Of a stretch of DNA of 64,000 nucleotides, positions 1 through 64,000 are shown in pieces. Positions within the stretch are counted from its first letter, which is position 1. The number at the start of each line of letters is the position of its first letter. Below the pieces are notes generated by a model that saw only the letters and a list, made by a program, of their open reading frames with translations, did not search any database and was not told the origin of the DNA. This stretch comes from Bradyrhizobium sp. WBAH42 (GTDB lineage Bacteria > Pseudomonadota > Alphaproteobacteria > Rhizobiales > Xanthobacteraceae). Location: assembly GCF_024585265.1 (NCBI RefSeq), contig NZ_CP036533.1, forward strand, positions 3,791,001 to 3,855,000, written 5' to 3'. A program made the position numbers and the translations under genes.

Positions 1-755
1 CCCACGTTGCGGGAATCATCGGAGCGGACCAGAAGGACGGCAAATACGCTGGCGGCATGTGCCCGGACATCGGACTCTACGATTTCCGCGTGCTGGGTGC
101 GAGCCTGGAGGAGACCGAGTTCGCCGTCATCGCTGCCATGCAATACATCCGTTACGTCAACGAGCGGCATAACTACATCACGATTCACGGCGCGAATCTC
201 AGCCTCTCAATTCCGCACAACGTGCGCAATTTTGCATGTGGGCGGACGCCGATTTGCAACGAATGCGAACGTTTGGTCGAAAGCGGAGTGGTGGTCGTGG
301 CCGCAGCAGGCAATCGCGGCTTTCAGAAATTCGAAACGAAGGATGGTCCGTTCGAAAATTATGCCGCCTTCAGTATCACCGATCCCGGAAATGCCGACGG
401 CGTCATCACCGTTGGATCGACCCACGGGAATTGGCCGCATACATACGGAGTCAGCTTCTTCTCGAGCCGCGGTCCGACCGGCGATGGCCGCGCGAAGCCG
501 GATCTCGTCGCGCCCGGTGAGCGGATTCTATCGACCGTTCCGAATGATGATTGGGCTCCGGAATCGGGCACCAGCATGGCGGCTCCCATGGTTAGCGGAG
601 CCGCGGCGATGCTGCTCGCCCGATACGAAGAGCTGATCGGGCAACCGCGCCGAGTCAAACGCATCCTGTGCGACAGCGCGACGGATCTTGGCCGCGAGCG
701 CAGCTTTCAGGGGCACGGCATGCTCGACGTGTTGCGGGCACTTCAATCGATCTGA
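1..755 (+). CDS. Subtilisin-like S8 family serine peptidase (5' end outside window)
   Basis: The reading frame is open from the left edge (first full codon at 3) to TGA at 753-755, so only the C-terminal part, about 250 residues, is present. It begins with HVAGIIGA, the residues just after the catalytic His of S8 proteases; the His codon itself should lie a few bases upstream of the window. The oxyanion-hole Asn lies in VVVAAAGNRG and the catalytic Ser in GTSMAAPMVSG (Ser codon 573-575). The catalytic Asp is not in view. The gene is followed 11 bases later by a metallo-beta-lactamase-fold gene with its own GAGGAGG site, so the two are probably co-transcribed. Whether an N-terminal signal peptide or sensor domain exists cannot be seen. 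The family assignment is firm; the substrate is unknown. Confidence 0.93.
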   Translation, partial: HVAGIIGADQKDGKYAGGMCPDIGLYDFRVLGASLEETEFAVIAAMQYIRYVNERHNYITIHGANLSLSIPHNVRNFACGRTPICNECERLVESGVVVVAAAGNRGFQKFETKDGPFENYAAFSITDPGNADGVITVGSTHGNWPHTYGVSFFSSRGPTGDGRAKPDLVAPGERILSTVPNDDWAPESGTSMAAPMVSGAAAMLLARYEELIGQPRRVKRILCDSATDLGRERSFQGHGMLDVLRALQSI

Positions 756-766
756 GGAGGAATGCG

Positions 767-2089
767 ATGCATTTTAGCCTTGACGTCTTGCGCGCCCGCA
801 AGGGCGATTGCCTGATCCTTCATTTCGGAACAGCTGACGATCCGCACCTGATGCTGATCGATGGAGGACCTGCCAAGGTCTATAAGCCACATCTGGCGCC
901 GAGAATCGCGCAGATTCACCGTTCGCGCGAATTGGAGCCGAATGATCCCTTGCCGATAGACGTTGTGATGGTCAGTCACATCGACGACGATCACATTAGG
1001 GGCATTCTCGAACTAACGGCGGATCAGCTGGGGAACAGTCCCGATCTCCGTCTCAAGGTCGCCAGCTTGTGGCACAACAGCTTTGACGATCTGCTCACGA
1101 CTGCGCCTGAAGAACTGTTGTCCGGGTTTGGGCCGGCGTCATTCGAGGCAGGCACTGCGCGAAGGCCGGATTTTGACTCAATCGAGCCCGACGAAGAATC
1201 CGACGAGGAAGAGGTGCATCAGACAGTGGATGTTCTCGCCGGCATATCGCAGGGCCGTCAATTGCGTGATGATCGGGAAGTGTTGCAGCGACGCTCGCCG
1301 GCGCGTCGGCAGTGGAAACTGAACCACAAATTCGACGGCGAGCTGATCCTCGCGACCGAGGATACGGACGCGGTCATGTTGGATGGTGGCCTCAAGATGA
1401 CCGTGGCCGGACCGATGCAGCCGGAATTGCTGGCCCTACAGGAAGCCCATGACAAATGGCTGCGGGAGCAAAAGCAGGGGAAGAAAAGCCCGGAAGCAAT
1501 GCTGGCGGCATTCATCGACAAGTCGGTGCCCAATCTCTCCAGCATCGTCGTTTTGGCCGAAATGGGCGGCAAGTGCATGCTGCTGACCGGCGACGCGCGT
1601 GGTGACAAGGTCTTGGAGGGACTTGAGCTGGCCAGGTTGCTTGCCCCCGGAAAGACGCGCCACGTCAATCTTCTCAAGGTGCCGCATCACGGCAGCTCCA
1701 ACAATCTGGAGCAGGTCTTTTTCGAGCGCCTGCCCGCCGACCACTACGTCTTCTCGGGTGATGGCGAACACGGCAATCCCGAACGTGAGACGCTGGAAAT
1801 GCTGCTGGAAGCGCGGGGCGTCGACGCCGAATACACAATCCACCTAACCTATCCGATTGACGAGATGGATATCGAGCGCCAAGCCGACTGGGAAAAGGAG
1901 CAGGCCAAGGAGAAGGCGCGCAAGAAGAAGAATCCGGCGACCAAGAAGCCGGTTCGAGAAAATTGGTCGCCGGAAAAGCACAGCCTCGGCGCTCTGTTCC
2001 AGGCCAATCCCAAGTTCGGCAAGAAAGTGGTCATCGTTGATCCCGGCAAACCACATCTGATCAACTTGCTGGACCCCATCAGGCTTTAG
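767..2089 (+). CDS. ComEC-like MBL-fold metallo-hydrolase
   Basis: 440 residues. The ATG at 767 is chosen because GAGGAGG lies at 754-760; the frame is open further upstream but overlaps the protease. The protein opens with MHFSLDVLRARKGDCLIL, a usual start for stand-alone ComEC-type metallo-beta-lactamase domains. Metal-site motifs are SHIDDDH (about residues 70-76), LTGDAR (about 273-278) and PHHGS (about 306-310). A very acidic insert (about residues 138-152) and a lysine-rich stretch (about 375-400) are unusual additions. There is no membrane segment or signal peptide, so it is probably a cytoplasmic hydrolase, perhaps a nuclease or phosphodiesterase; the substrate is unknown. Tight linkage to an S8 protease recalls protease-MBL pairs proposed in bacterial conflict systems, which is inference. 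Confidence 0.9.
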   Translation: MHFSLDVLRARKGDCLILHFGTADDPHLMLIDGGPAKVYKPHLAPRIAQIHRSRELEPNDPLPIDVVMVSHIDDDHIRGILELTADQLGNSPDLRLKVASLWHNSFDDLLTTAPEELLSGFGPASFEAGTARRPDFDSIEPDEESDEEEVHQTVDVLAGISQGRQLRDDREVLQRRSPARRQWKLNHKFDGELILATEDTDAVMLDGGLKMTVAGPMQPELLALQEAHDKWLREQKQGKKSPEAMLAAFIDKSVPNLSSIVVLAEMGGKCMLLTGDARGDKVLEGLELARLLAPGKTRHVNLLKVPHHGSSNNLEQVFFERLPADHYVFSGDGEHGNPERETLEMLLEARGVDAEYTIHLTYPIDEMDIERQADWEKEQAKEKARKKKNPATKKPVRENWSPEKHSLGALFQANPKFGKKVVIVDPGKPHLINLLDPIRL

Positions 2090-2248
2090 TGGGCTCGGGG
2101 GCGCTCAGGCTCCAAGCAGTACCTCAATACGGCCCCGCTCTGTCGATCCCGGAACCGCGAGGATGCATCGGCGGGATGCACCCATGCGCCGCGGTGCCTG
2201 CCTGGGAAGAACTTTCCTCTCTACATTGCCTGCATAGAACGAATCCTT

Positions 2249-2265
2249 CGCGGCGTTGCGCCGCG
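2249..2265 (+). other. GC-rich hairpin in the leader of the MFS exporter gene
   Basis: CGCGGCG-TTG-CGCCGCG forms a perfect 7-bp stem with a 3-base loop, ending 18 bases before the exporter ATG at 2284. No strong Shine-Dalgarno sequence lies between, and no U tract follows, so it is not a typical terminator. It may affect translation start or be part of a small dispersed palindrome. Confidence 0.4.
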
Positions 2266-2283
2266 TCACGACGTCCGATCGAG

Positions 2284-3867
2284 ATGAACAAGTTCGACCG
2301 GCAGAGCAATTCTGCCGACATCCAGGCCTGGCCCGACGATATTGCCGAAGAGCTGTCCCGCCTGCCGAGCGAGGTCATCAGCGTCGACGACGCGCCGTCG
2401 ATCGCCCCGCCGGTGCCGCTGAGCTCCGACGAGGTCCGCACCATCGTCATCAGCCTGATGCTGACGATGTTCCTGGCAGCCCTCGACCAGACCATCGTGG
2501 CGACCGCGCTGCCGACCATCGGACGCCAGTTCCAGGACGTCTCCAATCTCTCCTGGGTGATCACCGCCTATCTGCTCGCCTCGACCGCGGTCGCGCCGGT
2601 GTTCGGGACGCTCAGCGACATCTACGGCCGCCGCGTCATGATCATCATCTCGCTCAGCCTGTTCGTCGCGGGCTCGGTGCTGTGCGCGATCGCGCCGAAC
2701 ATGCCGATGCTGATCCTGGCACGCGGGCTTCAGGGCCTCGGCGGCGGCGGCATCATGCCGGTGGTGCAGACCGTGATCTCCGACGTCGTGAGCCCGCGCG
2801 AGCGCGGGCAGTACCAGGCCTATTTCTCCAGCGTCTGGATGGTCGGCGGCATCCTCGGCCCGGTCATCGGCGGCGTGTTCGCCGAGCATCTGCACTGGTC
2901 GATGATCTTCTGGATCAACCTGCCGCTTGCGGCCGCAGCGCTCGCATTGCTGCTGCCCAAGATGAGCAAGATCCCGGTGTTCCATCGCAAGCGCAAGGTC
3001 GACTGGCTCGGCGGCGTCTTGCTGATGGCCGCCGCCGTGGTCTTCATGCTGGTGCTGACCTGGGGCGGCACGCGCTATCCCTGGCTGTCGCCGACGGTGC
3101 TGGCGATGGTGGGCAGCGCCGTCGCGCTCGCGGTGAGCTTCGTGTGGCACGCCCGGCGGGCCGACGAGCCGTTCCTGCCGCTGCCCTTGCTGACGGGATC
3201 GGTGGCGCCGTTCGCGCTGACCGCCGGCGGCTGCGGGCTCGGTGCGATCACCGGCCTCACCGTGCAGCTGCCGCTTTATTACGAGCAGGTCTACCATTTG
3301 AGCGCCAGCGAGGCGGGGCTTGCGCTGATCCCGCTCGCGGCAGTCTCGACCGTTGGCGCCGCCGTCGCCGGCCGCACCATGGCGCGGGCCAAGCACTATA
3401 AGCGCGTCGCCATCATCGGCACGTCCTGGGCCGCGCTGTGCGGCCTCGGCCTCACGGTCACCACCTTGCCGCTGTGGGGGCTGCTGCTGCTGATGGCCGC
3501 GTTCGCGCTGGGTCTCGGCACGACTTTCCCGGTCTGCGTGGTCTCGCTGCAGAACTCGGTCGCGCGTCCGCAAGTCGGCACCATCACCGGCGCGATGAAC
3601 TTCTTCCGCTCGCTGATGTCCTCGTTCACGGTGGCGGCCTTCGCCGCGATCCTGCTCATCGCCCTAGGTACCGACATCCCGCTCGCCGGCGAGCACCATG
3701 CCGCAGGCAGCGTAGCGATTCCCGCCGACGACATGCGGCATGCGTTCCGCTACGTCTTCGGCGCCGCCACCGCACTGATGACGATAGCCGCGCTATGCCT
3801 GATCGCGATGGAGGAGCGCCCCCTGGCCGGCCCCTCGGCCAAGCAACCCGTCGAGATGGCCGAATAA
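2284..3867 (+). CDS. MFS transporter, DHA2 (EmrB/QacA-like) drug exporter
   Basis: 527 residues with start ATG at 2284; the frame stays open to 2089 but the upstream part does not look coding. After a soluble N-terminus of about 55 residues there are many hydrophobic helices, in line with the 14-helix DHA2 family. Family marks are DQTIVATALPTI in the first helix, GTLSDIYGRRVMI (motif A, with the D and RR) in the first cytoplasmic loop, and the glycine-rich LQGLGGGGIMPV. Such proteins export drugs or other amphipathic compounds using the proton gradient across the inner membrane. No membrane-fusion partner (EmrA-like) is adjacent, so it probably works alone. It converges on the sensor kinase gene with only 3 bases between the stops. 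The substrate cannot be read from sequence. Confidence 0.92.
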   Translation: MNKFDRQSNSADIQAWPDDIAEELSRLPSEVISVDDAPSIAPPVPLSSDEVRTIVISLMLTMFLAALDQTIVATALPTIGRQFQDVSNLSWVITAYLLASTAVAPVFGTLSDIYGRRVMIIISLSLFVAGSVLCAIAPNMPMLILARGLQGLGGGGIMPVVQTVISDVVSPRERGQYQAYFSSVWMVGGILGPVIGGVFAEHLHWSMIFWINLPLAAAALALLLPKMSKIPVFHRKRKVDWLGGVLLMAAAVVFMLVLTWGGTRYPWLSPTVLAMVGSAVALAVSFVWHARRADEPFLPLPLLTGSVAPFALTAGGCGLGAITGLTVQLPLYYEQVYHLSASEAGLALIPLAAVSTVGAAVAGRTMARAKHYKRVAIIGTSWAALCGLGLTVTTLPLWGLLLLMAAFALGLGTTFPVCVVSLQNSVARPQVGTITGAMNFFRSLMSSFTVAAFAAILLIALGTDIPLAGEHHAAGSVAIPADDMRHAFRYVFGAATALMTIAALCLIAMEERPLAGPSAKQPVEMAE

Positions 3868-3870
3868 GGC

Positions 3871-6366
3871 TCAGCGGCCTGCGTCCGGGAAGCTGCTCTT
3901 CCGCGGCAGCCGGATCGTGAACTCCGTGAACGCACCAAGCTCCGTTGCGACGTCGATCGTGCCGCCGTGCTGCTTCACGACGATGTCGTGGGTCATCGAC
4001 AGCCCGAGGCCGGTGCCTTCGCCGGCCGGTTTAGTCGTGAAGAACGGATTGAACATCTTCTCCTTCACGTCGTCGGCAATGCCGGTGCCGTTGTCACGAA
4101 TGGAGATCTCGATCTGGTCGCCGCGGTCGCGCGTCGCGGCGGTCACCATCGGCTCGTAGCCGGCGGCGCCGTCGGCCTTGCGCCGGGTGACCGCGTGGAA
4201 GCCGTTCGAGATCAGGTTCAGGAGCACGCGGGTGATCTCCTGCGGAAACATTTCGGCGTGTCCGGCCGCGGGATCGAGCTCGCGCTTCAGCGTCACGTGG
4301 AAATTCGGCTTCTCGGCGCGTGCGCCGTGATAGGCGAGGTTGAGGCTTTCCTCGACCAGCGCGTTGATGTCGCTCAGCCCATGCTCGCCGCCGCCTTCGC
4401 GCGAATGCAGCAGCATGTTCTTGACGATGGAATCGGCGCGGCGGCCGTGCTGCACGATCTTGCCGAGGTTGTCCTGCAGAAGCCCCGTCAGCTCGTCGAC
4501 CTCGCTGCGGACGTTCTCGGGGAGGGGGACCGGCGCGAGCGCCTCGTTCAGCTCCTCGGTCAGCTCGGCAGACAGCGAGGCAAAATTGTTGACGAAGTTG
4601 AGCGGGTTCTTGATCTCGTGCGCGATGCCGGCCGTGAGCTGGCCCAGTGATGCCAGCTTCTCGGTCTGGATCAGCCGGTCCTGCGCGGCGCGCAGATCAT
4701 CGAGCGATTGGGCGAGCTCGCTGGTGCGGGTCGCAACTTCGTTGAACAGTCGGGTATTCTCGACCGCGATCACGGCCTGATCGGCAAAGGTCTTGAGCAG
4801 GTTGATCGCCTTGTCCGGGAAATGACCGGGCTCCCGCCGTGTCACGGCGATGGTGCCGATCGCAACGCCGTCGCGCAGCATCGGCACCACCAGGATGCTG
4901 CGATAACCGCGCGTTCGCGCCAGCTCCTTCATGGCCTCGGTCAGACCAGGCTCGTTCTGCATGTCGCTGCGGAAGGCAAACTCGCCGCTCGTCGCCACGC
5001 GGCTGTGAATGCCCGACGATGACAAGGGTGTCGGAAATGAGCTCAGCAGATCCGCATTGCCGGCATCATTGTCGGTCGTGAAGGCGGCCAGATGCAGCAT
5101 GCCGTCGATGACGCGGGTGACGGTGGAGGAATGCGCTCCGATCAGCGCCTTGGCGCTGTCGGAAATGGCCTGGAACACCGGCGTGACATCGGACGGTGAA
5201 GCCGCGATCACCTTGAGAATGTCGGCAGTCGCAGTCTGACGTTCCAGTGCTTCCCTGGTGGCGTTGAACAGGCTGACATTCTTGATCGCGATCACGGCTT
5301 GGTCGGCGAAAGTCTGCAGCAGGCGCACATGATGCTCGGCGAAGTTGCCGGTCGCGCGTCGCGTCGCGATGATGATGCCGATGGCCTCGCCTTCGCTCAT
5401 CAGGGGCGCAAACAGCATGCTGCGATAGCCGCGGGCGCGCGCGATGTCGCGCGCGGCGGGCTCGAGCTCGGTGTCGGGCAATTGTGCCGCGGCACCATTG
5501 GCCACGAGCTGATAGGGCGGGAATTGCGCGAACCGCACCGGAAACGAGGCCTGGAGCACGCGATCGCCGGTCGGATCGGTCGGGGTGAATGCCGCGAGGT
5601 GCGCGGCGCCGTCGATATAGCGCAGCACCGCGGTGGAGAAGCCGCCGATCAGCCGGTTGGCATTGGTCGCGATCGCCTCGAACACCGGCTGCACGTCGGA
5701 CGGGGAGGCCGCCATCACCTTCAGGATGTCGGCCGTCGCGGTCTGGCGTTCGAGCGCCTCTTTGGTCTCGTTGAACAGGCGTGCATTCTCGATCGCGATC
5801 ACGGCCTGGTCGGCGAAGGTCTGCAGCAGCTGGACCAGGTCGGGCGCGAATGCGCCCGTGACGGCGCGCGTGACGCTGATCATGCCGACCGGCGCGCCCC
5901 GGTTCATCAGCGGCATGAACAGCACACTGCGGAAGCCGCGCAGCCGCGCCAGCTCCCGGTTCAGTTCCGGAACGTCGGCAGCCTCGCTGTCGGGAAACTG
6001 GATCGTCTCGCCCTCGCGCACGAGGGCAAAAGTCGGGAAGTCCGTGATCTTGCGCGGGAACGACGCCTTCAGCCCTGCGTCCGCCTCCGGGCTGGTCGGC
6101 GTGAACGCCACGAGGTGCAGTTCGTCGCCGATGAACTGAAGCACGGTGGCGGAGAAGCCGCCGAGCAGGCGCTTCGCGCTGGAGGCGACCGCCGCAAAGA
6201 CCGGCCGCGCATCGGACGGCGAGGCCGCGATGGTGCGCAGGATCTCGGCGCTGGCGCTCTGGCGATCCCGCGCAGTCGCAAGCTCAGCGCGCAGCTGCGC
6301 ATTCTCGGCCGCGGCCAACTGCAATTGGCGTTCGAGTTCCTCGATGTCGTGCGAAAGCGTGGTCAT
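3871..6366 (-). CDS. Cytoplasmic histidine kinase with three tandem GAF domains
   Basis: 831 residues. A short N-terminal coiled coil is followed by three GAF domains at about residues 53-197, 223-368 and 393-542, then a dimerisation/phosphoacceptor domain with AHEIKNP (His about 583) and a HATPase domain with FFTTKPAGEGTGLGL. The three GAF units are clear internal repeats: each begins with SPSD..PVF and ends with TFADQAVIAIEN or a near match, so they arose by duplication. There is no membrane segment or receiver domain, and no response regulator gene is next to it, so the partner is encoded elsewhere. GAF domains usually bind small ligands or act in dimerisation; the ligand is unknown. The two flanking genes are functionally unrelated. 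Confidence 0.92.
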   Translation of the reverse strand: MTTLSHDIEELERQLQLAAAENAQLRAELATARDRQSASAEILRTIAASPSDARPVFAAVASSAKRLLGGFSATVLQFIGDELHLVAFTPTSPEADAGLKASFPRKITDFPTFALVREGETIQFPDSEAADVPELNRELARLRGFRSVLFMPLMNRGAPVGMISVTRAVTGAFAPDLVQLLQTFADQAVIAIENARLFNETKEALERQTATADILKVMAASPSDVQPVFEAIATNANRLIGGFSTAVLRYIDGAAHLAAFTPTDPTGDRVLQASFPVRFAQFPPYQLVANGAAAQLPDTELEPAARDIARARGYRSMLFAPLMSEGEAIGIIIATRRATGNFAEHHVRLLQTFADQAVIAIKNVSLFNATREALERQTATADILKVIAASPSDVTPVFQAISDSAKALIGAHSSTVTRVIDGMLHLAAFTTDNDAGNADLLSSFPTPLSSSGIHSRVATSGEFAFRSDMQNEPGLTEAMKELARTRGYRSILVVPMLRDGVAIGTIAVTRREPGHFPDKAINLLKTFADQAVIAVENTRLFNEVATRTSELAQSLDDLRAAQDRLIQTEKLASLGQLTAGIAHEIKNPLNFVNNFASLSAELTEELNEALAPVPLPENVRSEVDELTGLLQDNLGKIVQHGRRADSIVKNMLLHSREGGGEHGLSDINALVEESLNLAYHGARAEKPNFHVTLKRELDPAAGHAEMFPQEITRVLLNLISNGFHAVTRRKADGAAGYEPMVTAATRDRGDQIEISIRDNGTGIADDVKEKMFNPFFTTKPAGEGTGLGLSMTHDIVVKQHGGTIDVATELGAFTEFTIRLPRKSSFPDAGR

Positions 6367-6470
6367 TCCTCATCCAGCTTGATGCAGCGACGTGCGCGGC
6401 ACCGGGCCGGATTATCACATCTTTCGCGGCCGGAGCCAGCGCTCGCAGCCATGCCCCGCACCGGCCCGCC

Positions 6471-8105
6471 TCACGTCCCCGGCCGCGACACCTCGGTCTC
6501 CTTGGCTGTGATGAACTCCAGCAGCACCGGGACGCCCTCCCTTGTCTTCTGGATGCCGCGCTTGATCGCGGGCACGATGTCCTCCGGCCGCGTCACCCGC
6601 TCGCCATGGCCGCCGAAGGCGCGTGCCATCGCGGCGTAGTCGCCGGAGATGTCGGTCGAGCGATATTTTTCGGTCGAGATCGGCATCACCTTCAGCTCGA
6701 TCGCCATCGAGAAATTGTTGAGCAGGATCGACATGATCGGGATGCGCTCGCGCACCGCGGTCTCGAAATCCATGCCGGTGAAGCCGATCGCAGCATCGCC
6801 CCAGACGTTGATGCAGAGCTTGTCGGGCCTTGCCAGCTTGGCGCCCATCGCAAGACCCAGGCCATAGCCGAGCTGCGTCGTCTTGCCCCAGCCGAGATAG
6901 GTGAGGGGCTCTACTGCTTTCCAGAACGGCGAGAGCTGGTCGCGCGGACTGCCGGCATCGTGGGTGATGATCGTATTCTCGATATCCACGGTGTGCTGCA
7001 AGTCCCACAGCACGCGATAGGGGCTGAGCGGCGCGTCATTGCTGGTCAGCTTCGGCATCCATTTCGCCAACCATTCCTTGTGCGAGGCCGCGATCTCGGC
7101 CGCGATCGCCGATGCATCGCGATCCGCAGTGACGGTCTTGCCGATCTCCTCCAGCAGCGCGTCGAGCACGAGGCCGGCATCGCCGACCAGACCGATCTTC
7201 GCTTCCACATCCTTGTTGAGATGATTGGGATCGAGCGTCGAATGAATGATGGTCTTGCCCTTCGGCATCGCGATGCCGAAATTGGTCTCGGTGAAGGAGC
7301 AGCCGATGCCGAAGATGACGTCGGCCTCGGCCAGAAACTTCGGCACCGCGCGCGGCACTGCGAGGCCGCCGGAGCCGAGCGACAGCGGATGCGTCTCCGG
7401 AAACGATGATTTGCCCCCTAAGCTCGTGGTGACGGGGATCGCCAGCCGCTCGGCGAGCCGTTTCAGCTGCGGCCAGGCCTGCGCGTAATGCACGCCCTGG
7501 CCGGCATAGATCACCGGCCGTTTTGCATTCACCAGCAGGCCGGCGGCGTCCTTGACGTGAACGGGGTCGGCGCCGTAGCGGGTGCGCAGCACCGGCGTGT
7601 AGTTCAGCGGCTCCGGCACCTCCTCGTTCCACATGTCCAAGGGGATCTCGACGATCACGGGTCCGCCGCGGCCGTTCTTCAGCTTGGTGAAGGCGCGGCG
7701 GAAGATGTTGGCGACTTCGGTCGCGAGGACGATCGGCTCGGACGATTTCGCGAACGGCTTCATCGCCTCGCTGGAATTGAAGTTCGGCTCGATATGCGCC
7801 AGCCTGCGCTGATAGCCCATCGGCAGCACCAGCACGGGGACCGATTCGCCGAAGCATTGCGCGACGCCGCCCATCGCATTCTCCGCGCCCGGCCCGTGCT
7901 GCATGCAGAAGGCGCCGATGCTGCGCCCCGACGTCACCCGCGAGATCGCGTCCGCCATGTGGATGCCGACGCGCTCCTGCCGCACCATCACGGGCCGGAT
8001 CTCGGCCTTGGCCGCGTGCTCGATCAGATGGTTGACCGGATAGCCGCAGAGGATCTCGATGCCCTCGCGCCTCATGATTTCCGCAATGGCGGTGCCGAGC
8101 TTCAT
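6471..8105 (-). CDS. Thiamine-diphosphate-dependent enzyme, acetolactate-synthase-like
   Basis: 544 residues, start ATG at 8105 (MKLGTAIAEIMRREG). The fold is that of the ThDP/acetolactate synthase family: N-terminal pyrimidine-binding domain with the conserved Glu in VRQERVGIHMADA, central domain, and C-terminal pyrophosphate-binding domain with GDAAIGFTGMDFETA ending in LLNNF (the GDG...NN motif with GDA in place of GDG). No regulatory small subunit (IlvN) is adjacent, so it is unlikely to be the biosynthetic acetolactate synthase. It does not resemble oxalyl-CoA decarboxylase closely enough to be called that. The reaction is probably decarboxylation or ligation of a 2-oxo acid; the substrate is unknown. 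The gene stands alone, between the GAF kinase and the large regulator. Confidence 0.85.
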   Translation of the reverse strand: MKLGTAIAEIMRREGIEILCGYPVNHLIEHAAKAEIRPVMVRQERVGIHMADAISRVTSGRSIGAFCMQHGPGAENAMGGVAQCFGESVPVLVLPMGYQRRLAHIEPNFNSSEAMKPFAKSSEPIVLATEVANIFRRAFTKLKNGRGGPVIVEIPLDMWNEEVPEPLNYTPVLRTRYGADPVHVKDAAGLLVNAKRPVIYAGQGVHYAQAWPQLKRLAERLAIPVTTSLGGKSSFPETHPLSLGSGGLAVPRAVPKFLAEADVIFGIGCSFTETNFGIAMPKGKTIIHSTLDPNHLNKDVEAKIGLVGDAGLVLDALLEEIGKTVTADRDASAIAAEIAASHKEWLAKWMPKLTSNDAPLSPYRVLWDLQHTVDIENTIITHDAGSPRDQLSPFWKAVEPLTYLGWGKTTQLGYGLGLAMGAKLARPDKLCINVWGDAAIGFTGMDFETAVRERIPIMSILLNNFSMAIELKVMPISTEKYRSTDISGDYAAMARAFGGHGERVTRPEDIVPAIKRGIQKTREGVPVLLEFITAKETEVSRPGT

Positions 8106-8211
8106 GGCGTCTCTCTCCCTGGCAAGGCCGGTTGATCCGGCTTGTTGCGAAGAGAGGATCAGGAATTTCCGGAAGCGTAAAGCGCGCGCGGCGAGCGTGG
8201 CGGTAGGCCAG

Positions 8212-11142
8212 CTATGCGTCGCGAGCGTGCACCGGCTCCATCCTGTGATGGTCGCCGTAGCCGCGCGCGGTCGGCCGCACGCGCTGCAGCAGATGCGTGG
8301 CCGCAAGCAGATCCGGCGTCTCGAAGCCCTCGGTGAACTCGCCATAGATCGGCGTGAGCAACCGGACAGCCTTGGATCTGCGGCCGGTCGCGATCCAGTG
8401 TGCCGCGAGATCGGTCGCGATCCGCAACTGGAATGTCATCGCGCCGATTGCGCGCGCTTCGGCCAGTGCTTGCTGCAGCCGCTTTTCGGCGCGCAGCGGC
8501 TCGCCCGCCTGGAGAAGGATCGCGGCGTCAACCCGCTGGAGCTCCGCGCGGCACCAGCGCTCGCCCTGGCGTTCCTGATGCTCGATCGCCCGGGTGATGG
8601 CCTGGCGCGCTTCGGCAATCTGTCCCTGCTTCAGATAGACGCGGGCGAGGACCGCAAGATAGCTGCCGATCCGCATCAAGAACCGGCACTCGATCAGCTC
8701 GTCGATCGCACCTCGAATATCCTCCACCGCGCGTGGATCGCCCCTGAGGTCGCGAAGGCAGGCGGAGAAATAGCGCTCGACCGGAACCCAGCGTGAGATG
8801 CGCTCGCGTTCAAGGTTGCGGCGCAGTCGCTCAGTGTAGCCTGCGAGCGCGTCCAGATTGCCGGTTTCGAGCGCGACGGGAAGTGCGGCGAGCCCGAGTG
8901 CGTTCGACTGCGACACCCAATGGCCACTGCGATCAGCGGCGTCGACGGCGTCCTTGGCCAGCCTCGCCGCGTAGTCGGCTTGTCCTTGCATCCACGCCAC
9001 GAAAGGCAGGTTGAAGCGGACGGTGATGAACCGGTAGACTTCGTTCGCATCCTTGCGCGAACGGCTCTCTGCCAGCGAATAAGTCGCCGCGAGGCGATCG
9101 AGAACCGGGCGGCTCTTGCTCAACTCGCCGGCAAAAGCGCGGGCCCAGGCGAGTGCCCGATCGGCTTCGGACGTTGCGGTGAGGTCGCGGTCGCGGTCGG
9201 CAAGCTCCGTTGCTTCCTCGAGATAAGTCGTGGCGCGCGGCACCTCGCCAATCTGCAACAGGTAGAAGCCGAAGCCGACCAGCGCCCGCTGCTGATATTC
9301 GATGTTGCCGGCCCGCCTTGCAAAGAGGATGGCATCGAGCCAGGCAATCTCGTTCTCGTTCGACATTTTGCGGGCGTAGAACAGGCTCCATCCAAGGGCG
9401 CAGGCGAGTTTTGTCTTCGACAGATCGTCGCACGGGACGGTCTTGGCCAATGCGAGCGCATCCGCCAATCGCGCCTGCGCTTCCGACAGGATCGACGTTT
9501 CCGACCACAAGGTGATCGCCGCAACCGTGAGCCTGATCCCGAGCACGGGATCGCCGTGCTCGCCGAATGCCCATGAAAGAGCGGCGCGCAAATCGGCGAT
9601 GCGGCCAAGGTAACGCTGTGTCCAATCGGCCGGCTCGCGCCATTTCCACTCCTCCTCGGACTGCTCGAACAGCGTGAGGACACGTTGCGCATGACGGCGC
9701 AGCGCCTGGTCGCAGGCAGGATCGGCCCGGCGCCGCTCGCCCGCGTAGCGGCACGTGCTGTCGAGCAGGCGATAGCGAAGGCTCGCGCCATGTGCCTGCG
9801 CGCTCAAGAGCGACTTGGCAACGAGACTGCCGAGGCCGGTGACGACGTCGACCGGCGTGAGTCCTGCCGCCTCGGCGACGAAGACCGCGTCCTCAACCTC
9901 GAACGCGTCACTGAACACGGAGAGCAGGCCGAACAGTCTGGCTTCGCGCTGCGGCAGCAGCCTGAAGCTCCAGTCGATCGTCGCCATCAGCGTTTCATGG
10001 CGCGGCGGCGCGCCATCGGCGGCGGGGGCACGAAAACCCAGATTCTGGTCGAGCAACTCCACCAATTGGCGAGGATTGAACCTGCCGATTTGGGCTGCCG
10101 CCAATTCGATGGCCAGCGGGAGGCCGTCGAGCGAGTGGCAGATTGCGGCGACGGCCTCGCAATCATCGTCGACGAATTGGTAGTCCGCCCATTCGGCGGC
10201 GCGGCTGACGAACAGCTGCACTGCCGGAAACCTGACGGCTTGATCGGCGGTCAGGGCGTGGCCGGGTTTTGGTGAGACCAGCGAGCCGAGCCGGACCACA
10301 TGCTCGGTGGCGGTGCCGAGCGGTTCTCGGCTCGTCGCAAGCAGCCTCGACGGCGATGTGTCAGCCATGAATCTGCTGGCGAAGATCATCGTGGCCGGCA
10401 GGACGTGCTCGCAATTGTCCAGAATGACCAGCATCTGCCGCGGTCTCAGATAGTCGATGGCCGCAGCCAGGCTGTTGTCCGGATTGCCCCTGATGCCGAG
10501 GGCCGTCACCAGAGCGGCGCCGAACAGCGTCGGGTCGGAGATCGTTGCGAGATCGACGAAGCACACGCCGTCGCGGCACTGTGGCGAAAATGCCTGGGCT
10601 ACGGCCAAGGCAACCGTCGTCTTGCCGATTCCTCCTGCGCCAACCAGAGTCACATGCCTGTTCCCGGTCAACAGACCCGTGATTTCGTCGATTTCCGCTT
10701 CACGACCGACGATGCCGCGCAGCATTGGCGGACTGGACGAGGGGAGCGGTTCGGCGAGCGCAAGATCGTCCTCGACCTCGCCGATGCTGATCTGCACCTC
10801 CGCGATGAACTTGTATCCGCGGCGTGCCACGGTCGCGATGTAGATGGGCTCGATCTGGGTATCTCCCAGCGAACGCCGCAAGCTCCACATGTTGACCTTG
10901 AGATTGCTGTCGTGGAGGAAGGTGCCCGGCCAGGCGGCCGCCATCAGCTCATTCTTGCTGACCAGCTCGCCGCAGCGTTGCACCAGCAGCTGCAAAAGCT
11001 CGAATGCGCGTCCACCCAGCTTGACGGGGCGCCCTTTGAGAAGAAGCAACTGGCGGCGGGGAACGAGTCGAAAAGGGCCGAAGCAGTAGTTGAGCTCCCG
11101 CCGGTCTGTGCCCCGTTGTCGTATCTCCGTGGCAGCCCGCAT
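8212..11142 (-). CDS. STAND-type transcription regulator: winged helix + NB-ARC ATPase + TPR-like repeats
   Basis: 976 residues. An OmpR-type winged-helix DNA-binding domain covers about residues 18-115 (KLGGRAFELLQLLVQRCGEL...VARRGYKF). A P-loop follows (GAGGIGKT, about 168-175) with Walker B LVILDN (about 238-243) in an NB-ARC-like ATPase, then a long helical C-terminal half that looks like TPR repeats. This is the layout of signal-transduction ATPases that hold DNA-binding activity in check until a ligand binds the repeats. No receiver domain is present, so control should be by ligand and ATP. It is divergent from nothing obvious; the next gene upstream (11276-11698) is on the same strand and may share its control. 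The target is unknown. Confidence 0.88.
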   Translation of the reverse strand: MRAATEIRQRGTDRRELNYCFGPFRLVPRRQLLLLKGRPVKLGGRAFELLQLLVQRCGELVSKNELMAAAWPGTFLHDSNLKVNMWSLRRSLGDTQIEPIYIATVARRGYKFIAEVQISIGEVEDDLALAEPLPSSSPPMLRGIVGREAEIDEITGLLTGNRHVTLVGAGGIGKTTVALAVAQAFSPQCRDGVCFVDLATISDPTLFGAALVTALGIRGNPDNSLAAAIDYLRPRQMLVILDNCEHVLPATMIFASRFMADTSPSRLLATSREPLGTATEHVVRLGSLVSPKPGHALTADQAVRFPAVQLFVSRAAEWADYQFVDDDCEAVAAICHSLDGLPLAIELAAAQIGRFNPRQLVELLDQNLGFRAPAADGAPPRHETLMATIDWSFRLLPQREARLFGLLSVFSDAFEVEDAVFVAEAAGLTPVDVVTGLGSLVAKSLLSAQAHGASLRYRLLDSTCRYAGERRRADPACDQALRRHAQRVLTLFEQSEEEWKWREPADWTQRYLGRIADLRAALSWAFGEHGDPVLGIRLTVAAITLWSETSILSEAQARLADALALAKTVPCDDLSKTKLACALGWSLFYARKMSNENEIAWLDAILFARRAGNIEYQQRALVGFGFYLLQIGEVPRATTYLEEATELADRDRDLTATSEADRALAWARAFAGELSKSRPVLDRLAATYSLAESRSRKDANEVYRFITVRFNLPFVAWMQGQADYAARLAKDAVDAADRSGHWVSQSNALGLAALPVALETGNLDALAGYTERLRRNLERERISRWVPVERYFSACLRDLRGDPRAVEDIRGAIDELIECRFLMRIGSYLAVLARVYLKQGQIAEARQAITRAIEHQERQGERWCRAELQRVDAAILLQAGEPLRAEKRLQQALAEARAIGAMTFQLRIATDLAAHWIATGRRSKAVRLLTPIYGEFTEGFETPDLLAATHLLQRVRPTARGYGDHHRMEPVHARDA

Positions 11143-11275
11143 TGCTCATTGCCAATCGATCGAACCGATCGACCGTAATTATCATGCACTGCAATAATTT
11201 TGAAGAGAGCGGTTCCGAATTCGTACGATTTGCCGCAGGGCAATTGCGGCAAAGCGCTCGCGCGGGACAGTTCGG

Positions 11276-11698
11276 CTATTTCTTGGGCTTGCCAAGCATG
11301 GCCATGCGCATGATTTCGACACCGCCGTCGGCAAGTTCCGGAAGCTTGGCGAACCAATCCTTCACATAAGGCATCGCGTTGTGCGCGTCGAAATCGGCCT
11401 GGCTGGCGAACACTTCGTAAAAGATGAAGTGGCCGGGCTTGGCGCGGTCTTCCTGAAGGAAATAGACCAGGTTCTTGGGATCGCTGCGGACCAGGTCGAT
11501 CAGCGGCAAGGTGGCGGCGCGCAGCATGTCTTCTTTTCCAGGCTTGGCGCGCACCTGCGCCACCACGGAATATGCACCCTCCGGGATCTCCTGATAGTGC
11601 ACGCGCGGCGTTTCCTGAGCCACGGCCGGAAGCGTCGCCGGCGCCGTAGCGGCGGCGATCAGCAGGGCGGCAAGCGAGTTGCGGACGAGAGTTTGCAT
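11276..11698 (-). CDS. Secreted antibiotic-biosynthesis-monooxygenase (ABM) domain protein
   Basis: 140 residues. The N-terminus MQTLVRNSLAALLIAAATAP, running to AVAQE, is a clear Sec signal peptide cut near AVA-Q, so the mature protein should be periplasmic. The mature part has the ABM/YgiN ferredoxin-like fold: YSVVAQVRAKPGKEDML, then HFIFYEVFASQADFDAHN. The family includes quinol monooxygenases and enzymes acting on small phenolic or quinone compounds. It is last in a minus-strand row hydrolase, aldo-keto reductase, VOC protein, ABM protein (72 bases after the VOC gene), which suggests an operon for oxidised aromatic or carbonyl compounds; that role is inferred. A second, cytoplasmic ABM protein lies at 20064-20369. 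Confidence 0.85.
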   Translation of the reverse strand: MQTLVRNSLAALLIAAATAPATLPAVAQETPRVHYQEIPEGAYSVVAQVRAKPGKEDMLRAATLPLIDLVRSDPKNLVYFLQEDRAKPGHFIFYEVFASQADFDAHNAMPYVKDWFAKLPELADGGVEIMRMAMLGKPKK

Positions 11699-11771
11699 GG
11701 TGAAGTCCTCGAGATGTGACTGTATCGCCGGGTGACCTGCTAAGGCACTGACCGCCGCCCCGCACGAGAGT

Positions 11772-12602
11772 CTAGCGCACGATGGTCTGTTGCCGTTTTG
11801 CCAAGGCCTCGCTGAAGCGCTTCTTGACGGGACCCAGCGCCTTGACGAACTCGAGCTGCTCGCCCTCCGGTCCCTTGCAATAGATCAGCTCCCAACCGTT
11901 CGAGGGTTCGGCGGTCACCCGGTTCGTGTTGGTGCTGCGGGGCGCGGCTTTGCGATCCGCTTCCGTCATGACGCGGACGGTGCGGTTCGCTCTCACCTGC
12001 GTCATGCCGCGGCGTGCCGATTCCGCTTCGAGGTCGGCCATGAACTTGTTGAAGTCGACATCGTCGCGAACATAGAAGCAGATATGCATCATGCGCGGGA
12101 AAGCAGGGCTCATGTGCTCCACCGGTTCGGCGAAGCTCTTCGCGCTGCCCATGGGCTGATCAGCCTCGCGATATTGCAGCAGCTCCAGCACCATGTTGTC
12201 GAACTGGATGAAGCGGACGTCGAGCCGCTGTGCTCCGCTTCGCAAGTCGGGCACGCCGATGGTTCGCGGATTGACCCCGCGTGCGTTCGCCTCGATCTCC
12301 TGGTCGGCCAGCAGCGTGTTCTGCACCCCGTCGCCCTGGAAGTCGCCGTGCCGGAACACCTCGGTGCCGCCAAGCACCTCCGTGTAGAACTGGTAGGCCC
12401 GTTCCATGTTCTGGACCGTCAGCCCGAAATGCTGGACGCCCTGCAGTCGCGCGCCGAGCGGCGCCTCGTCGCGCTCGGCGTCCTGTGTCGCGGCCCGTGC
12501 GTCGATTGCCGTGCCGGCGACGAGGCCCGTGACGACGGCTGCGCCGGCGGTCTGGAGCAGGGCGCGGCGATCCATGTCGGTGGCGTTGTCGGTTTCTGTC
12601 AT
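11772..12602 (-). CDS. VOC-family (glyoxalase/dioxygenase fold) protein with Tat signal
   Basis: 276 residues from ATG 12602; the open frame runs on to 12827 but overlaps the aldo-keto reductase. The N-terminus has a twin-arginine motif and hydrophobic stretch (MDRRALLQTAGAAVVTGL) followed by ATQ, typical for Tat export of folded proteins. The mature part begins LQGVQHFGLTVQNMERAYQFY, the first beta-alpha-beta module of the vicinal oxygen chelate fold, with the metal-ligand His in QHFGL; a second module contains HICFYVRD. VOC members include glyoxalase I, extradiol dioxygenases and resistance proteins. Export of a cofactor-bearing VOC enzyme fits the secreted ABM protein next to it. The substrate is unknown. 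Confidence 0.85.
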   Translation of the reverse strand: MTETDNATDMDRRALLQTAGAAVVTGLVAGTAIDARAATQDAERDEAPLGARLQGVQHFGLTVQNMERAYQFYTEVLGGTEVFRHGDFQGDGVQNTLLADQEIEANARGVNPRTIGVPDLRSGAQRLDVRFIQFDNMVLELLQYREADQPMGSAKSFAEPVEHMSPAFPRMMHICFYVRDDVDFNKFMADLEAESARRGMTQVRANRTVRVMTEADRKAAPRSTNTNRVTAEPSNGWELIYCKGPEGEQLEFVKALGPVKKRFSEALAKRQQTIVR

Positions 12603-12696
12603 GTCGCTCTCCTTGCTCGTTCGGTGGATTGGTCTGCGTTGTCCTGCCGGCGGGAGCAGTGCTCGGCCGGGGTGAACCTGCCGCGCCCTCGGGCTT

Positions 12697-13710
12697 TCAA
12701 TCGGCGGCGGGAAGCGGGGCTGCGGGGCTGACCAGCCCCTCGGCGCGGAGCTCGCGCCAGAAATCCGCCGGGATGGCCTCCTCGAGCGCAGCGCGATCCT
12801 CGGCGATGCGGCCCGGGCGGCTCGCACCGGGAATGACGGCCGCGACCACCGGATGGGCGAGCGCGAACTGCAGGCCGGCCGCCTTCATGCTGATGCCATA
12901 GCGGTCTGCGATCGCTTTGATCCGCGCCACCTTCTGGAGGATTTCGGGAGGCGCCGGCGCATATTCGAAGTTCGGGCCGCCAACGAGTGCGCCGGAACTG
13001 TAGGGTCCGCCGACGACGATCGCGAGCTCGTGCTCCGCGACCACCGGCATCACCCGCTGCAGCGCCCTTGCGTGGTCGAGCAGCGTGTATCGGCCCGCCA
13101 GCAGAAAGCCGTCCGGGCGCGGCTCGTCCAGCGCGAGCAGCAGCTCGATCGGCTCGACCCGGTTGACACCGAGTCCCCACGCCTTGATCACGCCCTCGTC
13201 GCGCAGCCGGTCGAGCGCTCTAAAGGCGCCCTTGCGGGCGCTTTCGAACACCGAGAGCCACTCGTCACCGTAGAAATCCTGCGCAACGTCGTGCACGAAG
13301 GCGACGTCGATGTGGGAGATCGCGAGCCGCTTCAGGCTGTCCTCGATCGAGCGCATCGTTCCGTCCCGGGAATAGTCGTTCACGATCCGGTTCGGGCGTC
13401 CGTGTCTGAAGACGCCGCCCTTCTCGCCGAGATCGCGGGCATCGACATCCTCGATCTCGTCCAGGATCAGGCGGCCGACCTTGGTGCTGACGACATAGTC
13501 GCTGCGCGGCCGGCCGGCGAGCGCGGCGCCGATGCGGATCTCGGCAAGACCCGCGCCGTAGAACGGCGCGGTGTCGAAATAGCGGATGCCGTCGTCCCAG
13601 GCCGCATTTACCGTCGCGAGCGCTTCCTGCTCCGGGATGTCGCGGAACATGTTGCCGAGCGGCGCCGCGCCGAACCCCAGTTTTCCCGGCAGAATATCCT
13701 TCAGGGCCAT
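12697..13710 (-). CDS. Aldo/keto reductase family oxidoreductase
   Basis: 337 residues. The TIM-barrel AKR marks are all visible: GFGAAPLGNMF near the start, YFDTAPFYGAG with the catalytic Asp and Tyr, STKVGR with the catalytic Lys, and DVAFVHD with the His. The C-terminal VIPGASRPGRI region should bind NAD(P)H. The closest type by feel is the D-threo-aldose/L-fucose dehydrogenase branch, which oxidises sugars or related compounds, but substrate calls in this family are weak. It is cytoplasmic, 55 bases downstream of the secreted hydrolase gene and 94 bases upstream of the VOC gene, all on the minus strand, so co-transcription is likely. Confidence 0.9.
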   Translation of the reverse strand: MALKDILPGKLGFGAAPLGNMFRDIPEQEALATVNAAWDDGIRYFDTAPFYGAGLAEIRIGAALAGRPRSDYVVSTKVGRLILDEIEDVDARDLGEKGGVFRHGRPNRIVNDYSRDGTMRSIEDSLKRLAISHIDVAFVHDVAQDFYGDEWLSVFESARKGAFRALDRLRDEGVIKAWGLGVNRVEPIELLLALDEPRPDGFLLAGRYTLLDHARALQRVMPVVAEHELAIVVGGPYSSGALVGGPNFEYAPAPPEILQKVARIKAIADRYGISMKAAGLQFALAHPVVAAVIPGASRPGRIAEDRAALEEAIPADFWRELRAEGLVSPAAPLPAAD

Positions 13711-13765
13711 GTTGCAAGTCCTTGTCTGCGGCAGGAAAGTCCGTCGGTGTGCGGCGCAGCCGATC

Positions 13766-14521
13766 TCAGTCGGTCGCGGACGTGTCCGCGCTTCTGATGA
13801 AGGCCGCGACCTCGCGCGGATGCGACAGCATCACCGCGTGGCTGCTTTTGATCTCCGTCACCTTCGCGCCCGAGCGCTTGGCCATGGTGCGCAGCAAGCT
13901 CGGAGGGATAATGTGATCCTCCATCGTCACCATGTAATAGGTCGGCTTCGTCTTCCAGGCCACGCGCTCGACCTTGGTCTGCACCGCCTGCAATCCAAAC
14001 GGCAATTGCGCCGCAGCCATGAAGCGGGTCGTGGCCGGGTCGACACCGGCGGCGAAGGAGCTCGGGAATTTATCGCGCTCGACGAAGAGATAATTGCCCT
14101 CAGTGACCAGCGGGCCCTTGTGCTCGCCGGGCGGCACGGGTGCTTCCGACAGCGAGCTGACCGACTCCCCGACATCGGGCGCATATGCCGCGAGATAGAC
14201 GAGGCTGCGAACCTTCGGATTGTCGCCGGCCTCCGTGATCACCATTCCGCCATAGGAATGGCCGACGAGAATGACGGGATGCCGCGCCCTGGCAATCACG
14301 CGTTCGGTCTCCGCGACGTCGTCACGAAGCGAGATCGTCGGCTGCTGCACGACGAGCACCTCATAGCCGGCCTTCGAGAGAATGTCGTAGGTGTCCTTCC
14401 AGCCCGATCCGTCGACGAACGCGCCGTGGACGAGGACGATGGATACGGTCCTCTCGGCCGCGACGGCGGCGGAGGCCGTTGCGATCGACATTGCAGCAAG
14501 CGCAAAGATAAGCGACTTCAT
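13766..14521 (-). CDS. Secreted alpha/beta hydrolase (esterase-like)
   Basis: 251 residues from ATG 14521; upstream codons in the same frame do not look coding. MKSLIFALAAMSIATASAAVA is a Sec signal peptide, so the enzyme should act in the periplasm. The mature part begins SIVLVHGAFVDGSGW (oxyanion-hole HG motif) and carries the nucleophile elbow GHSYGG with the catalytic Ser; the C-terminal His is probably in SSHAVMLSHP. This matches the small-esterase group related to EstC and salicylate esterases. It is the first gene of the minus-strand set ending at the ABM protein and is divergent from the AraC regulator gene, which probably controls it (inferred from the shared 335-base promoter region). 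Confidence 0.88.
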   Translation of the reverse strand: MKSLIFALAAMSIATASAAVAAERTVSIVLVHGAFVDGSGWKDTYDILSKAGYEVLVVQQPTISLRDDVAETERVIARARHPVILVGHSYGGMVITEAGDNPKVRSLVYLAAYAPDVGESVSSLSEAPVPPGEHKGPLVTEGNYLFVERDKFPSSFAAGVDPATTRFMAAAQLPFGLQAVQTKVERVAWKTKPTYYMVTMEDHIIPPSLLRTMAKRSGAKVTEIKSSHAVMLSHPREVAAFIRSADTSATD

Positions 14522-14856
14522 AACAGGCTCCGATCTCGATACGGCGACATTGCCGTTGATGCGCCTTTCACTAGCGCACGCCCGCATTGCGGTATTTCCG
14601 ATTCCTGCGCGATGACGTACGCATCTTGCTGAGGTGCGCCGAGATCAGCTTTCGAAGCCGAACACGCCCGGCTCCAAGCCTTTGCCTTGCCTGGCTTTTA
14701 CCTCTTTTAACCGCGCCGCCTCTGGACTTCGCTGGCGCGGCTTGTGAGTAATTCGCGATCGGCGTGGCAGTGACCGGGGCTGCAACTCACCACCGGATGG
14801 AATGATCGCTCGCGCGATACGGGGCCGGGATTCGCCGCAACGAAGCGGAGGTCGTG
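14522..14856. promoter_or_regulatory. Divergent promoter region between hydrolase and araC-type genes
   Basis: 335 bases without a credible gene. It should hold promoters for both directions. CCGCGCC at 14711-14717 and GGCGCGG at 14734-14740 form a 7-bp inverted repeat with a 16-base spacer, preceded by a T-rich stretch. The repeat may be an operator, but AraC proteins more often bind direct repeats. No clear -35/-10 pair could be fixed by eye. Confidence 0.45.
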
Positions 14857-15792
14857 ATGGCGCTCGTGACGCATGGAGATGAGAAATACAAGAACAGCGA
14901 GAAGCTCGCGGAGGCCAATGATTGGCCGGGGCTGAGCATCGAGCATCGCAAGTTCGAGGCGGGCCGTCAGGCAACGCCCGTTCCCATCTGCACCGAGCTC
15001 ATCATGCTGCTGTCGGGCGGCGGGATGGTGTGCCGCGCCGGCAACGGCGAAGTCCAGAAAAGCCTGGCACGGCCGGGGATGAGTTATCTCGTGCCCGTAG
15101 GGACGCAGGAGAGCCATCTCGAGCTTTCCGACCGCATGGAATGTCTTCATCTCTATCTGCCGCCGGCGTTGCTCGACCACAGCGCACTTGCGGATTTCGA
15201 CATCGATCCGGCGAAGGTCGAGATCGCCTACGCCCACGGCCTGCCGGACCAGGTGCTCTTCCACATCTGCTCGCCGCTTCGCGATCTGCTCCATCGACCG
15301 CGCCAGCCGACCGACGCGCTGTTCGTCGAGGGGATCCAGGTCGCCCTCGCGGCGCATCTTCTGGGCAATTACACGATCGACCGTTGGCGCGCGCCCGACA
15401 AGTCGCCGGCGCTCGACCCGCGGCGCCTCCAGCGCGTGCTGGACTATATCGAGGCTTCTCTCGGCAACGATGTCAGGCTCGAGGATCTGGCGGCCCAGGC
15501 CTGCCTCAGCCCCTATCATTTTTCCCGGCTGTTTCGCGAAGCGACCGGACTGTCACCGCACCGTTACGTCACCGATCGCCGCGTCCACGCCGCGCGACAG
15601 GAGCTCGCCCGTGACCGCCTGTCCCTGGTCGAGATTGCCCTGGAGTTCGGTTTCGGCTCGCAGGCCAATTTCACGCGCGTATTCCGCAAGGCCGCAAATC
15701 TCACGCCGGGGCAGTATCGCGAATTGTGCTGCGGCCAGGCCGAGGTGAAGAGCGATCGTTCCGACGCGGCACTCCGCACGGATTGCGCATGA
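14857..15792 (+). CDS. AraC-family transcription regulator
   Basis: 311 residues. ATG 14857 is preferred to the adjacent GTG 14854 because GGAGG at 14847-14851 is better spaced from it. The N-terminal 170 residues form a likely cupin-type sensing domain. The C-terminal 100 residues hold two helix-turn-helix units: VRLEDLAAQACLSPYHFSRL and the second ending LVEIALEFGFGSQANFTRVF, with the PGQYR signature after it. It is divergent from the hydrolase operon and 81 bases upstream of the 2Fe-2S subunit gene on its own strand, so it may control both sets. The effector is unknown; given the enzymes around it, an aldehyde or aromatic compound is a fair guess. Confidence 0.9.
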   Translation: MALVTHGDEKYKNSEKLAEANDWPGLSIEHRKFEAGRQATPVPICTELIMLLSGGGMVCRAGNGEVQKSLARPGMSYLVPVGTQESHLELSDRMECLHLYLPPALLDHSALADFDIDPAKVEIAYAHGLPDQVLFHICSPLRDLLHRPRQPTDALFVEGIQVALAAHLLGNYTIDRWRAPDKSPALDPRRLQRVLDYIEASLGNDVRLEDLAAQACLSPYHFSRLFREATGLSPHRYVTDRRVHAARQELARDRLSLVEIALEFGFGSQANFTRVFRKAANLTPGQYRELCCGQAEVKSDRSDAALRTDCA

Positions 15793-15873
15793 TTCCGCAG
15801 GATTCGGGAATACGGCTCAACGTGCATCGGGCAGTGCTGTTGCAGCGACCAGGCAGGCGAAGGACACATCGAC

Positions 15874-16338
15874 ATGATCGAGCTCACGGTGAACGGGATC
15901 AAGCGCCAGGTCGACGTCGTTCCCGAGATGCCCCTGTTGTGGGTGCTGCGTGACGAGCTCGGCATCACCAGTGCAAAATACGGCTGCGGGGTCGCGCAAT
16001 GCGGTGCCTGCACCGTTCACATCGACGGCAAGGCGGTGCGGTCCTGCCAGTCCCGTATCGGCGAGGTCGCGGGCAAATCGGTCGTCACGCTCGAAGGCCT
16101 GCACAACAAGGACCAAAATCCGGTCCTGCAGGCCTGGATCGCACATCAAGTGCCGCAATGCGGCTACTGCCAGACCGGTCAGATCATGCAGGCCATCTCG
16201 CTTCTTGCATCGATCCCCAAACCGACGGACGAGCAGATCAATCAGGCGATGTCCGGCAATCTCTGCCGCTGCGGCACCTATCCGCGGATTCGTGCGGCAA
16301 TCCAGGCGGCTGCGGCCAACAAGATGGCGGAGAAGTGA
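15874..16338 (+). CDS. 2Fe-2S subunit of an aldehyde/isoquinoline-oxidoreductase-type molybdenum hydroxylase
   Basis: 154 residues. The N-terminal plant-type ferredoxin domain has the cluster motif [13 protein letters not shown] with a fourth Cys in AVRSCQ. The C-terminal helical domain has the second cluster ligands CGYCQTGQ and CRCGTYPRI. This is the full length for the small subunit of xanthine-dehydrogenase-family enzymes such as IorA. It passes electrons from the molybdenum centre to the acceptor. The gene is one base upstream of the large subunit gene (stop 16336-16338, next ATG 16340), so translation is coupled. It has no export signal; it probably travels with the Tat-exported large subunit. 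Confidence 0.95.
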
Positions 16339-16339
16339 G

Positions 16340-18595
16340 ATGGGCCAGATGCAGGCCTTTTCGCGTCGGGCTTTCGTTTTCGGCTCTGCTGCCATCGCCG
16401 GCGGCATCGCTTTCGGTGCCTATGGTCGGGCCGAAGCGGCCGCGCCGAGCGCCGATGGCAATCCGCTGGCCGCCGGCCTCGGCCCGAATTCGGTGACCTT
16501 CAATCCATGGGTCGAGATCAGCCCCGACAAGATCACGCTGATCGCGCAACACGCCGACATCGGCCAGGGTGTCGGCTCGGTGCAGCCGATCATGATCGCC
16601 GAAGAGATGGATCTCGACCCCGGCCAGTTCGAAATCCGGTTCGCTGAGCCAAGCCCCGCCTATTTCAACACGGGCTTCGCCGACGAGTTCGCGCCGTTCG
16701 TGGCCGCGGACCAAAGCCCTGCTGCGGAGGAAGCGCGCGCGGCCACGCTCGAATGGCTGCGCAAGTCCGGCCTGCAAATGACGGGTGGATCGAGCTCGAT
16801 TCCGGACACCTATCAAAAGCTGCGCGTCGCCGGTGCGGTCGCGCGCGAGACGCTCAAGGCCGCCGCAGCCAGACGTTCGGGCGTCGCGGTGGCCGACCTT
16901 CGCACGCAATCAGGCCATGTGATCCTGCCCAACGGGACCAAGATCGCCTATGTCGCACTCGCGGCGGAGGCATCGAAAATCCCGCCGGTGCTCGATGCGC
17001 AGCCGCGCGATCCGTCCGGCTGGCGCATGCTCGGCAAGCCGATGATGCGGCTCGACGTCCGCGCGAAGGTGATGGGCGAGCTGAAGTTCGGCATCGACCT
17101 GAAAACGGACGGCATGCTGTACGCGTCCGTCAAGCTGAATCCCAACAAGGGGCAGCCGCTGAAATCGTACGACGCCAGCAAGGCGCAGTCGATGCCGGGG
17201 GTCAGGAAGATCCTCGAAATCAAGAACGGCGTCGCGGTGATCGCCACGAACAGCTGGTACGCGATGAGGGCGGTCGACGCCATCGCTTGCGAGTGGGCGC
17301 CCTCGGCCTATCCCGCCGAGCAGGCCGATCATTGGAAGGTGCTGGAATCCTCGTTCAAGCCGGAGTTTCTCGGCAAGGAGTGGCGGAAGATCGGCGATAT
17401 CGACACCGGGCTGAAGACCGGCAGGCTCGTCGAAGCCGAATATCGCGCGCCCTATGTGGCGCATCAGCCGCTCGAGCCGCTCAACGGGATCGGCCTCGTC
17501 ACCGACAAGGGCATGGAGATCTGGGTCGGCCATCAGAGCCCACGCTTCGTGCAATGGGTCGCGGCGACTGCGATCGGCCTCAAGCCGGAACAGATCACCT
17601 TCCACAATCAATGGACCGGCGGAAGCTTTGGCCACCGTCTCGAGTACGAGAACGTCCGCGTTCTCGCCGAGATCGCCAATCAGATGAAGGGCACGCCGAT
17701 CAAGCTCGTGTTCTCGCGCGAAGAGGATTTCCTCCAGGACATTCCGCGGCAGATCGCGATCGCCCGGCACCGCGGCAGCATCGACAAGGGCAAGATCCTC
17801 GCTGCCGACCTGCAGCTGGCCTCGACGGCGCCGCTCAAGGGACTGCTCGAGCGTTCGGGCACGCCCTCGAAAGATCCGGATGGGCAATTGGCCGCCGGCC
17901 TGTGGAACGTCTACTACGACATTCCCAATTTCCGGGCCACCAGCTACGAGGCGCAGGGCTTGTCGCCAAGCACCACATGGCGCTCGGTCGGCGCTTCGAC
18001 ATCCGGTTTCTTCACCGAGAGCTTCATCGACGAATTGATCCATGCGGCGGGTCTCGATCCGATGAAGGCGCGCATCGCGATGTGCACCGTGCCGCATTAT
18101 CGCAAGGTGCTGGAGACCGTCGCGCAGATGTCGGACTGGAAGGGACCGCTCGGGAACGGCCGTGGCCGCGGCGTCGCTTTCGTCGAGTCGTTCGGGACAC
18201 CGGTCGCCGAGGTCGTCGAGGTGACGGCGACGGACCGCGGCATCAGGATCGACAAGGTCTGGGTCGCGGTCGACGTCGGCAAAGTGATCGATCCCGTGAA
18301 CTTCGAGAACCAGGTGCAGGGTGGCGTCGTCTGGGGACTCGGCCACGCCATCAATTGCGAGCTCACTTATTCAAAAGGCGCGGCGCAGCAGACCAACTAT
18401 AACCACCATGAGGCAATGCGGATCTACCAATGCCCGGTCATCGAAGTTCGCGGGCTCGAGAACGACCCTAAGGTGAGGGGCGTCGGAGAGCCGCCGGTGC
18501 CACCGGCCGCGCCTGCGCTCGCCAACGCGATCTTCGCGGCGACCGGAAAGCGCATCCGTGAAATGCCCTTCAACAAGTTCATCGATTTCGTGTGA
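16340..18595 (+). CDS. Tat-exported molybdopterin-binding subunit, IorB/aldehyde-oxidase-like
   Basis: 751 residues from ATG 16340; an upstream extension of the frame overlaps the 2Fe-2S gene and is rejected. The N-terminus has a twin-arginine signal (SRRAFVFGSA followed by a hydrophobic run and AEAAAPS), so the folded enzyme is sent to the periplasm. Molybdopterin-domain marks include GGSFGHRLEYENVR, QGGVVWGLGHAI and the active-site Glu in GVGEPPVPP near the C-terminus. Members of this branch (isoquinoline 1-oxidoreductase, membrane or periplasmic aldehyde dehydrogenases) hydroxylate aldehydes or N-heterocycles with water and give electrons to a cytochrome. The following gene encodes a di-haem cytochrome, which fits. 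There is no FAD subunit. The substrate is not known. Confidence 0.93.
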   Translation: MGQMQAFSRRAFVFGSAAIAGGIAFGAYGRAEAAAPSADGNPLAAGLGPNSVTFNPWVEISPDKITLIAQHADIGQGVGSVQPIMIAEEMDLDPGQFEIRFAEPSPAYFNTGFADEFAPFVAADQSPAAEEARAATLEWLRKSGLQMTGGSSSIPDTYQKLRVAGAVARETLKAAAARRSGVAVADLRTQSGHVILPNGTKIAYVALAAEASKIPPVLDAQPRDPSGWRMLGKPMMRLDVRAKVMGELKFGIDLKTDGMLYASVKLNPNKGQPLKSYDASKAQSMPGVRKILEIKNGVAVIATNSWYAMRAVDAIACEWAPSAYPAEQADHWKVLESSFKPEFLGKEWRKIGDIDTGLKTGRLVEAEYRAPYVAHQPLEPLNGIGLVTDKGMEIWVGHQSPRFVQWVAATAIGLKPEQITFHNQWTGGSFGHRLEYENVRVLAEIANQMKGTPIKLVFSREEDFLQDIPRQIAIARHRGSIDKGKILAADLQLASTAPLKGLLERSGTPSKDPDGQLAAGLWNVYYDIPNFRATSYEAQGLSPSTTWRSVGASTSGFFTESFIDELIHAAGLDPMKARIAMCTVPHYRKVLETVAQMSDWKGPLGNGRGRGVAFVESFGTPVAEVVEVTATDRGIRIDKVWVAVDVGKVIDPVNFENQVQGGVVWGLGHAINCELTYSKGAAQQTNYNHHEAMRIYQCPVIEVRGLENDPKVRGVGEPPVPPAAPALANAIFAATGKRIREMPFNKFIDFV

Positions 18596-18603
18596 GACGC
18601 GCC

Positions 18604-19236
18604 ATGCAGAGATCTCTGATCGCGTTCGTCCTGGCAGCTTCGGCCGTCGCGGCCCTCACCGGGATCGTCGCGGCCAAGGACGAGGCCGCCAAGGACGTGC
18701 TGCCGTCCGGCAGCGTCAGTCGCGCCGAGGGACTGGAGGCGTGGAAGCGGATTGAGGCCGTCGTGACACATCCACGGTGTGCCAATTGCCATGTCGACGC
18801 CAAGGCCATCCCGATCTGGACGCCGGCCGGCGAAACCAAGCCCCGCCCGCATGGCATGAACATCCACGGCGGCGAGAGCCGCATCGGCACGGAAGCCATT
18901 CCGTGCTCGACCTGTCACATGACCTCCACCCAGGCGAACGAGCCGGCGCCGTCGCCGCCGCGCGCCGGCATCGACTGGCAGCTGGCCCCGGTGGCTTTCA
19001 TCTGGTTCGGCAAGAGTGGTGCCGAGATCTGCGCGCAGTTGAAGGATCCCAAGCGCAATGGCGGTCGCGACGCCGCCGGTCTCGTCGGGCACTTGCGGCA
19101 CGATGCGTCGCTGAGTGGCTTCATCCCGCGCGGCTGGGCGCCTGGGGCCGGCCGCTCGACGCCGCCGGGCACCTTCGAGGACCATGTCAAGGACATGGCC
19201 TTGTGGGGCGCGGCCGGGCAGCCCTGTCCGAACTGA
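18604..19236 (+). CDS. Periplasmic di-haem c-type cytochrome, partner of the molybdenum hydroxylase
   Basis: 210 residues from ATG 18604; a GTG at 18592 overlapping the previous stop is possible but less likely. MQRSLIAFVLAASAVAALTG to VAAKDEA is a signal peptide. Two haem c attachment motifs are seen, CANCH (about residue 60) and CSTCH (about residue 101). It starts 8 bases after the large subunit gene ends, so the three genes form a transcription unit. The likely role is to take electrons from the 2Fe-2S clusters and pass them to the respiratory chain. Similar proteins are often annotated only as an isoquinoline 1-oxidoreductase subunit. The spacing between the haem motifs and the long C-terminal part differ from ordinary class I cytochromes. 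Confidence 0.88.
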   Translation: MQRSLIAFVLAASAVAALTGIVAAKDEAAKDVLPSGSVSRAEGLEAWKRIEAVVTHPRCANCHVDAKAIPIWTPAGETKPRPHGMNIHGGESRIGTEAIPCSTCHMTSTQANEPAPSPPRAGIDWQLAPVAFIWFGKSGAEICAQLKDPKRNGGRDAAGLVGHLRHDASLSGFIPRGWAPGAGRSTPPGTFEDHVKDMALWGAAGQPCPN

Positions 19237-19296
19237 TGCGTTCTCCGCGTCGCGGAAGCGCGATCACACACACAGCGTCATCGAAAGGAGAAAACC

Positions 19297-19986
19297 GTGA
19301 CCCAGCATGTCCTCTTCATTGTCACCAACGCAGCCGTGATCGGTCCGCATAGTCGCAAGACCGGCTTCTTTTTCGCCGAGGTCGCCCATCCTTTCGAGGT
19401 GCTCGACAAGGCTGGGGTCGCAGTGGAGTTCGCGTCCCCGGCCGGGGGGTGGACGCCTTACGATGCGTACGACGAGAAAGATCCCGCTCAGAAGGAGTTT
19501 CTCGCGAGCAAAGCCTTTCGCCGCTTGAATCACAGTCGCAAATTGTCCGAGGTGGACGCCGCCGACTACGACGCCATCCTGGTGCCCGGCGGACTTGGGC
19601 CCATGGTGGACATCCAGCGCAATGCTGCGGTCCAGAGTGCCATCGTGCGTGCCTGGAGCACTGGCAAGCTCGTCGCCGCTGTCTGTCACGGACCGTGCGC
19701 GCTGCTTGGCGTTGACCTTGGCGATGGCGTCCCTTTCGTGCGCGGCAAGAAGCTCACGTCCTTCTCGAAGAAGGAAGAGTACGACTACGCCCGCGATGAC
19801 GTGCCTTACGAGCTTGAGGACGCGTTGAGGGCAGAGGGTGCCGAGTACTCGTCCGCAGCCAACTGGCAACCTCACGTCGTCGTCGATGGCCGGCTCATCA
19901 CGGGGCAGAATCCCGCGTCGGCCGGAGCGCTGGGAATAGAGTTGCTGGCCGCCCTCAAGGATAGGAGCAGCGCCGCGAAGATTTGA
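19297..19986 (+). CDS. DJ-1/PfpI family protein (class I glutamine-amidotransferase-like)
   Basis: 229 residues. The DJ-1/PfpI fold is shown by the start VLFIVTNAAVIG, by DYDAILVPGGLGPM, and by the nucleophile elbow AAVCHGPCALLG with its Cys; ITGQNPASAGALG lies near the C-terminus. The family includes glyoxalase III-like and chaperone-like enzymes (Hsp31, YajL), so detoxification of 2-oxo-aldehydes is a sound guess but not proven. It follows the cytochrome gene by 60 bases and has AAAGGAG just before its start, so it may be part of the same unit. A role in carbonyl stress would fit the aldo-keto reductase and VOC genes nearby. Confidence 0.88.
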   Translation: MTQHVLFIVTNAAVIGPHSRKTGFFFAEVAHPFEVLDKAGVAVEFASPAGGWTPYDAYDEKDPAQKEFLASKAFRRLNHSRKLSEVDAADYDAILVPGGLGPMVDIQRNAAVQSAIVRAWSTGKLVAAVCHGPCALLGVDLGDGVPFVRGKKLTSFSKKEEYDYARDDVPYELEDALRAEGAEYSSAANWQPHVVVDGRLITGQNPASAGALGIELLAALKDRSSAAKI

Positions 19987-20063
19987 AGATTCGCAAGTGT
20001 GGAATTCGAGAGGGATGGGCCCGCATCTGAAGCCGCGCTTACCCTCTCATGGGGAGCCATCGA

Positions 20064-20369
20064 ATGACGCAATCGCCATCCAAGATCACCGCTATCCTGG
20101 TTGCTCGCCCGGGCAAGTCCGCTGAACTCAGCGCATTGCTTGTCGGCATGGCACCGCCTTCCAGGGCTGAGCCCGGCAACCTGCGTTGGGATGTCTGGCG
20201 CGACATATCGAACGAAGATCGCTACGTTCTCGACGAGCTGTACCGCGACGTTGCGGCCGTCGAAGCTCACCGAGCCTCGCCGCATTACCAGGCCTACCTG
20301 GCCAAAATTCCCGAGCTGGCTGATCGGACGGCCGTGGTCTTGGAAGCGCTCGAGGTTGGAGACAGGTGA
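20064..20369 (+). CDS. Cytoplasmic ABM-type (quinol monooxygenase-like) protein
   Basis: 101 residues. ATG 20064 is preferred over 20049 because GGGGAG lies at a good distance before it. The sequence ITAILVARPGKSAELSALL, then NLRWDVWRD and DRYVLDELYRDVAAVEAH, fits the YgiN/ABM dimeric alpha-beta barrel. Unlike the ABM protein at 11276-11698 it has no signal peptide, so the two should act in different compartments. It is last in the plus-strand row and is followed by a dispersed repeat. The substrate is unknown; quinols or reactive carbonyl compounds are likely. Confidence 0.85.
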   Translation: MTQSPSKITAILVARPGKSAELSALLVGMAPPSRAEPGNLRWDVWRDISNEDRYVLDELYRDVAAVEAHRASPHYQAYLAKIPELADRTAVVLEALEVGDR

Positions 20370-20447
20370 ACGGCGTCGGCGAACCTTCGAAGTAGCCGCA
20401 TCCCTATTTGCAGTAGGGCTATCGCTTTTGGGAATTTTTCCCCGCTG

Positions 20448-20580
20448 CCATCCTTCGAGACGCCCGCTTAGGCGGGCTCCTCAGGACGAGGGCGGAGTGC
20501 GCGGCAGCAGGTTCAACGAGCACTCATGCTGATTAGCCTCATCCTGAGGAGGCGCGCAAGCGCCGTCTCGAAGGACGAGG
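20448..20580. repeat. Dispersed palindromic repeat, copy 1
   Basis: The ends are inverted: TCCTTCGAGACG near 20450 faces CGTCTCGAAGGA near 20565-20575. Each arm has its own small hairpin (GCCCGCTTAGGCGGGC on the left, GGCGCGCAAGCGCC on the right) and a CTCAGGA/TCCTGAG pair. The centre GCAGCAGGTTCAACGA recurs in reverse orientation in the copy at 46249-46380. It is non-coding and lies between the ABM gene and a convergent secreted-protein gene, where it may act as a structured 3' end. Confidence 0.85.
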
Positions 20581-20623
20581 CGTGCGCGCAGACCGCCGCC
20601 ACAAGGCATATGCGATTGCCCTG

Positions 20624-21040
20624 CTATTTGCAGTTCTGGCAGATCATCAGCTTTCGCTTCAACGCCTCATCTTCCTGATCGAGGCCATTTGCATCTGGAT
20701 TGGACCCGGCGTCCCTTGCTGCGCGTGAACGCGCAGGCGGCGCCACGCGGCTCGGGGTGTCAACGTCATCGACGGTGCCGACGCTGAAGCCATCGTAGTC
20801 GGCGGCCGGATTCGGCATCGGTTGAGGCCCGCCAATCACGGAAGGCTCTCTGCTGGACGCCGCCGGCGGAGCTCTGTTCGTCGTCACCCGCGCGGGCTTG
20901 GCGGCACCCGGGCGTGGCGGCGATGCATCGGGCGGAGCAAGCGAAACCGGCGGCGCGGCCGAAGTCTGGCCTCGCGCGCTGTCGTGCGACCACGCGACGA
21001 CAAACACGAGGCCGAGAGCCAGGAGCGTCACGTTTCTCAT
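20624..21040 (-). CDS. Secreted proline-rich hypothetical protein
   Basis: 138 residues from ATG 21040, chosen because GAGAGG on the coding strand lies 6 bases before it; ATG 21046 is possible but too close to that site. MRNVTLLALGLVFVVAWSHD with SARGQ after it is a signal peptide. The mature part is low-complexity and rich in Pro, Ala and Ser, so probably unfolded, and ends in KRKLMICQNCK with a CxxC pair. I do not recognise a family. It may be a small periplasmic or surface protein of limited spread among relatives. Composition and length argue for a real gene more than its sequence does. Confidence 0.6.
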   Translation of the reverse strand: MRNVTLLALGLVFVVAWSHDSARGQTSAAPPVSLAPPDASPPRPGAAKPARVTTNRAPPAASSREPSVIGGPQPMPNPAADYDGFSVGTVDDVDTPSRVAPPARSRAARDAGSNPDANGLDQEDEALKRKLMICQNCK

Positions 21041-21139
21041 CCGCATCCTCTCGGCAGCGCTGGTTGATCGATTGACGGCACGGCTCGTCGAGCCCGCTCC
21101 GCCGAAGAATATCAGCACTCAGAGGGCCGTCAAAGCGCT

Positions 21140-21171
21140 GTAGCCTGGATGGAGCGAAGCGCAATCCGGGG
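21140..21171. repeat. Fragment of a dispersed repeat
   Basis: TAGCCTGGATGGAGCGAAGC followed by GCAATCCGGG resembles one end of a short repeat common in rhizobial genomes (GTAGCCCGGATGGAGCGCAG-like, from memory). The matching inverted end is not visible nearby, so it is likely a remnant. It lies in the 228-base gap between the secreted protein and the pilin gene; nothing else was seen there. Confidence 0.5.
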
Positions 21172-21268
21172 TGTTGTCGTGAACCAGGAACAGATGCTGT
21201 TGGCCCAGATCATGGCCCGCAAGTCCGGCGGGCACGGGCCAGCCGCTGCGCAGGCCGTTGGCCGGCGG

Positions 21269-21433
21269 TTACTTCATCGCCGTGCTGACTGAGTTGAACT
21301 TGTTGTTGAGCAGCGCAGCGCCCGTGCTGTTGACGATGGTCACGATTGCCAGGGCGATCCCCGCGGCGATCAGGCCGTACTCGATTGCGGTTGCGGCATT
21401 CTCATCGGCAAGAAAGGACCTAACCAGACGCAT
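21269..21433 (-). CDS. Flp/Fap-type pilin
   Basis: 54 residues, start ATG 21433 with AGGAG a few bases upstream; the longer open frame to 21727 is not credible. The sequence MRLVRSFLADENAATAIEYG then LIAAGIALAIVTIV is the standard Flp pilin N-terminus: short leader, cleavage by a TadV-type prepilin peptidase before the hydrophobic segment region, and the Glu-Tyr pair. Flp pilins build type IVb (Tad) pili used for surface attachment. No tad genes are in the window, so assembly machinery must be elsewhere. Orphan copies like this are common in Bradyrhizobium. Confidence 0.88.
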   Translation of the reverse strand: MRLVRSFLADENAATAIEYGLIAAGIALAIVTIVNSTGAALLNNKFNSVSTAMK

Positions 21434-21704
21434 TGCCAACTCCTGTTCATCCGATCCGATGGAAGGTCGCGTCGTTATCGGACTTGCAAATCGATCGAAT
21501 AAGTCTTCGTGCGCGCCAAATGAACCGAGCGAGGGCGATCGCACCCTATCTCCTACGACGGCATTCATTAAATTAAGGTTCCGTGGTTCCGTCCAAATGA
21601 AGTCAAATCGGCCGCCCGGCGCGGGCATTGCCCTCCGTGCTGTGGCCCTTAACCGATTGTTGAGCCTGTTCGTCAACGAACAGGCAAGGACATCTCGATC
21701 GCGC

Positions 21705-21941
21705 TCATCCGCGCCGGCCGTCCGCATTCAGCGCCCGCAACATCGCGATGCGCGCGAACATCACCCAGCCGCCGCCGGTCTCGGCCGCATTGATCAAGGT
21801 CTCGATCGCGGTCTGCCAATGCGCCTCGTGCTGGGCGTCCTCGGGCAGCTGCATGATGTAGTCGGCCGCCTCTTGAAGCGTGAGCAGCTTGCGCTTGTTG
21901 CTTACGCGAACGGGATCGTCGAACGCCGTCGACCAGGGCAT
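21705..21941 (-). CDS. Small hypothetical protein (DUF982-like)
   Basis: 78 residues from ATG 21941. The core LTLQEAADYIMQLPEDAQHE, then WQTAIETLINAAETGGGWVMFARIAML, is the pattern of a small alpha-helical protein seen often in rhizobia; it is close to the DUF982 type as I remember it. There is no signal or membrane segment. Function is unknown. It lies between the Ku and pilin genes on the same strand, 60 bases after Ku, so it may be transcribed with Ku. Confidence 0.65.
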   Translation of the reverse strand: MPWSTAFDDPVRVSNKRKLLTLQEAADYIMQLPEDAQHEAHWQTAIETLINAAETGGGWVMFARIAMLRALNADGRRG

Positions 21942-22001
21942 GTCAGGCCGGCCGATCGGCGAGGAGAGACATCACGGCGCGATCTGCGGGGTGTGATGCT
22001 G

Positions 22002-22994
22002 TTAGCCGGCCTTCTTTGCCCGCGCGGGGGCTCGTACCGGCTTGTCGGCGGCCTTCTTCGGCGTGGTCGCAGCCTTGGCCGCAGCGTCCTTGCCGCCCTT
22101 GCCTGATATCGGCAGCAGCATCTCGCGCTGGCCTTCGACGCGCTTCTTCGGCTTCTTGGCCTTGGCGCTTTCCTTAGCCGTGTCCCTGGCGACCTTCGCC
22201 GCGGGAGCAGCCTCCTTCTCGCTCGCGATGCTCTTCTTCAGCGCGTCCATCAGGCTGATGACGTTGCCGCCGGTCTTCGGTGCGGCCTTGGCGGTGATCG
22301 GCATGCCGCTGCGCTTCTTGTTGATGAGATCGATCAGAGCGGTCTCGTAATGATCCTCGAACAGCTCGGGCTCGAACGCGCCGGACTTCTTCTCGACGAT
22401 GTGCTTGGCAAGGTCGAGCATGTCCCGCGTCAGCTTCACGTCCTGGATGTCGTCGAAATATTCCTTCTCGCTGCGGACCTCGTAGGGATAGCGCAACAGC
22501 GTGCCCATCAGCCCGTTCTCGAGCGGCTCCAGCGCGATGATGTGCTCGCGGTTGGTCAGCACCACGCGGCCGATCGCGACCTTGTCCATGCTGCGGATGG
22601 TCTCACGGATCACGGCAAAGGCGTCGTGGCCGACCTTGCCGTCCGGCACGAGGTAGTAGGGGCGGATCAGATAGCGGTTGTCGATGTCGGCCTTGGGCAC
22701 GAACTCGTCGATCTCGATCGTGTGGGTGGAGTCGAGCGCGATGTCGTCCAGCTCGTCCTTGGTGACCTCGATATACGTGTCGGTGTCGACCTTGTAGCCC
22801 TTGACGATGTCCTCGGAAGTCACCTCGTCGCCGGTCTCGGCGTCGACCTTGAGGTACTTGATACGGTGGCCGGTCTTGCGGTTGATCTGGTTGAACGAGA
22901 CCTTCTCGGTATCCGAAGTGGCCGGATAGAGCGCGACCGGGCAGGTCACGAGCGACAGACGCAGAAAACCCTTCCAATTGGCGCGGGGGGCCAT
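22002..22994 (-). CDS. ku: Ku protein of non-homologous end joining
   Basis: 330 residues. The N-terminus MAPRANWKGFLRLSLVTCPV, then LYPATSDTEKVSFNQINRKTGHRI, is the bacterial Ku core, which forms a ring homodimer on DNA ends. The core runs to about residue 255. The remaining tail is rich in Lys and Ala (KAKKPKKRVEGQ, then KAATTPKKAADKPVRAPARA), a feature of the extended C-terminus that helps DNA binding and threading. Ku recruits the ligase-polymerase LigD, which is not encoded in the window; rhizobia often have several ku genes, some without an adjacent ligD. A small membrane-protein gene is divergent from it. Confidence 0.96.
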   Translation of the reverse strand: MAPRANWKGFLRLSLVTCPVALYPATSDTEKVSFNQINRKTGHRIKYLKVDAETGDEVTSEDIVKGYKVDTDTYIEVTKDELDDIALDSTHTIEIDEFVPKADIDNRYLIRPYYLVPDGKVGHDAFAVIRETIRSMDKVAIGRVVLTNREHIIALEPLENGLMGTLLRYPYEVRSEKEYFDDIQDVKLTRDMLDLAKHIVEKKSGAFEPELFEDHYETALIDLINKKRSGMPITAKAAPKTGGNVISLMDALKKSIASEKEAAPAAKVARDTAKESAKAKKPKKRVEGQREMLLPISGKGGKDAAAKAATTPKKAADKPVRAPARAKKAG

Positions 22995-23131
22995 GGGCTA
23001 CTCCAGACGCAACAGAGGACAAGCCCTGAGGATACCATCGGCCAGTTGCGAATCATAGCAAGCGCCGACGCGGAATCTTGCAACGGCGTTAATCGTCGCC
23101 TGCACCGCGTCGTCTGGCGGGCCCATGGCCC

Positions 23132-23156
23132 GGAACATCGCCCGAGATGACGCGTT
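23132..23156 (+). promoter_or_regulatory. Possible EcfG (general stress sigma factor) promoter
   Basis: GGAAC at 23132-23136 and CGTT at 23153-23156 are 16 bases apart, which is the EcfG promoter pattern of alphaproteobacteria (GGAAC-N16/17-CGTT). It lies 68 bases before the ATG of the small membrane protein on the same strand. About one match is expected by chance in a window this size, so position is the main support. Confidence 0.45.
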
Positions 23157-23224
23157 GCCCCGGCAGTTCATCGCCGCGAGGAGGTCGCGGCCATCCGACG
23201 CGACAGCCACAGATTGAGGTCACC

Positions 23225-23380
23225 ATGGCAACCACGCGAGAGCAGAACCGGATCGTCGAAACTCCGACCGAGGCGCGCCAGGGCGAGCCTGGGCCTTCGG
23301 TGGCGGCGCTGCTCGCCATCTCGACCGGGCTTGCGATCCTGATCCTCGCCGTCGTCTGGTTCGTGTTCTTCCGGACCTGA
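23225..23380 (+). CDS. Small single-pass membrane protein
   Basis: 51 residues from ATG 23225, with GAGG 8 bases upstream. A polar N-terminal half (MATTREQNRIVETPTEARQG) is followed by one membrane helix, VAALLAISTGLAILILAVVW, ending FVFFRT. I do not recognise a family. It lies between Ku (divergent) and the FeuP-like regulator (same strand, 241 bases on), with a strong hairpin between. In Sinorhizobium the small protein FeuN inhibits FeuQ, but FeuN is periplasmic and longer, so equivalence is only a thought. A possible EcfG promoter precedes the gene, suggesting stress induction. Confidence 0.65.
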   Translation: MATTREQNRIVETPTEARQGEPGPSVAALLAISTGLAILILAVVWFVFFRT

Positions 23381-23421
23381 CGGCCGGCAAGGCACGCCGG
23401 CACCTTCCGGCTCGCCGCGCG

Positions 23422-23484
23422 ATGCGGCACCTTGCGCCCACCATGCCGCCGGCTCCTCCGGCGGCATGGTGGGCGCAGTCGCAT
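23422..23484 (+). other. Strong perfect hairpin upstream of the FeuP-like regulator
   Basis: TGCGCCCACCATGCCGCCGG at 23433-23452 is followed by a 5-base loop CTCCT and its exact complement at 23458-23477: a perfect 20-bp stem. A further 5-bp pairing (ATGCG 23422-23426 with CGCAT 23480-23484) could extend it past an internal loop. There is no T run after it, so it is not a standard intrinsic terminator on the plus strand. It may be a processed RNA structure, an attenuator for the two-component genes, or a mobile palindrome. Confidence 0.75.
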
Positions 23485-23621
23485 TTACGCGCGGCAGGTC
23501 GTATATGACCAAAAAGTAACGTCGGCCGGTTCCCCGCGTTCATATTCGGTTCACGCCGGAATTGCTCATCTCTGGCGGTGTTCAACTCGCCTGTTCTGGC
23601 AGCCCATCTTTGGAGAGAAGC

Positions 23622-24296
23622 GTGCGCCTGCTCGTTGTTGAGGACGACCCCGATCTCAATCGCCAGCTCACCAAGGCGCTGACCGACGCCGGCTATGTCG
23701 TCGATCGGGCCTTCGACGGGGAGGAGGGGCACTATCTGGGTGACAACGAGCCGTATGACGCCGTGGTGCTCGATATCGGCCTGCCCAAGAAGGACGGCAT
23801 CTCGGTGCTGGAGGCCTGGCGCCGCAACGGCCGCACCATGCCGGTCCTGATCCTTACCGCACGCGACCGCTGGAGCGACAAGGTGCAGGGCTTCGATGCC
23901 GGCGCCGACGATTACGTGGCAAAACCGTTCCATCTGGAGGAGGTGCTGGCGCGCATCCGCGCCCTGCTGCGCCGCTCCACCGGCCATGCCCAGAGCGAAT
24001 TGACCTGCGGCCCGGTTACGCTCGACACCCGGACCGGCCGGGTCAGCGTGTCGGGCAATCCCGTCAAGATGACCTCGCACGAATATCGGCTTCTGGCCTA
24101 CCTGATGCATCATTCCGGGCGGGTGGTCTCGCGCACCGAGCTCGTCGAGCATCTCTACGACCAGGATTTCGACCGCGACTCCAACACCATCGAGGTCTTC
24201 GTCGGCCGCATCCGCAAGAAGCTCGACGTCGACATCATCCAGACCGTCCGCGGCCTCGGTTATCTCCTGACCCCGCCGCCGGCGCCGGGCGCTTGA
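23622..24296 (+). CDS. feuP: OmpR-type response regulator, FeuP-like
   Basis: 224 residues. Start GTG 23622 with GGAGAGAAG just before it; the longer frame to 23562 adds residues not found in such proteins. Receiver domain: acidic pair in VVEDDP, phospho-acceptor Asp about 51 (VVLDIGLPK), Lys about 101 (VAKPF). A winged-helix DNA-binding domain follows, ending NTIEVFVGRIRKKL. The string EEGHYLGDNEPYDAVVLDIG and TARDRWSDKVQGFDAGADDY match my memory of rhizobial FeuP, which controls ndvA (cyclic glucan export) and symbiosis in Sinorhizobium. The paired kinase starts 94 bases downstream. The regulator type is firm; the FeuP name is by resemblance. Confidence 0.88.
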   Translation: MRLLVVEDDPDLNRQLTKALTDAGYVVDRAFDGEEGHYLGDNEPYDAVVLDIGLPKKDGISVLEAWRRNGRTMPVLILTARDRWSDKVQGFDAGADDYVAKPFHLEEVLARIRALLRRSTGHAQSELTCGPVTLDTRTGRVSVSGNPVKMTSHEYRLLAYLMHHSGRVVSRTELVEHLYDQDFDRDSNTIEVFVGRIRKKLDVDIIQTVRGLGYLLTPPPAPGA

Positions 24297-24390
24297 GGCG
24301 TTCTCGGGCTTGACGGCAGGCCGAACAGGGCCCTTGGTCCGGTCATGACGTCCGACCACCTGCCATCCTGCGTCGCCCGGGATCATTCCG

Positions 24391-25767
24391 ATGGCCGCTA
24401 GCTCGCTTGCGAACCGACTGTTCCTGTCGGCGACCGCCTGGCTCGTGGTGATCCTGGCCATCACAGGAATCGTGCTGTCGTCGGTCTACAAGAACGCCAC
24501 CGAGCGTGCTTTCGACCGCCGGCTCAATCTCTATCTGCGCACCCTCATCGCCGAGGTCGCGACCCCCGACGAGCCGCCGGACCGCCAGTTTCAGTCGCTC
24601 GGCGAGCCGCTGTTCGAGCTGCCGCTGTCCGGCTGGTACTGGCAGATCACACGGACCGACACCGAAAAGCCGGAAGTGCGCTCCTCGCGCTCGCTCTGGG
24701 ACAAGAAGCTGCCGAAGCTGGAAGAGCAGGGCGCCGAGCTCACCGCCGCCGGCATCCGCCTTGCTTACGTCGACGGGCCGGAAGGGCAGAATCTGCGCAT
24801 GGTGGAACGGCCGGTCGATCTCGGCGCCGACGGCAAATTTCTGGTCAGCGTCGCCGGGGACGACACCGAGATCTTCGACGAGACGCGCAGCTTCGACTAC
24901 TACCTCGGCGGCACCTTCACCGCGCTCGGCATCGTGCTGCTGCTGACGACCGTGTTCCAGGTCCGCTTCGGCCTCGCACCGCTCAAGCGCATCTCGGAAT
25001 CGATCGCCGACATCCGCTCCGGGCGGGCGGAACGGCTCGAGGGTGAATTCCCGGTCGAGATCGCGCCGCTCGCGCGCGAGACCAACGCGCTGATCGACGC
25101 CAATCGCGAGATCGTCGAGCGCGCGCGCACCCATGTCGGCAATCTCGCCCACGCAATCAAGACGCCCCTCTCGGTGATCGTCAACGAAGCCAGCGCGCAT
25201 GCGGCCGATCCATTCGCGGAGAAGGTGATGGAGCAGGCGGATGTGATGCGCGACCAGGTCGCCCATCATCTGGAGCGCGCCCGCATCGCGGCACGGGTCT
25301 CGGTGGTTGCGACCGTGACGGAGGTGGCGCCCGCCATCGAGGCGCTGCGGCGGACCATGGAGAAGATCCATCGCGACCGCGGGATCGTGGTCGAAGCCAA
25401 GGCCGATCCGTCCGCCAGGTTTCGGGGGGAGCGGCAGGATCTGGAGGAGATGGTCGGCAATCTCGTCGACAACGCCTGCAAATGGGCGGCCTCGCACGTC
25501 TTCATCGAGGTCCTCGTCGAGCCGCCCCCCAAGGCCGGCGCCGGCCCGCGTTTGCGGGTCATCGTCGATGACGATGGCCGCGGCCTGTCGGAAGCGGAGC
25601 GCGCCCAGGTCGCCCGGCGCGGGCAGCGCCTCGACGAATCCAAGCCGGGGTCGGGGCTGGGACTGTCAATCGTGACCGACCTCGCCGCCCTCTATGGCGG
25701 CAGCCTTTCGCTCGGCAGCGCGCCGACTGGGGGCCTGCGCGCCGAGCTGGTTCTTCCCGGCCTATAA
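24391..25767 (+). CDS. feuQ: Sensor histidine kinase, FeuQ-like
   Basis: 458 residues. Membrane helices at about residues 12-32 and 173-190 enclose a periplasmic sensor domain of about 140 residues. A HAMP-like linker follows (RFGLAPLKRISESI), then the phospho-acceptor His about 254 in NLAHAIKTPLSV and the HATPase domain with NLVDNACKWA and GSGLGLSIVTDLAALYGG. The AIKTPL form of the H box is shared by PhoQ/FeuQ-type kinases. It is paired with the regulator gene just upstream. The signal is unknown; the Sinorhizobium counterpart answers to osmotic or periplasmic conditions. Confidence 0.88.
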   Translation: MAASSLANRLFLSATAWLVVILAITGIVLSSVYKNATERAFDRRLNLYLRTLIAEVATPDEPPDRQFQSLGEPLFELPLSGWYWQITRTDTEKPEVRSSRSLWDKKLPKLEEQGAELTAAGIRLAYVDGPEGQNLRMVERPVDLGADGKFLVSVAGDDTEIFDETRSFDYYLGGTFTALGIVLLLTTVFQVRFGLAPLKRISESIADIRSGRAERLEGEFPVEIAPLARETNALIDANREIVERARTHVGNLAHAIKTPLSVIVNEASAHAADPFAEKVMEQADVMRDQVAHHLERARIAARVSVVATVTEVAPAIEALRRTMEKIHRDRGIVVEAKADPSARFRGERQDLEEMVGNLVDNACKWAASHVFIEVLVEPPPKAGAGPRLRVIVDDDGRGLSEAERAQVARRGQRLDESKPGSGLGLSIVTDLAALYGGSLSLGSAPTGGLRAELVLPGL

Positions 25768-25927
25768 TCCCTTGTTTCGACGACAGTTTCCGGCATGGCC
25801 GACGCTCCTCCAGGGAAAAGCGGGGGCATTCGAGGCGGCTTCCTAAACGGCTTCTTAAGTGGGGACCTCCTATGATCGTGCCGGACCCATCCCATGTCCG
25901 CCATTTTACCGTGCATTACCCGGGCGC

Positions 25928-27328
25928 ATGAGCCAGACATCGATCGAGCGGCTGAGGGAATATCTCGCGCAGCTCCCGCCGCAGTCGCAGGCGCTGCTGA
26001 TGCGGGAGTTCGAGCGTGCGCTGGAGCGCGGCCAGGACACGGCGGTGGCCACCCTCGTGCTCGAGCAGCTGCGCAAGATCGTCCGCAAGAGCGAGGCCGA
26101 GGAGGCTTTGCCGCCGCGTACGGACGATCTGTCGCGGCTGTTGTTCCAGGTGTTGGAGCCGTTCCTGGTCGAGGCGGGCACTCCTGTCAGGGCCGGGCAG
26201 ATTCGCCGCTCCTCGCTGCAGCCGATCTGGCAGTGGCTTGGCCGAGACGGCGCACCGGCCAAGGTGAACGAGTTCGAGGCGGCGCTGGCGCGCATGCCGG
26301 CGGACAGTGCAGGGCAGGTCGAGGCCCTGGCGCAGAAGCTTCAGGCCGTGGCGGCGGATGCCATCTTCGAGCTGACGGGGCCGGGCGGCGGCGACAAGTC
26401 GCGGGCGCTTGCCCGGGTCGGCCCGCCCAACGTGATCGAGGATCTCTATTCGATCGGTGCGGTGCTCCAGGTCCGGGACGCCATCGCGACGTTGAACGAG
26501 AAATTGCCGCGCACCTTGCGGGCCTTCGGGGATCCTCAGATCGCCTCGGTGACGTCGGCGCTCAACATTCCAGCGCTTCAGACGCCGCAGATGCTGCCTT
26601 TCGCCTTGTCGATCGTCGTGCAGCGCATGACCGCGCCCTGGCAGATCATCCGCCTTGCGGTCAAGATAGCGGCATCCGACGACGAGATCCGCGTCGCGGC
26701 GACGCCCTACGGTATCGCCGTCACGATGGCCTTGCATGATCTGTCCTGCGTTGCCGCGATCCTGCGCATGGACATCAAGCGCGGCCATTTCGACAATGTC
26801 GCCGGCAATCTCAAGACGCTGCACGACGGCGTGCGCGGCCTCCGCACCGAGCTCGACCTGCGCAACGATTCCGCCTGGGGCAAGCAATTGACCTCGATCC
26901 GGGCCGACATCTCCAATGCGCTGCAATCCGAGATCGACAGCGTGCCCGGCCGCGTCCGCCGCATCCTGCGCCAGCGTCCCGAAAAGGACATTCCGCCGGG
27001 CGCGCGGATCGACAGCACCGAAGTCGAGGAGACGGTGGCGCTGATCGATTTCGTCGCGACTTGCCGCAACTATGCGAGCGAGCTTGCGATCAACGAGGTG
27101 ACGCTGCGCACCTATTCCGATCTCCAGCAATATGTGGAACGCTCGACCGAGCAGTTGGTGCAGTCGCTGCGCGCCGCCGATCACAAGGTCCGCACCTATC
27201 GGCAGCAGCAGGTGCAGGCCGCGATCCGCTTCTGCCAGGTGCTGTTCGGCGACGACTATGCCTCGTTGATGAGCCGGGCCGCGGAAAACGCACTCACGGG
27301 CGAGCGCAAATCGTCGCGCGCGGGTTGA
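25928..27328 (+). CDS. Conserved hypothetical helical protein
   Basis: 466 residues from ATG 25928 (MSQTSIERLREYLAQLPPQS); the frame is open to 25859 but that part lacks a start with a good ribosome site. The protein seems almost wholly alpha-helical, without signal peptide. A moderately hydrophobic stretch, LPFALSIVVQRMTAPWQIIR, lies about residue 220 but is too polar for a sure membrane helix. There are no cysteine clusters, P-loop or other catalytic motif. I do not recognise the family; its full length and steady codon use support a real gene. It lies 161 bases after the FeuQ-like gene and ends inside an intrinsic terminator. Confidence 0.75.
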   Translation: MSQTSIERLREYLAQLPPQSQALLMREFERALERGQDTAVATLVLEQLRKIVRKSEAEEALPPRTDDLSRLLFQVLEPFLVEAGTPVRAGQIRRSSLQPIWQWLGRDGAPAKVNEFEAALARMPADSAGQVEALAQKLQAVAADAIFELTGPGGGDKSRALARVGPPNVIEDLYSIGAVLQVRDAIATLNEKLPRTLRAFGDPQIASVTSALNIPALQTPQMLPFALSIVVQRMTAPWQIIRLAVKIAASDDEIRVAATPYGIAVTMALHDLSCVAAILRMDIKRGHFDNVAGNLKTLHDGVRGLRTELDLRNDSAWGKQLTSIRADISNALQSEIDSVPGRVRRILRQRPEKDIPPGARIDSTEVEETVALIDFVATCRNYASELAINEVTLRTYSDLQQYVERSTEQLVQSLRAADHKVRTYRQQQVQAAIRFCQVLFGDDYASLMSRAAENALTGERKSSRAG

Positions 27329-27347
27329 TCAGCGCGCATCTTTTTTT
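27316..27347 (+). terminator. Intrinsic terminator overlapping the stop codon
   Basis: GCGCGC at 27316-27321 pairs with GCGCGC at 27332-27337 around a 10-base loop, followed by ATC and seven Ts at 27341-27347. The TGA stop of the hypothetical protein (27326-27328) lies within the loop, so the terminator is embedded in the end of the gene. Confidence 0.7.
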
Positions 27348-27428
27348 GATCACAATTTGAGGTTGACGACACATGTGGCGCGCCCTACGCTCCCGCCGCA
27401 AGTCCGGGGAATTTCTATCTGTGGGCGC

Positions 27429-27698
27429 ATGAAACCCGTTATCAGCTCGATCGAAATTGAGAACCGCGTCATCGTGGCCAAGTATCAAAGGCTGATGGTT
27501 GGGGCCAAGGTGGTGCTGGTCGAGAAGGCCAGCGATCGGCAGCTGCCTGAGACCATCACGAGGGTTGCATCGAGGGTTCCGGTCGGAGCGCTGCGCATCA
27601 GATTGCCCGATGCGATCAAGCCGGGAACATACTTCCTGAAGGCCTTCGACGGGCACGGCGAGCACGCCGCCCAAAGTGTCGACTTCGAGATCGGCTAA
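27429..27698 (+). CDS. Small hypothetical beta-rich protein
   Basis: 89 residues from ATG 27429 (MKPVISSIEIENRVIVAKYQ); an earlier TTG-type start at 27357 lies too near the terminator. Alternating hydrophobic strands and the ending GTYFLKAFDGHGEHAAQSVD suggest an immunoglobulin-like or IPT-like single domain. There is no signal peptide. Function is unknown. The intrinsic terminator just upstream and the palindrome just downstream suggest it has its own transcript. Confidence 0.6.
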   Translation: MKPVISSIEIENRVIVAKYQRLMVGAKVVLVEKASDRQLPETITRVASRVPVGALRIRLPDAIKPGTYFLKAFDGHGEHAAQSVDFEIG

Positions 27699-27743
27699 GC
27701 CGTTGGATTTTCACCCTTTCGGGACGACGTGCGGGTCGCGCCG

Positions 27744-27761
27744 AATTGACAATTGTCAATT
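27744..27761. promoter_or_regulatory. Perfect 18-bp palindrome, likely operator upstream of ccmI
   Basis: AATTGACAATTGTCAATT reads the same on both strands. It lies 69 bases before the ccmI ATG (27831) and 45 bases after the small hypothetical gene. An AT-rich perfect palindrome in this GC-rich genome is likely a binding site for a dimeric regulator. No T run follows, so a terminator is less likely. Confidence 0.6.
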
Positions 27762-27830
27762 GCCGCATCCTCCGGCCGTGGTGTAAAGGCACCTACAGGC
27801 GCGGTTCGGGCGCCGCCGGAAGCTTGCCAG

Positions 27831-28937
27831 ATGACGCTATGGTTCGTGTTCGCGCTGATGACGGTCGCGGCGATTTTCGCCGTGCTCTGGCCGCTTGGCC
27901 GCACCAGCCGCGCGCAAGATCAGGGCAGCGAGGTCGCGGTCTACAAGGACCAGCTGGCTGAGATCGAGCGTGATCTGGCCGCAGGGTTGATCTTGGCGCC
28001 CGAAGCCGAGGCTGCGCGCGTCGAGATCAGCCGCAGGCTGCTTGCGGCGGCGGCCAGCGAGCCGGCAACGGCGCCGATGTCGAACCTCAAATGGCGCCGC
28101 GCGGCGGCCGTGCTGGCGCTTGCCGGCCTGCCGCTCGTTGCGATCGGCGTCTACATGCCGCTCGGCTCCCCCCGGCTGCAGGACTTCCCCCTCGCGCAGC
28201 GGGAGCGAGGGTCCGGCATGGCGCAGTCGCTCGAGAACCTCGTCGTGCAGGTCGAGCAGCATCTGGAAAAGAATCCGACGGACGGTCGCGGCTGGAACGT
28301 GCTCGCGCCGGTTCTGGAGCGGCTCGGCCGCTTCGACGACGCGGTGCGCGCCTATCGCAACTCGCTCACCTACAATGGCGAGAGCGCGGAGCGCCGGTCC
28401 GATCTCGGCGAAGCGATATCGGCCGCCGCCGGCGGCGTGGTGACCGCGGAGGCCAAGGCCGAATTCGAGCGCGCACGCGGCTTGAACGCCGACGACCCCA
28501 AGGCGAATTATTTCCTGGGTCTTGCCGCCGAGCAGGATGGGCGCAAGGAGGATGCGGCCAATATCTGGCGCGCGCTGCTTGCGAAAGCGCCTGCGGACGC
28601 ACCGTGGCGTGCCCTGGTGCAATCCTCGCTGGCGCGAGTCGGTGGGGGCGGCACGATGCCCGCGCTGTCCGACGAGACGGTTGCTGCCTCCAAGGACATG
28701 GCCGAAGTCGATCGCAATGCCATGGTGCGCGGCATGGTCGATCGTCTGGCGACGCGGCTGAAGCAGAACGGCGACGATGTCGAAGGCTGGCTGCGTCTGG
28801 TGCGCGCCTATCTGGTGATGGGCGAGCGGGACAAGGCAATGGGGGCGTCAGTCGATGCCCGGCAGGCGGTTGCCAGCAACGCCGAGCGGCTGCGCCAGCT
28901 CAACGAAGGCCTGAGGACTCTCGGGATCGGCGGATGA
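27831..28937 (+). CDS. ccmI: c-type cytochrome biogenesis protein CcmI (CycH)
   Basis: 368 residues from ATG 27831 ([20 protein letters not shown]). Two membrane helices, at the N-terminus and about residues 87-108 ([20 protein letters not shown]), flank a cytoplasmic loop with the leucine-zipper-like stretch [17 protein letters not shown]. The periplasmic part carries TPR repeats ([40 protein letters not shown]). CcmI binds the C-terminus of apocytochrome c and delivers it to the CcmF-CcmH haem ligation complex. The gene is first in ccmI-ccmE-ccmF-ccmH, with ccmE 37 bases on. The palindrome upstream may control the operon. Confidence 0.93.
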
Positions 28938-28974
28938 CGATTTCGGGACGAGAGATGCGGAGAACGGATACGCC

Positions 28975-29508
28975 ATGACGCGCAAGCAGCGACGTATGAC
29001 CATCATCGGCGGATCGCTCGCCGTGCTCGCGCTCGCGGCCGCGCTGGTGCTCAACGCGCTGCGCGACTCCATCGTGTTCTTCTCGACCCCGACCATGGTC
29101 GCCGAGAAGCATGTCGAGGCCGGCAAGCGGTTTCGCCTTGGCGGCCTGGTGCAGCCCGGCTCGCTCCGGCGCGGCGACAATCTCGCAGTGACGTTCGAGG
29201 TCGCCGACGGCAACGCCAAGCTGCCGGTCGCCTACAAGGGCATTCTGCCCGACCTGTTCCGCGAAGGGCAGGGCGTCGTCGCCGAAGGCGCGCTCGACGC
29301 CAACGGCGTGTTCAAGGCCGATACCGTGCTTGCCAAGCACGATGAGACCTACATGCCCAAGGACGTCGCCGATGCCCTGAAGAAGCAGGGGCACTGGAAG
29401 GACGATTACGGCGCCCAAGGCTCAGGTACCCAAGCCTCTGGTACCCAAGCCTCCGGTGCCAGGCCCGCGGCGACCGCGCAGGGCAATCCGCAGGGAGCGG
29501 TGCGGTGA
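28975..29508 (+). CDS. ccmE: Cytochrome c maturation haem chaperone CcmE
   Basis: 177 residues. N-terminal RKQRRM and a membrane anchor ([20 protein letters not shown]) are followed by the periplasmic beta-barrel with FFSTPT and [12 protein letters not shown]. The haem-binding His is about residue 122 in [10 protein letters not shown], with the conserved Tyr four residues later. CcmE carries haem from CcmC to CcmF. The C-terminal tail has three 15-base repeats (29411-29455) coding for SGTQA-type units, a feature outside the conserved domain. The stop overlaps the ccmF start by GTGA, so translation is coupled. Confidence 0.96.
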
Positions 29509-31487
29509 TCGCAGAGTCCGGACATTATGCGCTGGTGCTGGCACTCGCTCTGGCCCTGATCCAGTCCATCGTGCCGCTGATCGGCGCGCGCCTTGGCGAC
29601 GCCGCCCTGATGAACGTGGCGCGCTCGACCGCGCTGGCGCAGCTGCTGTTCGTCGGCGCCTCGTTCACGGCGCTGGTGATGCTGCACGTGTATTCGGATT
29701 TCTCGGTCGCCAACGTCTACGAGAATTCCCACTCCATGAAGCCGCTGCTCTACAAGATCACCGGCGTGTGGGGAAACCATGAAGGCTCGATGCTGCTGTG
29801 GGTGTCGATCCTCGCGCTGTTCGGCGGATTGGTCGCAGGCTTCGGCAACAATCTGCCGCTGTCGCTGCGTGCGCACGTGCTGGCCGTACAGGCCTGGGTC
29901 GCCAGCGCCTTCTATCTGTTCATCCTGATGACGTCGAACCCGTTCCTGCGCATCGCCAGCCCGCCGATCGAGGGACGCGACCTCAATCCGGTGCTTCAGG
30001 ACATCGGCCTCGCCGTGCATCCGCCGATGCTCTATCTCGGCTATGTCGGCTTCTCGATCTCGTTCTCATTCGCCATTGCGGCGCTGATGGAGGGCCGGAT
30101 CGATGCGGCCTGGGCGCGCTGGGTGCGGCCCTGGACGCTGGTCGCCTGGATCTTCCTGACCCTCGGCATCGCCATGGGCTCGTACTGGGCCTATTACGAG
30201 CTCGGCTGGGGCGGCTGGTGGTTCTGGGATCCGGTCGAGAACGCTTCGCTAATGCCCTGGCTCGCCGGCACCGCGCTCTTGCATTCGGCGCTGGTGATGG
30301 AGAAGCGCAACGCGCTGAAGGTCTGGACCATCCTGCTTTCGATCCTGACCTTCTCGCTGTCGCTGCTCGGCACCTTCCTGGTGCGCTCGGGCGTCATCAC
30401 CTCGGTGCACGCCTTCGCGACCGATCCGACCCGCGGCGTGTTCATCCTGCTGATCCTGTGCCTGTTCATCGGCGGCAGCCTGTCGCTGTTCGCGGGCCGC
30501 GCCACCTCGCTGAAGCAGGGCGGCCTGTTCGCGCCAATCTCGCGCGAGGGCGCGCTGGTGCTGAACAATCTCCTGCTCACCGTCGCCTGCGCCGTCGTGC
30601 TGTTCGGCACGCTCTATCCGCTGGCGATGGAGATGCTCGCCGATTTCAAGATGTCGGTCGGCGCGCCCTTCTACAATCTCACCTTCGCGCCGCTGTTCGC
30701 GCTGCTGTTGCTCGCGGTGCCGTTCGGGCCGATGCTGGCGTGGAAACGCGGCGACCTGCTCGGCGTGATGCAGCGCCTGCTCGCGGCCGGCGTTGCCGGG
30801 CTGGTCGTGGTCGCCATCGTCTGGGCCTGGGTGCGGGGCGGCAGCGCGTTGGCGCCGCTCGCGATCGGACTCGGCGTCTTCGTCATTGCCGGCGCCGTCA
30901 CCGACCTCGTCGAACGGACGGGCCTGGTGCGCCTGCCGTTCGCAACGGTGCTGCACCGGGCGCGCGGCCTGCCGCGCTCGGCCTGGGGCACCGCATTCGC
31001 GCATGCCGGCCTCGGCGTCGCGCTGATCGGGATCGTCTGCGAGTCCACCTGGAACAGCGAATTCATCGCGACGATGAAGCCGAACGAGGTTGCCCATGTC
31101 GCCGGCTACGACCTGAAGCTCGACGGGCTGTTTCAACGCCAGGGCCCGAACTACCGCGAGATGATCGCCGAGTTCAAGATCAGCCGCGATGGCGAGGCGG
31201 TCACAGTGATGACGCCGTCCAAGCGCAGCTTTACCACGCGCGGCTCCTCGACCACCGAGGCGGCCCTGCTGACGCGCGGCGCGAGCCAGCTCTACGTCTC
31301 GCTCGGTGAGGCCACCGCTGAAGGCGCCATCGCCGTGCGCATCTATCACAAGCCGCTGGTGCTTTTGATCTGGTGGGGGCCGGTGCTGATGGCGTTCGGC
31401 GGCGTGCTCTCACTCTCCGACCGCCGCCTGCGGGTCGGCGCGCCGAAGCCGGCGCGGGCCAAGCAGCGCCTGCAGCCGGCGGAATGA
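29505..31487 (+). CDS. ccmF: Cytochrome c haem lyase subunit CcmF
   Basis: 660 residues, start GTG 29505 overlapping the ccmE stop by 4 bases. It is a polytopic inner-membrane protein with the WWD domain at about residues 232-250 ([21 protein letters not shown] region) and conserved His residues in [11 protein letters not shown] and [11 protein letters not shown] that take part in haem handling. A large periplasmic loop near the C-terminus ([20 protein letters not shown]) comes before the last helix. With CcmH and CcmI it attaches haem to CxxCH motifs, such as those of the cytochrome at 18604-19236. Length and order match alphaproteobacterial ccmF. Confidence 0.97.
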
Positions 31488-31491
31488 TCCG

Positions 31492-31971
31492 ATGCGCTGG
31501 ATGATGGCCGCGTTCATCGCGCTGCTGCTGGCTTTGCCGGCGGCCCACGCGGTGCAGCCCGACGAGATCATGTCGGATCCGGTGAAGGAATCGCGCGCGC
31601 GCGAATTGTCGCGCGAGCTTCGCTGCATGGTTTGCCAGAACCAGTCGATCGACGATTCCGATGCACCGCTGGCCCGCGATCTCAGGCTGCTGGTGCGCGA
31701 GCGCATCGCGGCCGGCGACAGCAATTCGCAGGTGCTCGATTTCCTGGTGGCGCGCTACGGCGAGTTCGTGCTGCTCAAGCCGCGCTTCGAGCGGCAGACC
31801 CTGCTGCTGTGGCTGCTCGGGCCGGTGCTGCTGCTCGGCGGCGGCCTGGCGCTGTGGCTGCAAATCCGCCGCCGCGCGCGAAGTGGTGCAGATCTACAGG
31901 TAGCGCCGCTCTCGCCGGATGAGAAGGCGCGGCTCGCGGCCTTGATGTCCGATGATGCGAAGTCGTCCTGA
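31492..31971 (+). CDS. ccmH: Cytochrome c maturation thiol-reductase subunit CcmH (CcmL/Ccl2 type)
   Basis: 159 residues, beginning 4 bases after ccmF. MRWMMAAFIALLLALPAAHA is a signal peptide. The redox pair is in LRCMVCQNQSIDDSDAPLARD (Cys about 45 and 48), which reduces apocytochrome CxxCH thiols. A single membrane helix follows at about residues 103-121 (LLLWLLGPVLLLGGGLALW) with a short tail. This is the short CcmH form; the TPR part found fused in E. coli CcmH is the separate CcmI here. It closes the ccm gene row; 240 bases separate it from degP. Confidence 0.95.
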   Translation: MRWMMAAFIALLLALPAAHAVQPDEIMSDPVKESRARELSRELRCMVCQNQSIDDSDAPLARDLRLLVRERIAAGDSNSQVLDFLVARYGEFVLLKPRFERQTLLLWLLGPVLLLGGGLALWLQIRRRARSGADLQVAPLSPDEKARLAALMSDDAKSS

Positions 31972-32211
31972 CCTGCGCGGACATCTCAAAGCTCACCAAA
32001 ATCTCGTTCGCGGCCACTTCAGGGAACCCGACTAAGTTCCTGTGGAACCACGATTTTCGGCCTGTGCCAAACTGCCGCATCCGCATCGGCCGTTCATTAC
32101 AAAAGTTTAACCCCGCCGCCAGCGCGCGGTAAGGCGGCAATCACCATGTTCAGGTCCGCAAGGTGCTGGCATCCCGCACCAAAAGGAATTCAAGGCCCTG
32201 GAGATTTCCGC

Positions 32212-33792
32212 ATGAACGATCGTATCGACCTCTCGAACCTCCCGTCCTACCGGCAGCCGCGCCGGTCGGTGTTTTCCGCGCGCAAGTTCGCGCTGATGGC
32301 CTCGGTCGTCGCCGGTCTCGGCGCGGCCGTTTATGGCTTCAGCCCCTCGAGCTCGCCGGCCGACCTGTTCTCGAGCCCGGCGCATGCGCAGGTCAACAAC
32401 GAGGTCCGCAAGGTCGAGCGTCCGGTCGGATTCGCCGACATCGTCGAGCGCGTGAAGCCTTCGGTTATCTCGGTCAAGGTCAACATGAAGGAGAAGACCG
32501 CGAGCAACGATGACGGCGACGATTCCTCCTCGCCGTTCCAGCCGGGCTCGCCGATGGAGCGCTTCTTCCGCCGCTTCGGCGGTCCGGATGGCATCCCCGG
32601 CCTGAAGGGCGGTGGGCGTGGCCGCGTCGTGCAGGGTCAGGGCTCCGGCTTCTTCATCTCGGCTGACGGCTATGCCGTGACCAACAACCATGTGGTCGAT
32701 GGCGCCGACAAGGTCGAGGTCACCACTGACGACGGCAAGACCTACACCGCCAAGGTGATCGGCACCGACCAGCGCACCGACCTTGCGCTGATCAAGGTCG
32801 AGGGCAGCACCAACTTCCCGTTCGCCAAGCTTGCAGATAGCAAGCCGCGGATCGGCGACTGGGTGCTCGCGGTCGGCAATCCCTTCGGTCTCGGCGGCAC
32901 CGTGACCGCGGGTATCGTCTCGGCGAGCGGCCGCGACATCGGCAACGGCCCGTACGACGATTTCATCCAGATCGACGCGCCCGTGAACAAGGGCAATTCC
33001 GGCGGTCCGGCCTTCGACACCAACGGCGAGGTGATGGGCGTCAACACCGCGATCTACTCGCCCTCCGGCGGCAGCGTCGGCATCGCGTTCTCGATCCCGG
33101 CCAACACGGTCAAGAGCGTGGTCGCGCAGCTCAAGGACAAGGGCTCGGTCAGCCGCGGCTGGATCGGCGTGCAGATCCAGCCCGTCACCTCCGACATCGC
33201 CGACAGCCTCGGCATGAAGAAGGCCGAAGGCGCGCTGGTGGCGGAGCCGCAGGCGAACGGTCCGGCGGCGAAGGCCGGCATCGAATCCGGCGACGTGATC
33301 ACGGCGGTCAACGGCGAATCGGTCAAGGATGCCCGTGAGCTTGCCCGCACCATCGGCGGCATGGCGCCCGGCGCGTCCGTGAAGCTCAACGTGCTGCACA
33401 AGGGCCAGGACAAGGTCATCAACCTCACCCTCGGCCAGTTACCGAACACGGTCGAGGCCAAGGCTGACGTCGATCAGGACAGCGGCAAGGGCGCCAGCAA
33501 GGGCACCGACGTGCCGAAGCTCGGCATGACGGTTGCGCCCGCCAATTCCGTGGCCGGCGCCGGCAAGGAAGGCGTCGTGGTCACCGAAGTCGATCCCAAG
33601 AGCGCCGCGGCCGAACGCGGCTTCAAGGAAGGCGACGTGATCCTCGAGGTCGGCGGCAAGAGCGTGGCGACCGCCGGCGAAGTCCGCGACGCCATCAACG
33701 CGGCGCGGACCGACAACAAGAACAGCGTCCTGATGCGCGTGAAGAGCGGCGGCCAATCGCGCTTCGTCGCCGTGCCCATCGCCAAGGGCTGA
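32212..33792 (+). CDS. degP: Periplasmic Do-family serine protease/chaperone DegP
   Basis: 526 residues from ATG 32212. An N-terminal membrane segment at about residues 24-43 (KFALMASVVAGLGAAVYGF) acts as signal or anchor. The trypsin-like domain has the full triad: His about 160 (TNNHVVDGAD), Asp about 190 (RTDLALIKV) and Ser about 263 (NKGNSGGP). Two PDZ domains follow (about 285-385 and 430-520). DegP degrades or refolds damaged envelope proteins. A two-component system follows, so the unit looks like an envelope-stress module comparable in idea to CpxRA-DegP. A terminator candidate follows at 33934-33972. The symbol is by family; rhizobia have several deg paralogues. Confidence 0.94.
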   Translation: MNDRIDLSNLPSYRQPRRSVFSARKFALMASVVAGLGAAVYGFSPSSSPADLFSSPAHAQVNNEVRKVERPVGFADIVERVKPSVISVKVNMKEKTASNDDGDDSSSPFQPGSPMERFFRRFGGPDGIPGLKGGGRGRVVQGQGSGFFISADGYAVTNNHVVDGADKVEVTTDDGKTYTAKVIGTDQRTDLALIKVEGSTNFPFAKLADSKPRIGDWVLAVGNPFGLGGTVTAGIVSASGRDIGNGPYDDFIQIDAPVNKGNSGGPAFDTNGEVMGVNTAIYSPSGGSVGIAFSIPANTVKSVVAQLKDKGSVSRGWIGVQIQPVTSDIADSLGMKKAEGALVAEPQANGPAAKAGIESGDVITAVNGESVKDARELARTIGGMAPGASVKLNVLHKGQDKVINLTLGQLPNTVEAKADVDQDSGKGASKGTDVPKLGMTVAPANSVAGAGKEGVVVTEVDPKSAAAERGFKEGDVILEVGGKSVATAGEVRDAINAARTDNKNSVLMRVKSGGQSRFVAVPIAKG

Positions 33793-34066
33793 GCCTTCAG
33801 GAGCCTTACGAGATGAAGGGTGTCGCCGGCATCAGTCGCCCCCGCCGACGGCGCCCTTCGGGGAAGCAGCGCAAAGCTGGCTTCCCTCGTCTACCTTCCG
33901 GTGGAATTACGCCCCCCTCCGTCGGAAGGCCTAGGGCGGTGAGGTCCCCCCAGCTTCACCGCCCGCCTTTTTCCTGCGTCGAGCCTCTTCCGCTCGGCTT
34001 GCATGCGATTGCCGCTCGCGCCATGTTTAGAGAAGGTTGACCTCCTTGACCGCCGCCGAACGCACG
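33793..34066 (+). other. Structured intergenic region after degP
   Basis: 274 bases with no gene. It holds a hairpin GGGGAAGC...GCTTCCC near 33852-33885 with internal AGC/GCT pairing, followed by a GC-rich stretch and the terminator candidate. The density of inverted repeats suggests a structured RNA or a dispersed repeat rather than plain spacer. Confidence 0.4.
33934..33972 (+). terminator. Probable intrinsic terminator of degP
   Basis: GGGCGGTGA at 33934-33942 pairs exactly with TCACCGCCC at 33956-33964 around a 13-base loop, followed by GCC and five Ts at 33968-33972. It would stop degP transcripts before the response regulator gene, so the regulator probably has its own promoter. Confidence 0.65.
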
Positions 34067-34747
34067 ATGCGCCTCCTCATCATCGAAGACGACCGCGAAT
34101 CCGCCGACTACCTCGCCAAGGCGTTTCGCGAAGTCGGACACATCGCCGACCACGCCGCCGACGGCGAGGAAGGCCTCGCCATGGCGGAGAACGGCGAGTA
34201 CGACGTGCTGGTGGTCGACCGCATGCTGCCCAAGCGCGACGGCCTGTCGCTGATTGGTGCCTTGCGCGACAAGGGCAACACCACGCCGGTGCTGATTCTC
34301 TCCGCGCTCGGGCAGGTCGATGACCGCATCAAGGGCCTGCGCGCCGGCGGCGACGATTATCTGCCAAAACCCTATTCCTTCGCCGAGCTGTTGGCGCGCG
34401 TCGAAGTGCTGTCGCGCCGCACCGGCGGTCCCGCCGAGGAGACGCTTTATCGCGTCGGCGATCTCGAGCTCGATCGACTCTCCCATCGCGTCGCCCGCGG
34501 CAAGGACGAACTGACGCTGCAACCGCGCGAATTCCGCCTGCTCGAATACCTCATGAAGCACGCCGGCCAGGTGGTGACGCGGACCATGCTACTGGAGAAC
34601 GTCTGGGACTATCATTTCGATCCGCAGACCAACGTGATCGACGTGCACATCTCGCGGCTGCGCTCCAAGATCGACAAGGGCTTCGAGCGCCCGCTGCTGC
34701 ACACGATCCGCGGCGCCGGATACATGATCCGTGACGGCATTCGGTAA
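34067..34747 (+). CDS. OmpR-type response regulator of the glnE-linked two-component system
   Basis: 226 residues from ATG 34067 (MRLLIIEDDRESADYL). A TTG at 34046, 9 bases after AGAAGG, would add seven residues (MTAAERT) and may be the true start; the ATG lacks a good ribosome site. Receiver domain with Asp about 51 (VVDRMLPKRDG) and Lys about 101 (LPKPY), then the winged-helix domain ending NVIDVHISRLRSKIDKGF. The next gene, its kinase, begins within it (17-base overlap). Position after degP suggests a link to envelope state; target genes are unknown. Confidence 0.92.
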   Translation: MRLLIIEDDRESADYLAKAFREVGHIADHAADGEEGLAMAENGEYDVLVVDRMLPKRDGLSLIGALRDKGNTTPVLILSALGQVDDRIKGLRAGGDDYLPKPYSFAELLARVEVLSRRTGGPAEETLYRVGDLELDRLSHRVARGKDELTLQPREFRLLEYLMKHAGQVVTRTMLLENVWDYHFDPQTNVIDVHISRLRSKIDKGFERPLLHTIRGAGYMIRDGIR

Positions 34748-36191
34748 ACTCGTCCGCACCACGGCGTTCCGGCTGACGCTGGTCTATCTGCTGCTGTTCG
34801 CGATGTTCGCGGCCTCGCTGCTGGCCTATTTCGCCTGGAATACGCGGCGGCTGATCACCGAGGAAATCACGCAGACGGTCAATGCCGAGACCTCGGAGAT
34901 CAACGAGATCTACGGCCGCGGCGGCATGGTTCGCCTGGTGCGCACGATCGAGTATCGGGCACTGCGGCCGGGCGCCAACCTCTACCTCGTGACCACGCCG
35001 ACGGGCCAGGCGATTGCCGGCAATGTCGGCTCGCTGGCGCCGGGCGTGATGGCGACGCGCGGCTGGTCGGAGACGGCTTACCGGCGGATCGAGGACAGTG
35101 ATGACCGCGATCATCGCGCGCTCGTTCGCGTCACCGAATTGGAGAACGGCTTCCGACTGCTGATCGGCCGCGACCTTGCCGAGCGGCGGCGTCTGTTCGG
35201 CATCGTCGCCAAGGCGGCGCAGTTTTCCGTCCTGATCGTCGTCGTGCTCGGGCTCGGCGGCGGCATCTTCGTCGCGCGGCGGGTGCTGAGGCGCATCGAC
35301 GCGATGACCGGCACGGCGCAGCGCATCATGACCGGCGATCTCAGCGAACGCCTGCCGGTGGGGCGCAGCGGCGACGAGATCGATCGCCTCGCCGAGAACC
35401 TCAACGCCATGCTGGAGCGGATCGAGGCGCTGATGGCGGGCCTGAAGGAGGTTTCCGACAACATTGCCCACGACCTCAAGACGCCGCTGACGCGGCTGCG
35501 CAATCGTGCCGAGGAGGCGCTGGCGAAATCCGGCTGCGAGGCTGATTACCGCGCCGCGCTGGAGCGGACCATCGAGGAATCCGACGGGCTGATCCGGACC
35601 TTCAACGCGCTTCTGATGATCGCGCGCGCGGAATCCGGCCAGGCGCGCGGCAACATGGACGACTTCGACGCCGCGGAGGTCGCGGAGGGCATCCACGAGC
35701 TCTACGAGCCGCTCGCCGAGGACGACGGCATGACCCTGAAGGTCAAGTGCGAGCCGACACCGGTTCATGCCAATCGCGAGCTGATCAGCCAGGCGCTCGC
35801 CAACCTTGTCGAGAACGCGATCAAATACGGCAAGCCCGCGGCACAGGCCGCCGGAACCGTGGTCAGCATGGACGCCAGGCAAATCACGATCGAGGCGAGG
35901 CGCGATGGTGACCACGTGCTGCTCAGCGTCACCGATCGCGGTCCGGGGATCCCCGAAGCGGATCGCAAGCACGTCATCGAGCGATTCGTGCGGCTGGAGG
36001 CCAGCCGCACGCTGCCGGGCTCGGGCCTCGGCCTCAGTCTCGCCTCGGCGGTTGCGACGTTGCACGGCGGCGAATTGCGCCTGGGCGATGCCCATCCCGG
36101 CCTCGTCGCCACGCTCGTGCTGCCGGCGCGTGCGGGTGCCGGCGACAGGGTTGCTCCGCCAATGCCGGATGTGCCACAGAAGGTGGCATGA
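34731..36191 (+). CDS. Sensor histidine kinase
   Basis: 486 residues, start GTG 34731 inside the regulator gene. Two membrane helices (about 14-36 and 163-182) enclose a periplasmic domain of about 125 residues. A HAMP domain (about 180-235, RRVLRRIDAMTGTAQRIMTG) leads to the H box with His about 247 (NIAHDLKTPLTRLRNRAEEA) and the HATPase domain with NLVENAIKYG and GSGLGLSLASAVATLHGG. Its stop overlaps the glnE start by ATGA. This coupling to glnE is odd for a membrane sensor and may be only an inherited gene order of this bacterial group. Confidence 0.92.
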   Translation: MTAFGKLVRTTAFRLTLVYLLLFAMFAASLLAYFAWNTRRLITEEITQTVNAETSEINEIYGRGGMVRLVRTIEYRALRPGANLYLVTTPTGQAIAGNVGSLAPGVMATRGWSETAYRRIEDSDDRDHRALVRVTELENGFRLLIGRDLAERRRLFGIVAKAAQFSVLIVVVLGLGGGIFVARRVLRRIDAMTGTAQRIMTGDLSERLPVGRSGDEIDRLAENLNAMLERIEALMAGLKEVSDNIAHDLKTPLTRLRNRAEEALAKSGCEADYRAALERTIEESDGLIRTFNALLMIARAESGQARGNMDDFDAAEVAEGIHELYEPLAEDDGMTLKVKCEPTPVHANRELISQALANLVENAIKYGKPAAQAAGTVVSMDARQITIEARRDGDHVLLSVTDRGPGIPEADRKHVIERFVRLEASRTLPGSGLGLSLASAVATLHGGELRLGDAHPGLVATLVLPARAGAGDRVAPPMPDVPQKVA

Positions 36192-39157
36192 ACCACTCCG
36201 CGCCGGGAAACGCGGACAAGCATGGTGAGAGGCTGGCCGCACGCTTCGCGGAGGCTCCCCATATTGCCGTTTCCGCAACCGACGAACGCCGTTTCGAAAG
36301 CTGGCTGGCCGAGCTCGAGCCGGCACAATCGGTCCGTCTCGAAACGCACCTCGGCCATCCTTTCGCCCGCGACATCCTCGCCGGGATTGCGGAATTTTCG
36401 CCCTATCTGTTCGATCTGGTGCGTGCCGATGCCTTGCGCCTGATCCGGCTGCTCGAATGCGATCCGGATGCGCATCTGGCGGCGTTGATCGCGGAGCCGC
36501 GCAGCGCGGTGCTCGCGGCCTCCGATGAGGCCGAGGTGATGCGGCTGCTTCGCCGCATGAAGGCGGAAGCTGCGCTCCTGATCGCGCTGTGCGACATCGG
36601 CGGCGTCTGGCCGGTGATGCGGGTGACGGCGGCACTGACCGATGTCGCGGTGTCCTCGGTGCGGGCGGCGCTGCAATATCTGCTGCGGCAGGAAGCCGCA
36701 CGCGGCAAGCTCTCACCGCCCAATCCCGAAGCACCCGAAGAGGGCTGCGGCCTGATCGTGCTCGCGATGGGCAAGATGGGCGCGGGCGAGCTGAACTATT
36801 CCAGCGACATCGATCTCATCGTGTTCTTCGATCCCGATGCGACGACCCTCGCGCCCGACATCGAGCCGCAGCCGTTCTTCGTCCGCGTGACGCAAGGCAT
36901 GGCGCGCATCCTGCAGCAGCGCACCTATGACGGTTACGTCTTCCGCGTCGATCTGCGGCTGCGGCCCGACCCGTCCTCGACGCAGGTGGCGATCTCGCGG
37001 GACGCCGCGCTGAACTATTACGAGCGGGAAGGGCGCACCTGGGAGCGCGCCGCGATGATCAAGGCGCGCGCCTGTGCCGGCGACCCCAAAGCGGGCGAGG
37101 CGCTGCTCGCCGAGATCGCGCCGTTCGTCTGGCGCAAGCATCTCGATTTCGCAGCGCTTGCCGACGTGCACGACATGAAGCGGCAGATGCAGACCTATCG
37201 CGGCCAGAGCGAGGTCGCGGTGGAGGGCCACAACGTCAAGGTCGGGCGCGGCGGCATCCGCGAGATCGAGTTCTTCGCGCAGACCCAGCAATTGATCGCC
37301 GGCGGCCGCCATCCGGACTTGCGGGTGCGGCCGACGCTGAAGGCGCTCGACGTGCTCGCCTCCAGCAACTGGATCACTGCGGCGGCGCGCGACGAGCTGA
37401 CGATCGCCTACGAATTCCTGCGCCGGGTCGAGCATCGCCTGCAGATGATCGCCGACGAGCAGACCCACACGCTGCCCGAGGACAAGCAGGCGGTCGAGCG
37501 CTTCGCATGGTTCTTCGGCTATCAGAATCGCGAGGCCTTTGCGCGCGACCTCTTGCACCAGCTCCAGATCGTCCAGGGCCACTACGAAAAACTGTTCGAG
37601 GGCGACGACCCCACCGGCACGGCCAAGCTGCCGGCGCTCGACTACGGTGCGGGCCCCGACGATCCGCGCCTGCTGCAGCACCTGGTGGCGCTCGGCTTCA
37701 AGAAGCCGGCCGCCGTCGCGCAGACGGTGCGCGACTGGATCACCGGCGACTATCGCGTCTTCCGCGTTGAGGCGACGCGAAGCGCCTTCGTCGAGTTCGT
37801 GCCGGCCCTGATCGACGGCCTTGCCCATGCCGAAGAGCCGGATCGCGCCGTCGTTTCGTTCGATCACTTCCTCGGGGCGCTGCAGCGGGGTGGTCGGCTG
37901 ATCACGCTGCTCGGCCAGAACCGCGATCTCGTCGCGCTGGTGGCGCTGGTGCTGGGAGCAGCGCCCCGGCTCGGCGACATGCTGGCGCGGCAGCCTCAGC
38001 TCATGGACGGCCTGATCGATCCGCGCTTCTTCGGGGCCATGCCCGACAGGCAGGAATTGTCGGGGCGGCTCGCGACAACGGTGCAGGACGCCGGTTCATA
38101 CGAGGAGTTCCTCGATCGCCTGCGCCTGTTCGGGCAGGAGAGCCTGTTCCTGATCGGCACGCGCATCCTCTCCGGCACCGTTTCGGCGCAGCAGGCGAGC
38201 ACGGCCTTCGCCGACGTCGCGGAGGGAATCGTCCACACCGTGCACGGCCTCGTCGCCGACCGCTTTGCCGCCCAGCACGGCCGGATCAAGGGCCAGGAGA
38301 CCGCGATCATCGCGATGGGCCGGCTCGGCAGCCGCGAGATGACGGCCTCGTCCGATCTTGACCTGATCCTGCTCTACGATTTCGACAGCGACAATCCCGA
38401 CTCCGATGGGACGAAATCGCTGCAGGGTGCGCATTATTTTGCGCGGCTGACCCAGCGCCTGATCAGCGCCTTCACGACACGCACCAATTACGGCGTGCTC
38501 TACGAGATCGACATGCGGCTGCGGCCCTCGGGACGCGCGGGCCCGGTGGCCTCGAGCCTCACCTCGTTCGCGGACTACCAGGCCAACGAGGCTTGGACCT
38601 GGGAGCACATGGCGCTGACGCGTGCGCGCGTGGTGTCGGCGTCGCCCGAATTCCGGGAACGGATCGAGCGCGTCATCCGCGATGTCCTGACTCGCCGCCG
38701 CGACCCCGCCATCACCGCCAACGACGTCGCCGACATGCGGCGCGCGATCGCGCAGGAGAAGGGCGAGGCCGATTGCTGGGATCTCAAGCATGCCGCCGGC
38801 GGCATGGTCGATATCGACTTCATCGCGCAATATCTCCAGCTCGTGCATGCGCACGACAAGCCCGAGATTCTCGACGTCAGCACGCTGCAGGTGCTGGAGA
38901 ATGCCTGCAGGATCGGCGTGCTCGCGCAATCGGAGACGGAGATCCTGCGGGCCGCGGCGCGGCTCTATCACGACCTCACCCAGATCCTGCGGCTCTGCGT
39001 CAGCGAGCGCTTCAAGCCGGAAACCGCCGGCACCGACCTGCAGCGCGTCATGGCGCGCGCCGGCGACGCGCCGGATTTCTCCTCGCTCGAGGCGCGGGTG
39101 AAGGAGACGCAGAGCGAGGTGCGGCGCGTGTTCAGGGCGCTGCTGGAAGCGTCATAG
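36188..39157 (+). CDS. glnE: Bifunctional glutamine synthetase adenylyltransferase/adenylyl-removing enzyme GlnE
   Basis: 989 residues. Two nucleotidyltransferase domains are seen: the first with GKMGAGELNYSSDIDLIVFF (about residues 194-213), which in E. coli removes AMP, and the second with GRLGSREMTASSDLDLILLY (about 708-727), which adds AMP. Both end in PII-uridylyltransferase-like helical domains. GlnE switches glutamine synthetase off and on in answer to PII protein and glutamine, so it controls nitrogen assimilation in the cytoplasm. Translation is coupled to the kinase gene (ATGA). The 3' end overlaps the convergent fdsD gene by 26 bases. Length matches the family. Confidence 0.97.
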   Translation: MNHSAPGNADKHGERLAARFAEAPHIAVSATDERRFESWLAELEPAQSVRLETHLGHPFARDILAGIAEFSPYLFDLVRADALRLIRLLECDPDAHLAALIAEPRSAVLAASDEAEVMRLLRRMKAEAALLIALCDIGGVWPVMRVTAALTDVAVSSVRAALQYLLRQEAARGKLSPPNPEAPEEGCGLIVLAMGKMGAGELNYSSDIDLIVFFDPDATTLAPDIEPQPFFVRVTQGMARILQQRTYDGYVFRVDLRLRPDPSSTQVAISRDAALNYYEREGRTWERAAMIKARACAGDPKAGEALLAEIAPFVWRKHLDFAALADVHDMKRQMQTYRGQSEVAVEGHNVKVGRGGIREIEFFAQTQQLIAGGRHPDLRVRPTLKALDVLASSNWITAAARDELTIAYEFLRRVEHRLQMIADEQTHTLPEDKQAVERFAWFFGYQNREAFARDLLHQLQIVQGHYEKLFEGDDPTGTAKLPALDYGAGPDDPRLLQHLVALGFKKPAAVAQTVRDWITGDYRVFRVEATRSAFVEFVPALIDGLAHAEEPDRAVVSFDHFLGALQRGGRLITLLGQNRDLVALVALVLGAAPRLGDMLARQPQLMDGLIDPRFFGAMPDRQELSGRLATTVQDAGSYEEFLDRLRLFGQESLFLIGTRILSGTVSAQQASTAFADVAEGIVHTVHGLVADRFAAQHGRIKGQETAIIAMGRLGSREMTASSDLDLILLYDFDSDNPDSDGTKSLQGAHYFARLTQRLISAFTTRTNYGVLYEIDMRLRPSGRAGPVASSLTSFADYQANEAWTWEHMALTRARVVSASPEFRERIERVIRDVLTRRRDPAITANDVADMRRAIAQEKGEADCWDLKHAAGGMVDIDFIAQYLQLVHAHDKPEILDVSTLQVLENACRIGVLAQSETEILRAAARLYHDLTQILRLCVSERFKPETAGTDLQRVMARAGDAPDFSSLEARVKETQSEVRRVFRALLEAS

Positions 39158-39365
39158 CCTGCTTCAGCGCCGTAATGGCCTCGCGCACGTTGGGCTCCAG
39201 GCCGGCACCGCCGGCATCGAGATGGGCGAAGATCGCGCGCTTCATGCGGGGATCCCAGAACTTCCTGATGTGCTCGGCAATACCAGGCACGTCCTTGTCA
39301 TGGCCCTGGCTGCCGAAGAACTTGCCGATCTGGTTGGCCATGTAGATCAGGCGGTCAGGCGACAT
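39132..39365 (-). CDS. fdsD: Formate dehydrogenase delta subunit FdsD
   Basis: 77 residues from ATG 39365 (MSPDRLIYMANQIGKFFGSQ). The small FdsD family is shown by RLIYMANQIGKFF, HIRKFWDPRMKRAIFAHLD and the GAGLEPNVREAITAL ending. It is needed for correct assembly of the soluble NAD-dependent formate dehydrogenase, probably with FdhD (FdsC in some species). The start overlaps the fdhD stop by 11 bases; the 3' end runs into convergent glnE. It is last in fdsG-fdsB-fdsA-fdhD-fdsD, the usual order. Confidence 0.9.
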   Translation of the reverse strand: MSPDRLIYMANQIGKFFGSQGHDKDVPGIAEHIRKFWDPRMKRAIFAHLDAGGAGLEPNVREAITALKQAMTLPAAP

Positions 39366-40182
39366 CGGCAACCTCCGTGGCATGGCGCGCGACGATCCGG
39401 TCGCCATGCGAAAACACTTCGAACCCGTCCTGGCGGGCGATGGCGATCAGTGTGATGCCGGCGGCCTCCGCCGTGCGCACAGCGAGCGCGGTCGGCGCGG
39501 ATACGGCGACCATCACCGGCGCGCCGATCGCGGCGGTCTTCTGCACCATTTCCACCGAGACGCGGCTCGTCAGCAGAACCATGCCGCCGCGCGGCTCCGT
39601 GCGGCTGCGGGCGAGGGCGCCGGCGAGCTTGTCGAGCGCGTTGTGGCGGCCGACATCCTCGCGCAGCGCGACGATGTTGCCTGTAGGGGACCAGAACGCG
39701 GCGGCGTGAACGGCGCGCGTCTGCAGATTGATCGATTGCAGCGGCGCGATGGCCTGCATCGCCGCCATGACCTGCTCGGGCGTGAAGGTCTGCCCGTTCG
39801 GGACGATCGCCGCGGGCCGCACCGCTTCGGCGATGGACTCGACGCCGCAGATGCCGCAGCCGGTGGGACCTGCGATGTGGCGGCGGCGCTGGTTGATGCG
39901 CGCGGCATATTCCGACGCGAGCCACATGCGCAGCTCGATGCCGTCGTCGAGGCGGACCATTTCGAGCGACTTGATGTCGTCGACCGACTTGACGATGCCT
40001 TCGCTCACGCTGAAGCCGATCGCAAAATCCTCCAGGTTCTGCGGCGTCCCCATCATGACGGCGTAGGTGCCGCCATTATAGGTGAGCGCCAGCGGCGTCT
40101 CCTCGGGAACGAAACGCGTTCCTTCCGAGGCTGCGCCGTTGCGCCAGATGTCGCGATCGATGGCCTGGACTGCTACGTGCAT
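39355..40182 (-). CDS. fdhD: Formate dehydrogenase accessory sulfurtransferase FdhD (FdsC)
   Basis: 275 residues. The GCGICGVESI sequence holds the conserved CxxC of FdhD that carries sulfur from IscS to the molybdenum cofactor, needed for active formate dehydrogenase. Other marks are EETPLALTYNGGTYAVMMGT near the start and VALREDVGRHNALDKLAGA. It lies 5 bases after fdsA and overlaps fdsD. In Rhodobacter the same gene is called fdsC; it binds the modified cofactor and delivers it to FdsA. Confidence 0.95.
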   Translation of the reverse strand: MHVAVQAIDRDIWRNGAASEGTRFVPEETPLALTYNGGTYAVMMGTPQNLEDFAIGFSVSEGIVKSVDDIKSLEMVRLDDGIELRMWLASEYAARINQRRRHIAGPTGCGICGVESIAEAVRPAAIVPNGQTFTPEQVMAAMQAIAPLQSINLQTRAVHAAAFWSPTGNIVALREDVGRHNALDKLAGALARSRTEPRGGMVLLTSRVSVEMVQKTAAIGAPVMVAVSAPTALAVRTAEAAGITLIAIARQDGFEVFSHGDRIVARHATEVADVA

Positions 40183-40187
40183 GCGCC

Positions 40188-43061
40188 TTACTCCGCGGCT
40201 TCGGCCGGTACGATGCGGCGGGATTGGCGCGCCTGTGCATCATAGGCCTTCTGCCAGTCGGACGGGCCGTTCGAGGGCGAGACCTGCACTGCCGTGACCT
40301 TGTATTCGGGGCAGTTGGTTGCCCAGTCCGAATAGTCGGTGGTGATGACGTTGGCCTGCGTGTCCGGATGGTGGAAGGTGGTGTAGACGACGCCCGGCGC
40401 GACGCGGTCGGTGATTTCCGCGCGCAGCGTGGTCTCGCCGGCGCGGCTCTTCAGCCGCACCCAGTCGCCGTCGCGCACGCCGCGCTGCTCGGCATCATGC
40501 GGGTGGATTTCAAGGCGGTCCTCGGCGTGCCAGACCACGTTCTCGGTGCGCCTTGTCTGCGCGCCGACATTGTACTGGCTGAGGATGCGGCCCGTGGTGA
40601 GCAACAGCGGATAGCGCGGGCCGGTTCGCTCGTCGGTCGCGACATATTCGGTGACGACGAACTTGCCCTTGCCGCGGACGAAGCCGTCGATATGCATCAC
40701 CGGCGTGCCCTCGGGCGCCTTGTCGTTGCAGGGCCATTGCACCGAGCCGAGCTCATCGAGCTTGGCATAGGAGACGCCGGCGAAGGTCGGCGTCAGCGCC
40801 GCGATCTCGTCCATGATCTCGGAAGGGTGGCTGTAGTTCATCTCGAAGCCCATCGCCTTGGCAAGGCCGATGGTGACCTCCCAATCGGCCAGGCCGTTCT
40901 TCGGCGTCATCACCTTGCGGACCCGCTGGATGCGGCGCTCGGCGTTGGTGAAGGTGCCGTCCTTCTCGAGGAAGCTCGAGCCGGGCAGGAAGACGTGAGC
41001 GTAGTTCGCGGTCTCGTTCAGGAAGAGGTCGTGGACGATGACGCATTCCATCGCCGACAGCGCCGCGACCACGTGGCTGGTGTTGGGATCGGACTGTAGG
41101 ATGTCCTCGCCCTGAACGTAGATCCCCATGAAGGTGCCTTCGACCGCGGCATCGAACATGTTGGGGATGCGCAGGCCTGGCTCGGGGTTGAGCTTGACCT
41201 TCCACAGCGCCTCGAACTGGTCGCGCACGGCATCGCCCGAGACGTGGCGATAGCCGGGCAACTCGTGCGGGAACGAGCCCATGTCGCAGGAGCCCTGCAC
41301 GTTGTTCTGGCCGCGCAGCGGGTTCACGCCGACGCCGGGACGGCCGATATTGCCTGTGACCATCGCAAGGTTCGCGATCGCGATCACCGTGGTCGAGCCT
41401 TGGCTGTGCTCGGTGACGCCGAGGCCGTAATAGATCGCGCCGTTGCCGCCGGTGGCGTAGATGCGGGCAGCTTCCCGCAGGTCTTTCGGATTGACGCCGG
41501 TGAGGATGGCGGTGGCTTCGGGGCTGTTGTTCGGCTGGGCGACGAAGGTGGCCCATTCCTCGAACTCGCTCCAGTCGCAGCGCTCGCGAACGAAGGCTTC
41601 GTTGACGAGCCCTTCGGTGACGATGACATGCGCCAACGCGGTCATGACTGCGACGTTGGTGCCGGGCATCAGGGGCAGGTGCAGCGCCTTCACATGCGGC
41701 GATTCCACCATCTCGGTGCGGCGCGGATCGATCACGATCAGCTTGGCCCCCTGGCGCAACCGCTTCTTCAGGCGCGAGGCGAACACCGGATGGGCGGAGG
41801 CCGGATTGGCGCCGATCACGACGACGACATCGGTGTCCTCGACCGAGTCGAAATCCTGCGTGCCGGCGGAGGTACCGAAGGTGGTGGCCAGGCCATAGCC
41901 GGTGGGGGAGTGGCAGACGCGGGCGCAGGTATCGACATTGTTGTTGCCGAAGCCGGCGCGGATCAGCTTCTGCACCAGATAGGTTTCTTCATTGGTGCAG
42001 CGGGAGGAGGTGATGCCGCCGATGGCGTCGCGGCCGTACTTCTGCTGGATGCCGCGCATCTTGGCGGCGGCAAACGAGAACGCCTCGTCCCAGGACACTT
42101 CGCGCCAGGGATCCTCGATCCGCTCGCGGATCATGGGTTTAAGAATGCGTTCCTTGTGGTTGGTGTAGCCCCAGGCGAAGCGGCCCTTGACGCAGGAATG
42201 GCCGCGATTGGCCTTGCCGTCCTTGTAGGGCACCATGCGCACAACTTCCTCGCCGCGCATCTCGGCTTTGAAGGCGCAGCCGACGCCGCAATAGGCGCAG
42301 GTGGTAACCACGGAGTGCTCGGGCTGGCCGATCTCGATCACGGACTTTTCCGTCAGCGTCGCGGTCGGGCAGGCCTGCACGCAGGCGCCGCAGGAAACGC
42401 ATTCGGAGCCCAGAAAACTTTCACTCATGCCGGGCGAGACGCGGCTGTCGAAGCCGCGTCCGGAGATCGTCAGCGCGAAGGTGCCTTGCACCTCCTCGCA
42501 GGCGCGGACGCAACGCGAGCAGACGATGCACTTGGAGGGATCGTAGGTGAAGTACGGGTTGGACTCGTCCTTCGGCATCCAGTGGTCGTTGTCGCAACCG
42601 TGCGATTTGGCGAAAACGTGGTTCTCGCCCTCATAGCCGTAGCGCACGTCGCGCAGGCCCACGGCGCCGGCCATGTCCTGCAACTCGCAATCGCCATTCG
42701 CGCCGCAGGTGAGGCAGTCGAGCGGATGGTCGGAGATGTAGAGCTCCATCACCCCCTTGCGCAGCTGCTTGAGCCGCTCGGTCTGGGTGCGCACGACGAG
42801 GCCGGGCATCACGGGCGTGGTGCAGGAGGCCGGCGTGCCGGCGCGGCCCTCGATCTCGACGAGGCAGAGCCGGCAGGAGCCGAACGCGTCGACCATGTCG
42901 GTTGCGCACAGCTTCGGGATCTGGTGGCCGGCATCCATCGCCGCGCGCATGATCGACGTGCCCTCGGGCACCGTGACCTCTCTGCCGTCGATGGTCAGCG
43001 TCACCATCGTCGTGGATTTGGAGCGCGGCGTGCCGTAGTCGATTTCTTCGATCAGAGACAT
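40188..43061 (-). CDS. fdsA: NAD-dependent formate dehydrogenase alpha (catalytic, molybdenum) subunit FdsA
   Basis: 957 residues. The N-terminal 2Fe-2S domain (FGSCRLCLVEIEG) and the His-Cys-ligated cluster region (CDNDHWMP) are followed by two 4Fe-4S motifs (CIVCSRCVRACEE and CVSCGACVQACPT), the cluster motif CAYCGVGCAFKAE, and the bis-MGD domain with the molybdenum-ligand Cys in VCHSPTGYGLA. A Cys, not selenocysteine, is used. It oxidises formate to CO2 and passes electrons to the FdsB/FdsG NADH module; the enzyme is also able to work in reverse in relatives. The gene lies 10 bases after fdsB. Length agrees with Rhodobacter and Cupriavidus FdsA. Confidence 0.97.
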   Translation of the reverse strand: MSLIEEIDYGTPRSKSTTMVTLTIDGREVTVPEGTSIMRAAMDAGHQIPKLCATDMVDAFGSCRLCLVEIEGRAGTPASCTTPVMPGLVVRTQTERLKQLRKGVMELYISDHPLDCLTCGANGDCELQDMAGAVGLRDVRYGYEGENHVFAKSHGCDNDHWMPKDESNPYFTYDPSKCIVCSRCVRACEEVQGTFALTISGRGFDSRVSPGMSESFLGSECVSCGACVQACPTATLTEKSVIEIGQPEHSVVTTCAYCGVGCAFKAEMRGEEVVRMVPYKDGKANRGHSCVKGRFAWGYTNHKERILKPMIRERIEDPWREVSWDEAFSFAAAKMRGIQQKYGRDAIGGITSSRCTNEETYLVQKLIRAGFGNNNVDTCARVCHSPTGYGLATTFGTSAGTQDFDSVEDTDVVVVIGANPASAHPVFASRLKKRLRQGAKLIVIDPRRTEMVESPHVKALHLPLMPGTNVAVMTALAHVIVTEGLVNEAFVRERCDWSEFEEWATFVAQPNNSPEATAILTGVNPKDLREAARIYATGGNGAIYYGLGVTEHSQGSTTVIAIANLAMVTGNIGRPGVGVNPLRGQNNVQGSCDMGSFPHELPGYRHVSGDAVRDQFEALWKVKLNPEPGLRIPNMFDAAVEGTFMGIYVQGEDILQSDPNTSHVVAALSAMECVIVHDLFLNETANYAHVFLPGSSFLEKDGTFTNAERRIQRVRKVMTPKNGLADWEVTIGLAKAMGFEMNYSHPSEIMDEIAALTPTFAGVSYAKLDELGSVQWPCNDKAPEGTPVMHIDGFVRGKGKFVVTEYVATDERTGPRYPLLLTTGRILSQYNVGAQTRRTENVVWHAEDRLEIHPHDAEQRGVRDGDWVRLKSRAGETTLRAEITDRVAPGVVYTTFHHPDTQANVITTDYSDWATNCPEYKVTAVQVSPSNGPSDWQKAYDAQARQSRRIVPAEAAE

Positions 43062-43071
43062 TGTCGTTCTC

Positions 43072-44628
43072 CTATTCCGCGGCTTGAAGCATGGTCGGGA
43101 TGGGCGCGAAATCCTCCCGGAAGTGCTTCAGTGCGCTGAGCACGGGGTAGGGCGTGAAGCCACCGAGTGCACAGAGCGAGCCGAATTTCATGGTGTTGCA
43201 GAGGTCCTCGACCAGCGCGATGTTTTCGTTCACGTGCTCGCCGTTGATGATCTTCTGAATGGTCTCGACGCCGCGGGTCGAGCCGATCCGGCACGGCGTG
43301 CACTTGCCGCAGGATTCGACGGCGCAGAACTCCATGGCGAAGCGCGCCTGCCTGCGCATGTCGACGCTGTCGTCGAACACGACGATGCCGCCATGGCCGA
43401 TCAACCCGTCGCGTGCGGCAAAGGCCTCGTAGTCGAACGGCGTGTCGAACAGCGCACGGGGAAAATAAGCGCCGAGCGGACCGCCGACCTGCACCGCGCG
43501 GACCGGACGGCCGGTGAAGGTGCCGCCGCCGATGTCGTCGACGAGCTCGCCGAGCGTCACGCCGAATGCCGTCTCGAACAGCCCGCCGTAGCGGATGTTG
43601 CCGGCGAGCTGGATCGGCATCGTGCCGCGTGAGCGGCCCATGCCGACATCGGCATAGGCCTTGGCGCCCTCGGCGAGGATGAAGGGGATCGCGGCGAACG
43701 ACAGCACGTTGTTGATCACGGTCGGCTTGCCGAACAGGCCGTGATGCGCCGGCAGCGGCGGTTTTGCACGCACGATGCCGCGGCGGCCTTCGAGGCTCTC
43801 CAGCAGCGAGGTCTCCTCGCCGCAGACATAGGCGCCGGCGCCCACGCGGACTTCGAGATCGAAGGTTTGCTTCGAGCCGCCGATCTTGTCGCCGAGATAG
43901 CCGCCGCGCTTCGCAACCAGAATGGCGGCGTTCATCGCTTCCACGGCGTGCGGATATTCGCTGCGAATGTAGATGTAGCCCTTGGTCGCGCCGACAGTGA
44001 GGCCGGCGATGGTCATGCCCTCGATCACCAGGAAGGGATCACCTTCCATGATCATGCGGTCGGCGAAAGTGCCGCTGTCGCCTTCGTCGGCGTTGCAGAC
44101 GATGAACTTGCGGTCGGCCTTGGCCTGCGCGACGGTCTTCCATTTGATGCCGGTCGGAAAGCCCGCGCCGCCGCGACCGCGCAGGCCCGATGCGGTGACT
44201 TCGGTGAGGACCGCATCCGAGCCAAGCGACAGAGCCCGCGCGAGGCCCTTGTAGCCGCCATGGGCGCTGTAGTCGTCGAGCGAGCGCGGATCGATCACGC
44301 CGCAACGGGCGAAGGTGAGGCGGGTCTGGCGCTTCAGCCAGGGGATCTCGTCGGTGGCCCCTAGCCGCAACAGATGCGGCGTGTTGCGGGCGAGCGCGTC
44401 GAGCAGCGAGGGCACGTCGGCCGCGGTGACGGGGCCGAAGGCGATGCGTCCCTGCGGCGTTGCGACCTCGACCAGCGGCTCCAGCCAGTACATTCCGCGC
44501 GAGCCGGTCCTGACGATCTCGACGGCAACGCCATGCTTGGCGGCGGCCTGCTCCAGCGCCAGGGCGACCTCGTCGGCACCGACGGCGACGGCGCCGGCGT
44601 CACGTGAGACGTAGACACGCATGCTCAT
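43072..44628 (-). CDS. fdsB: NAD-dependent formate dehydrogenase beta subunit FdsB (NuoF-like)
   Basis: 518 residues from ATG 44628, overlapping the fdsG stop by ATGA; an earlier frame extension is inside fdsG and rejected. An N-terminal thioredoxin-like domain of about 110 residues (MSMRVYVSRDAGAVAVGADE) is fused to a NuoF-type module with GLRGRGGAGFPTGIKW (NADH and FMN site), CGEETSLLESLEGRRG and the 4Fe-4S motif ESCGKCTPCRIGSTRG. It takes electrons from FdsA and reduces NAD+. Confidence 0.96.
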   Translation of the reverse strand: MSMRVYVSRDAGAVAVGADEVALALEQAAAKHGVAVEIVRTGSRGMYWLEPLVEVATPQGRIAFGPVTAADVPSLLDALARNTPHLLRLGATDEIPWLKRQTRLTFARCGVIDPRSLDDYSAHGGYKGLARALSLGSDAVLTEVTASGLRGRGGAGFPTGIKWKTVAQAKADRKFIVCNADEGDSGTFADRMIMEGDPFLVIEGMTIAGLTVGATKGYIYIRSEYPHAVEAMNAAILVAKRGGYLGDKIGGSKQTFDLEVRVGAGAYVCGEETSLLESLEGRRGIVRAKPPLPAHHGLFGKPTVINNVLSFAAIPFILAEGAKAYADVGMGRSRGTMPIQLAGNIRYGGLFETAFGVTLGELVDDIGGGTFTGRPVRAVQVGGPLGAYFPRALFDTPFDYEAFAARDGLIGHGGIVVFDDSVDMRRQARFAMEFCAVESCGKCTPCRIGSTRGVETIQKIINGEHVNENIALVEDLCNTMKFGSLCALGGFTPYPVLSALKHFREDFAPIPTMLQAAE

Positions 44629-45101
44629 CGCTGCGCCTCCGCAACCAGTGCATCGAGGCGCTTCTGGTCGAGCCGGCCGATCAGGCGGCCGTCGAGCATC
44701 GCGGACGGCGCGGTCGCGCAGAGGCCAAGGCAGTAGATCGGTTCCAGCGTGACGCGATCGTCGGCCGTGGTGTTGCCGAGCGACACGCCAAGCTTCGCCT
44801 CGGCCCGCGCAGCCAGCGCATCGCCGCCGGCAGCCTGGCAGGCCTCGGCGCGGCACAGCTTCAGAACATGACGGCCGGCCGGCTTGTGTCGGAAGTCATG
44901 ATAGAAGGTGAACACGCCATGCACCTCGGCGCGCGACAGGTTGAGCGCTTGCGCCACCATTGGAATCGCCGCCTCCGGCACATGGCCGAACGCCTCCTGA
45001 AGCGCGTGCAGGATGACGAGCGTTGCGCCCTCCTGGCCGGCATGTTCGGCGACGATCTCGGCGCCGCGCGTCTCGTTCCAAGGCTCATAAACCGCTGTCA
45101 T
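44625..45101 (-). CDS. fdsG: NAD-dependent formate dehydrogenase gamma subunit FdsG (NuoE-like)
   Basis: 158 residues. Thioredoxin-like 2Fe-2S protein of the NuoE family: the cluster Cys are in CRAEACQAAGG and CLGLCATAPSAMLDG. The N-terminal helical part (EGATLVILHALQEAFGHVPE) is typical. It is first in the fds operon, divergent from the LysR gene across 225 bases that should hold the operon promoter. The other half of the module, FdsB, overlaps it by 4 bases. Confidence 0.95.
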   Translation of the reverse strand: MTAVYEPWNETRGAEIVAEHAGQEGATLVILHALQEAFGHVPEAAIPMVAQALNLSRAEVHGVFTFYHDFRHKPAGRHVLKLCRAEACQAAGGDALAARAEAKLGVSLGNTTADDRVTLEPIYCLGLCATAPSAMLDGRLIGRLDQKRLDALVAEAQR

Positions 45102-45326
45102 TCTTCGTTCTCAACCAGAGCGTTTCCTTCGCCGCAAACTAGTTGGAATCATTCGCAGATCAATAAAGCTGTCCCGTGCTGCGATTGCGGATCCCGATCG
45201 ATTTGCAACCGCAATTGATTGAAACGGATTGGTAATGAAAGTTGGATCGGCTGCCGGTTTTTACGTGTTGATGCAGGCCCGGCGTGCTAACTTGCATGCC
45301 ACGATGGAATTCGAGGGGACGACCGG
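45102..45326. promoter_or_regulatory. Divergent fds / LysR promoter region with inverted repeat
   Basis: 225 bases between fdsG and the LysR gene. ATTGCGG at 45184-45190 and CCGCAAT at 45209-45215 form a 7-bp inverted repeat with an 18-base spacer, in the middle of the region where a LysR operator is expected. The T-N11-A core could not be fixed with certainty. Confidence 0.5.
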
Positions 45327-46220
45327 TTGATTGACAAGCTTGAGCTATTGCTGGCGTTGGCCAAGGAGCGACATTTCGGACGCGCGGCCGAAGCCTGCGG
45401 CGTAACGCAACCGACGATGTCGACCGGGCTCAAACAGCTCGAGGAAATTCTCGGCGTGATGCTGGTCCAGCGCGGCTCGCGCTTTCAGGGATTTACCCCT
45501 GAAGGCGAGCGGGCGCTCGACTGGGCGCGGCGGATCGTCGGCGATGCCCGCGCGATGCGCGACGAGATCAACGGGCTGAAGCATCAGCTCTCCGGCGAGA
45601 TCCGCATCGCGGCGATCCCGACCGTGCTCGGCATGGTCGCCGCGCTGACGACGCCGTTCCGCGCCAAGCATCCCGAGGTGCGCTTCCGCATCCAGTCCAC
45701 CACCTCGTCCGAGGTGCTGGGGCTGCTCGAAAATCTCGAGGTCGATGCGGGGCTGACCTATATCGAGAACGAGCCGATCGGCAAGGTGCGCACCATCCCG
45801 CTCTACAACGAGAGCTATCGCCTGCTCACCGCGCCGGATGCGATGTTCGGCGACCGCGAGACGGTGACCTGGACCGAGGTCGGGCAGGTGCCGCTGTGCC
45901 TCTTGACGCCCGACATGCAGAACCGCCGCATCATCGATCGCGCGCTGCGATCGGTCGGTGCGGAGGCGACACCGACGCTGACGTCGAACTCGCTGCTGGT
46001 GCTGTTCACGCACGTCAAGACCGGGCGCTGGGCGAGCGTGATGCCGGCGAAGCTCGCCGAGACGCTCGGTCTGTCCGACACCGTGCGGTCGATTCCGATC
46101 GTCGATCCCGAGGTCAATTACAGCATCGGCATGGTGGTCCCGCAGCGCGATCCCATGACGCCGCTGATCGCAGCGCTGGTCAACGTCGCGCGGGAAGTCG
46201 CGCCGACGCTGCAATTGTAG
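45327..46220 (+). CDS. LysR-family regulator divergent from the formate dehydrogenase operon
   Basis: 297 residues. The start is TTG 45327, 6 bases after GAGGGGAC; no in-frame ATG lies near the helix-turn-helix. The N-terminal HTH is KERHFGRAAEACGVTQPTMS with the following TGLKQLEEILGVMLVQR. The C-terminal effector domain has two lobes of the periplasmic-binding fold (IRIAAIPTVLGMVAAL). Genes in this place in other fds clusters (fdsR) control formate dehydrogenase in answer to formate; that role is inferred here. Confidence 0.9.
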   Translation: MIDKLELLLALAKERHFGRAAEACGVTQPTMSTGLKQLEEILGVMLVQRGSRFQGFTPEGERALDWARRIVGDARAMRDEINGLKHQLSGEIRIAAIPTVLGMVAALTTPFRAKHPEVRFRIQSTTSSEVLGLLENLEVDAGLTYIENEPIGKVRTIPLYNESYRLLTAPDAMFGDRETVTWTEVGQVPLCLLTPDMQNRRIIDRALRSVGAEATPTLTSNSLLVLFTHVKTGRWASVMPAKLAETLGLSDTVRSIPIVDPEVNYSIGMVVPQRDPMTPLIAALVNVAREVAPTLQL

Positions 46221-46248
46221 GGGCTAGGCGGGAGGGCCTGAGCAAGCG

Positions 46249-46380
46249 CCTCGTCCTTCGAGACGCCCGCTTCGCGGGCTCCTCAGGATGAGGCTCCGTT
46301 GTATCGGTGTTCGTTGAAACTGCTGCCACGTATTCCGCCCTCATCCTGAGGGCCCGCCGGAGGCGGGCGTCTCGAAGGAT
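46249..46380. repeat. Dispersed palindromic repeat, copy 2
   Basis: The arms TCCTTCGAGACGCCCGC near 46254 and GCGGGCGTCTCGAAGGA near 46363-46379 are inverted, each with an inner hairpin (CCCGCTTCGCGGG; GCCCGCCGGAGGCGGGC). The middle (GTTCGTTGAAACTGCTGCC) is the reverse complement, with few changes, of the middle of copy 1 at 20448-20580. It lies between the LysR gene and the convergent kinase gene and may serve as their shared 3' structure. Confidence 0.85.
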
Positions 46381-46407
46381 GGCCGCAGGCGAGCTTCCCG
46401 CCGTGCG

Positions 46408-48738
<2,331 letters not shown>

Positions 48739-48964
48739 GCCTTCGGCCCCCTGAAAACCAGCTTGCAACTGAAGTCCGGAAGCAGCCCCACATCGCTTCC
48801 GAATCACACCGATTTGAATCCAGTTTTCGCGGGCTGTCGAGAGTCAACGAATCGTTAACGCGAAATTATTCTTATCCAACGCGCAGTTTGTGCATCGCGC
48901 GTCCGCAAACTCACGGACGCGAGGAGTCCGAAACGAGAACGTGTGACTCGCCGCGCATTCTTCG

Positions 48965-50338
48965 TCACGCACGCGGCGGCTCGGCGTGGCTGATGACGCG
49001 CTTCACGCTCGGGAACGCGCGCCGCAGCGCGCGCTCGATCGCGTCGACATGCTCGTGCACCTTGATCACGCTCATCGACGGTGCCGCGCGGCAGTGGAAG
49101 TTGACGATCTCGCCGGCGTCGGTGTTGCGGACCCGCACATTGTGGATGTCGTGGATCTCGCCTTCGCCGGCGAACTCGGCCAGCGCGGCGGCGATGGTCT
49201 GCACCCTCTCGGGCGCGGCATCGACGCCGAACGGCAGTTCCGGTTCCAAGGGCTCGATGTGAACGTCGACCTCGACGTCCTCGCCGAACTCCTCCTGGAT
49301 GTTGCGCTCCAGCGTGTTGGCGACGTCGTGGGCGGCCTCGAGTGCCATGTCGGCATCGACCTCGAGGTCGATGCTGACGATCAGCTTGGCGCCCAGATCG
49401 TGCACCGTGACGTGGTGGACGGCGAGGGCGGAATTGCGCGCGATCACCATGATGCGGTCGCGCACGGTTTCGTTGTCGCGCGCGACGGGCACTGCGGCGA
49501 AGGTGAGGTCGGCATCGCCGAAAGCCTTGGCGACGGCGGCCTGCGCGTTGCGCTTGATGTCCTCGACGCGGTCGATCGGATAGGTTCGCGGCACCTTCGC
49601 GATGGTGTCGATGAACGTGGTCGCTCCGACCATGCGCACGCGCAAGCGTTCGACGTCGATCACACCAGGCACGCCGCGGATCGCGGCTGTGGCCTTCTCC
49701 TGCGCGCCTTCGGGCGCGCGATCGACCAGCGTCTGCACGGTCGAGCCGGCCATGCGCAGGCCGAGCGCTGCGATCATCACGGCAACCGCTGCGGCAGCCG
49801 CGGCGTCGCCCCACCAGAAGCCGAGCCCGGCCAGGATCAGGCCCACGATCACGGCGCAGGAGCCCATCACGTCGGAGGCGAAATGCAGCGCGTCCGCCGC
49901 CAGTGCCTGGCTCCGGGTCTCGCGCGCGGCGCGGTGCAGGGCGCGGGCGCGCCAGAGATTGACGACGATGTCGATCACCAGCACCACGAACGGCACGGCC
50001 GAGATGGTCGGCGGCGGGGTTCCCTCGCGCAGCCGGCTATAGGCCTCGACCAGGATGCCGCCCGCGAGCACGTAGAGCAGGGCCGTGACCCCGAGCGCGG
50101 AGACGCTTTCCAGCTTGCCGTGGCCGTAATGGTGCTCCTCGTCGGCGGGCTTGTCGGAGACCCGCACCACCGCCCAGGTGATGATGGTCGCAACCAGGTC
50201 GATCGAGGAATGCAGGGCCTCGGAGATCAGCGCCAGCGAGCCGATCGCGATCCCGACCACGAATTTGGCCGCCGCCATGCCGCCGCTGGCGAAGATCGAG
50301 ATGGCCGCGACCGAGGTCTTGTTGTGCTGGGAGGTCAT
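48965..50338 (-). CDS. Cation diffusion facilitator (CDF) metal exporter with extended C-terminus
   Basis: 457 residues, longer than the usual 300. Six membrane helices cover about the first 215 residues, with metal-site motifs EALHSSIDLVATI and DALHFASDVMGS (HxxxD). The cytoplasmic part has three ferredoxin-like dimerisation domains in a row instead of one: near VIDVERLRVRMVGATTFIDT, near VHHVTVHDLGAKLIVSIDLE, and near IHDIHNVRVRNTDAGEIVNF. CDF proteins export Zn, Fe, Mn or Co by proton exchange and sense metal with this domain. The metal is not known. Confidence 0.9.
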   Translation of the reverse strand: MTSQHNKTSVAAISIFASGGMAAAKFVVGIAIGSLALISEALHSSIDLVATIITWAVVRVSDKPADEEHHYGHGKLESVSALGVTALLYVLAGGILVEAYSRLREGTPPPTISAVPFVVLVIDIVVNLWRARALHRAARETRSQALAADALHFASDVMGSCAVIVGLILAGLGFWWGDAAAAAAVAVMIAALGLRMAGSTVQTLVDRAPEGAQEKATAAIRGVPGVIDVERLRVRMVGATTFIDTIAKVPRTYPIDRVEDIKRNAQAAVAKAFGDADLTFAAVPVARDNETVRDRIMVIARNSALAVHHVTVHDLGAKLIVSIDLEVDADMALEAAHDVANTLERNIQEEFGEDVEVDVHIEPLEPELPFGVDAAPERVQTIAAALAEFAGEGEIHDIHNVRVRNTDAGEIVNFHCRAAPSMSVIKVHEHVDAIERALRRAFPSVKRVISHAEPPRA

Positions 50339-50473
50339 GGCGGGGATTTAGCAGCCCATGGCTGAACATCAAGCGCCGATCCACAGCTGTAGTCGCGAGT
50401 GAGTTGCAGGAGCGAAGCTATTGCGAATGCTTCTGAATTGAATGGTGGCTCCCTGCCACGAGCGCCCGGTCTG

Positions 50474-50562
50474 GTAGGGTGGGCGAAGCGCAGCGTGCCC
50501 ACCTTGCGCAATAATCCGGAAAGAGCGGTGGGCACGGCGCTCTGCGCCTTTGCCCACCCTAC
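50474..50562. repeat. Dispersed inverted repeat (GTAGGGTGGGC type)
   Basis: GTAGGGTGGGC at 50474-50484 is the inverse of GCCCACCCTAC at 50552-50562; inside, GCGTGCCCACC faces GGTGGGCACG. About 89 bases long. This pattern is common between genes in Bradyrhizobium and related genomes (from memory). It lies between the starts of the CDF gene and the end of the quinone oxidoreductase gene. Confidence 0.85.
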
Positions 50563-50584
50563 GAAACCGAGACTGGATCGACGG

Positions 50585-51556
50585 TTACGGCACCGTCACC
50601 ACGATCTTCCCCAGATGCTTGTTCGCCTCCATGTGCGCGAACGCCTGGTCGATGTCGTCGAACGCGAACACCTTGTCGATCGGCAGTTGCAGCTTGCGCG
50701 ATTCCACCGCGCCCCAGATGTCCTTGCGGACCTCGGCAAAGATCTCGCGGACCTCCTCGATCGTGCGGGTGCGGAAGGTGACGCCGACATAGTCGATGCG
50801 GCGGGCCGCGTGCAGGTCGAAATTGAAGTCGGCGTGGGTGCCGCCGAGCCGGCCGACATTGACGATGCGACCCTTCACCTTGGTTGCGGCGAGGTTCTGA
50901 TTGGCGACCTTGCCCGAGACCTGGTCGACGATGAGGTCGACGCCTTCGCCGTTCGTCGCCTTCAGCACCTCGTCCACCCATTTCGGATCGGAGCTGTCGA
51001 CGGCGAGGTCGGCGCCATATTCCTTCAGCCGGCCGCGGCGAGTGGCGTCGGTGGACGAGCCGATCACGAGTTTTGCGCCTTTGAGCCTGGCAATCTGCAT
51101 CGCCATCAGGCCGACGCCGGAGCTCGCACCTTGGATCAGCACGCTCTGTCCTGCCTGCACGCCGCCAACGGTGACGACGGCGTTGTGCATGGTCGCGAGC
51201 GCGACGGGGAGGGTGGCGGCCTCCTCGAAATTCATGTTCGAGGGCGCATGGAACAGCCGGCCGTGATCGGCCAGCGTATACTCGGCGAAGGCCGCGCCGC
51301 CCGAGCCCATGATGCGGTCACCGACTTTGACACCCTTCGCATCGGGCCCGAGCTCGGCAACCTCGCCGGCCCATTCCATGCCGAGCACGGTGCCGACGCC
51401 GCCGGCCGCGCCATGGGCGTGGCCCTTGCGCATGCCGGTGTCGGCGCGGTTGAGGCCACAGGTGCGGACTCGGACGAGCACCTGCGTGCCCTTCGGCTTC
51501 GGTTGAGCGACGTCGGAAATCCTCGCGCCTTCAGGGCCGTAGACGTAGGCTTTCAT
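50585..51556 (-). CDS. Zinc-free NAD(P)-dependent alcohol dehydrogenase / quinone oxidoreductase (MDR family)
   Basis: 323 residues. The GroES-like N-terminal domain (MKAYVYGPEGARISDVAQPK) leads to the Rossmann domain with VLIQGASSGVGLMAMQIARL for NADP(H) binding. Lack of the structural-zinc cysteine cluster points to the quinone oxidoreductase (QOR/zeta-crystallin) branch. It reduces quinones or enones with NADPH. It lies 25 bases after the nitronate monooxygenase gene on the same strand, so the two are probably co-transcribed. The substrate is unknown. Confidence 0.88.
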   Translation of the reverse strand: MKAYVYGPEGARISDVAQPKPKGTQVLVRVRTCGLNRADTGMRKGHAHGAAGGVGTVLGMEWAGEVAELGPDAKGVKVGDRIMGSGGAAFAEYTLADHGRLFHAPSNMNFEEAATLPVALATMHNAVVTVGGVQAGQSVLIQGASSGVGLMAMQIARLKGAKLVIGSSTDATRRGRLKEYGADLAVDSSDPKWVDEVLKATNGEGVDLIVDQVSGKVANQNLAATKVKGRIVNVGRLGGTHADFNFDLHAARRIDYVGVTFRTRTIEEVREIFAEVRKDIWGAVESRKLQLPIDKVFAFDDIDQAFAHMEANKHLGKIVVTVP

Positions 51557-51581
51557 GCAATGCTCTCACGTGTTGCAGTGA

Positions 51582-52751
<1,170 letters not shown>

Positions 52752-52753
52752 TC

Positions 52754-52870
52754 AAGACACCGTCGTCATGCCCCGGCTTGACCGGGGCATCCAGTACGCC
52801 GCGGTGTCTCGGCTCTAGCCTCGCGGTCTCTGGAATACTGGATTGCCCGCCTACGCGGGCAATGACACCG
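52754..52870. repeat. Dispersed inverted repeat (CGTCATGCCCCGGC type) in the 309-base gap
   Basis: CGTCATGCCCCGGCTTGACC...GGGGCATCCAGTA at the left and TACTGGATTGCCCGC...GCGGGCAATGACA at the right form an inverted pair of hairpins, about 117 bases. This is another repeat type often seen between genes in Bradyrhizobium. The rest of the gap 52578-52886 holds nothing recognisable beyond the promoter region of the nitronate monooxygenase. Confidence 0.85.
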
Positions 52871-52886
52871 AGTATGGGGCGAGGAG

Positions 52887-53537
52887 CTACTTCGCCGACA
52901 ACCGCACCATCTGGCGCCCGCCGTTGATTTCCTTGAGGCTGTTGACGAAGTTTTCCGGGCGTTGCCAGCGATGGGGCACCTTCAATCCCATGAACTCCGC
53001 GATGTCGCCGATGAAGCCGGTGCAGTTCACGGTCTCGGCGTTCCAGACCGGAGAGCTGGCCTGCAACTCCTTGATGTAGGCGAACACACGCTTGGCGTCG
53101 GCTTCGTTCAGGTAGACCCGATAGCTCGCGGTCAGATATTCCGGATCGAGATCGCCGTAGCTGGCACCCGTCTCGGATGGCACAAAGGTGATGTGACCGA
53201 GCACGTAGGCGAGCGTGTCGCCGGCCGGCGTCAAGCCCGCAACCTCGACGGCCTTCTCGCTGGTCTTGCCGTACCAGACGAAGGCATGGCCCCAGCTCGC
53301 GGCCGTGCGGGCGCGGAAGTCGACATAGTAGGGGCCTCTCTCCGCACGCGCGACGGAGCGCCGCGTCGATTGCGGCTGAGGCCGCGCGGCGGCGTCGGTC
53401 GTAGCAAGCGCGTTCGCATCGGCAACGCGCCTGTCGGCTTCGTGAGCCGAGGCCGAGGGCGTCGTGCACGAGAGCATAGCCGCAAGCGCGAAGCCCGCGA
53501 GGATGCAGGATCCCGATCGACCAGCTTTGTTCGTCAC
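52887..53537 (-). CDS. Secreted hypothetical protein with permuted cysteine-peptidase-like motifs
   Basis: 216 residues, start GTG 53537 preceded by AGGGGGA on the coding strand. The signal peptide CILAGFALAAMLSCTTPSA may carry a lipobox (LSC), so it could be a lipoprotein. After a polar linker the domain contains ASWGHAFVWYG and, about 100 residues later, AETVNCTGFIGDIAEFMGL. A His early and a Cys late is the order of permuted papain-like (YiiX/NlpC-P60 permuted) hydrolases, so a cell-wall or lipid hydrolase is possible. I do not recognise the exact family. Confidence 0.65.
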   Translation of the reverse strand: MTNKAGRSGSCILAGFALAAMLSCTTPSASAHEADRRVADANALATTDAAARPQPQSTRRSVARAERGPYYVDFRARTAASWGHAFVWYGKTSEKAVEVAGLTPAGDTLAYVLGHITFVPSETGASYGDLDPEYLTASYRVYLNEADAKRVFAYIKELQASSPVWNAETVNCTGFIGDIAEFMGLKVPHRWQRPENFVNSLKEINGGRQMVRLSAK

Positions 53538-53591
53538 GTTATTCCCCCTCGACCATCGGCCGCAAATGTCTCGCGCGGACTTCGCCGCGCG

Positions 53592-53789
53592 TCAGTAGCG
53601 CGCCGCGACCGGGCCCGGCGCCTTGCCGATCGGGGCCTTTCCAACCGGGCTCTTGCCAATTGGCATCTTGCCGATCGGTGCTTGCTCGGCCGGGTAGACC
53701 GGCACGGGCTGGCGGCGCGGCAGATCCGCGGCGTTCGCGGCCGTCGCAAGAGCAAGCGTGGCACCCAGAGCAAATACAATCTTCTTCAC
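53592..53789 (-). CDS. Small secreted protein with PIGK repeats
   Basis: 65 residues, start GTG 53789 with AGGGG upstream. MKKIVFALGATLALATAANA is a strong signal peptide. The mature peptide of about 45 residues contains four close repeats of the pattern P-I/V-G-K-x (APIGKMPIGKSPVGKAPIGK), giving a basic, probably unfolded chain. I know no function. It lies 54 bases upstream of the secreted cysteine-peptidase-like gene on the same strand, so the two may be linked. Confidence 0.65.
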   Translation of the reverse strand: MKKIVFALGATLALATAANAADLPRRQPVPVYPAEQAPIGKMPIGKSPVGKAPIGKAPGPVAARY

Positions 53790-53981
53790 AGCGATACCCC
53801 TAGAAGGTTTGGTCCAAACACGGTCATGCCGTGCCCCCAGACACGCCTCCCAAAAGGGCGACCGAATGCGTCCAAGTTGCGGCGCACACGGGACATGTTG
53901 GCGGCATTGATCGGGCGCGCGGAGATGTGATGTGTCTGGATGTTTCCGGGGGGCGGGTCGACGCTGCGGCCTACGAAAGCG

Positions 53982-55388
53982 TCACCCGATCCGGTTCAGG
54001 CTGTTCCTGATCGTCGCGAAGATGCCGCCGATGTCCTTGCGAAGTGCATCGAGCGCGTTGAAATTCTCGAAGACGCGGGCGAGGCGGTCTTCGACTTCGC
54101 GCTTGCTCTTGGTCAGCATGTCGACGCGGGAGGTCAGCGTCACGCCGGCGCTCGCCTCGATCTCGCCGACGGTTCTTTCCAGGAGATCGCGGGTGGCGCC
54201 GACCTCGGCGATCATGGCCTCGATGCCGAACACCGGCGCCTTGAGCGGGATGAGGTCGGCCTGCGACTTCGACAGCTCGGCCTTGAAGGCGTTCAGCGTC
54301 GCCAGCGTCTCCTGCAGCGCGCCAAGGCGTTGGCGCGACTGGAGCACGAAATCGTTCAGCGCGTTCTGGCGGTCGGCCAGCGTCTTGCCGTCCACATCTG
54401 TCTCGACATCGGCGAGCGCGCGCTCGAGTTGGGCCTGGCGCAGGCTGAGCTCCTCGAAATCGAGCCGGATGCCTTTCAAGACGTTGAAATTGTCGTCGAT
54501 GCTGGCGAGGCGCTGCTCGATCTCGATCTTGTTCTTCGACAGCGTCTCCACGCGGGTGGAAAGCGGCGCCTCGCCGCCGGTCTCGAGCCCGTCGATGCTC
54601 TTGGCGAGGCCGTCATGGCTGAGGCTGAGCTCGCCGATCAGGGCGTTGATGCCGGCCTCCGCCGACCGCAGCGGCGCCAGCTCCGCGTGAGATTTCGCCA
54701 GATCCTCCCTGTACCGGTTCAGGGTGGCAAACGTCTCCTGGACCCCGCTCACCCGTGTCAGCAGCCCCGAGACGTCGCGTGCGATGTCCTTGAGCCGGTC
54801 GGCGAGGTTGTTCTTGCGGTCGTCCGTCTCAAGGTCGTGCAGGGCGCGTTCGAGCTGGTTCTGGCGGTCGCGGATCTCGGTAAAGACGGGCTCGACCGCA
54901 CGGCGCTGCTCGGCGACCTTGCCGACCATCTCGCGCAGCTCCTGCTGGCGGCGGCGGATCTCGGCGAGCTGATCGTGCATGTCGGTGGATTCGTTGCGGC
55001 CTTGCTGGAGCAGGGCGCGCCGCTCTGTCTCGCCCAGCTTGTCGTGGAGGGCGGAAACCGCTTCCCGGGGATCGCTCTCGACCAAATGCTGGACGGTGGC
55101 ATCGAGGTGGTTTTGCAGGGCGTGGGCGACCACGACATCCTCGCGGGTCCTCCTGAGGCGGTCGCGGAGCGTCTTCAGGCTGCGGTCCTGCCGCGAGAGC
55201 TGCCAGGCGGAGCCGGCGATCAGGGCCAGGGCAAGGACCGGGATGGCGCCCGTGGCGATGCGCTGCGGCACGGACAGGCCCGCGAACCGGGCGGGCAGGT
55301 GGGCGATGTCGTAACCGAACGCCTGCTGGGCAAAGACTGCGATGACGGCGAGCAGGGCGACCCAGGCAACCAGGAAAAACAGCCACAT
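53982..55388 (-). CDS. Membrane-anchored coiled-coil protein of unknown function
   Basis: 468 residues from ATG 55388 (MWLFFLVAWVALLAVIAVFA). Two membrane helices (about 3-20 and 45-65) are followed by about 400 residues of nearly continuous coiled coil, rich in Leu, Glu, Arg and Gln. The coil shows internal repetition: RVSGVQETFATLNRYREDLA and RQRLGALQETLATLNAFKAE are similar, as are SRVETLSKNKIEIEQRLASI and SRVDMLTKSKREVEDRLARV, so a segment of about 100 residues is repeated. It may act as an envelope or division scaffold. I do not recognise it. Confidence 0.75.
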   Translation of the reverse strand: MWLFFLVAWVALLAVIAVFAQQAFGYDIAHLPARFAGLSVPQRIATGAIPVLALALIAGSAWQLSRQDRSLKTLRDRLRRTREDVVVAHALQNHLDATVQHLVESDPREAVSALHDKLGETERRALLQQGRNESTDMHDQLAEIRRRQQELREMVGKVAEQRRAVEPVFTEIRDRQNQLERALHDLETDDRKNNLADRLKDIARDVSGLLTRVSGVQETFATLNRYREDLAKSHAELAPLRSAEAGINALIGELSLSHDGLAKSIDGLETGGEAPLSTRVETLSKNKIEIEQRLASIDDNFNVLKGIRLDFEELSLRQAQLERALADVETDVDGKTLADRQNALNDFVLQSRQRLGALQETLATLNAFKAELSKSQADLIPLKAPVFGIEAMIAEVGATRDLLERTVGEIEASAGVTLTSRVDMLTKSKREVEDRLARVFENFNALDALRKDIGGIFATIRNSLNRIG

Positions 55389-55717
55389 CGTGAATTCCTC
55401 ACGCCGGCACACTCCTGTGTTGCTATTGAAGAGCGGAACCGAGATCAAGAGGCGCGGGCGACGCAGGACCTTTGTGGCCAGACGATCCACAGCCGGCTCG
55501 GGCTCGGGCTCGGGGGCGTGCGGGGGCGATGCCGGATTATCCCGAAATTCAGCTTGGTACTGAGAGGGTCCTCTGGCTCGCCTGGGGGGCGCAGCACCAG
55601 GATTCCGTCAACGCCGGGCGCTGCGGACCCATGTGATATGGCGCGCACGTCGCTGTGCCGGCGCGCTTGCACCCCAGGCCAGCCGCCAGCGCTAGGACGA
55701 ACCAACGTGCCCTGGGG
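55389..55717. other. 329-base region with no recognised gene
   Basis: It contains a short run of the hexamer GGCTCG, three copies at 55495-55512. Apart from the promoter side of the coiled-coil gene, no open frame with a good start, no terminator with a T run, and no RNA gene was seen. Confidence 0.5.
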
Positions 55718-55837
55718 CTATTGCTTCCCGAGCAAGTTCGACCGGATCTTGTCGGCGAACCAGACCACGAAGATCGCGGCGAACGAGAGAGCGAAGTACA
55801 GCGCCGTCCACATAAGCGCGTTGCCGGCATTCGTCAT
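55718..55837 (-). CDS. 39-residue single-pass membrane protein
   Basis: Start ATG 55837 is preceded on the coding strand by GGGAGGACGCA, an excellent ribosome site, which is the main reason to accept so short a gene. The product MTNAGNALMWTALYFALSFA, then AIFVVWFADKIRSNLLGKQ, is one membrane helix with a basic end, so the C-terminus should be cytoplasmic. No family is recognised. It stands 107 bases after the fumarylacetoacetate-hydrolase-family gene, on the same strand. Confidence 0.6.
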   Translation of the reverse strand: MTNAGNALMWTALYFALSFAAIFVVWFADKIRSNLLGKQ

Positions 55838-55944
55838 TGCGTCCTCCCTTGCATCAGCAATCAATTTTTTGCCGGGGAGGATAGCTTTGGTCGCGACGGC
55901 CGATTTGCGCTGGATCAATTTTGCTGCGCTGCGGCGGCGAAAGA

Positions 55945-56727
55945 CTACAGCCGAAACTCGTTGGTGAGCTCGCCGATGCCGTCGATGGCGACGGTCACAC
56001 TGTTCACGGGCTCCTTCATCACGCCGACGCCGACCGAGGTGCCCACCGCGATGAGGTCGCCGGGCGAGAGGGTCATGTCGTGGGAGATCCTGCTCACCAG
56101 CTCCTGCGCGGTGAAGATCATGTCCGAGATCGGATAGTTCTGCCGCTCCGCGCCGTTGAGGATGGTGCGCACCGTGAGACTTGCGGGATCGAGACCGGTC
56201 GCGATCACGGGCCCGAACGGGCCGTAATCGTCGATGCCCTTGGCGCGGGCCCATTGCGGGAAGGTGGAGTCGCGCGTCAGGATGTCGTTGGCGGTGATGT
56301 CGTTGACGCAGGTGTAGCCGAAGATGAAGCCATCGGCCTCATTAGGCGAGACACGCGCGCAGGTCCTGCCGATGACGATGCCGAGCTCGCCCTCATAGGT
56401 GGTCTTGCCGTCGTAGTAAGAGGGGCGGCGGATCACGGCGCCGGGTGCGGCGATGCTGGTGGTGGCCTTGAGCAGGTACAGCGGCTCCGGCGGTTCGGGC
56501 TGGTTCAGCTTGGCCGCGAGCGCATGGAAATTATTCCAGAGCGCGACGATCTTGCTGGGCACGCACGGCGCAAGCAGCTCGACCTCCGACAGCGCGAGTG
56601 TCTTGCCGGTGCTGGTATTGCGGCTGAACATCTCGCCCTCGTGCAGGCTGATGCCTGATGACGTCAGCGTGCCAAAGCCTGTCGTGCCGGCATGGCGGAA
56701 GCGCAGCCATTTGGTCACCGACGCCAT
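55945..56727 (-). CDS. Fumarylacetoacetate hydrolase (FAH) family protein
   Basis: 260 residues from ATG 56727; the sequence TGATG joins its start to the stop of the panE-like gene, so translation is coupled. A GTG three bases upstream is possible. The FAH fold is shown by YEGELGIVIGR with the metal-binding Glu and by FGYTCVNDITANDILTRD. Members cleave or isomerise 2-oxo acids with a metal ion (fumarylpyruvate hydrolase, 5-carboxymethyl-2-hydroxymuconate isomerase). The substrate is unknown; the neighbour is a 2-oxo-acid reductase type, which suggests a shared pathway for a 2-oxo acid. Confidence 0.9.
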   Translation of the reverse strand: MASVTKWLRFRHAGTTGFGTLTSSGISLHEGEMFSRNTSTGKTLALSEVELLAPCVPSKIVALWNNFHALAAKLNQPEPPEPLYLLKATTSIAAPGAVIRRPSYYDGKTTYEGELGIVIGRTCARVSPNEADGFIFGYTCVNDITANDILTRDSTFPQWARAKGIDDYGPFGPVIATGLDPASLTVRTILNGAERQNYPISDMIFTAQELVSRISHDMTLSPGDLIAVGTSVGVGVMKEPVNSVTVAIDGIGELTNEFRL

Positions 56728-57746
56728 CACGCCACCGCCAGTGCGCGCGGATCAGCCGGCGTCGAGACGCCGTCATAGAGGCCGGCGATGCGGGCGCGCT
56801 GGGTCACCATGGCCAGCACCGAGTCGAGCGCGGGCGTCGGGATGCCGGTGAGCCGGCCCATCTCCTGCACCACGGTCACGAGCGGGTCGATCTCCATCGG
56901 GCGGCCGCGCTCAAGATCCTGCAGCATCGAGGTCTTGTGCGCGCCGACCTTGCGGGCGCCCTCGATGCGGCGCTCGACGTCGACGCGGAACTTTACGCCG
57001 AAGGTCTCGGCGATGGCTTGCGTCTCCACCATGATCGCGCGCGACAGCGCGCGCGTGGCGGGATCGGTGCAGATCACGTCGAGCGTGGCGTGGGTCAGCG
57101 CGCTGATCGGGTTGAAGCAGACATTGCCCCAGAGCTTCAGCCAGATCTCGTCGCGGATGCGGTCGAGCACGGGAGCCTTCAGGCCGGCCGCGACGAAGAG
57201 ATCGGCGAGCCGCTGCACATCGGAGGTGATCTCGCCCGAGGGCTCGCCGAGCGGAAAGTTGTTGCCGTAGACGTGGCGGATCACGCCGGGCGCCTCGATC
57301 TCGGTGGCGGGATAGACAATGCAGCCGATGGCGCGCTCGGCCCCCAGCTCGCGCCACTGCCGTCCGCCGGGGTCGATGCTCTCCAGCGTCGAGTTCTCGT
57401 ATTGGCCGCCGTGCTTGTAGAAGTACCAGTAGGGGATGCCATTGACGGCGGTGACGATGCGGGTGTGGGGCCCGAGCAGCGGCTGCATCTTCTCGATCAC
57501 GCCGGTGATCGAATGCGCCTTCAGCGTGATGATGATGAAGTCCTGCACGCCGAGCTCGGTGGGATCGTCGGTGCAGCGCGGATGAACGGTGTGCTTCTCC
57601 TCGCCCGCGAGCAGCGTCAGGCCGCGCTCGCGCATGGCGGCAAGGTGCGCGCCGCGCGCGATCAGGCCGACGTCGGCGCCCGCGCGCGCGAGCTGAACTC
57701 CGAGATATCCGCCGATCGCGCCGGCGCCGTAGATGCAGATCTTCAT
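56727..57746 (-). CDS. 2-dehydropantoate 2-reductase family protein (PanE/ApbA)
   Basis: 339 residues. The Rossmann motif MKICIYGAGAIGGYLGVQLA at the N-terminus binds NADPH; the C-terminal helical domain has WLKLWGNVCFNPISALTHAT, with the catalytic-type Lys and Asn. The family reduces 2-dehydropantoate in coenzyme A synthesis, but many members in alphaproteobacteria are paralogues with other 2-oxo-acid substrates. Coupling to an FAH-family gene rather than to pan genes favours a paralogue here. Confidence 0.88.
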   Translation of the reverse strand: MKICIYGAGAIGGYLGVQLARAGADVGLIARGAHLAAMRERGLTLLAGEEKHTVHPRCTDDPTELGVQDFIIITLKAHSITGVIEKMQPLLGPHTRIVTAVNGIPYWYFYKHGGQYENSTLESIDPGGRQWRELGAERAIGCIVYPATEIEAPGVIRHVYGNNFPLGEPSGEITSDVQRLADLFVAAGLKAPVLDRIRDEIWLKLWGNVCFNPISALTHATLDVICTDPATRALSRAIMVETQAIAETFGVKFRVDVERRIEGARKVGAHKTSMLQDLERGRPMEIDPLVTVVQEMGRLTGIPTPALDSVLAMVTQRARIAGLYDGVSTPADPRALAVA

Positions 57747-57798
57747 GAAATCCTCGCGGGACCAATTTGGTAGTTGGGTGGATCGATCGGGCCATAGG

Positions 57799-57936
57799 CT
57801 CCCTGCACCTCTCCCGCTTGCGGGAGAGGTCGACGTGCTCGAAGAGCGCGGCGGGTGAGGGCTCTATCCTCTTGGGGAGTCTCGCTGGCGGAGACAGCCC
57901 TCTCCCCAACCCTCTCCCGCAAGCGGGAGAGGGGCA
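57799..57936. repeat. Dispersed repeat with two CCTCTCCCGC hairpins
   Basis: CCTCTCCCGC-TT-GCGGGAGAGG at 57808-57829 and CCTCTCCCGC-AA-GCGGGAGAGG at 57911-57932 are perfect 10-bp hairpins about 100 bases apart. The sequence between (GGCGGGTGAGGG) is typical of a repeat common in high-GC alphaproteobacteria. It fills most of the gap between the panE-like and CBS genes. Confidence 0.85.
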
Positions 57937-57969
57937 GCTCTTCCGCGACTGAAAGTAGGGCGAGCTCTT

Positions 57970-58398
57970 TTAGGCTGCCGCTTGCGGCGCACCGTTGAGC
58001 GCCTCATCCATCGCAGCGGCGATGTCGCGCATGCTGATGACGGAGACGAGGCTGTAATCGTCGATGACCGGCAAATGGCGGATGTGATGACGGTTCATCA
58101 GATGCCGGACCTGCTCGATCGTGTCCGAGGAGCTGCAGGATACCAGCTGCTGCACCGAGACCAGCTGGGAAACCTTGACGTTGACGGCGCCCGCGCCGTG
58201 CTCGGCGACGGCGCGCACCACGTCACGCTCGGTGAACATGCCGACCGCGGTGTTGCCCTCGGAGCGGACCACGTCCTTGACCACCAGCGCGCTGATATTG
58301 TTGGCGCGCATCAGCTTGGCCGCGATCCCCACCGTTTCGTTCATACGCACCGTGACAACGCGCGGCGTCTTCTTGCGCAGAATGTCTCCGACCAGCAT
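57970..58398 (-). CDS. Two-CBS-domain protein
   Basis: 142 residues, start ATG 58398 with GGGAGG upstream. Two CBS domains make up the whole protein: VTVRMNETVGIAAKLMRANN with the later GMFTERDVVRAVAEHG, and VSCSSSDTIEQVRHLMNRHH with IRHLPVIDDYSLVSVISMRD. CBS pairs bind adenine nucleotides and act as energy or ligand sensors. The gene has a copy of the 17-bp TGG-N-AT motif 35 bases upstream of the start, shared with both OFA transporters, which suggests it belongs to the same oxalate/formate regulon. Its direct partner is unknown. Confidence 0.9.
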   Translation of the reverse strand: MLVGDILRKKTPRVVTVRMNETVGIAAKLMRANNISALVVKDVVRSEGNTAVGMFTERDVVRAVAEHGAGAVNVKVSQLVSVQQLVSCSSSDTIEQVRHLMNRHHIRHLPVIDDYSLVSVISMRDIAAAMDEALNGAPQAAA

Positions 58399-58432
58399 TG
58401 CAACCTCCCTGGGGTGAACGTTGGGAGAAGTG

Positions 58433-58449
58433 TGGTATACATAATGCCA
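58433..58449. promoter_or_regulatory. Motif copy A upstream of CBS gene
   Basis: TGGTATACATAATGCCA. It matches TGG-N-AT-N5-AT-N-CCA and lies 34 bases before the CBS gene ATG. Probably the operator of a dimeric regulator, possibly of the GntR/FadR family, shared with copies B, C and D. Confidence 0.65.
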
Positions 58450-58517
58450 ATCGTCAAGCGCTGGTTTTGGCTGATCCGAAAAATCTTGCGACAGGAATGC
58501 TGACGTTTACGTCCAGC

Positions 58518-58546
58518 AAAAAGAAAGGGGCGCATTGCTGCGCCCC
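58518..58546 (-). terminator. Intrinsic terminator of the first OFA transporter gene
   Basis: Read on the minus strand, an 8-bp stem GGGGCGCA/TGCGCCCC (58539-58546 with 58527-58534) with a 4-base loop is followed by TTTCTTTTT (58526-58518). It lies 26 bases after the transporter stop. Confidence 0.9.
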
Positions 58547-58572
58547 TTAGCAAGCCTTGTAAAATGCGCGGC

Positions 58573-59895
58573 TTACGCCGTCTCGGTCTTGGCCGTGCCG
58601 GTCGCGGCCTCAGTGTGCTCGGCTTCGTTGCCGAGGATGAAGGCGCGGCGCAGCGGCTTGATCACGAACAGCGCCGTCAGCGCCGCCGTTGCGTTCAACG
58701 CCACCGCGACCACGAACACGGCCTTCCAGCCATAGGCGGTCGAGATCACGCTCGCGAGCGGGACGAGCAGGGAGGCCGTGCCCTTGGCGGTGTAGAGCAT
58801 GCCGTTGTTGGTGGTTGCGAACTTCGCACCGAAGGTGTCGCCGCAGGTTGCGGGGAATAGCGAGTAGATCTCGCCGAACACGCCGAAATAGACCGCGGTC
58901 GCCAGCACGAAGACGACAGGCACGTGGCCATAGGCCGAAAGCGTCAGCAGCATCAAGGCGGCGGTGCCGAAGGCGATGAACATCGTGGGCTCGCGGCCGA
59001 TCGTGTCGGAGACCCAGCCGAAGAAGGGGCGCCCGAATCCGTCGAGGATGCGGTCGAGCGAGATCGCGAAGGTCAGCGCCGCCATCTGGAAGCCGGCGAG
59101 TGTCACCGGCGTGTCGGCGATCCCAAAGTCGTGCGCGATCGGGGCGATCTGCGCCGCAGTCATCAGTCCGCCGGAAGCCACCATGACGAAGACGAGATAC
59201 ATCACCCAGAAAACAGGGCTGCGCAGCACTTGCGGCGGGGTGAAGTCGATCTTGGTCTGCGGCAGGTTGAGCTGCTTCTTCTTCGGCGGGATGGAGAGGC
59301 GCGGCGGCTGGACGAAGAAGGCGAGCGCGAACACGACGAGGCCCTGGCCGATGCCGAAGGTGAGGAAGGCGTGCTGATAGCCGCTCGAGACGATCATGCT
59401 CGCGATCGGCACGATCGTGATCGCGGCACCCGCGCCGAAGCCGGCGGCGGTCGCACCCGCCGCGAGGCCGCGGCGGTCGGGAAACCATTTCAGCGCGTTG
59501 CCGACGCAGGTGCCGTACACTGCGCCCGCGCCCATGCCGCCGATGATCGCAGCACTGTAGAGCAGGGTGAGGCTGTCGGCGTAGGCGTTGAGGATCCAGG
59601 ACAGCGCGATCATCACGCCGCCGAACATGATGACGATGCGCGGGCCGTATCTGTCGACGAACCAAGCCTCGACCGGCACCAGCCAGGTCTCGGTGACGAC
59701 GAAGACGGTGAAGGCGAGCTGAATCGCGGCGCGCCCCCAATGATGGGCGGCGTCGATCGGATCGACGAACAGCGTCCAGCCATATTGCAGATTGGCGATC
59801 ATCGCCATGCAGACGATGCCCATGCCGAGCTGGAGCCAGCGGAAACCGGTGCGAAGAGGCGCGGCGGTGACGACGCCGTCCGGGCTGGAAATCAT
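58573..59895 (-). CDS. MFS transporter, oxalate/formate antiporter (OFA) family, copy 1
   Basis: 440 residues from ATG 59895 with GGGAGG upstream. It has twelve membrane helices. Family marks are NLQYGWTLFVDPI in the first loop, VVTETWLVPVEAWFVDRYGP in the next (OxlT-type), GTCVGNALKWFPDRRGLAAG, and GFGRPFFGWVSDTIGREPTM between the two halves. OFA proteins exchange oxalate for formate or carry other small carboxylates. Motif copy B lies 101 bases upstream. It is similar to copy 2 in almost every segment, so the two arose by duplication. Substrate is inferred from family only. Confidence 0.9.
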   Translation of the reverse strand: MISSPDGVVTAAPLRTGFRWLQLGMGIVCMAMIANLQYGWTLFVDPIDAAHHWGRAAIQLAFTVFVVTETWLVPVEAWFVDRYGPRIVIMFGGVMIALSWILNAYADSLTLLYSAAIIGGMGAGAVYGTCVGNALKWFPDRRGLAAGATAAGFGAGAAITIVPIASMIVSSGYQHAFLTFGIGQGLVVFALAFFVQPPRLSIPPKKKQLNLPQTKIDFTPPQVLRSPVFWVMYLVFVMVASGGLMTAAQIAPIAHDFGIADTPVTLAGFQMAALTFAISLDRILDGFGRPFFGWVSDTIGREPTMFIAFGTAALMLLTLSAYGHVPVVFVLATAVYFGVFGEIYSLFPATCGDTFGAKFATTNNGMLYTAKGTASLLVPLASVISTAYGWKAVFVVAVALNATAALTALFVIKPLRRAFILGNEAEHTEAATGTAKTETA

Positions 59896-59996
59896 CGAGA
59901 ACCTCCCAACGCGCCCGTTTGGTCGCGCATCAGTTTGCCAAGATGACCTGATGTCGCAAATGTTGTGGCTTATCGTCGCAGGCGCGGGGCGGAGAT

Positions 59997-60013
59997 TGGT
60001 ATACCATATTCCA
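59997..60013. promoter_or_regulatory. Motif copy B upstream of the first OFA transporter
   Basis: TGGTATACCATATTCCA. It contains the perfect palindrome TGGTATACCA at its start. It fits the same TGG-N-AT-N5-AT-N-CCA pattern as copies A, C and D. Confidence 0.65.
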
Positions 60014-60097
60014 GTTTGCAAGCCCTATCTTGGTTCCCTTTCCACAAAATGCGCGGGTCTGCCTGACTCCTACGGGAGCGCGGGATCTTTGCGTCCA

Positions 60098-60129
60098 AAC
60101 GAAAACGCCCGGCCGTTGAGGCCGGGCGG
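60098..60129 (-). terminator. Intrinsic terminator of the second OFA transporter gene
   Basis: On the minus strand CGCCCGGCC (60129-60121) pairs with GGCCGGGCG (60115-60107) around a 5-base loop, followed by TTTTCGTTT (60106-60098). It lies about 30 bases after the transporter stop. Confidence 0.9.
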
Positions 60130-60159
60130 TGGTGTTTGGAAGCCGCTGTTTGGGGCGGG

Positions 60160-61449
60160 TCAGATCGTCGATTTGGCGACCACGACCTTGCGCCAGGGCT
60201 TGAGCACGGCGATCGCCAGCAGCGAAGCCAGGATGTTGGCGCCGGCCGCGATGATGAACACGCTGTCCCAGGTGCCCGACGACTGCTGCATGTAGTTGGC
60301 GATCGGCACCAACAGCGCGGCGGTGCCCTTCGCGGTGTAGAGCAGGCCGGCATTGGTGGTCGCGAACTTGGCGCCGAACGTGTCGGTGCAGGTCGAGGGG
60401 AACAGCGAGTAGATCTCACCCCAGGCGAAGAACACGAAGCCCGAGAGCAGCACGAACCAGACCGGATCGTGACCCCAGAGATAGAGCATCCAGATGCCGA
60501 AACCTTCCATGCCGAAGGCGATGAACATCGTGTTCTCGCGGCCGATCATGTCGGAGATCCAGCCGAAGAACGGACGCGTCAGGCCGTTGAGCACGCGGTC
60601 GATCGTGGCCGCGAAGGTCACCGCCGTCATCGTCACCGCCATCAGCGTTACCGGCACGCTGTCGACCTTCCAGTCAACCGCGATCGGCTTCAGGTTCGCG
60701 GTGACCATCAGTCCACCCGCGCCGACGATCACGAACATGAAGTACATCAACCAGAAGATCGGCTGGCGCAGCACTTCGGTCGGCTGATAGTTGCGCCGGG
60801 TCTGGATGATATTGGCATTCGCCACCACGTTCGGCACCTGACCCGCTTTTGGCGCGAGCAGGAAGAAGGCGAGGATGCAGATGATGATGCCTTGCCCAAG
60901 GCCGAAATACAGAAAGGTGGTCTGGAATCCGCTGTCCTTGATCATCGCCTGGATCGGCGCGACGGTCAGCGCAGAGCCTGCGCCGAAGCCGGCCGCCGTG
61001 ATGCCGGCCGCAAGACCGCGCTTGTCCGGAAACCATTTCAGCGCGTTGCCGACGCAGGTGCCGTAGACGCCGCCGGCGCCGATGCCTGCGATGATCATGC
61101 CGAGATAGTAGCCGTTGAGCGAGGTCGCCTGCGCGTTGATCGCCCAGCCGATGGCGCAGAGCACGCCGCCGACCAGCACGACGATGCGCGGGCCGTATTT
61201 GTCGACGAACCATCCTTCGATCGGCACCAGCCAGGTCTCGAACAGGACGAAGAGCGTGAAGGCCCATTGGATCGAGGCGCGATCCCAGCCGAACTTCTTC
61301 TGGATGTCGGGGACGAAGAACGTCCAGCCATATTGATAATTGGCGATCATCACCATCGCCGCCACACCGATCGCCAATTGCGCCCAGCGATAGGCATCGC
61401 TTACGCGTGCGGCACTAGGGGCCGCTGCCGACTGCACCATGTCCGTCAT
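60160..61449 (-). CDS. MFS transporter, oxalate/formate antiporter (OFA) family, copy 2
   Basis: 429 residues from ATG 61449 with GGGAGGG upstream; a TTG three bases before it is possible. It has twelve helices with NYQYGWTFFVPDIQKKFGWD, FVLFETWLVPIEGWFVDKYG, GTCVGNALKWFPDKRGLAAG and GLTRPFFGWISDMIGRENTM, matching OxlT-type OFA carriers more closely than copy 1 does. It is likely to exchange oxalate and formate across the inner membrane, feeding an oxalyl-CoA route whose genes are not in the window; formate could be oxidised by the Fds enzyme encoded at 39-45 kb. Motif copy C lies 54 bases upstream. Confidence 0.92.
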   Translation of the reverse strand: MTDMVQSAAAPSAARVSDAYRWAQLAIGVAAMVMIANYQYGWTFFVPDIQKKFGWDRASIQWAFTLFVLFETWLVPIEGWFVDKYGPRIVVLVGGVLCAIGWAINAQATSLNGYYLGMIIAGIGAGGVYGTCVGNALKWFPDKRGLAAGITAAGFGAGSALTVAPIQAMIKDSGFQTTFLYFGLGQGIIICILAFFLLAPKAGQVPNVVANANIIQTRRNYQPTEVLRQPIFWLMYFMFVIVGAGGLMVTANLKPIAVDWKVDSVPVTLMAVTMTAVTFAATIDRVLNGLTRPFFGWISDMIGRENTMFIAFGMEGFGIWMLYLWGHDPVWFVLLSGFVFFAWGEIYSLFPSTCTDTFGAKFATTNAGLLYTAKGTAALLVPIANYMQQSSGTWDSVFIIAAGANILASLLAIAVLKPWRKVVVAKSTI

Positions 61450-61503
61450 CAAAAACCCTCCCGAACGCGCCGATCATTTTTATGCATGCGCTGGCGGGCA
61501 TCC

Positions 61504-61520
61504 TGGTATGCAATATGCCA
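61504..61520. promoter_or_regulatory. Motif copy C upstream of the second OFA transporter
   Basis: TGGTATGCAATATGCCA, 54 bases before the transporter ATG. Same pattern as copies A, B and D. The region 61450-61859 (410 bases) holds this and copy D; no gene was found in it. Confidence 0.65.
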
Positions 61521-61783
61521 AGATTCAAGCTGGGATGGGAGGGTGCGGCGAAATAACGCGGGCTTGTTCACATGCGCCAGGAGGGCATGATTGTAAAGCC
61601 CCGATCGCGCTCGGCGGACGGCGGCGATTGCAGCTTGTCCAAGATAAACCGTTGGTTTTGCGTTGCTTTTTCTTGGTTAGCGATACCGCAGGACGCTATT
61701 GAAAGCTTTTGCGCTCGGAGATTTTTCCACGCCTGCATTGGTCGCGTCCGCCGACGCGCAGTCCGTGGCGGGGGCGCAATTCC

Positions 61784-61810
61784 TGGAATTCTATATTCCA
61801 GAATTCTGGA
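61784..61810. promoter_or_regulatory. Motif copy D with overlapping 14-bp palindrome
   Basis: TGGAATTCTATATTCCA at 61784-61800 is a perfect 6-5-6 inverted repeat of the same form as A to C. It overlaps the perfect palindrome TCCAGAATTCTGGA at 61797-61810. It lies 335 bases before the second OFA gene and 50 bases past the tctA stop, so it may be a distal operator or serve an unseen transcript. Confidence 0.55.
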
Positions 61811-61859
61811 GTGCGGCAATTTGGCGTTCGCGCCGATGCAGTTTACGCAGATCCCGGCC

Positions 61860-63359
61860 TTACGCCATCGACGTACGGAGCCGGCTGTAGCCTTCCTGGA
61901 TCGCGGACCAGAACAGGGCGACCAGGCCGAGCGCCATGATGGTGCTGACGAGGCCGTTGGAGAAGAACACCCCGAGCGAACCTTGCGAGCCCAGCAGCGA
62001 TTGGCGGAATGCTTCCTCCGCCTTGTCGCCGAGCACGATGGCGAGCACCAGCGGCGCGAGCGGATAATTGCACTTCTTCAGGAGATAGCCGAGCACCCCG
62101 AACACCAGCATCAGCATCACGTCGAAGGTGCTGTTGTGCACCGAGTAGGCGCCGATCGCGCAGAGCACCAGGATCAGCGGCGCGATGATGCCGAAGGGCA
62201 CGCGCAGGATCGCGGCGAAGATCGGCACGCAGGTCAGCACGACGATGAGGCCGGCGAGATTGCCGAGATACATCGAGGCGATCAGGCCCCAGACGAATTC
62301 CTTCTGCTCGACGAACAACATGGGGCCGGGCTGCAGGCCCCAGATCAACAATCCGCCGAGCAGCACGGCGGCGGTCGGCGAGCCGGGCACGCCGAGCGAC
62401 AGCATCGGCAGCAGCGCCGAGGTGCCGGCGGCATGTGCGGCCGTCTCCGGCGCGATCACGCCCTCGATCTCGCCCTTGCCGAAATTGTTGCCGCGTCGCG
62501 CCAGGCGCTTGGCGATGCCGTAGCTCATGAAGGAGGCGGGCGTGGCGCCGGCGGGCGTCACGCCCATCCAGCAGCCGATCAGGCAGGACCTCAGCGAGGT
62601 CATCCAATAGGCGGGCAGCTCGCGCCAGGTCTGGAGTACGACTCGAAGGTTGATGCTGGCATTGCCGCCGCGGAAGGCGAGCCCTTCCTCCATGGTCAGC
62701 AGGATCTCGCCGATGCCGAACAGGCCGATCACGGCGATCAGGAAGTCGAAGCCGTTGAGCAGCTCAGTGACGCCGAAGGTCAGCCGCAACTGCCCGGTGA
62801 TCGAATCGAGGCCGACCGCCGCGAGCGCAAAGCCCATCATCATCGCCGCGATGGTCTTGAACGGCGGCTCCTTGCTGAGGCCGACGAAGGAGCAGAAGGC
62901 GAGGAAGTACACCGCGAACTTCTCCGCCGGACCAAACCGCAGCGCAAAGCCTGCAACCAGGGGCGCCACCAGCGTGATCATGATGACGGCAAACAGCGCG
63001 CCGACGAAGGACGAGGTGAAGGCAGCCGTCAGGGCTTCGCCGGGCTTGCCCTGCTGGGCCATCGGATAGCCGTCGAAGGTGGTCGCCACCGACCATGGCT
63101 CGCCCGGTATGTTGAACAGGATCGAAGTGATGGCGCCGCCGAACAATGCGCCCCAATAGATGCAGGACAGCATGATGATCGCCGATGTCGGCGGCATGCT
63201 GAAGGTGAGGGGAAGCAGGATCGCGACGCCGTTGGCGCCCCCTAATCCCGGCAGCACGCCGATGATGACCCCGAGCGTGATGCCGATCACCATCAGCATG
63301 ATGTTGTAGGGCTGCAGGGCGACCGCGAAGCCGTGAAACAGGTTGGCCAACTCTTCCAT
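61860..63359 (-). CDS. tctA: Tripartite tricarboxylate transporter large membrane subunit TctA
   Basis: 499 residues from ATG 63359 (MEELANLFHGFAVALQPYNI). The TctA family (DUF112) is shown by GVIIGVLPGLGGANGVAILLP near the N-terminus, YWGALFGGAITSILFNIPGE with the following DGYPMAQQGKPGEAL, and the second GVTPAGATPASFMSYGIAKR. About 11 or 12 membrane helices. With TctB it imports citrate or another carboxylate delivered by a periplasmic TctC protein, whose gene is not in view. It lies 41 bases after tctB on the same strand. Confidence 0.95.
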   Translation of the reverse strand: MEELANLFHGFAVALQPYNIMLMVIGITLGVIIGVLPGLGGANGVAILLPLTFSMPPTSAIIMLSCIYWGALFGGAITSILFNIPGEPWSVATTFDGYPMAQQGKPGEALTAAFTSSFVGALFAVIMITLVAPLVAGFALRFGPAEKFAVYFLAFCSFVGLSKEPPFKTIAAMMMGFALAAVGLDSITGQLRLTFGVTELLNGFDFLIAVIGLFGIGEILLTMEEGLAFRGGNASINLRVVLQTWRELPAYWMTSLRSCLIGCWMGVTPAGATPASFMSYGIAKRLARRGNNFGKGEIEGVIAPETAAHAAGTSALLPMLSLGVPGSPTAAVLLGGLLIWGLQPGPMLFVEQKEFVWGLIASMYLGNLAGLIVVLTCVPIFAAILRVPFGIIAPLILVLCAIGAYSVHNSTFDVMLMLVFGVLGYLLKKCNYPLAPLVLAIVLGDKAEEAFRQSLLGSQGSLGVFFSNGLVSTIMALGLVALFWSAIQEGYSRLRTSMA

Positions 63360-63400
63360 GTCAAAACGTCCTGCAGCAGCAATTGAATGAATGCGTAGTC

Positions 63401-63898
63401 TTACAGACCGAGCCATTCCTCGAGCGGCCCCTTGGGCAGCGGGACCAGGAACCAGCGCTCGAAAACGAGATAGGTCACGACGGGCATGCCGACCGCCACT
63501 GCGACGACTGTCAGCCAGCGATAGCCGCCGAGCCAGCGCATGAACCAGGCGATGAACACCATCGAGGCGACGTAGAGGCCGATGAACGGCATTGAGCCGA
63601 CATAGATCGCGGTCGGCACGACGACGCTCATGACCTGGCGCAGCTGCCCCCATTCCGCGAACAGCCGGCCATCGTCGTCGCGCCGCGCATGCCAGAGGTT
63701 GATGGCGCTTGCAACGACGATGGCGCTGCCGACATAGAAGGGGAAGAACCCGGCGCGCGGCCCCTCCGCGCCCCAGTTGATGCCGGCCTTCAGGCTGCCG
63801 ACGATCACGATCAGGCCGAACACGCCGATCAGCAGCGCCGTGCCGAATTCCAGCGTCTTGTGTGCGGGGCCGGACTCGGATCCGGATCGTTCAGTCAT
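63401..63898 (-). CDS. tctB: Tripartite tricarboxylate transporter small membrane subunit TctB
   Basis: 165 residues. It has four membrane helices, with the family start GTALLIGVFGLIVIVGSLKA and GPRAGFFPFYVGSAIVVASA after it. TctB is the small integral subunit that works with TctA. The gene precedes tctA; the upstream side on the same strand leaves the window about 60 bases after a possible partial gene. Confidence 0.9.
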   Translation of the reverse strand: MTERSGSESGPAHKTLEFGTALLIGVFGLIVIVGSLKAGINWGAEGPRAGFFPFYVGSAIVVASAINLWHARRDDDGRLFAEWGQLRQVMSVVVPTAIYVGSMPFIGLYVASMVFIAWFMRWLGGYRWLTVVAVAVGMPVVTYLVFERWFLVPLPKGPLEEWLGL

Positions 63899-63958
63899 GA
63901 GCCCTCCAGGCGGAATCGCAGTGCTGCGCAGTCGAGGAGACGGCCGGAAGCAGCGTCC

Positions 63959-64000
63959 TCAGCCGTCATCGATGTCGCGGGTCAATTCGCGGATCAATTT
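63959..64000 (-). CDS. Possible 3' end of a further minus-strand gene
   Basis: Read leftwards from the right edge, the frame gives KLIRELTRDIDDG and then TGA at 63961-63959. The 60-base distance to tctB would fit a gene of the same operon. Fourteen codons are too few to be sure, and TctC proteins do not usually end this way. Identity unknown. Confidence 0.3.
   Translation of the reverse strand, partial: KLIRELTRDIDDG

Follow-up and report, generated by a model that had tools for sequence, protein, structure and literature searches.

Regulators of the FCD-type GntR group are generally found with palindromic operators near their own gene and near catabolic targets, and both activators and repressors are known among them. 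Oxalotrophy of Bradyrhizobium on arabinose was reportedly described by Koch et al. in 2014. In the available text of PMC5996035, Frc and Oxc were higher in the cytoplasm of arabinose-grown B. diazoefficiens, and that of PMC7486775 reports that deletion of apbA2 slows growth of C. necator on oxalate. In the open-licence literature, as far as its text was available, no operator of oxalate genes, no GntR regulator controlling them, and no link to a CBS protein was found.

In the window studied here (64,000 nucleotides of DNA from Bradyrhizobium sp. WBAH42), a 17-base inverted motif precedes a CBS gene and two oxalate/formate antiporter genes. Judged from sequence and genomic context, these motifs are very probably operators of the GntR/FCD regulator listed last below, a putative repressor of oxalotrophy from which oxalate or a derivative would relieve the promoters by releasing the protein.

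55945..56730, minus strand: FAH-family gene, overlapped at its start by the end of the panE/apbA-type gene
56727..57746, minus strand: panE/apbA-type gene, next after the CBS gene, 223 bases on
57970..58398, minus strand: CBS gene, 142 aa, two CBS domains
58452..58457 and 58429-58434, minus strand: predicted CBS promoter, read from the sequence (-35 TTGACG; -10 CACACT)
58433..58449, minus strand: putative CBS-unit operator, sense TGGCATTATGTATACCA, 34 bases before the CBS start (58398)
58573..59895, minus strand: oxalate/formate MFS antiporter 1 (TIGR04259 equivalog, 632 bits, cutoff 335)
60016-60021 and 59993-59998, minus strand: predicted antiporter 1 promoter (-35 TTGCAA; -10 CAATCT)
59997..60013, minus strand: putative antiporter 1 operator, sense TGGAATATGGTATACCA, 101 bases before the start (59895)
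60160..61449, minus strand: oxalate/formate MFS antiporter 2 (TIGR04259 equivalog, 647 bits, cutoff 335)
61523-61528 and 61500-61505, minus strand: predicted antiporter 2 promoter (-35 TTGAAT; -10 CAGGAT)
61504..61520, minus strand: putative antiporter 2 operator, sense TGGCATATTGCATACCA, 54 bases before the start (61449)
61784..61800, no strand assigned: fourth match, TGGAATTCTATATTCCA, just 3' of tctA
61860..63359, minus strand: tctA, tripartite tricarboxylate transporter
63401..63898, minus strand: tctB, of the same transporter as tctA
G000:C1:3856274, beyond the window: predicted operator, 269 bases before the start of the receptor gene tctC
Near G000:C1:3869407-3870153, about 15 kb beyond the window: GntR/FCD regulator gene, heading regulator-oxc-frc

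The four 17-mers of the preliminary description were all found (58433-58449, 59997-60013, 61504-61520, and 61784-61800), and their presence is a confirmed observation. The pattern TGGNATNNNNNATNCCA matched four times in the window, compared with a mean of 0.01 in 100 dinucleotide shuffles, none of which (0/100) held four; the claim that four copies within 3.4 kb exceed chance was thus upheld. Three copies lie before minus-strand gene starts within the claimed 34 to 101 bases, and the fourth lies further upstream of the last gene, as had also been claimed, at 334 bases from antiporter 2. When up to two mismatches were allowed, 15 matches were found in the window against 13.97 expected, and the window is therefore without further notable weak sites. 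A scan of the 8.29-Mb genome did not return the many unrelated sites that the preliminary description had raised as a concern: there were 11 matches, compared with 2 for the reversed pattern, a control that is lenient because 21 genomes of the family that have no regulator homologue (E<=1e-30) average 1.62 matches against 0.43 for the control. Seven of the 11 cluster within 21 kb, and eight, together with one variant site, precede oxalate-use genes. The three matches left without assignment are 61784 in the window and C1:4532297 and 8091671, neither of which has a regulon gene downstream. The mean number of motifs per genome follows the presence of the regulator: it is 6.81 in the 27 genomes whose regulator has at least 79% identity, 2.14 in 71 genomes with homologues of 48-59%, and 1.62 in the 21 with none.

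As a single set, the four motifs held up in part: three were borne out, but the fourth (61784) is the weakest, with thin support, and does not match the refined pattern common to the eight assigned sites. A strict match was present 283 bases from the antiporter 2 site in genomes G021 and G144, and no strict match corresponding to the fourth site was found near antiporter 2 in G163, G050, or G124. The refined pattern gave six extra matches in the home genome. At C1:4812596, a longer form, TGGAATGCGGCATACCT, is found 68 bases upstream of the gene for a DctP-family TRAP receptor; four matches fall inside open frames (1799578, 2747943, 4846789, and 7546570), and the sixth is at 6638795.

Conservation in related genomes, which the preliminary description had proposed as a check, was observed upstream of the CBS gene: the site precedes 48/48 CBS orthologues of 59-100% identity. 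At the 10 most distant CBS loci examined the strict motif was absent, and 7 distant CBS promoters have the core GTATN5ATACC at the same place behind TTGACA. The gene order CBS-panE-FAH recurs in other genera. Because 35 of the 39 family genomes that encode a CBS homologue have it near the regulator or an antiporter, the membership of the CBS gene in the oxalate regulon is, on this genomic evidence, real, in agreement with the earlier proposal of the CBS protein as an unexpected member. The panE product contains the ketopantoate-reductase domains PF02558 and PF08546 and scored 534.6 bits (cutoff 223) with NF005089, a 2-dehydropantoate 2-reductase subfamily; it is a possible oxalyl-CoA reductase of the PanE2/ApbA2 type. 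For antiporter 1, the site was found in 12/12 loci of at least 75% identity and in 0/18 relatives at or below 73%. For antiporter 2, it lies upstream in 10 of 16 readable genomes (leaving out nine rows short of upstream DNA, two repeat-genome rows, and L153/L162/L164), and the other 6 instead have there a small gene with its own operator.

The proposal that the motif has the form of a GntR/FadR-type operator gained support from the regulator gene, whose product contains a predicted GntR winged helix (PF00392, 47.1 bits, cutoff 27) and FCD effector domain (PF07729, 78.4 bits, cutoff 24.3). FCD-type domains carry an Asp/Asn-His-His-His metal ligand set, and N, H, H, and H are kept at these places in 19/19 aligned homologues. 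The regulator fell below the cutoffs of all 18 named NCBIfam regulator models tried (NanR, PhnR, LldR, GlcC, and others), the best being phnR_burk (95.2 of 271.5 bits) and NanR (65.9 of 260 bits), and it is 100% identical to its B. yuanmingense counterpart. In USDA 110 the regulator gene is probably bll3158, judging from its place beside oxc (bll3157). The preliminary description had asked whether frc, oxc, and a GntR-type gene carry the motif, and sites were indeed found before the home regulator gene that heads regulator-oxc-frc. Two copies lie upstream of the regulator gene in 80/80 loci drawn from genome_contigs, and at least one precedes 27/27 family orthologues (L098-L124); orthologues in eight further genera also carry a site. 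The site is kept before the GntR gene also where frc comes directly after it (L119-L124). The tct-regulator cluster was counted in 8/10.

In the CBS and both antiporter promoters, the site would fill the 17-base spacer between the predicted -35 and -10 elements, a geometry indicative of a repressor. The operator is preceded at 5 bases by TTG in 48/50 distinct CBS, 20/21 OFA1, 16/17 OFA2, and 5/6 TctC contexts, and at 6 bases in 101/103 GntR contexts (two divergent sites are common to the GntR and Acs classes, and only the near one was used for GntR spacing); many of these contexts belong to related Bradyrhizobium and so do not count as independent. The T of the -10 element is at +4 in 48/50 CBS, 21/21 OFA1, and 17/17 OFA2 contexts and is not kept there in TctC (2/6) or GntR (2/103). 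The inner G persists in no more than 12/21 OFA1 and 7/17 OFA2 contexts.

The idea that the palindromes reflect chance, or a spread intergenic repeat with no regulatory role, is hardly credible. Another intergenic inverted repeat does exist in the window, near 57800-57935. Against the idea stand the 0.01 matches expected in the window, the 11 in the genome, and a placement that in different genera follows gene class and promoter position; on the shuffles and this placement both explanations were rejected. Who binds the motif is a separate matter. An IclR-family gene (PF01614, PF09339) lies near acs in several clusters, and a few matches also occur in genomes where no homologue of this GntR was found at E<=1e-30, so that this IclR-type protein or an unlinked GntR protein might be considered; yet the site marks the GntR gene in all 80 and all 27 loci, including those with frc directly after it, and the home genome has a single match to the regulator at E<=1e-30, which makes another owner very unlikely.

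If the GntR/FCD protein is the owner, it might still activate these promoters, or both activate and repress. Many acs and sucC contexts have the TTG at a greater distance from the site (9 bases off in 6/8 for sucC), and for formate dehydrogenase no TTG spacing recurred in more than 2/11 FdhB contexts. Against this, a site inside the 17-base spacer of the CBS and antiporter promoters leaves an ordinary activator no room there, and the regulator's own gene also bears the site; an activating role is therefore unlikely, and we favor repression by the GntR/FCD protein.

The claim of an oxalate/formate regulon was borne out by the site-bearing regulator-oxc-frc and antiporter genes, but its extent had been understated. 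One operator class precedes CBS-panE-FAH, the two antiporters, tctC, regulator-oxc-frc, an acyl-CoA synthetase gene, sucC, formate dehydrogenase, and a 46-aa gene. Sites precede sucC in 5/5 Bradyrhizobium and 4/4 g26 loci, and 21 of 30 sucC loci are without one; sucCD is brought into the module by several routes. The home SucC and three cluster copies matched NF001913 (ADP-forming succinate-CoA ligase equivalog) at 577-580 bits (cutoff 370), and SucC fell below the cutoff of the malate-CoA ligase model. The acyl-CoA synthetase is of the NDP-forming type, with PF13549, PF13380, and PF13607 (ATP-grasp, CoA-binding, and Succ_CoA_lig) above cutoff over 516 residues, and its scores with substrate-specific NCBIfam models all stayed below cutoff. 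Two further curated-model scores exceeded their cutoffs, at 1057 bits (cutoff 739.4) and 763.5 bits (cutoff 504.2). The FdhB site was found in 11/14 loci at about 80% identity or more, and was absent from the other 3/14 and from 16/16 at or below 70%; no strict match was found for the second formate dehydrogenase, at 40188-44856 in the window. We dropped blr2316 of USDA 110, detected only on arabinose according to the available text of PMC5996035, as an operator-bearing FdhB, since the locus-tag order does not fit. The orphan small gene (45-46 aa) lies beside oxalate transporters with its own site, which was present before 56/56 hits; in 53/53 readable hits it is ahead of a transporter gene.

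Without oxalate, the repressor would cover the CBS, antiporter, and other regulon promoters; oxalate or a derivative (e.g., oxalyl-CoA or formyl-CoA) would bind the FCD domain and free them. Oxalate would enter via OFA, perhaps also via TTT, to be activated by Frc, the product being split by Oxc; FDH would burn the formate, and the PanE branch would turn oxalyl-CoA into glyoxylate for assimilation. Because that branch would drain the CoA thioester, sucCD and the acyl-CoA synthetase would replenish it. The CBS protein would tune the PanE branch via adenylate state, and the small protein would help the transporter encoded after its gene. We tentatively suggest, as possible rather than probable, that growth on oxalate in the family draws on a module wider than frc/oxc/antiporter, controlled throughout by one repressor. 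It would comprise a CBS sensor and the oxalyl-CoA reductase branch that goes with it, a dedicated or re-recruited succinyl-CoA synthetase refilling the thioester, and an orphan protein of 45-46 aa that is produced together with the transporters and serves them. That succinyl-CoA is the direct CoA donor to oxalate is only a hypothesis: according to the available text of PMC3720670, neither of two related transferases, YfdE and UctC, formed a product when given succinyl-CoA and oxalate.

Oxalate is an acid common in plants and fungi, and bacterial oxalate use in soil is important to soil carbon and perhaps to that of nodules. A defined operator, together with a candidate regulator, makes the oxalate program of Bradyrhizobium and related genera testable. 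The regulon appears to be of a known kind, and three surprising parts are indicated: the CBS protein, succinyl-CoA synthetase, and the tiny orphan protein linked to the transporters. That sucCD has been captured repeatedly points to a possible source of the CoA thioester for oxalate assimilation.

Compared with the arabinose oxalotrophy of Bradyrhizobium (PMC5996035, PMC4926349), the same frc (bll3156) and oxc (bll3157) enzymes are involved, whereas the available text of those papers does not name a regulator or operator for them. The M. extorquens PanE2 and C. necator ApbA2 route (PMC7486775, as far as its text was available) likewise has a panE/apbA-type gene near frc-oxc; here, however, panE comes after a CBS gene with a predicted operator and has an FAH-family gene as its partner. 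With the FCD-type GntR regulators LldR, GlcC, PdhR, and NanR, the present regulator shares a winged helix and FCD domain and predicted palindromic operators near its own gene and catabolic targets, but its regulon would be centered on oxalate and reach sucC and formate dehydrogenase elsewhere in the genome.

By sequence comparison, on which all results below rest, all four 17-mers that the preliminary description had claimed at 58433, 59997, 61504 and 61784 of the window were found to be present and to fit TGG-N-AT-N5-AT-N-CCA, compared with 0.01 matches expected from dinucleotide shuffles; allowing up to two mismatches gained nothing over chance (15 matches versus 13.97 expected). In the home genome (a single contig of 8,285,880 bases, with the window at C1:3791001-3855000), 11 matches were obtained versus 2 for the reversed control (the motif written backwards), which underestimates the background, and 7 of the 11 fell within C1:3849433-3870292. 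Eight of the 11 precede genes fitting one pathway:

Putative operators upstream of pathway genes (bare numbers are window positions)
58433, 34 bases upstream of the CBS gene
59997, 101 bases upstream of oxalate/formate antiporter 1 (TIGR04259, well above cutoff)
61504, 54 bases upstream of oxalate/formate antiporter 2 (TIGR04259, well above cutoff)
C1:3856274, 269 bases upstream of the TctC receptor gene
C1:3870195, GntR/FCD regulator gene, heading regulator-oxc-frc
C1:3870276, NDP-forming acyl-CoA synthetase gene (Acs, by domain matches), divergent to the regulator
C1:820785, 58 bases upstream of sucC
C1:7586343, 47 bases upstream of the NuoF-like fdhB, with fdhA next

The suggestion that frc, oxc and a GntR gene might carry the motif was thus borne out by the site at C1:3870195. 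The other matches were two places without an assigned gene and site 61784, which had a counterpart in two genomes (G021 and G144) and none in three (G163, G050 and G124). No strict operator accompanied a second formate dehydrogenase (window 40188-44856, minus strand; a TIGR01591 alpha subunit, 961 bits, plus a NuoF-like subunit); the enzyme whose genes carry the site is encoded at about C1:7581.8-7586.3 kb. A near-operator, TGGAATGCGGCATACCT, was also observed at C1:4812594-4812610 of the home genome (G000, locus L282), 68 bases upstream of a DctP-family TRAP receptor gene.

Read in one orientation, all eight pathway-gene sites fitted TGGNATNNNGYATRCCA; site 61784 did not. The form TGGNATNNNGYATRC gave 15 home-genome matches versus none in the reversed control. 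Nine lay in the regulon, the ninth being TGGCATCTGGTATACAT, upstream of an orphan 46-aa gene and not caught by the initial pattern. The inner G was kept in all distinct promoter contexts of CBS (50), GntR (103), sucC (8) and TctC (6) and in 10 of 11 for FdhB, but in only 12 of 21 for antiporter 1 and 7 of 17 for antiporter 2, and is thus not universal among relatives. In Acs contexts, the site was read in the opposite orientation.

A TTG was located 5 bases ahead of the operator (gene sense) in 48/50 CBS, 20/21 antiporter 1, 16/17 antiporter 2 and 5/6 TctC contexts, and 6 bases ahead in 101/103 GntR contexts. At +4, where a -10 hexamer set off by a 17-base spacer would end, a T was present for CBS (48/50), antiporter 1 (21/21) and antiporter 2 (17/17), but in only 2/6 TctC and 2/103 GntR contexts. 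The promoters predicted in the window are TTGACG-N17-CACACT (CBS), TTGCAA-N17-CAATCT (antiporter 1) and TTGAAT-N17-CAGGAT (antiporter 2). Because the operator fills the spacer and overlaps the first two -10 bases in all three, this geometry points to steric repression at these promoters. The sucC and fdh sites are arranged differently, and promoters are not firmly assigned there.

Every one of the 60 Bradyrhizobium genomes sampled, the home genome among them, contained the motif, with 542 matches versus 90 in the control; related strains are not independent. Two copies were found upstream of the regulator in 80/80 regulator loci (78 titled Bradyrhizobium), 81 bases apart in 78; these 1.61 Mb held 174 matches versus 0 reversed. 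In the family sample (Xanthobacteraceae), at least one copy preceded the regulator in 27/27 loci with a regulator of at least 79% identity (L098-L124), from Bradyrhizobium and eight further genera. The expected conservation upstream of orthologues in related Bradyrhizobium was seen for CBS in 30/30 genus loci, and in 18/18 further family-search loci (59-100% identity over both sets), although such counts lean to close relatives because loci were the best 30 matches per search. For antiporter 1, the site was present in 12/12 loci at 75% identity or above and 0/18 at 73% or below; for FdhB, in 11/14 at about 80% or above (missing in L191, L198 and L199) and 0/16 at 70% or below. The sucC site was found in 9/30 loci, namely all five of Bradyrhizobium and all four of genus g26. 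Antiporter 2 carried the site in 10 of 16 readable genomes; in the other six (L322-L327, all Bradyrhizobium), the place directly upstream is taken by the small gene with its own operator.

The regulator, 100% identical to its Bradyrhizobium yuanmingense counterpart, contains Pfam GntR and FCD domains and matched 12 solved chains (best E 1.2e-13), all labelled transcription regulators or repressors. One Asn and three His, presumably the FCD metal-ligand places, were kept in 19/19 aligned homologues, which would be in keeping with oxalate or another carboxylate as the effector. Motif numbers tracked the presence of a close regulator, with means of 6.81 (reversed control 1.04) in 27 genomes with a regulator of at least 79% identity, 2.14 (0.39) in 71 with 48-59% homologues, and 1.62 (0.43) in 21 without a homologue at E<=1e-30. 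The open-licence literature searched yielded no description of an operator or regulator for frc/oxc. Results on B. diazoefficiens USDA 110 describe higher cytoplasmic Frc and Oxc on arabinose than on mannitol, with membrane-fraction Frc only on arabinose and no difference in Oxc (PMC5996035); another source reports that both are expressed in 21-day nodules (PMC4926349).

The orphan gene carrying the variant operator was located as follows:

C1:3856465-3856602, minus strand, 46-aa gene (L012:4465-4602), about 1.5 kb past the window end

It had 56 matches in the loci examined (some overlapping), giving 39 different protein sequences, of which nearly all have 45-46 residues and most end in NGDLPRFGL or NGDLPYFGL, from Bradyrhizobium and five further genera; among 199 genomes drawn from the order, it occurred in 6, all Bradyrhizobium. 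Three members scanned had no Pfam or NCBIfam match, and a profile search returned 2402 proteins at E<=0.01, with no named relative among the 120 matches listed (unnamed or "hypothetical protein"). TGG[CT]ATCTGG[CT]ATAC was found within 130 bases upstream in 56/56, and the next recognised same-strand gene was a transporter in all 53 with enough DNA (antiporter 2 in 27, tctC in 19, antiporter 1 in 7). The simplest reading is that the small protein would be co-produced with oxalate transporters; the gene could also be a leader peptide.

In a sucC survey of 26 of the 27 close-regulator genomes (all but G172), nine had the operator upstream of sucC, and eight others had a second sucC near CBS or an antiporter (G083, G123, G145, G075, G117, G153, G101 and G170, by coordinates, six read as loci). 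Nine had one sucC, elsewhere, with no strict site within 200 bases. Three second copies that were scanned scored as succinate-CoA ligase. Further arrangements were operator-panE-FAH-sucCD in two g23 genomes (L311 and L320), operator-mdh-sucC in G095 (L312), and frc-sucCD-FAH in G152 (L318), the last without a strict site. In Bradyrhizobium G015 (L330, C1:487000-494000), two strict sites lay in the interval separating sucC-sucD-FAH from a divergent IclR-gcl pair, apart from that genome's oxc-frc cluster. Such recurrent recruitment speaks for a functional requirement. Reduction of oxalyl-CoA to glyoxylate would release free CoA, which would leave the Frc/Oxc cycle short of formyl-CoA unless a thioester were newly made, and sucCD may provide this refill. 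Two related transferases, YfdE and UctC, formed no product when oxalate was offered with succinyl-CoA (PMC3720670).

The CBS gene had been put forward as an unexpected regulon member, and of the 39 family genomes that have a homologue, 35 indeed carry it no more than 20 kb from a regulator homologue or antiporter on one contig; the four exceptions (G081, G120, G142 and G161) were all g23. No other finding speaks as strongly as this linkage for placing the CBS protein in oxalate use. The protein has a GMFTERD stretch, typical of adenylate-binding CBS domains, and would tune the panE branch by sensing adenylate state. The strict CBS site was absent from the next 10 loci (L236-L245, 50-56% identity). 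In six of these (L237-L239, L242, L244 and L245), CBS adjoined a regulator homologue and preceded frc; in L243 it adjoined the homologue and the contig ended before frc could be read; and three g23 loci (L236, L240 and L241) had neither the homologue beside nor frc behind. Two antiporters came next in four such distant clusters read further (L296-L299), and seven distant CBS promoters examined contained GTATN5ATACC at the same distance behind TTGACA. Among clusters with tctA, regulator and oxc, a strict site lay just upstream of the regulator in 8/10 (L306-L310, L316, L317 and L319), and not in L313 and L318; L315, with tctA off the contig, had none.

CBS and panE are separated by a gap with an inverted repeat of type CTCTCCCGCTTGCGGGAGAGG (window 57800-57935), which may act as a terminator or be a copy of an intergenic repeat. 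CBS is followed by a panE/apbA-type gene and then an FAH-family gene, an order kept in six loci (L286, L287, L292, L294, L295 and L301). An oxalyl-CoA reductase route is described for PanE2 of M. extorquens and ApbA2 of Cupriavidus necator; in the latter, where apbA2 is close to frc-oxc, its deletion makes growth on oxalate slower (PMC7486775). Taken together with the panE/apbA-type gene behind CBS, this suggests that the CBS operator most likely switches an assimilatory branch.
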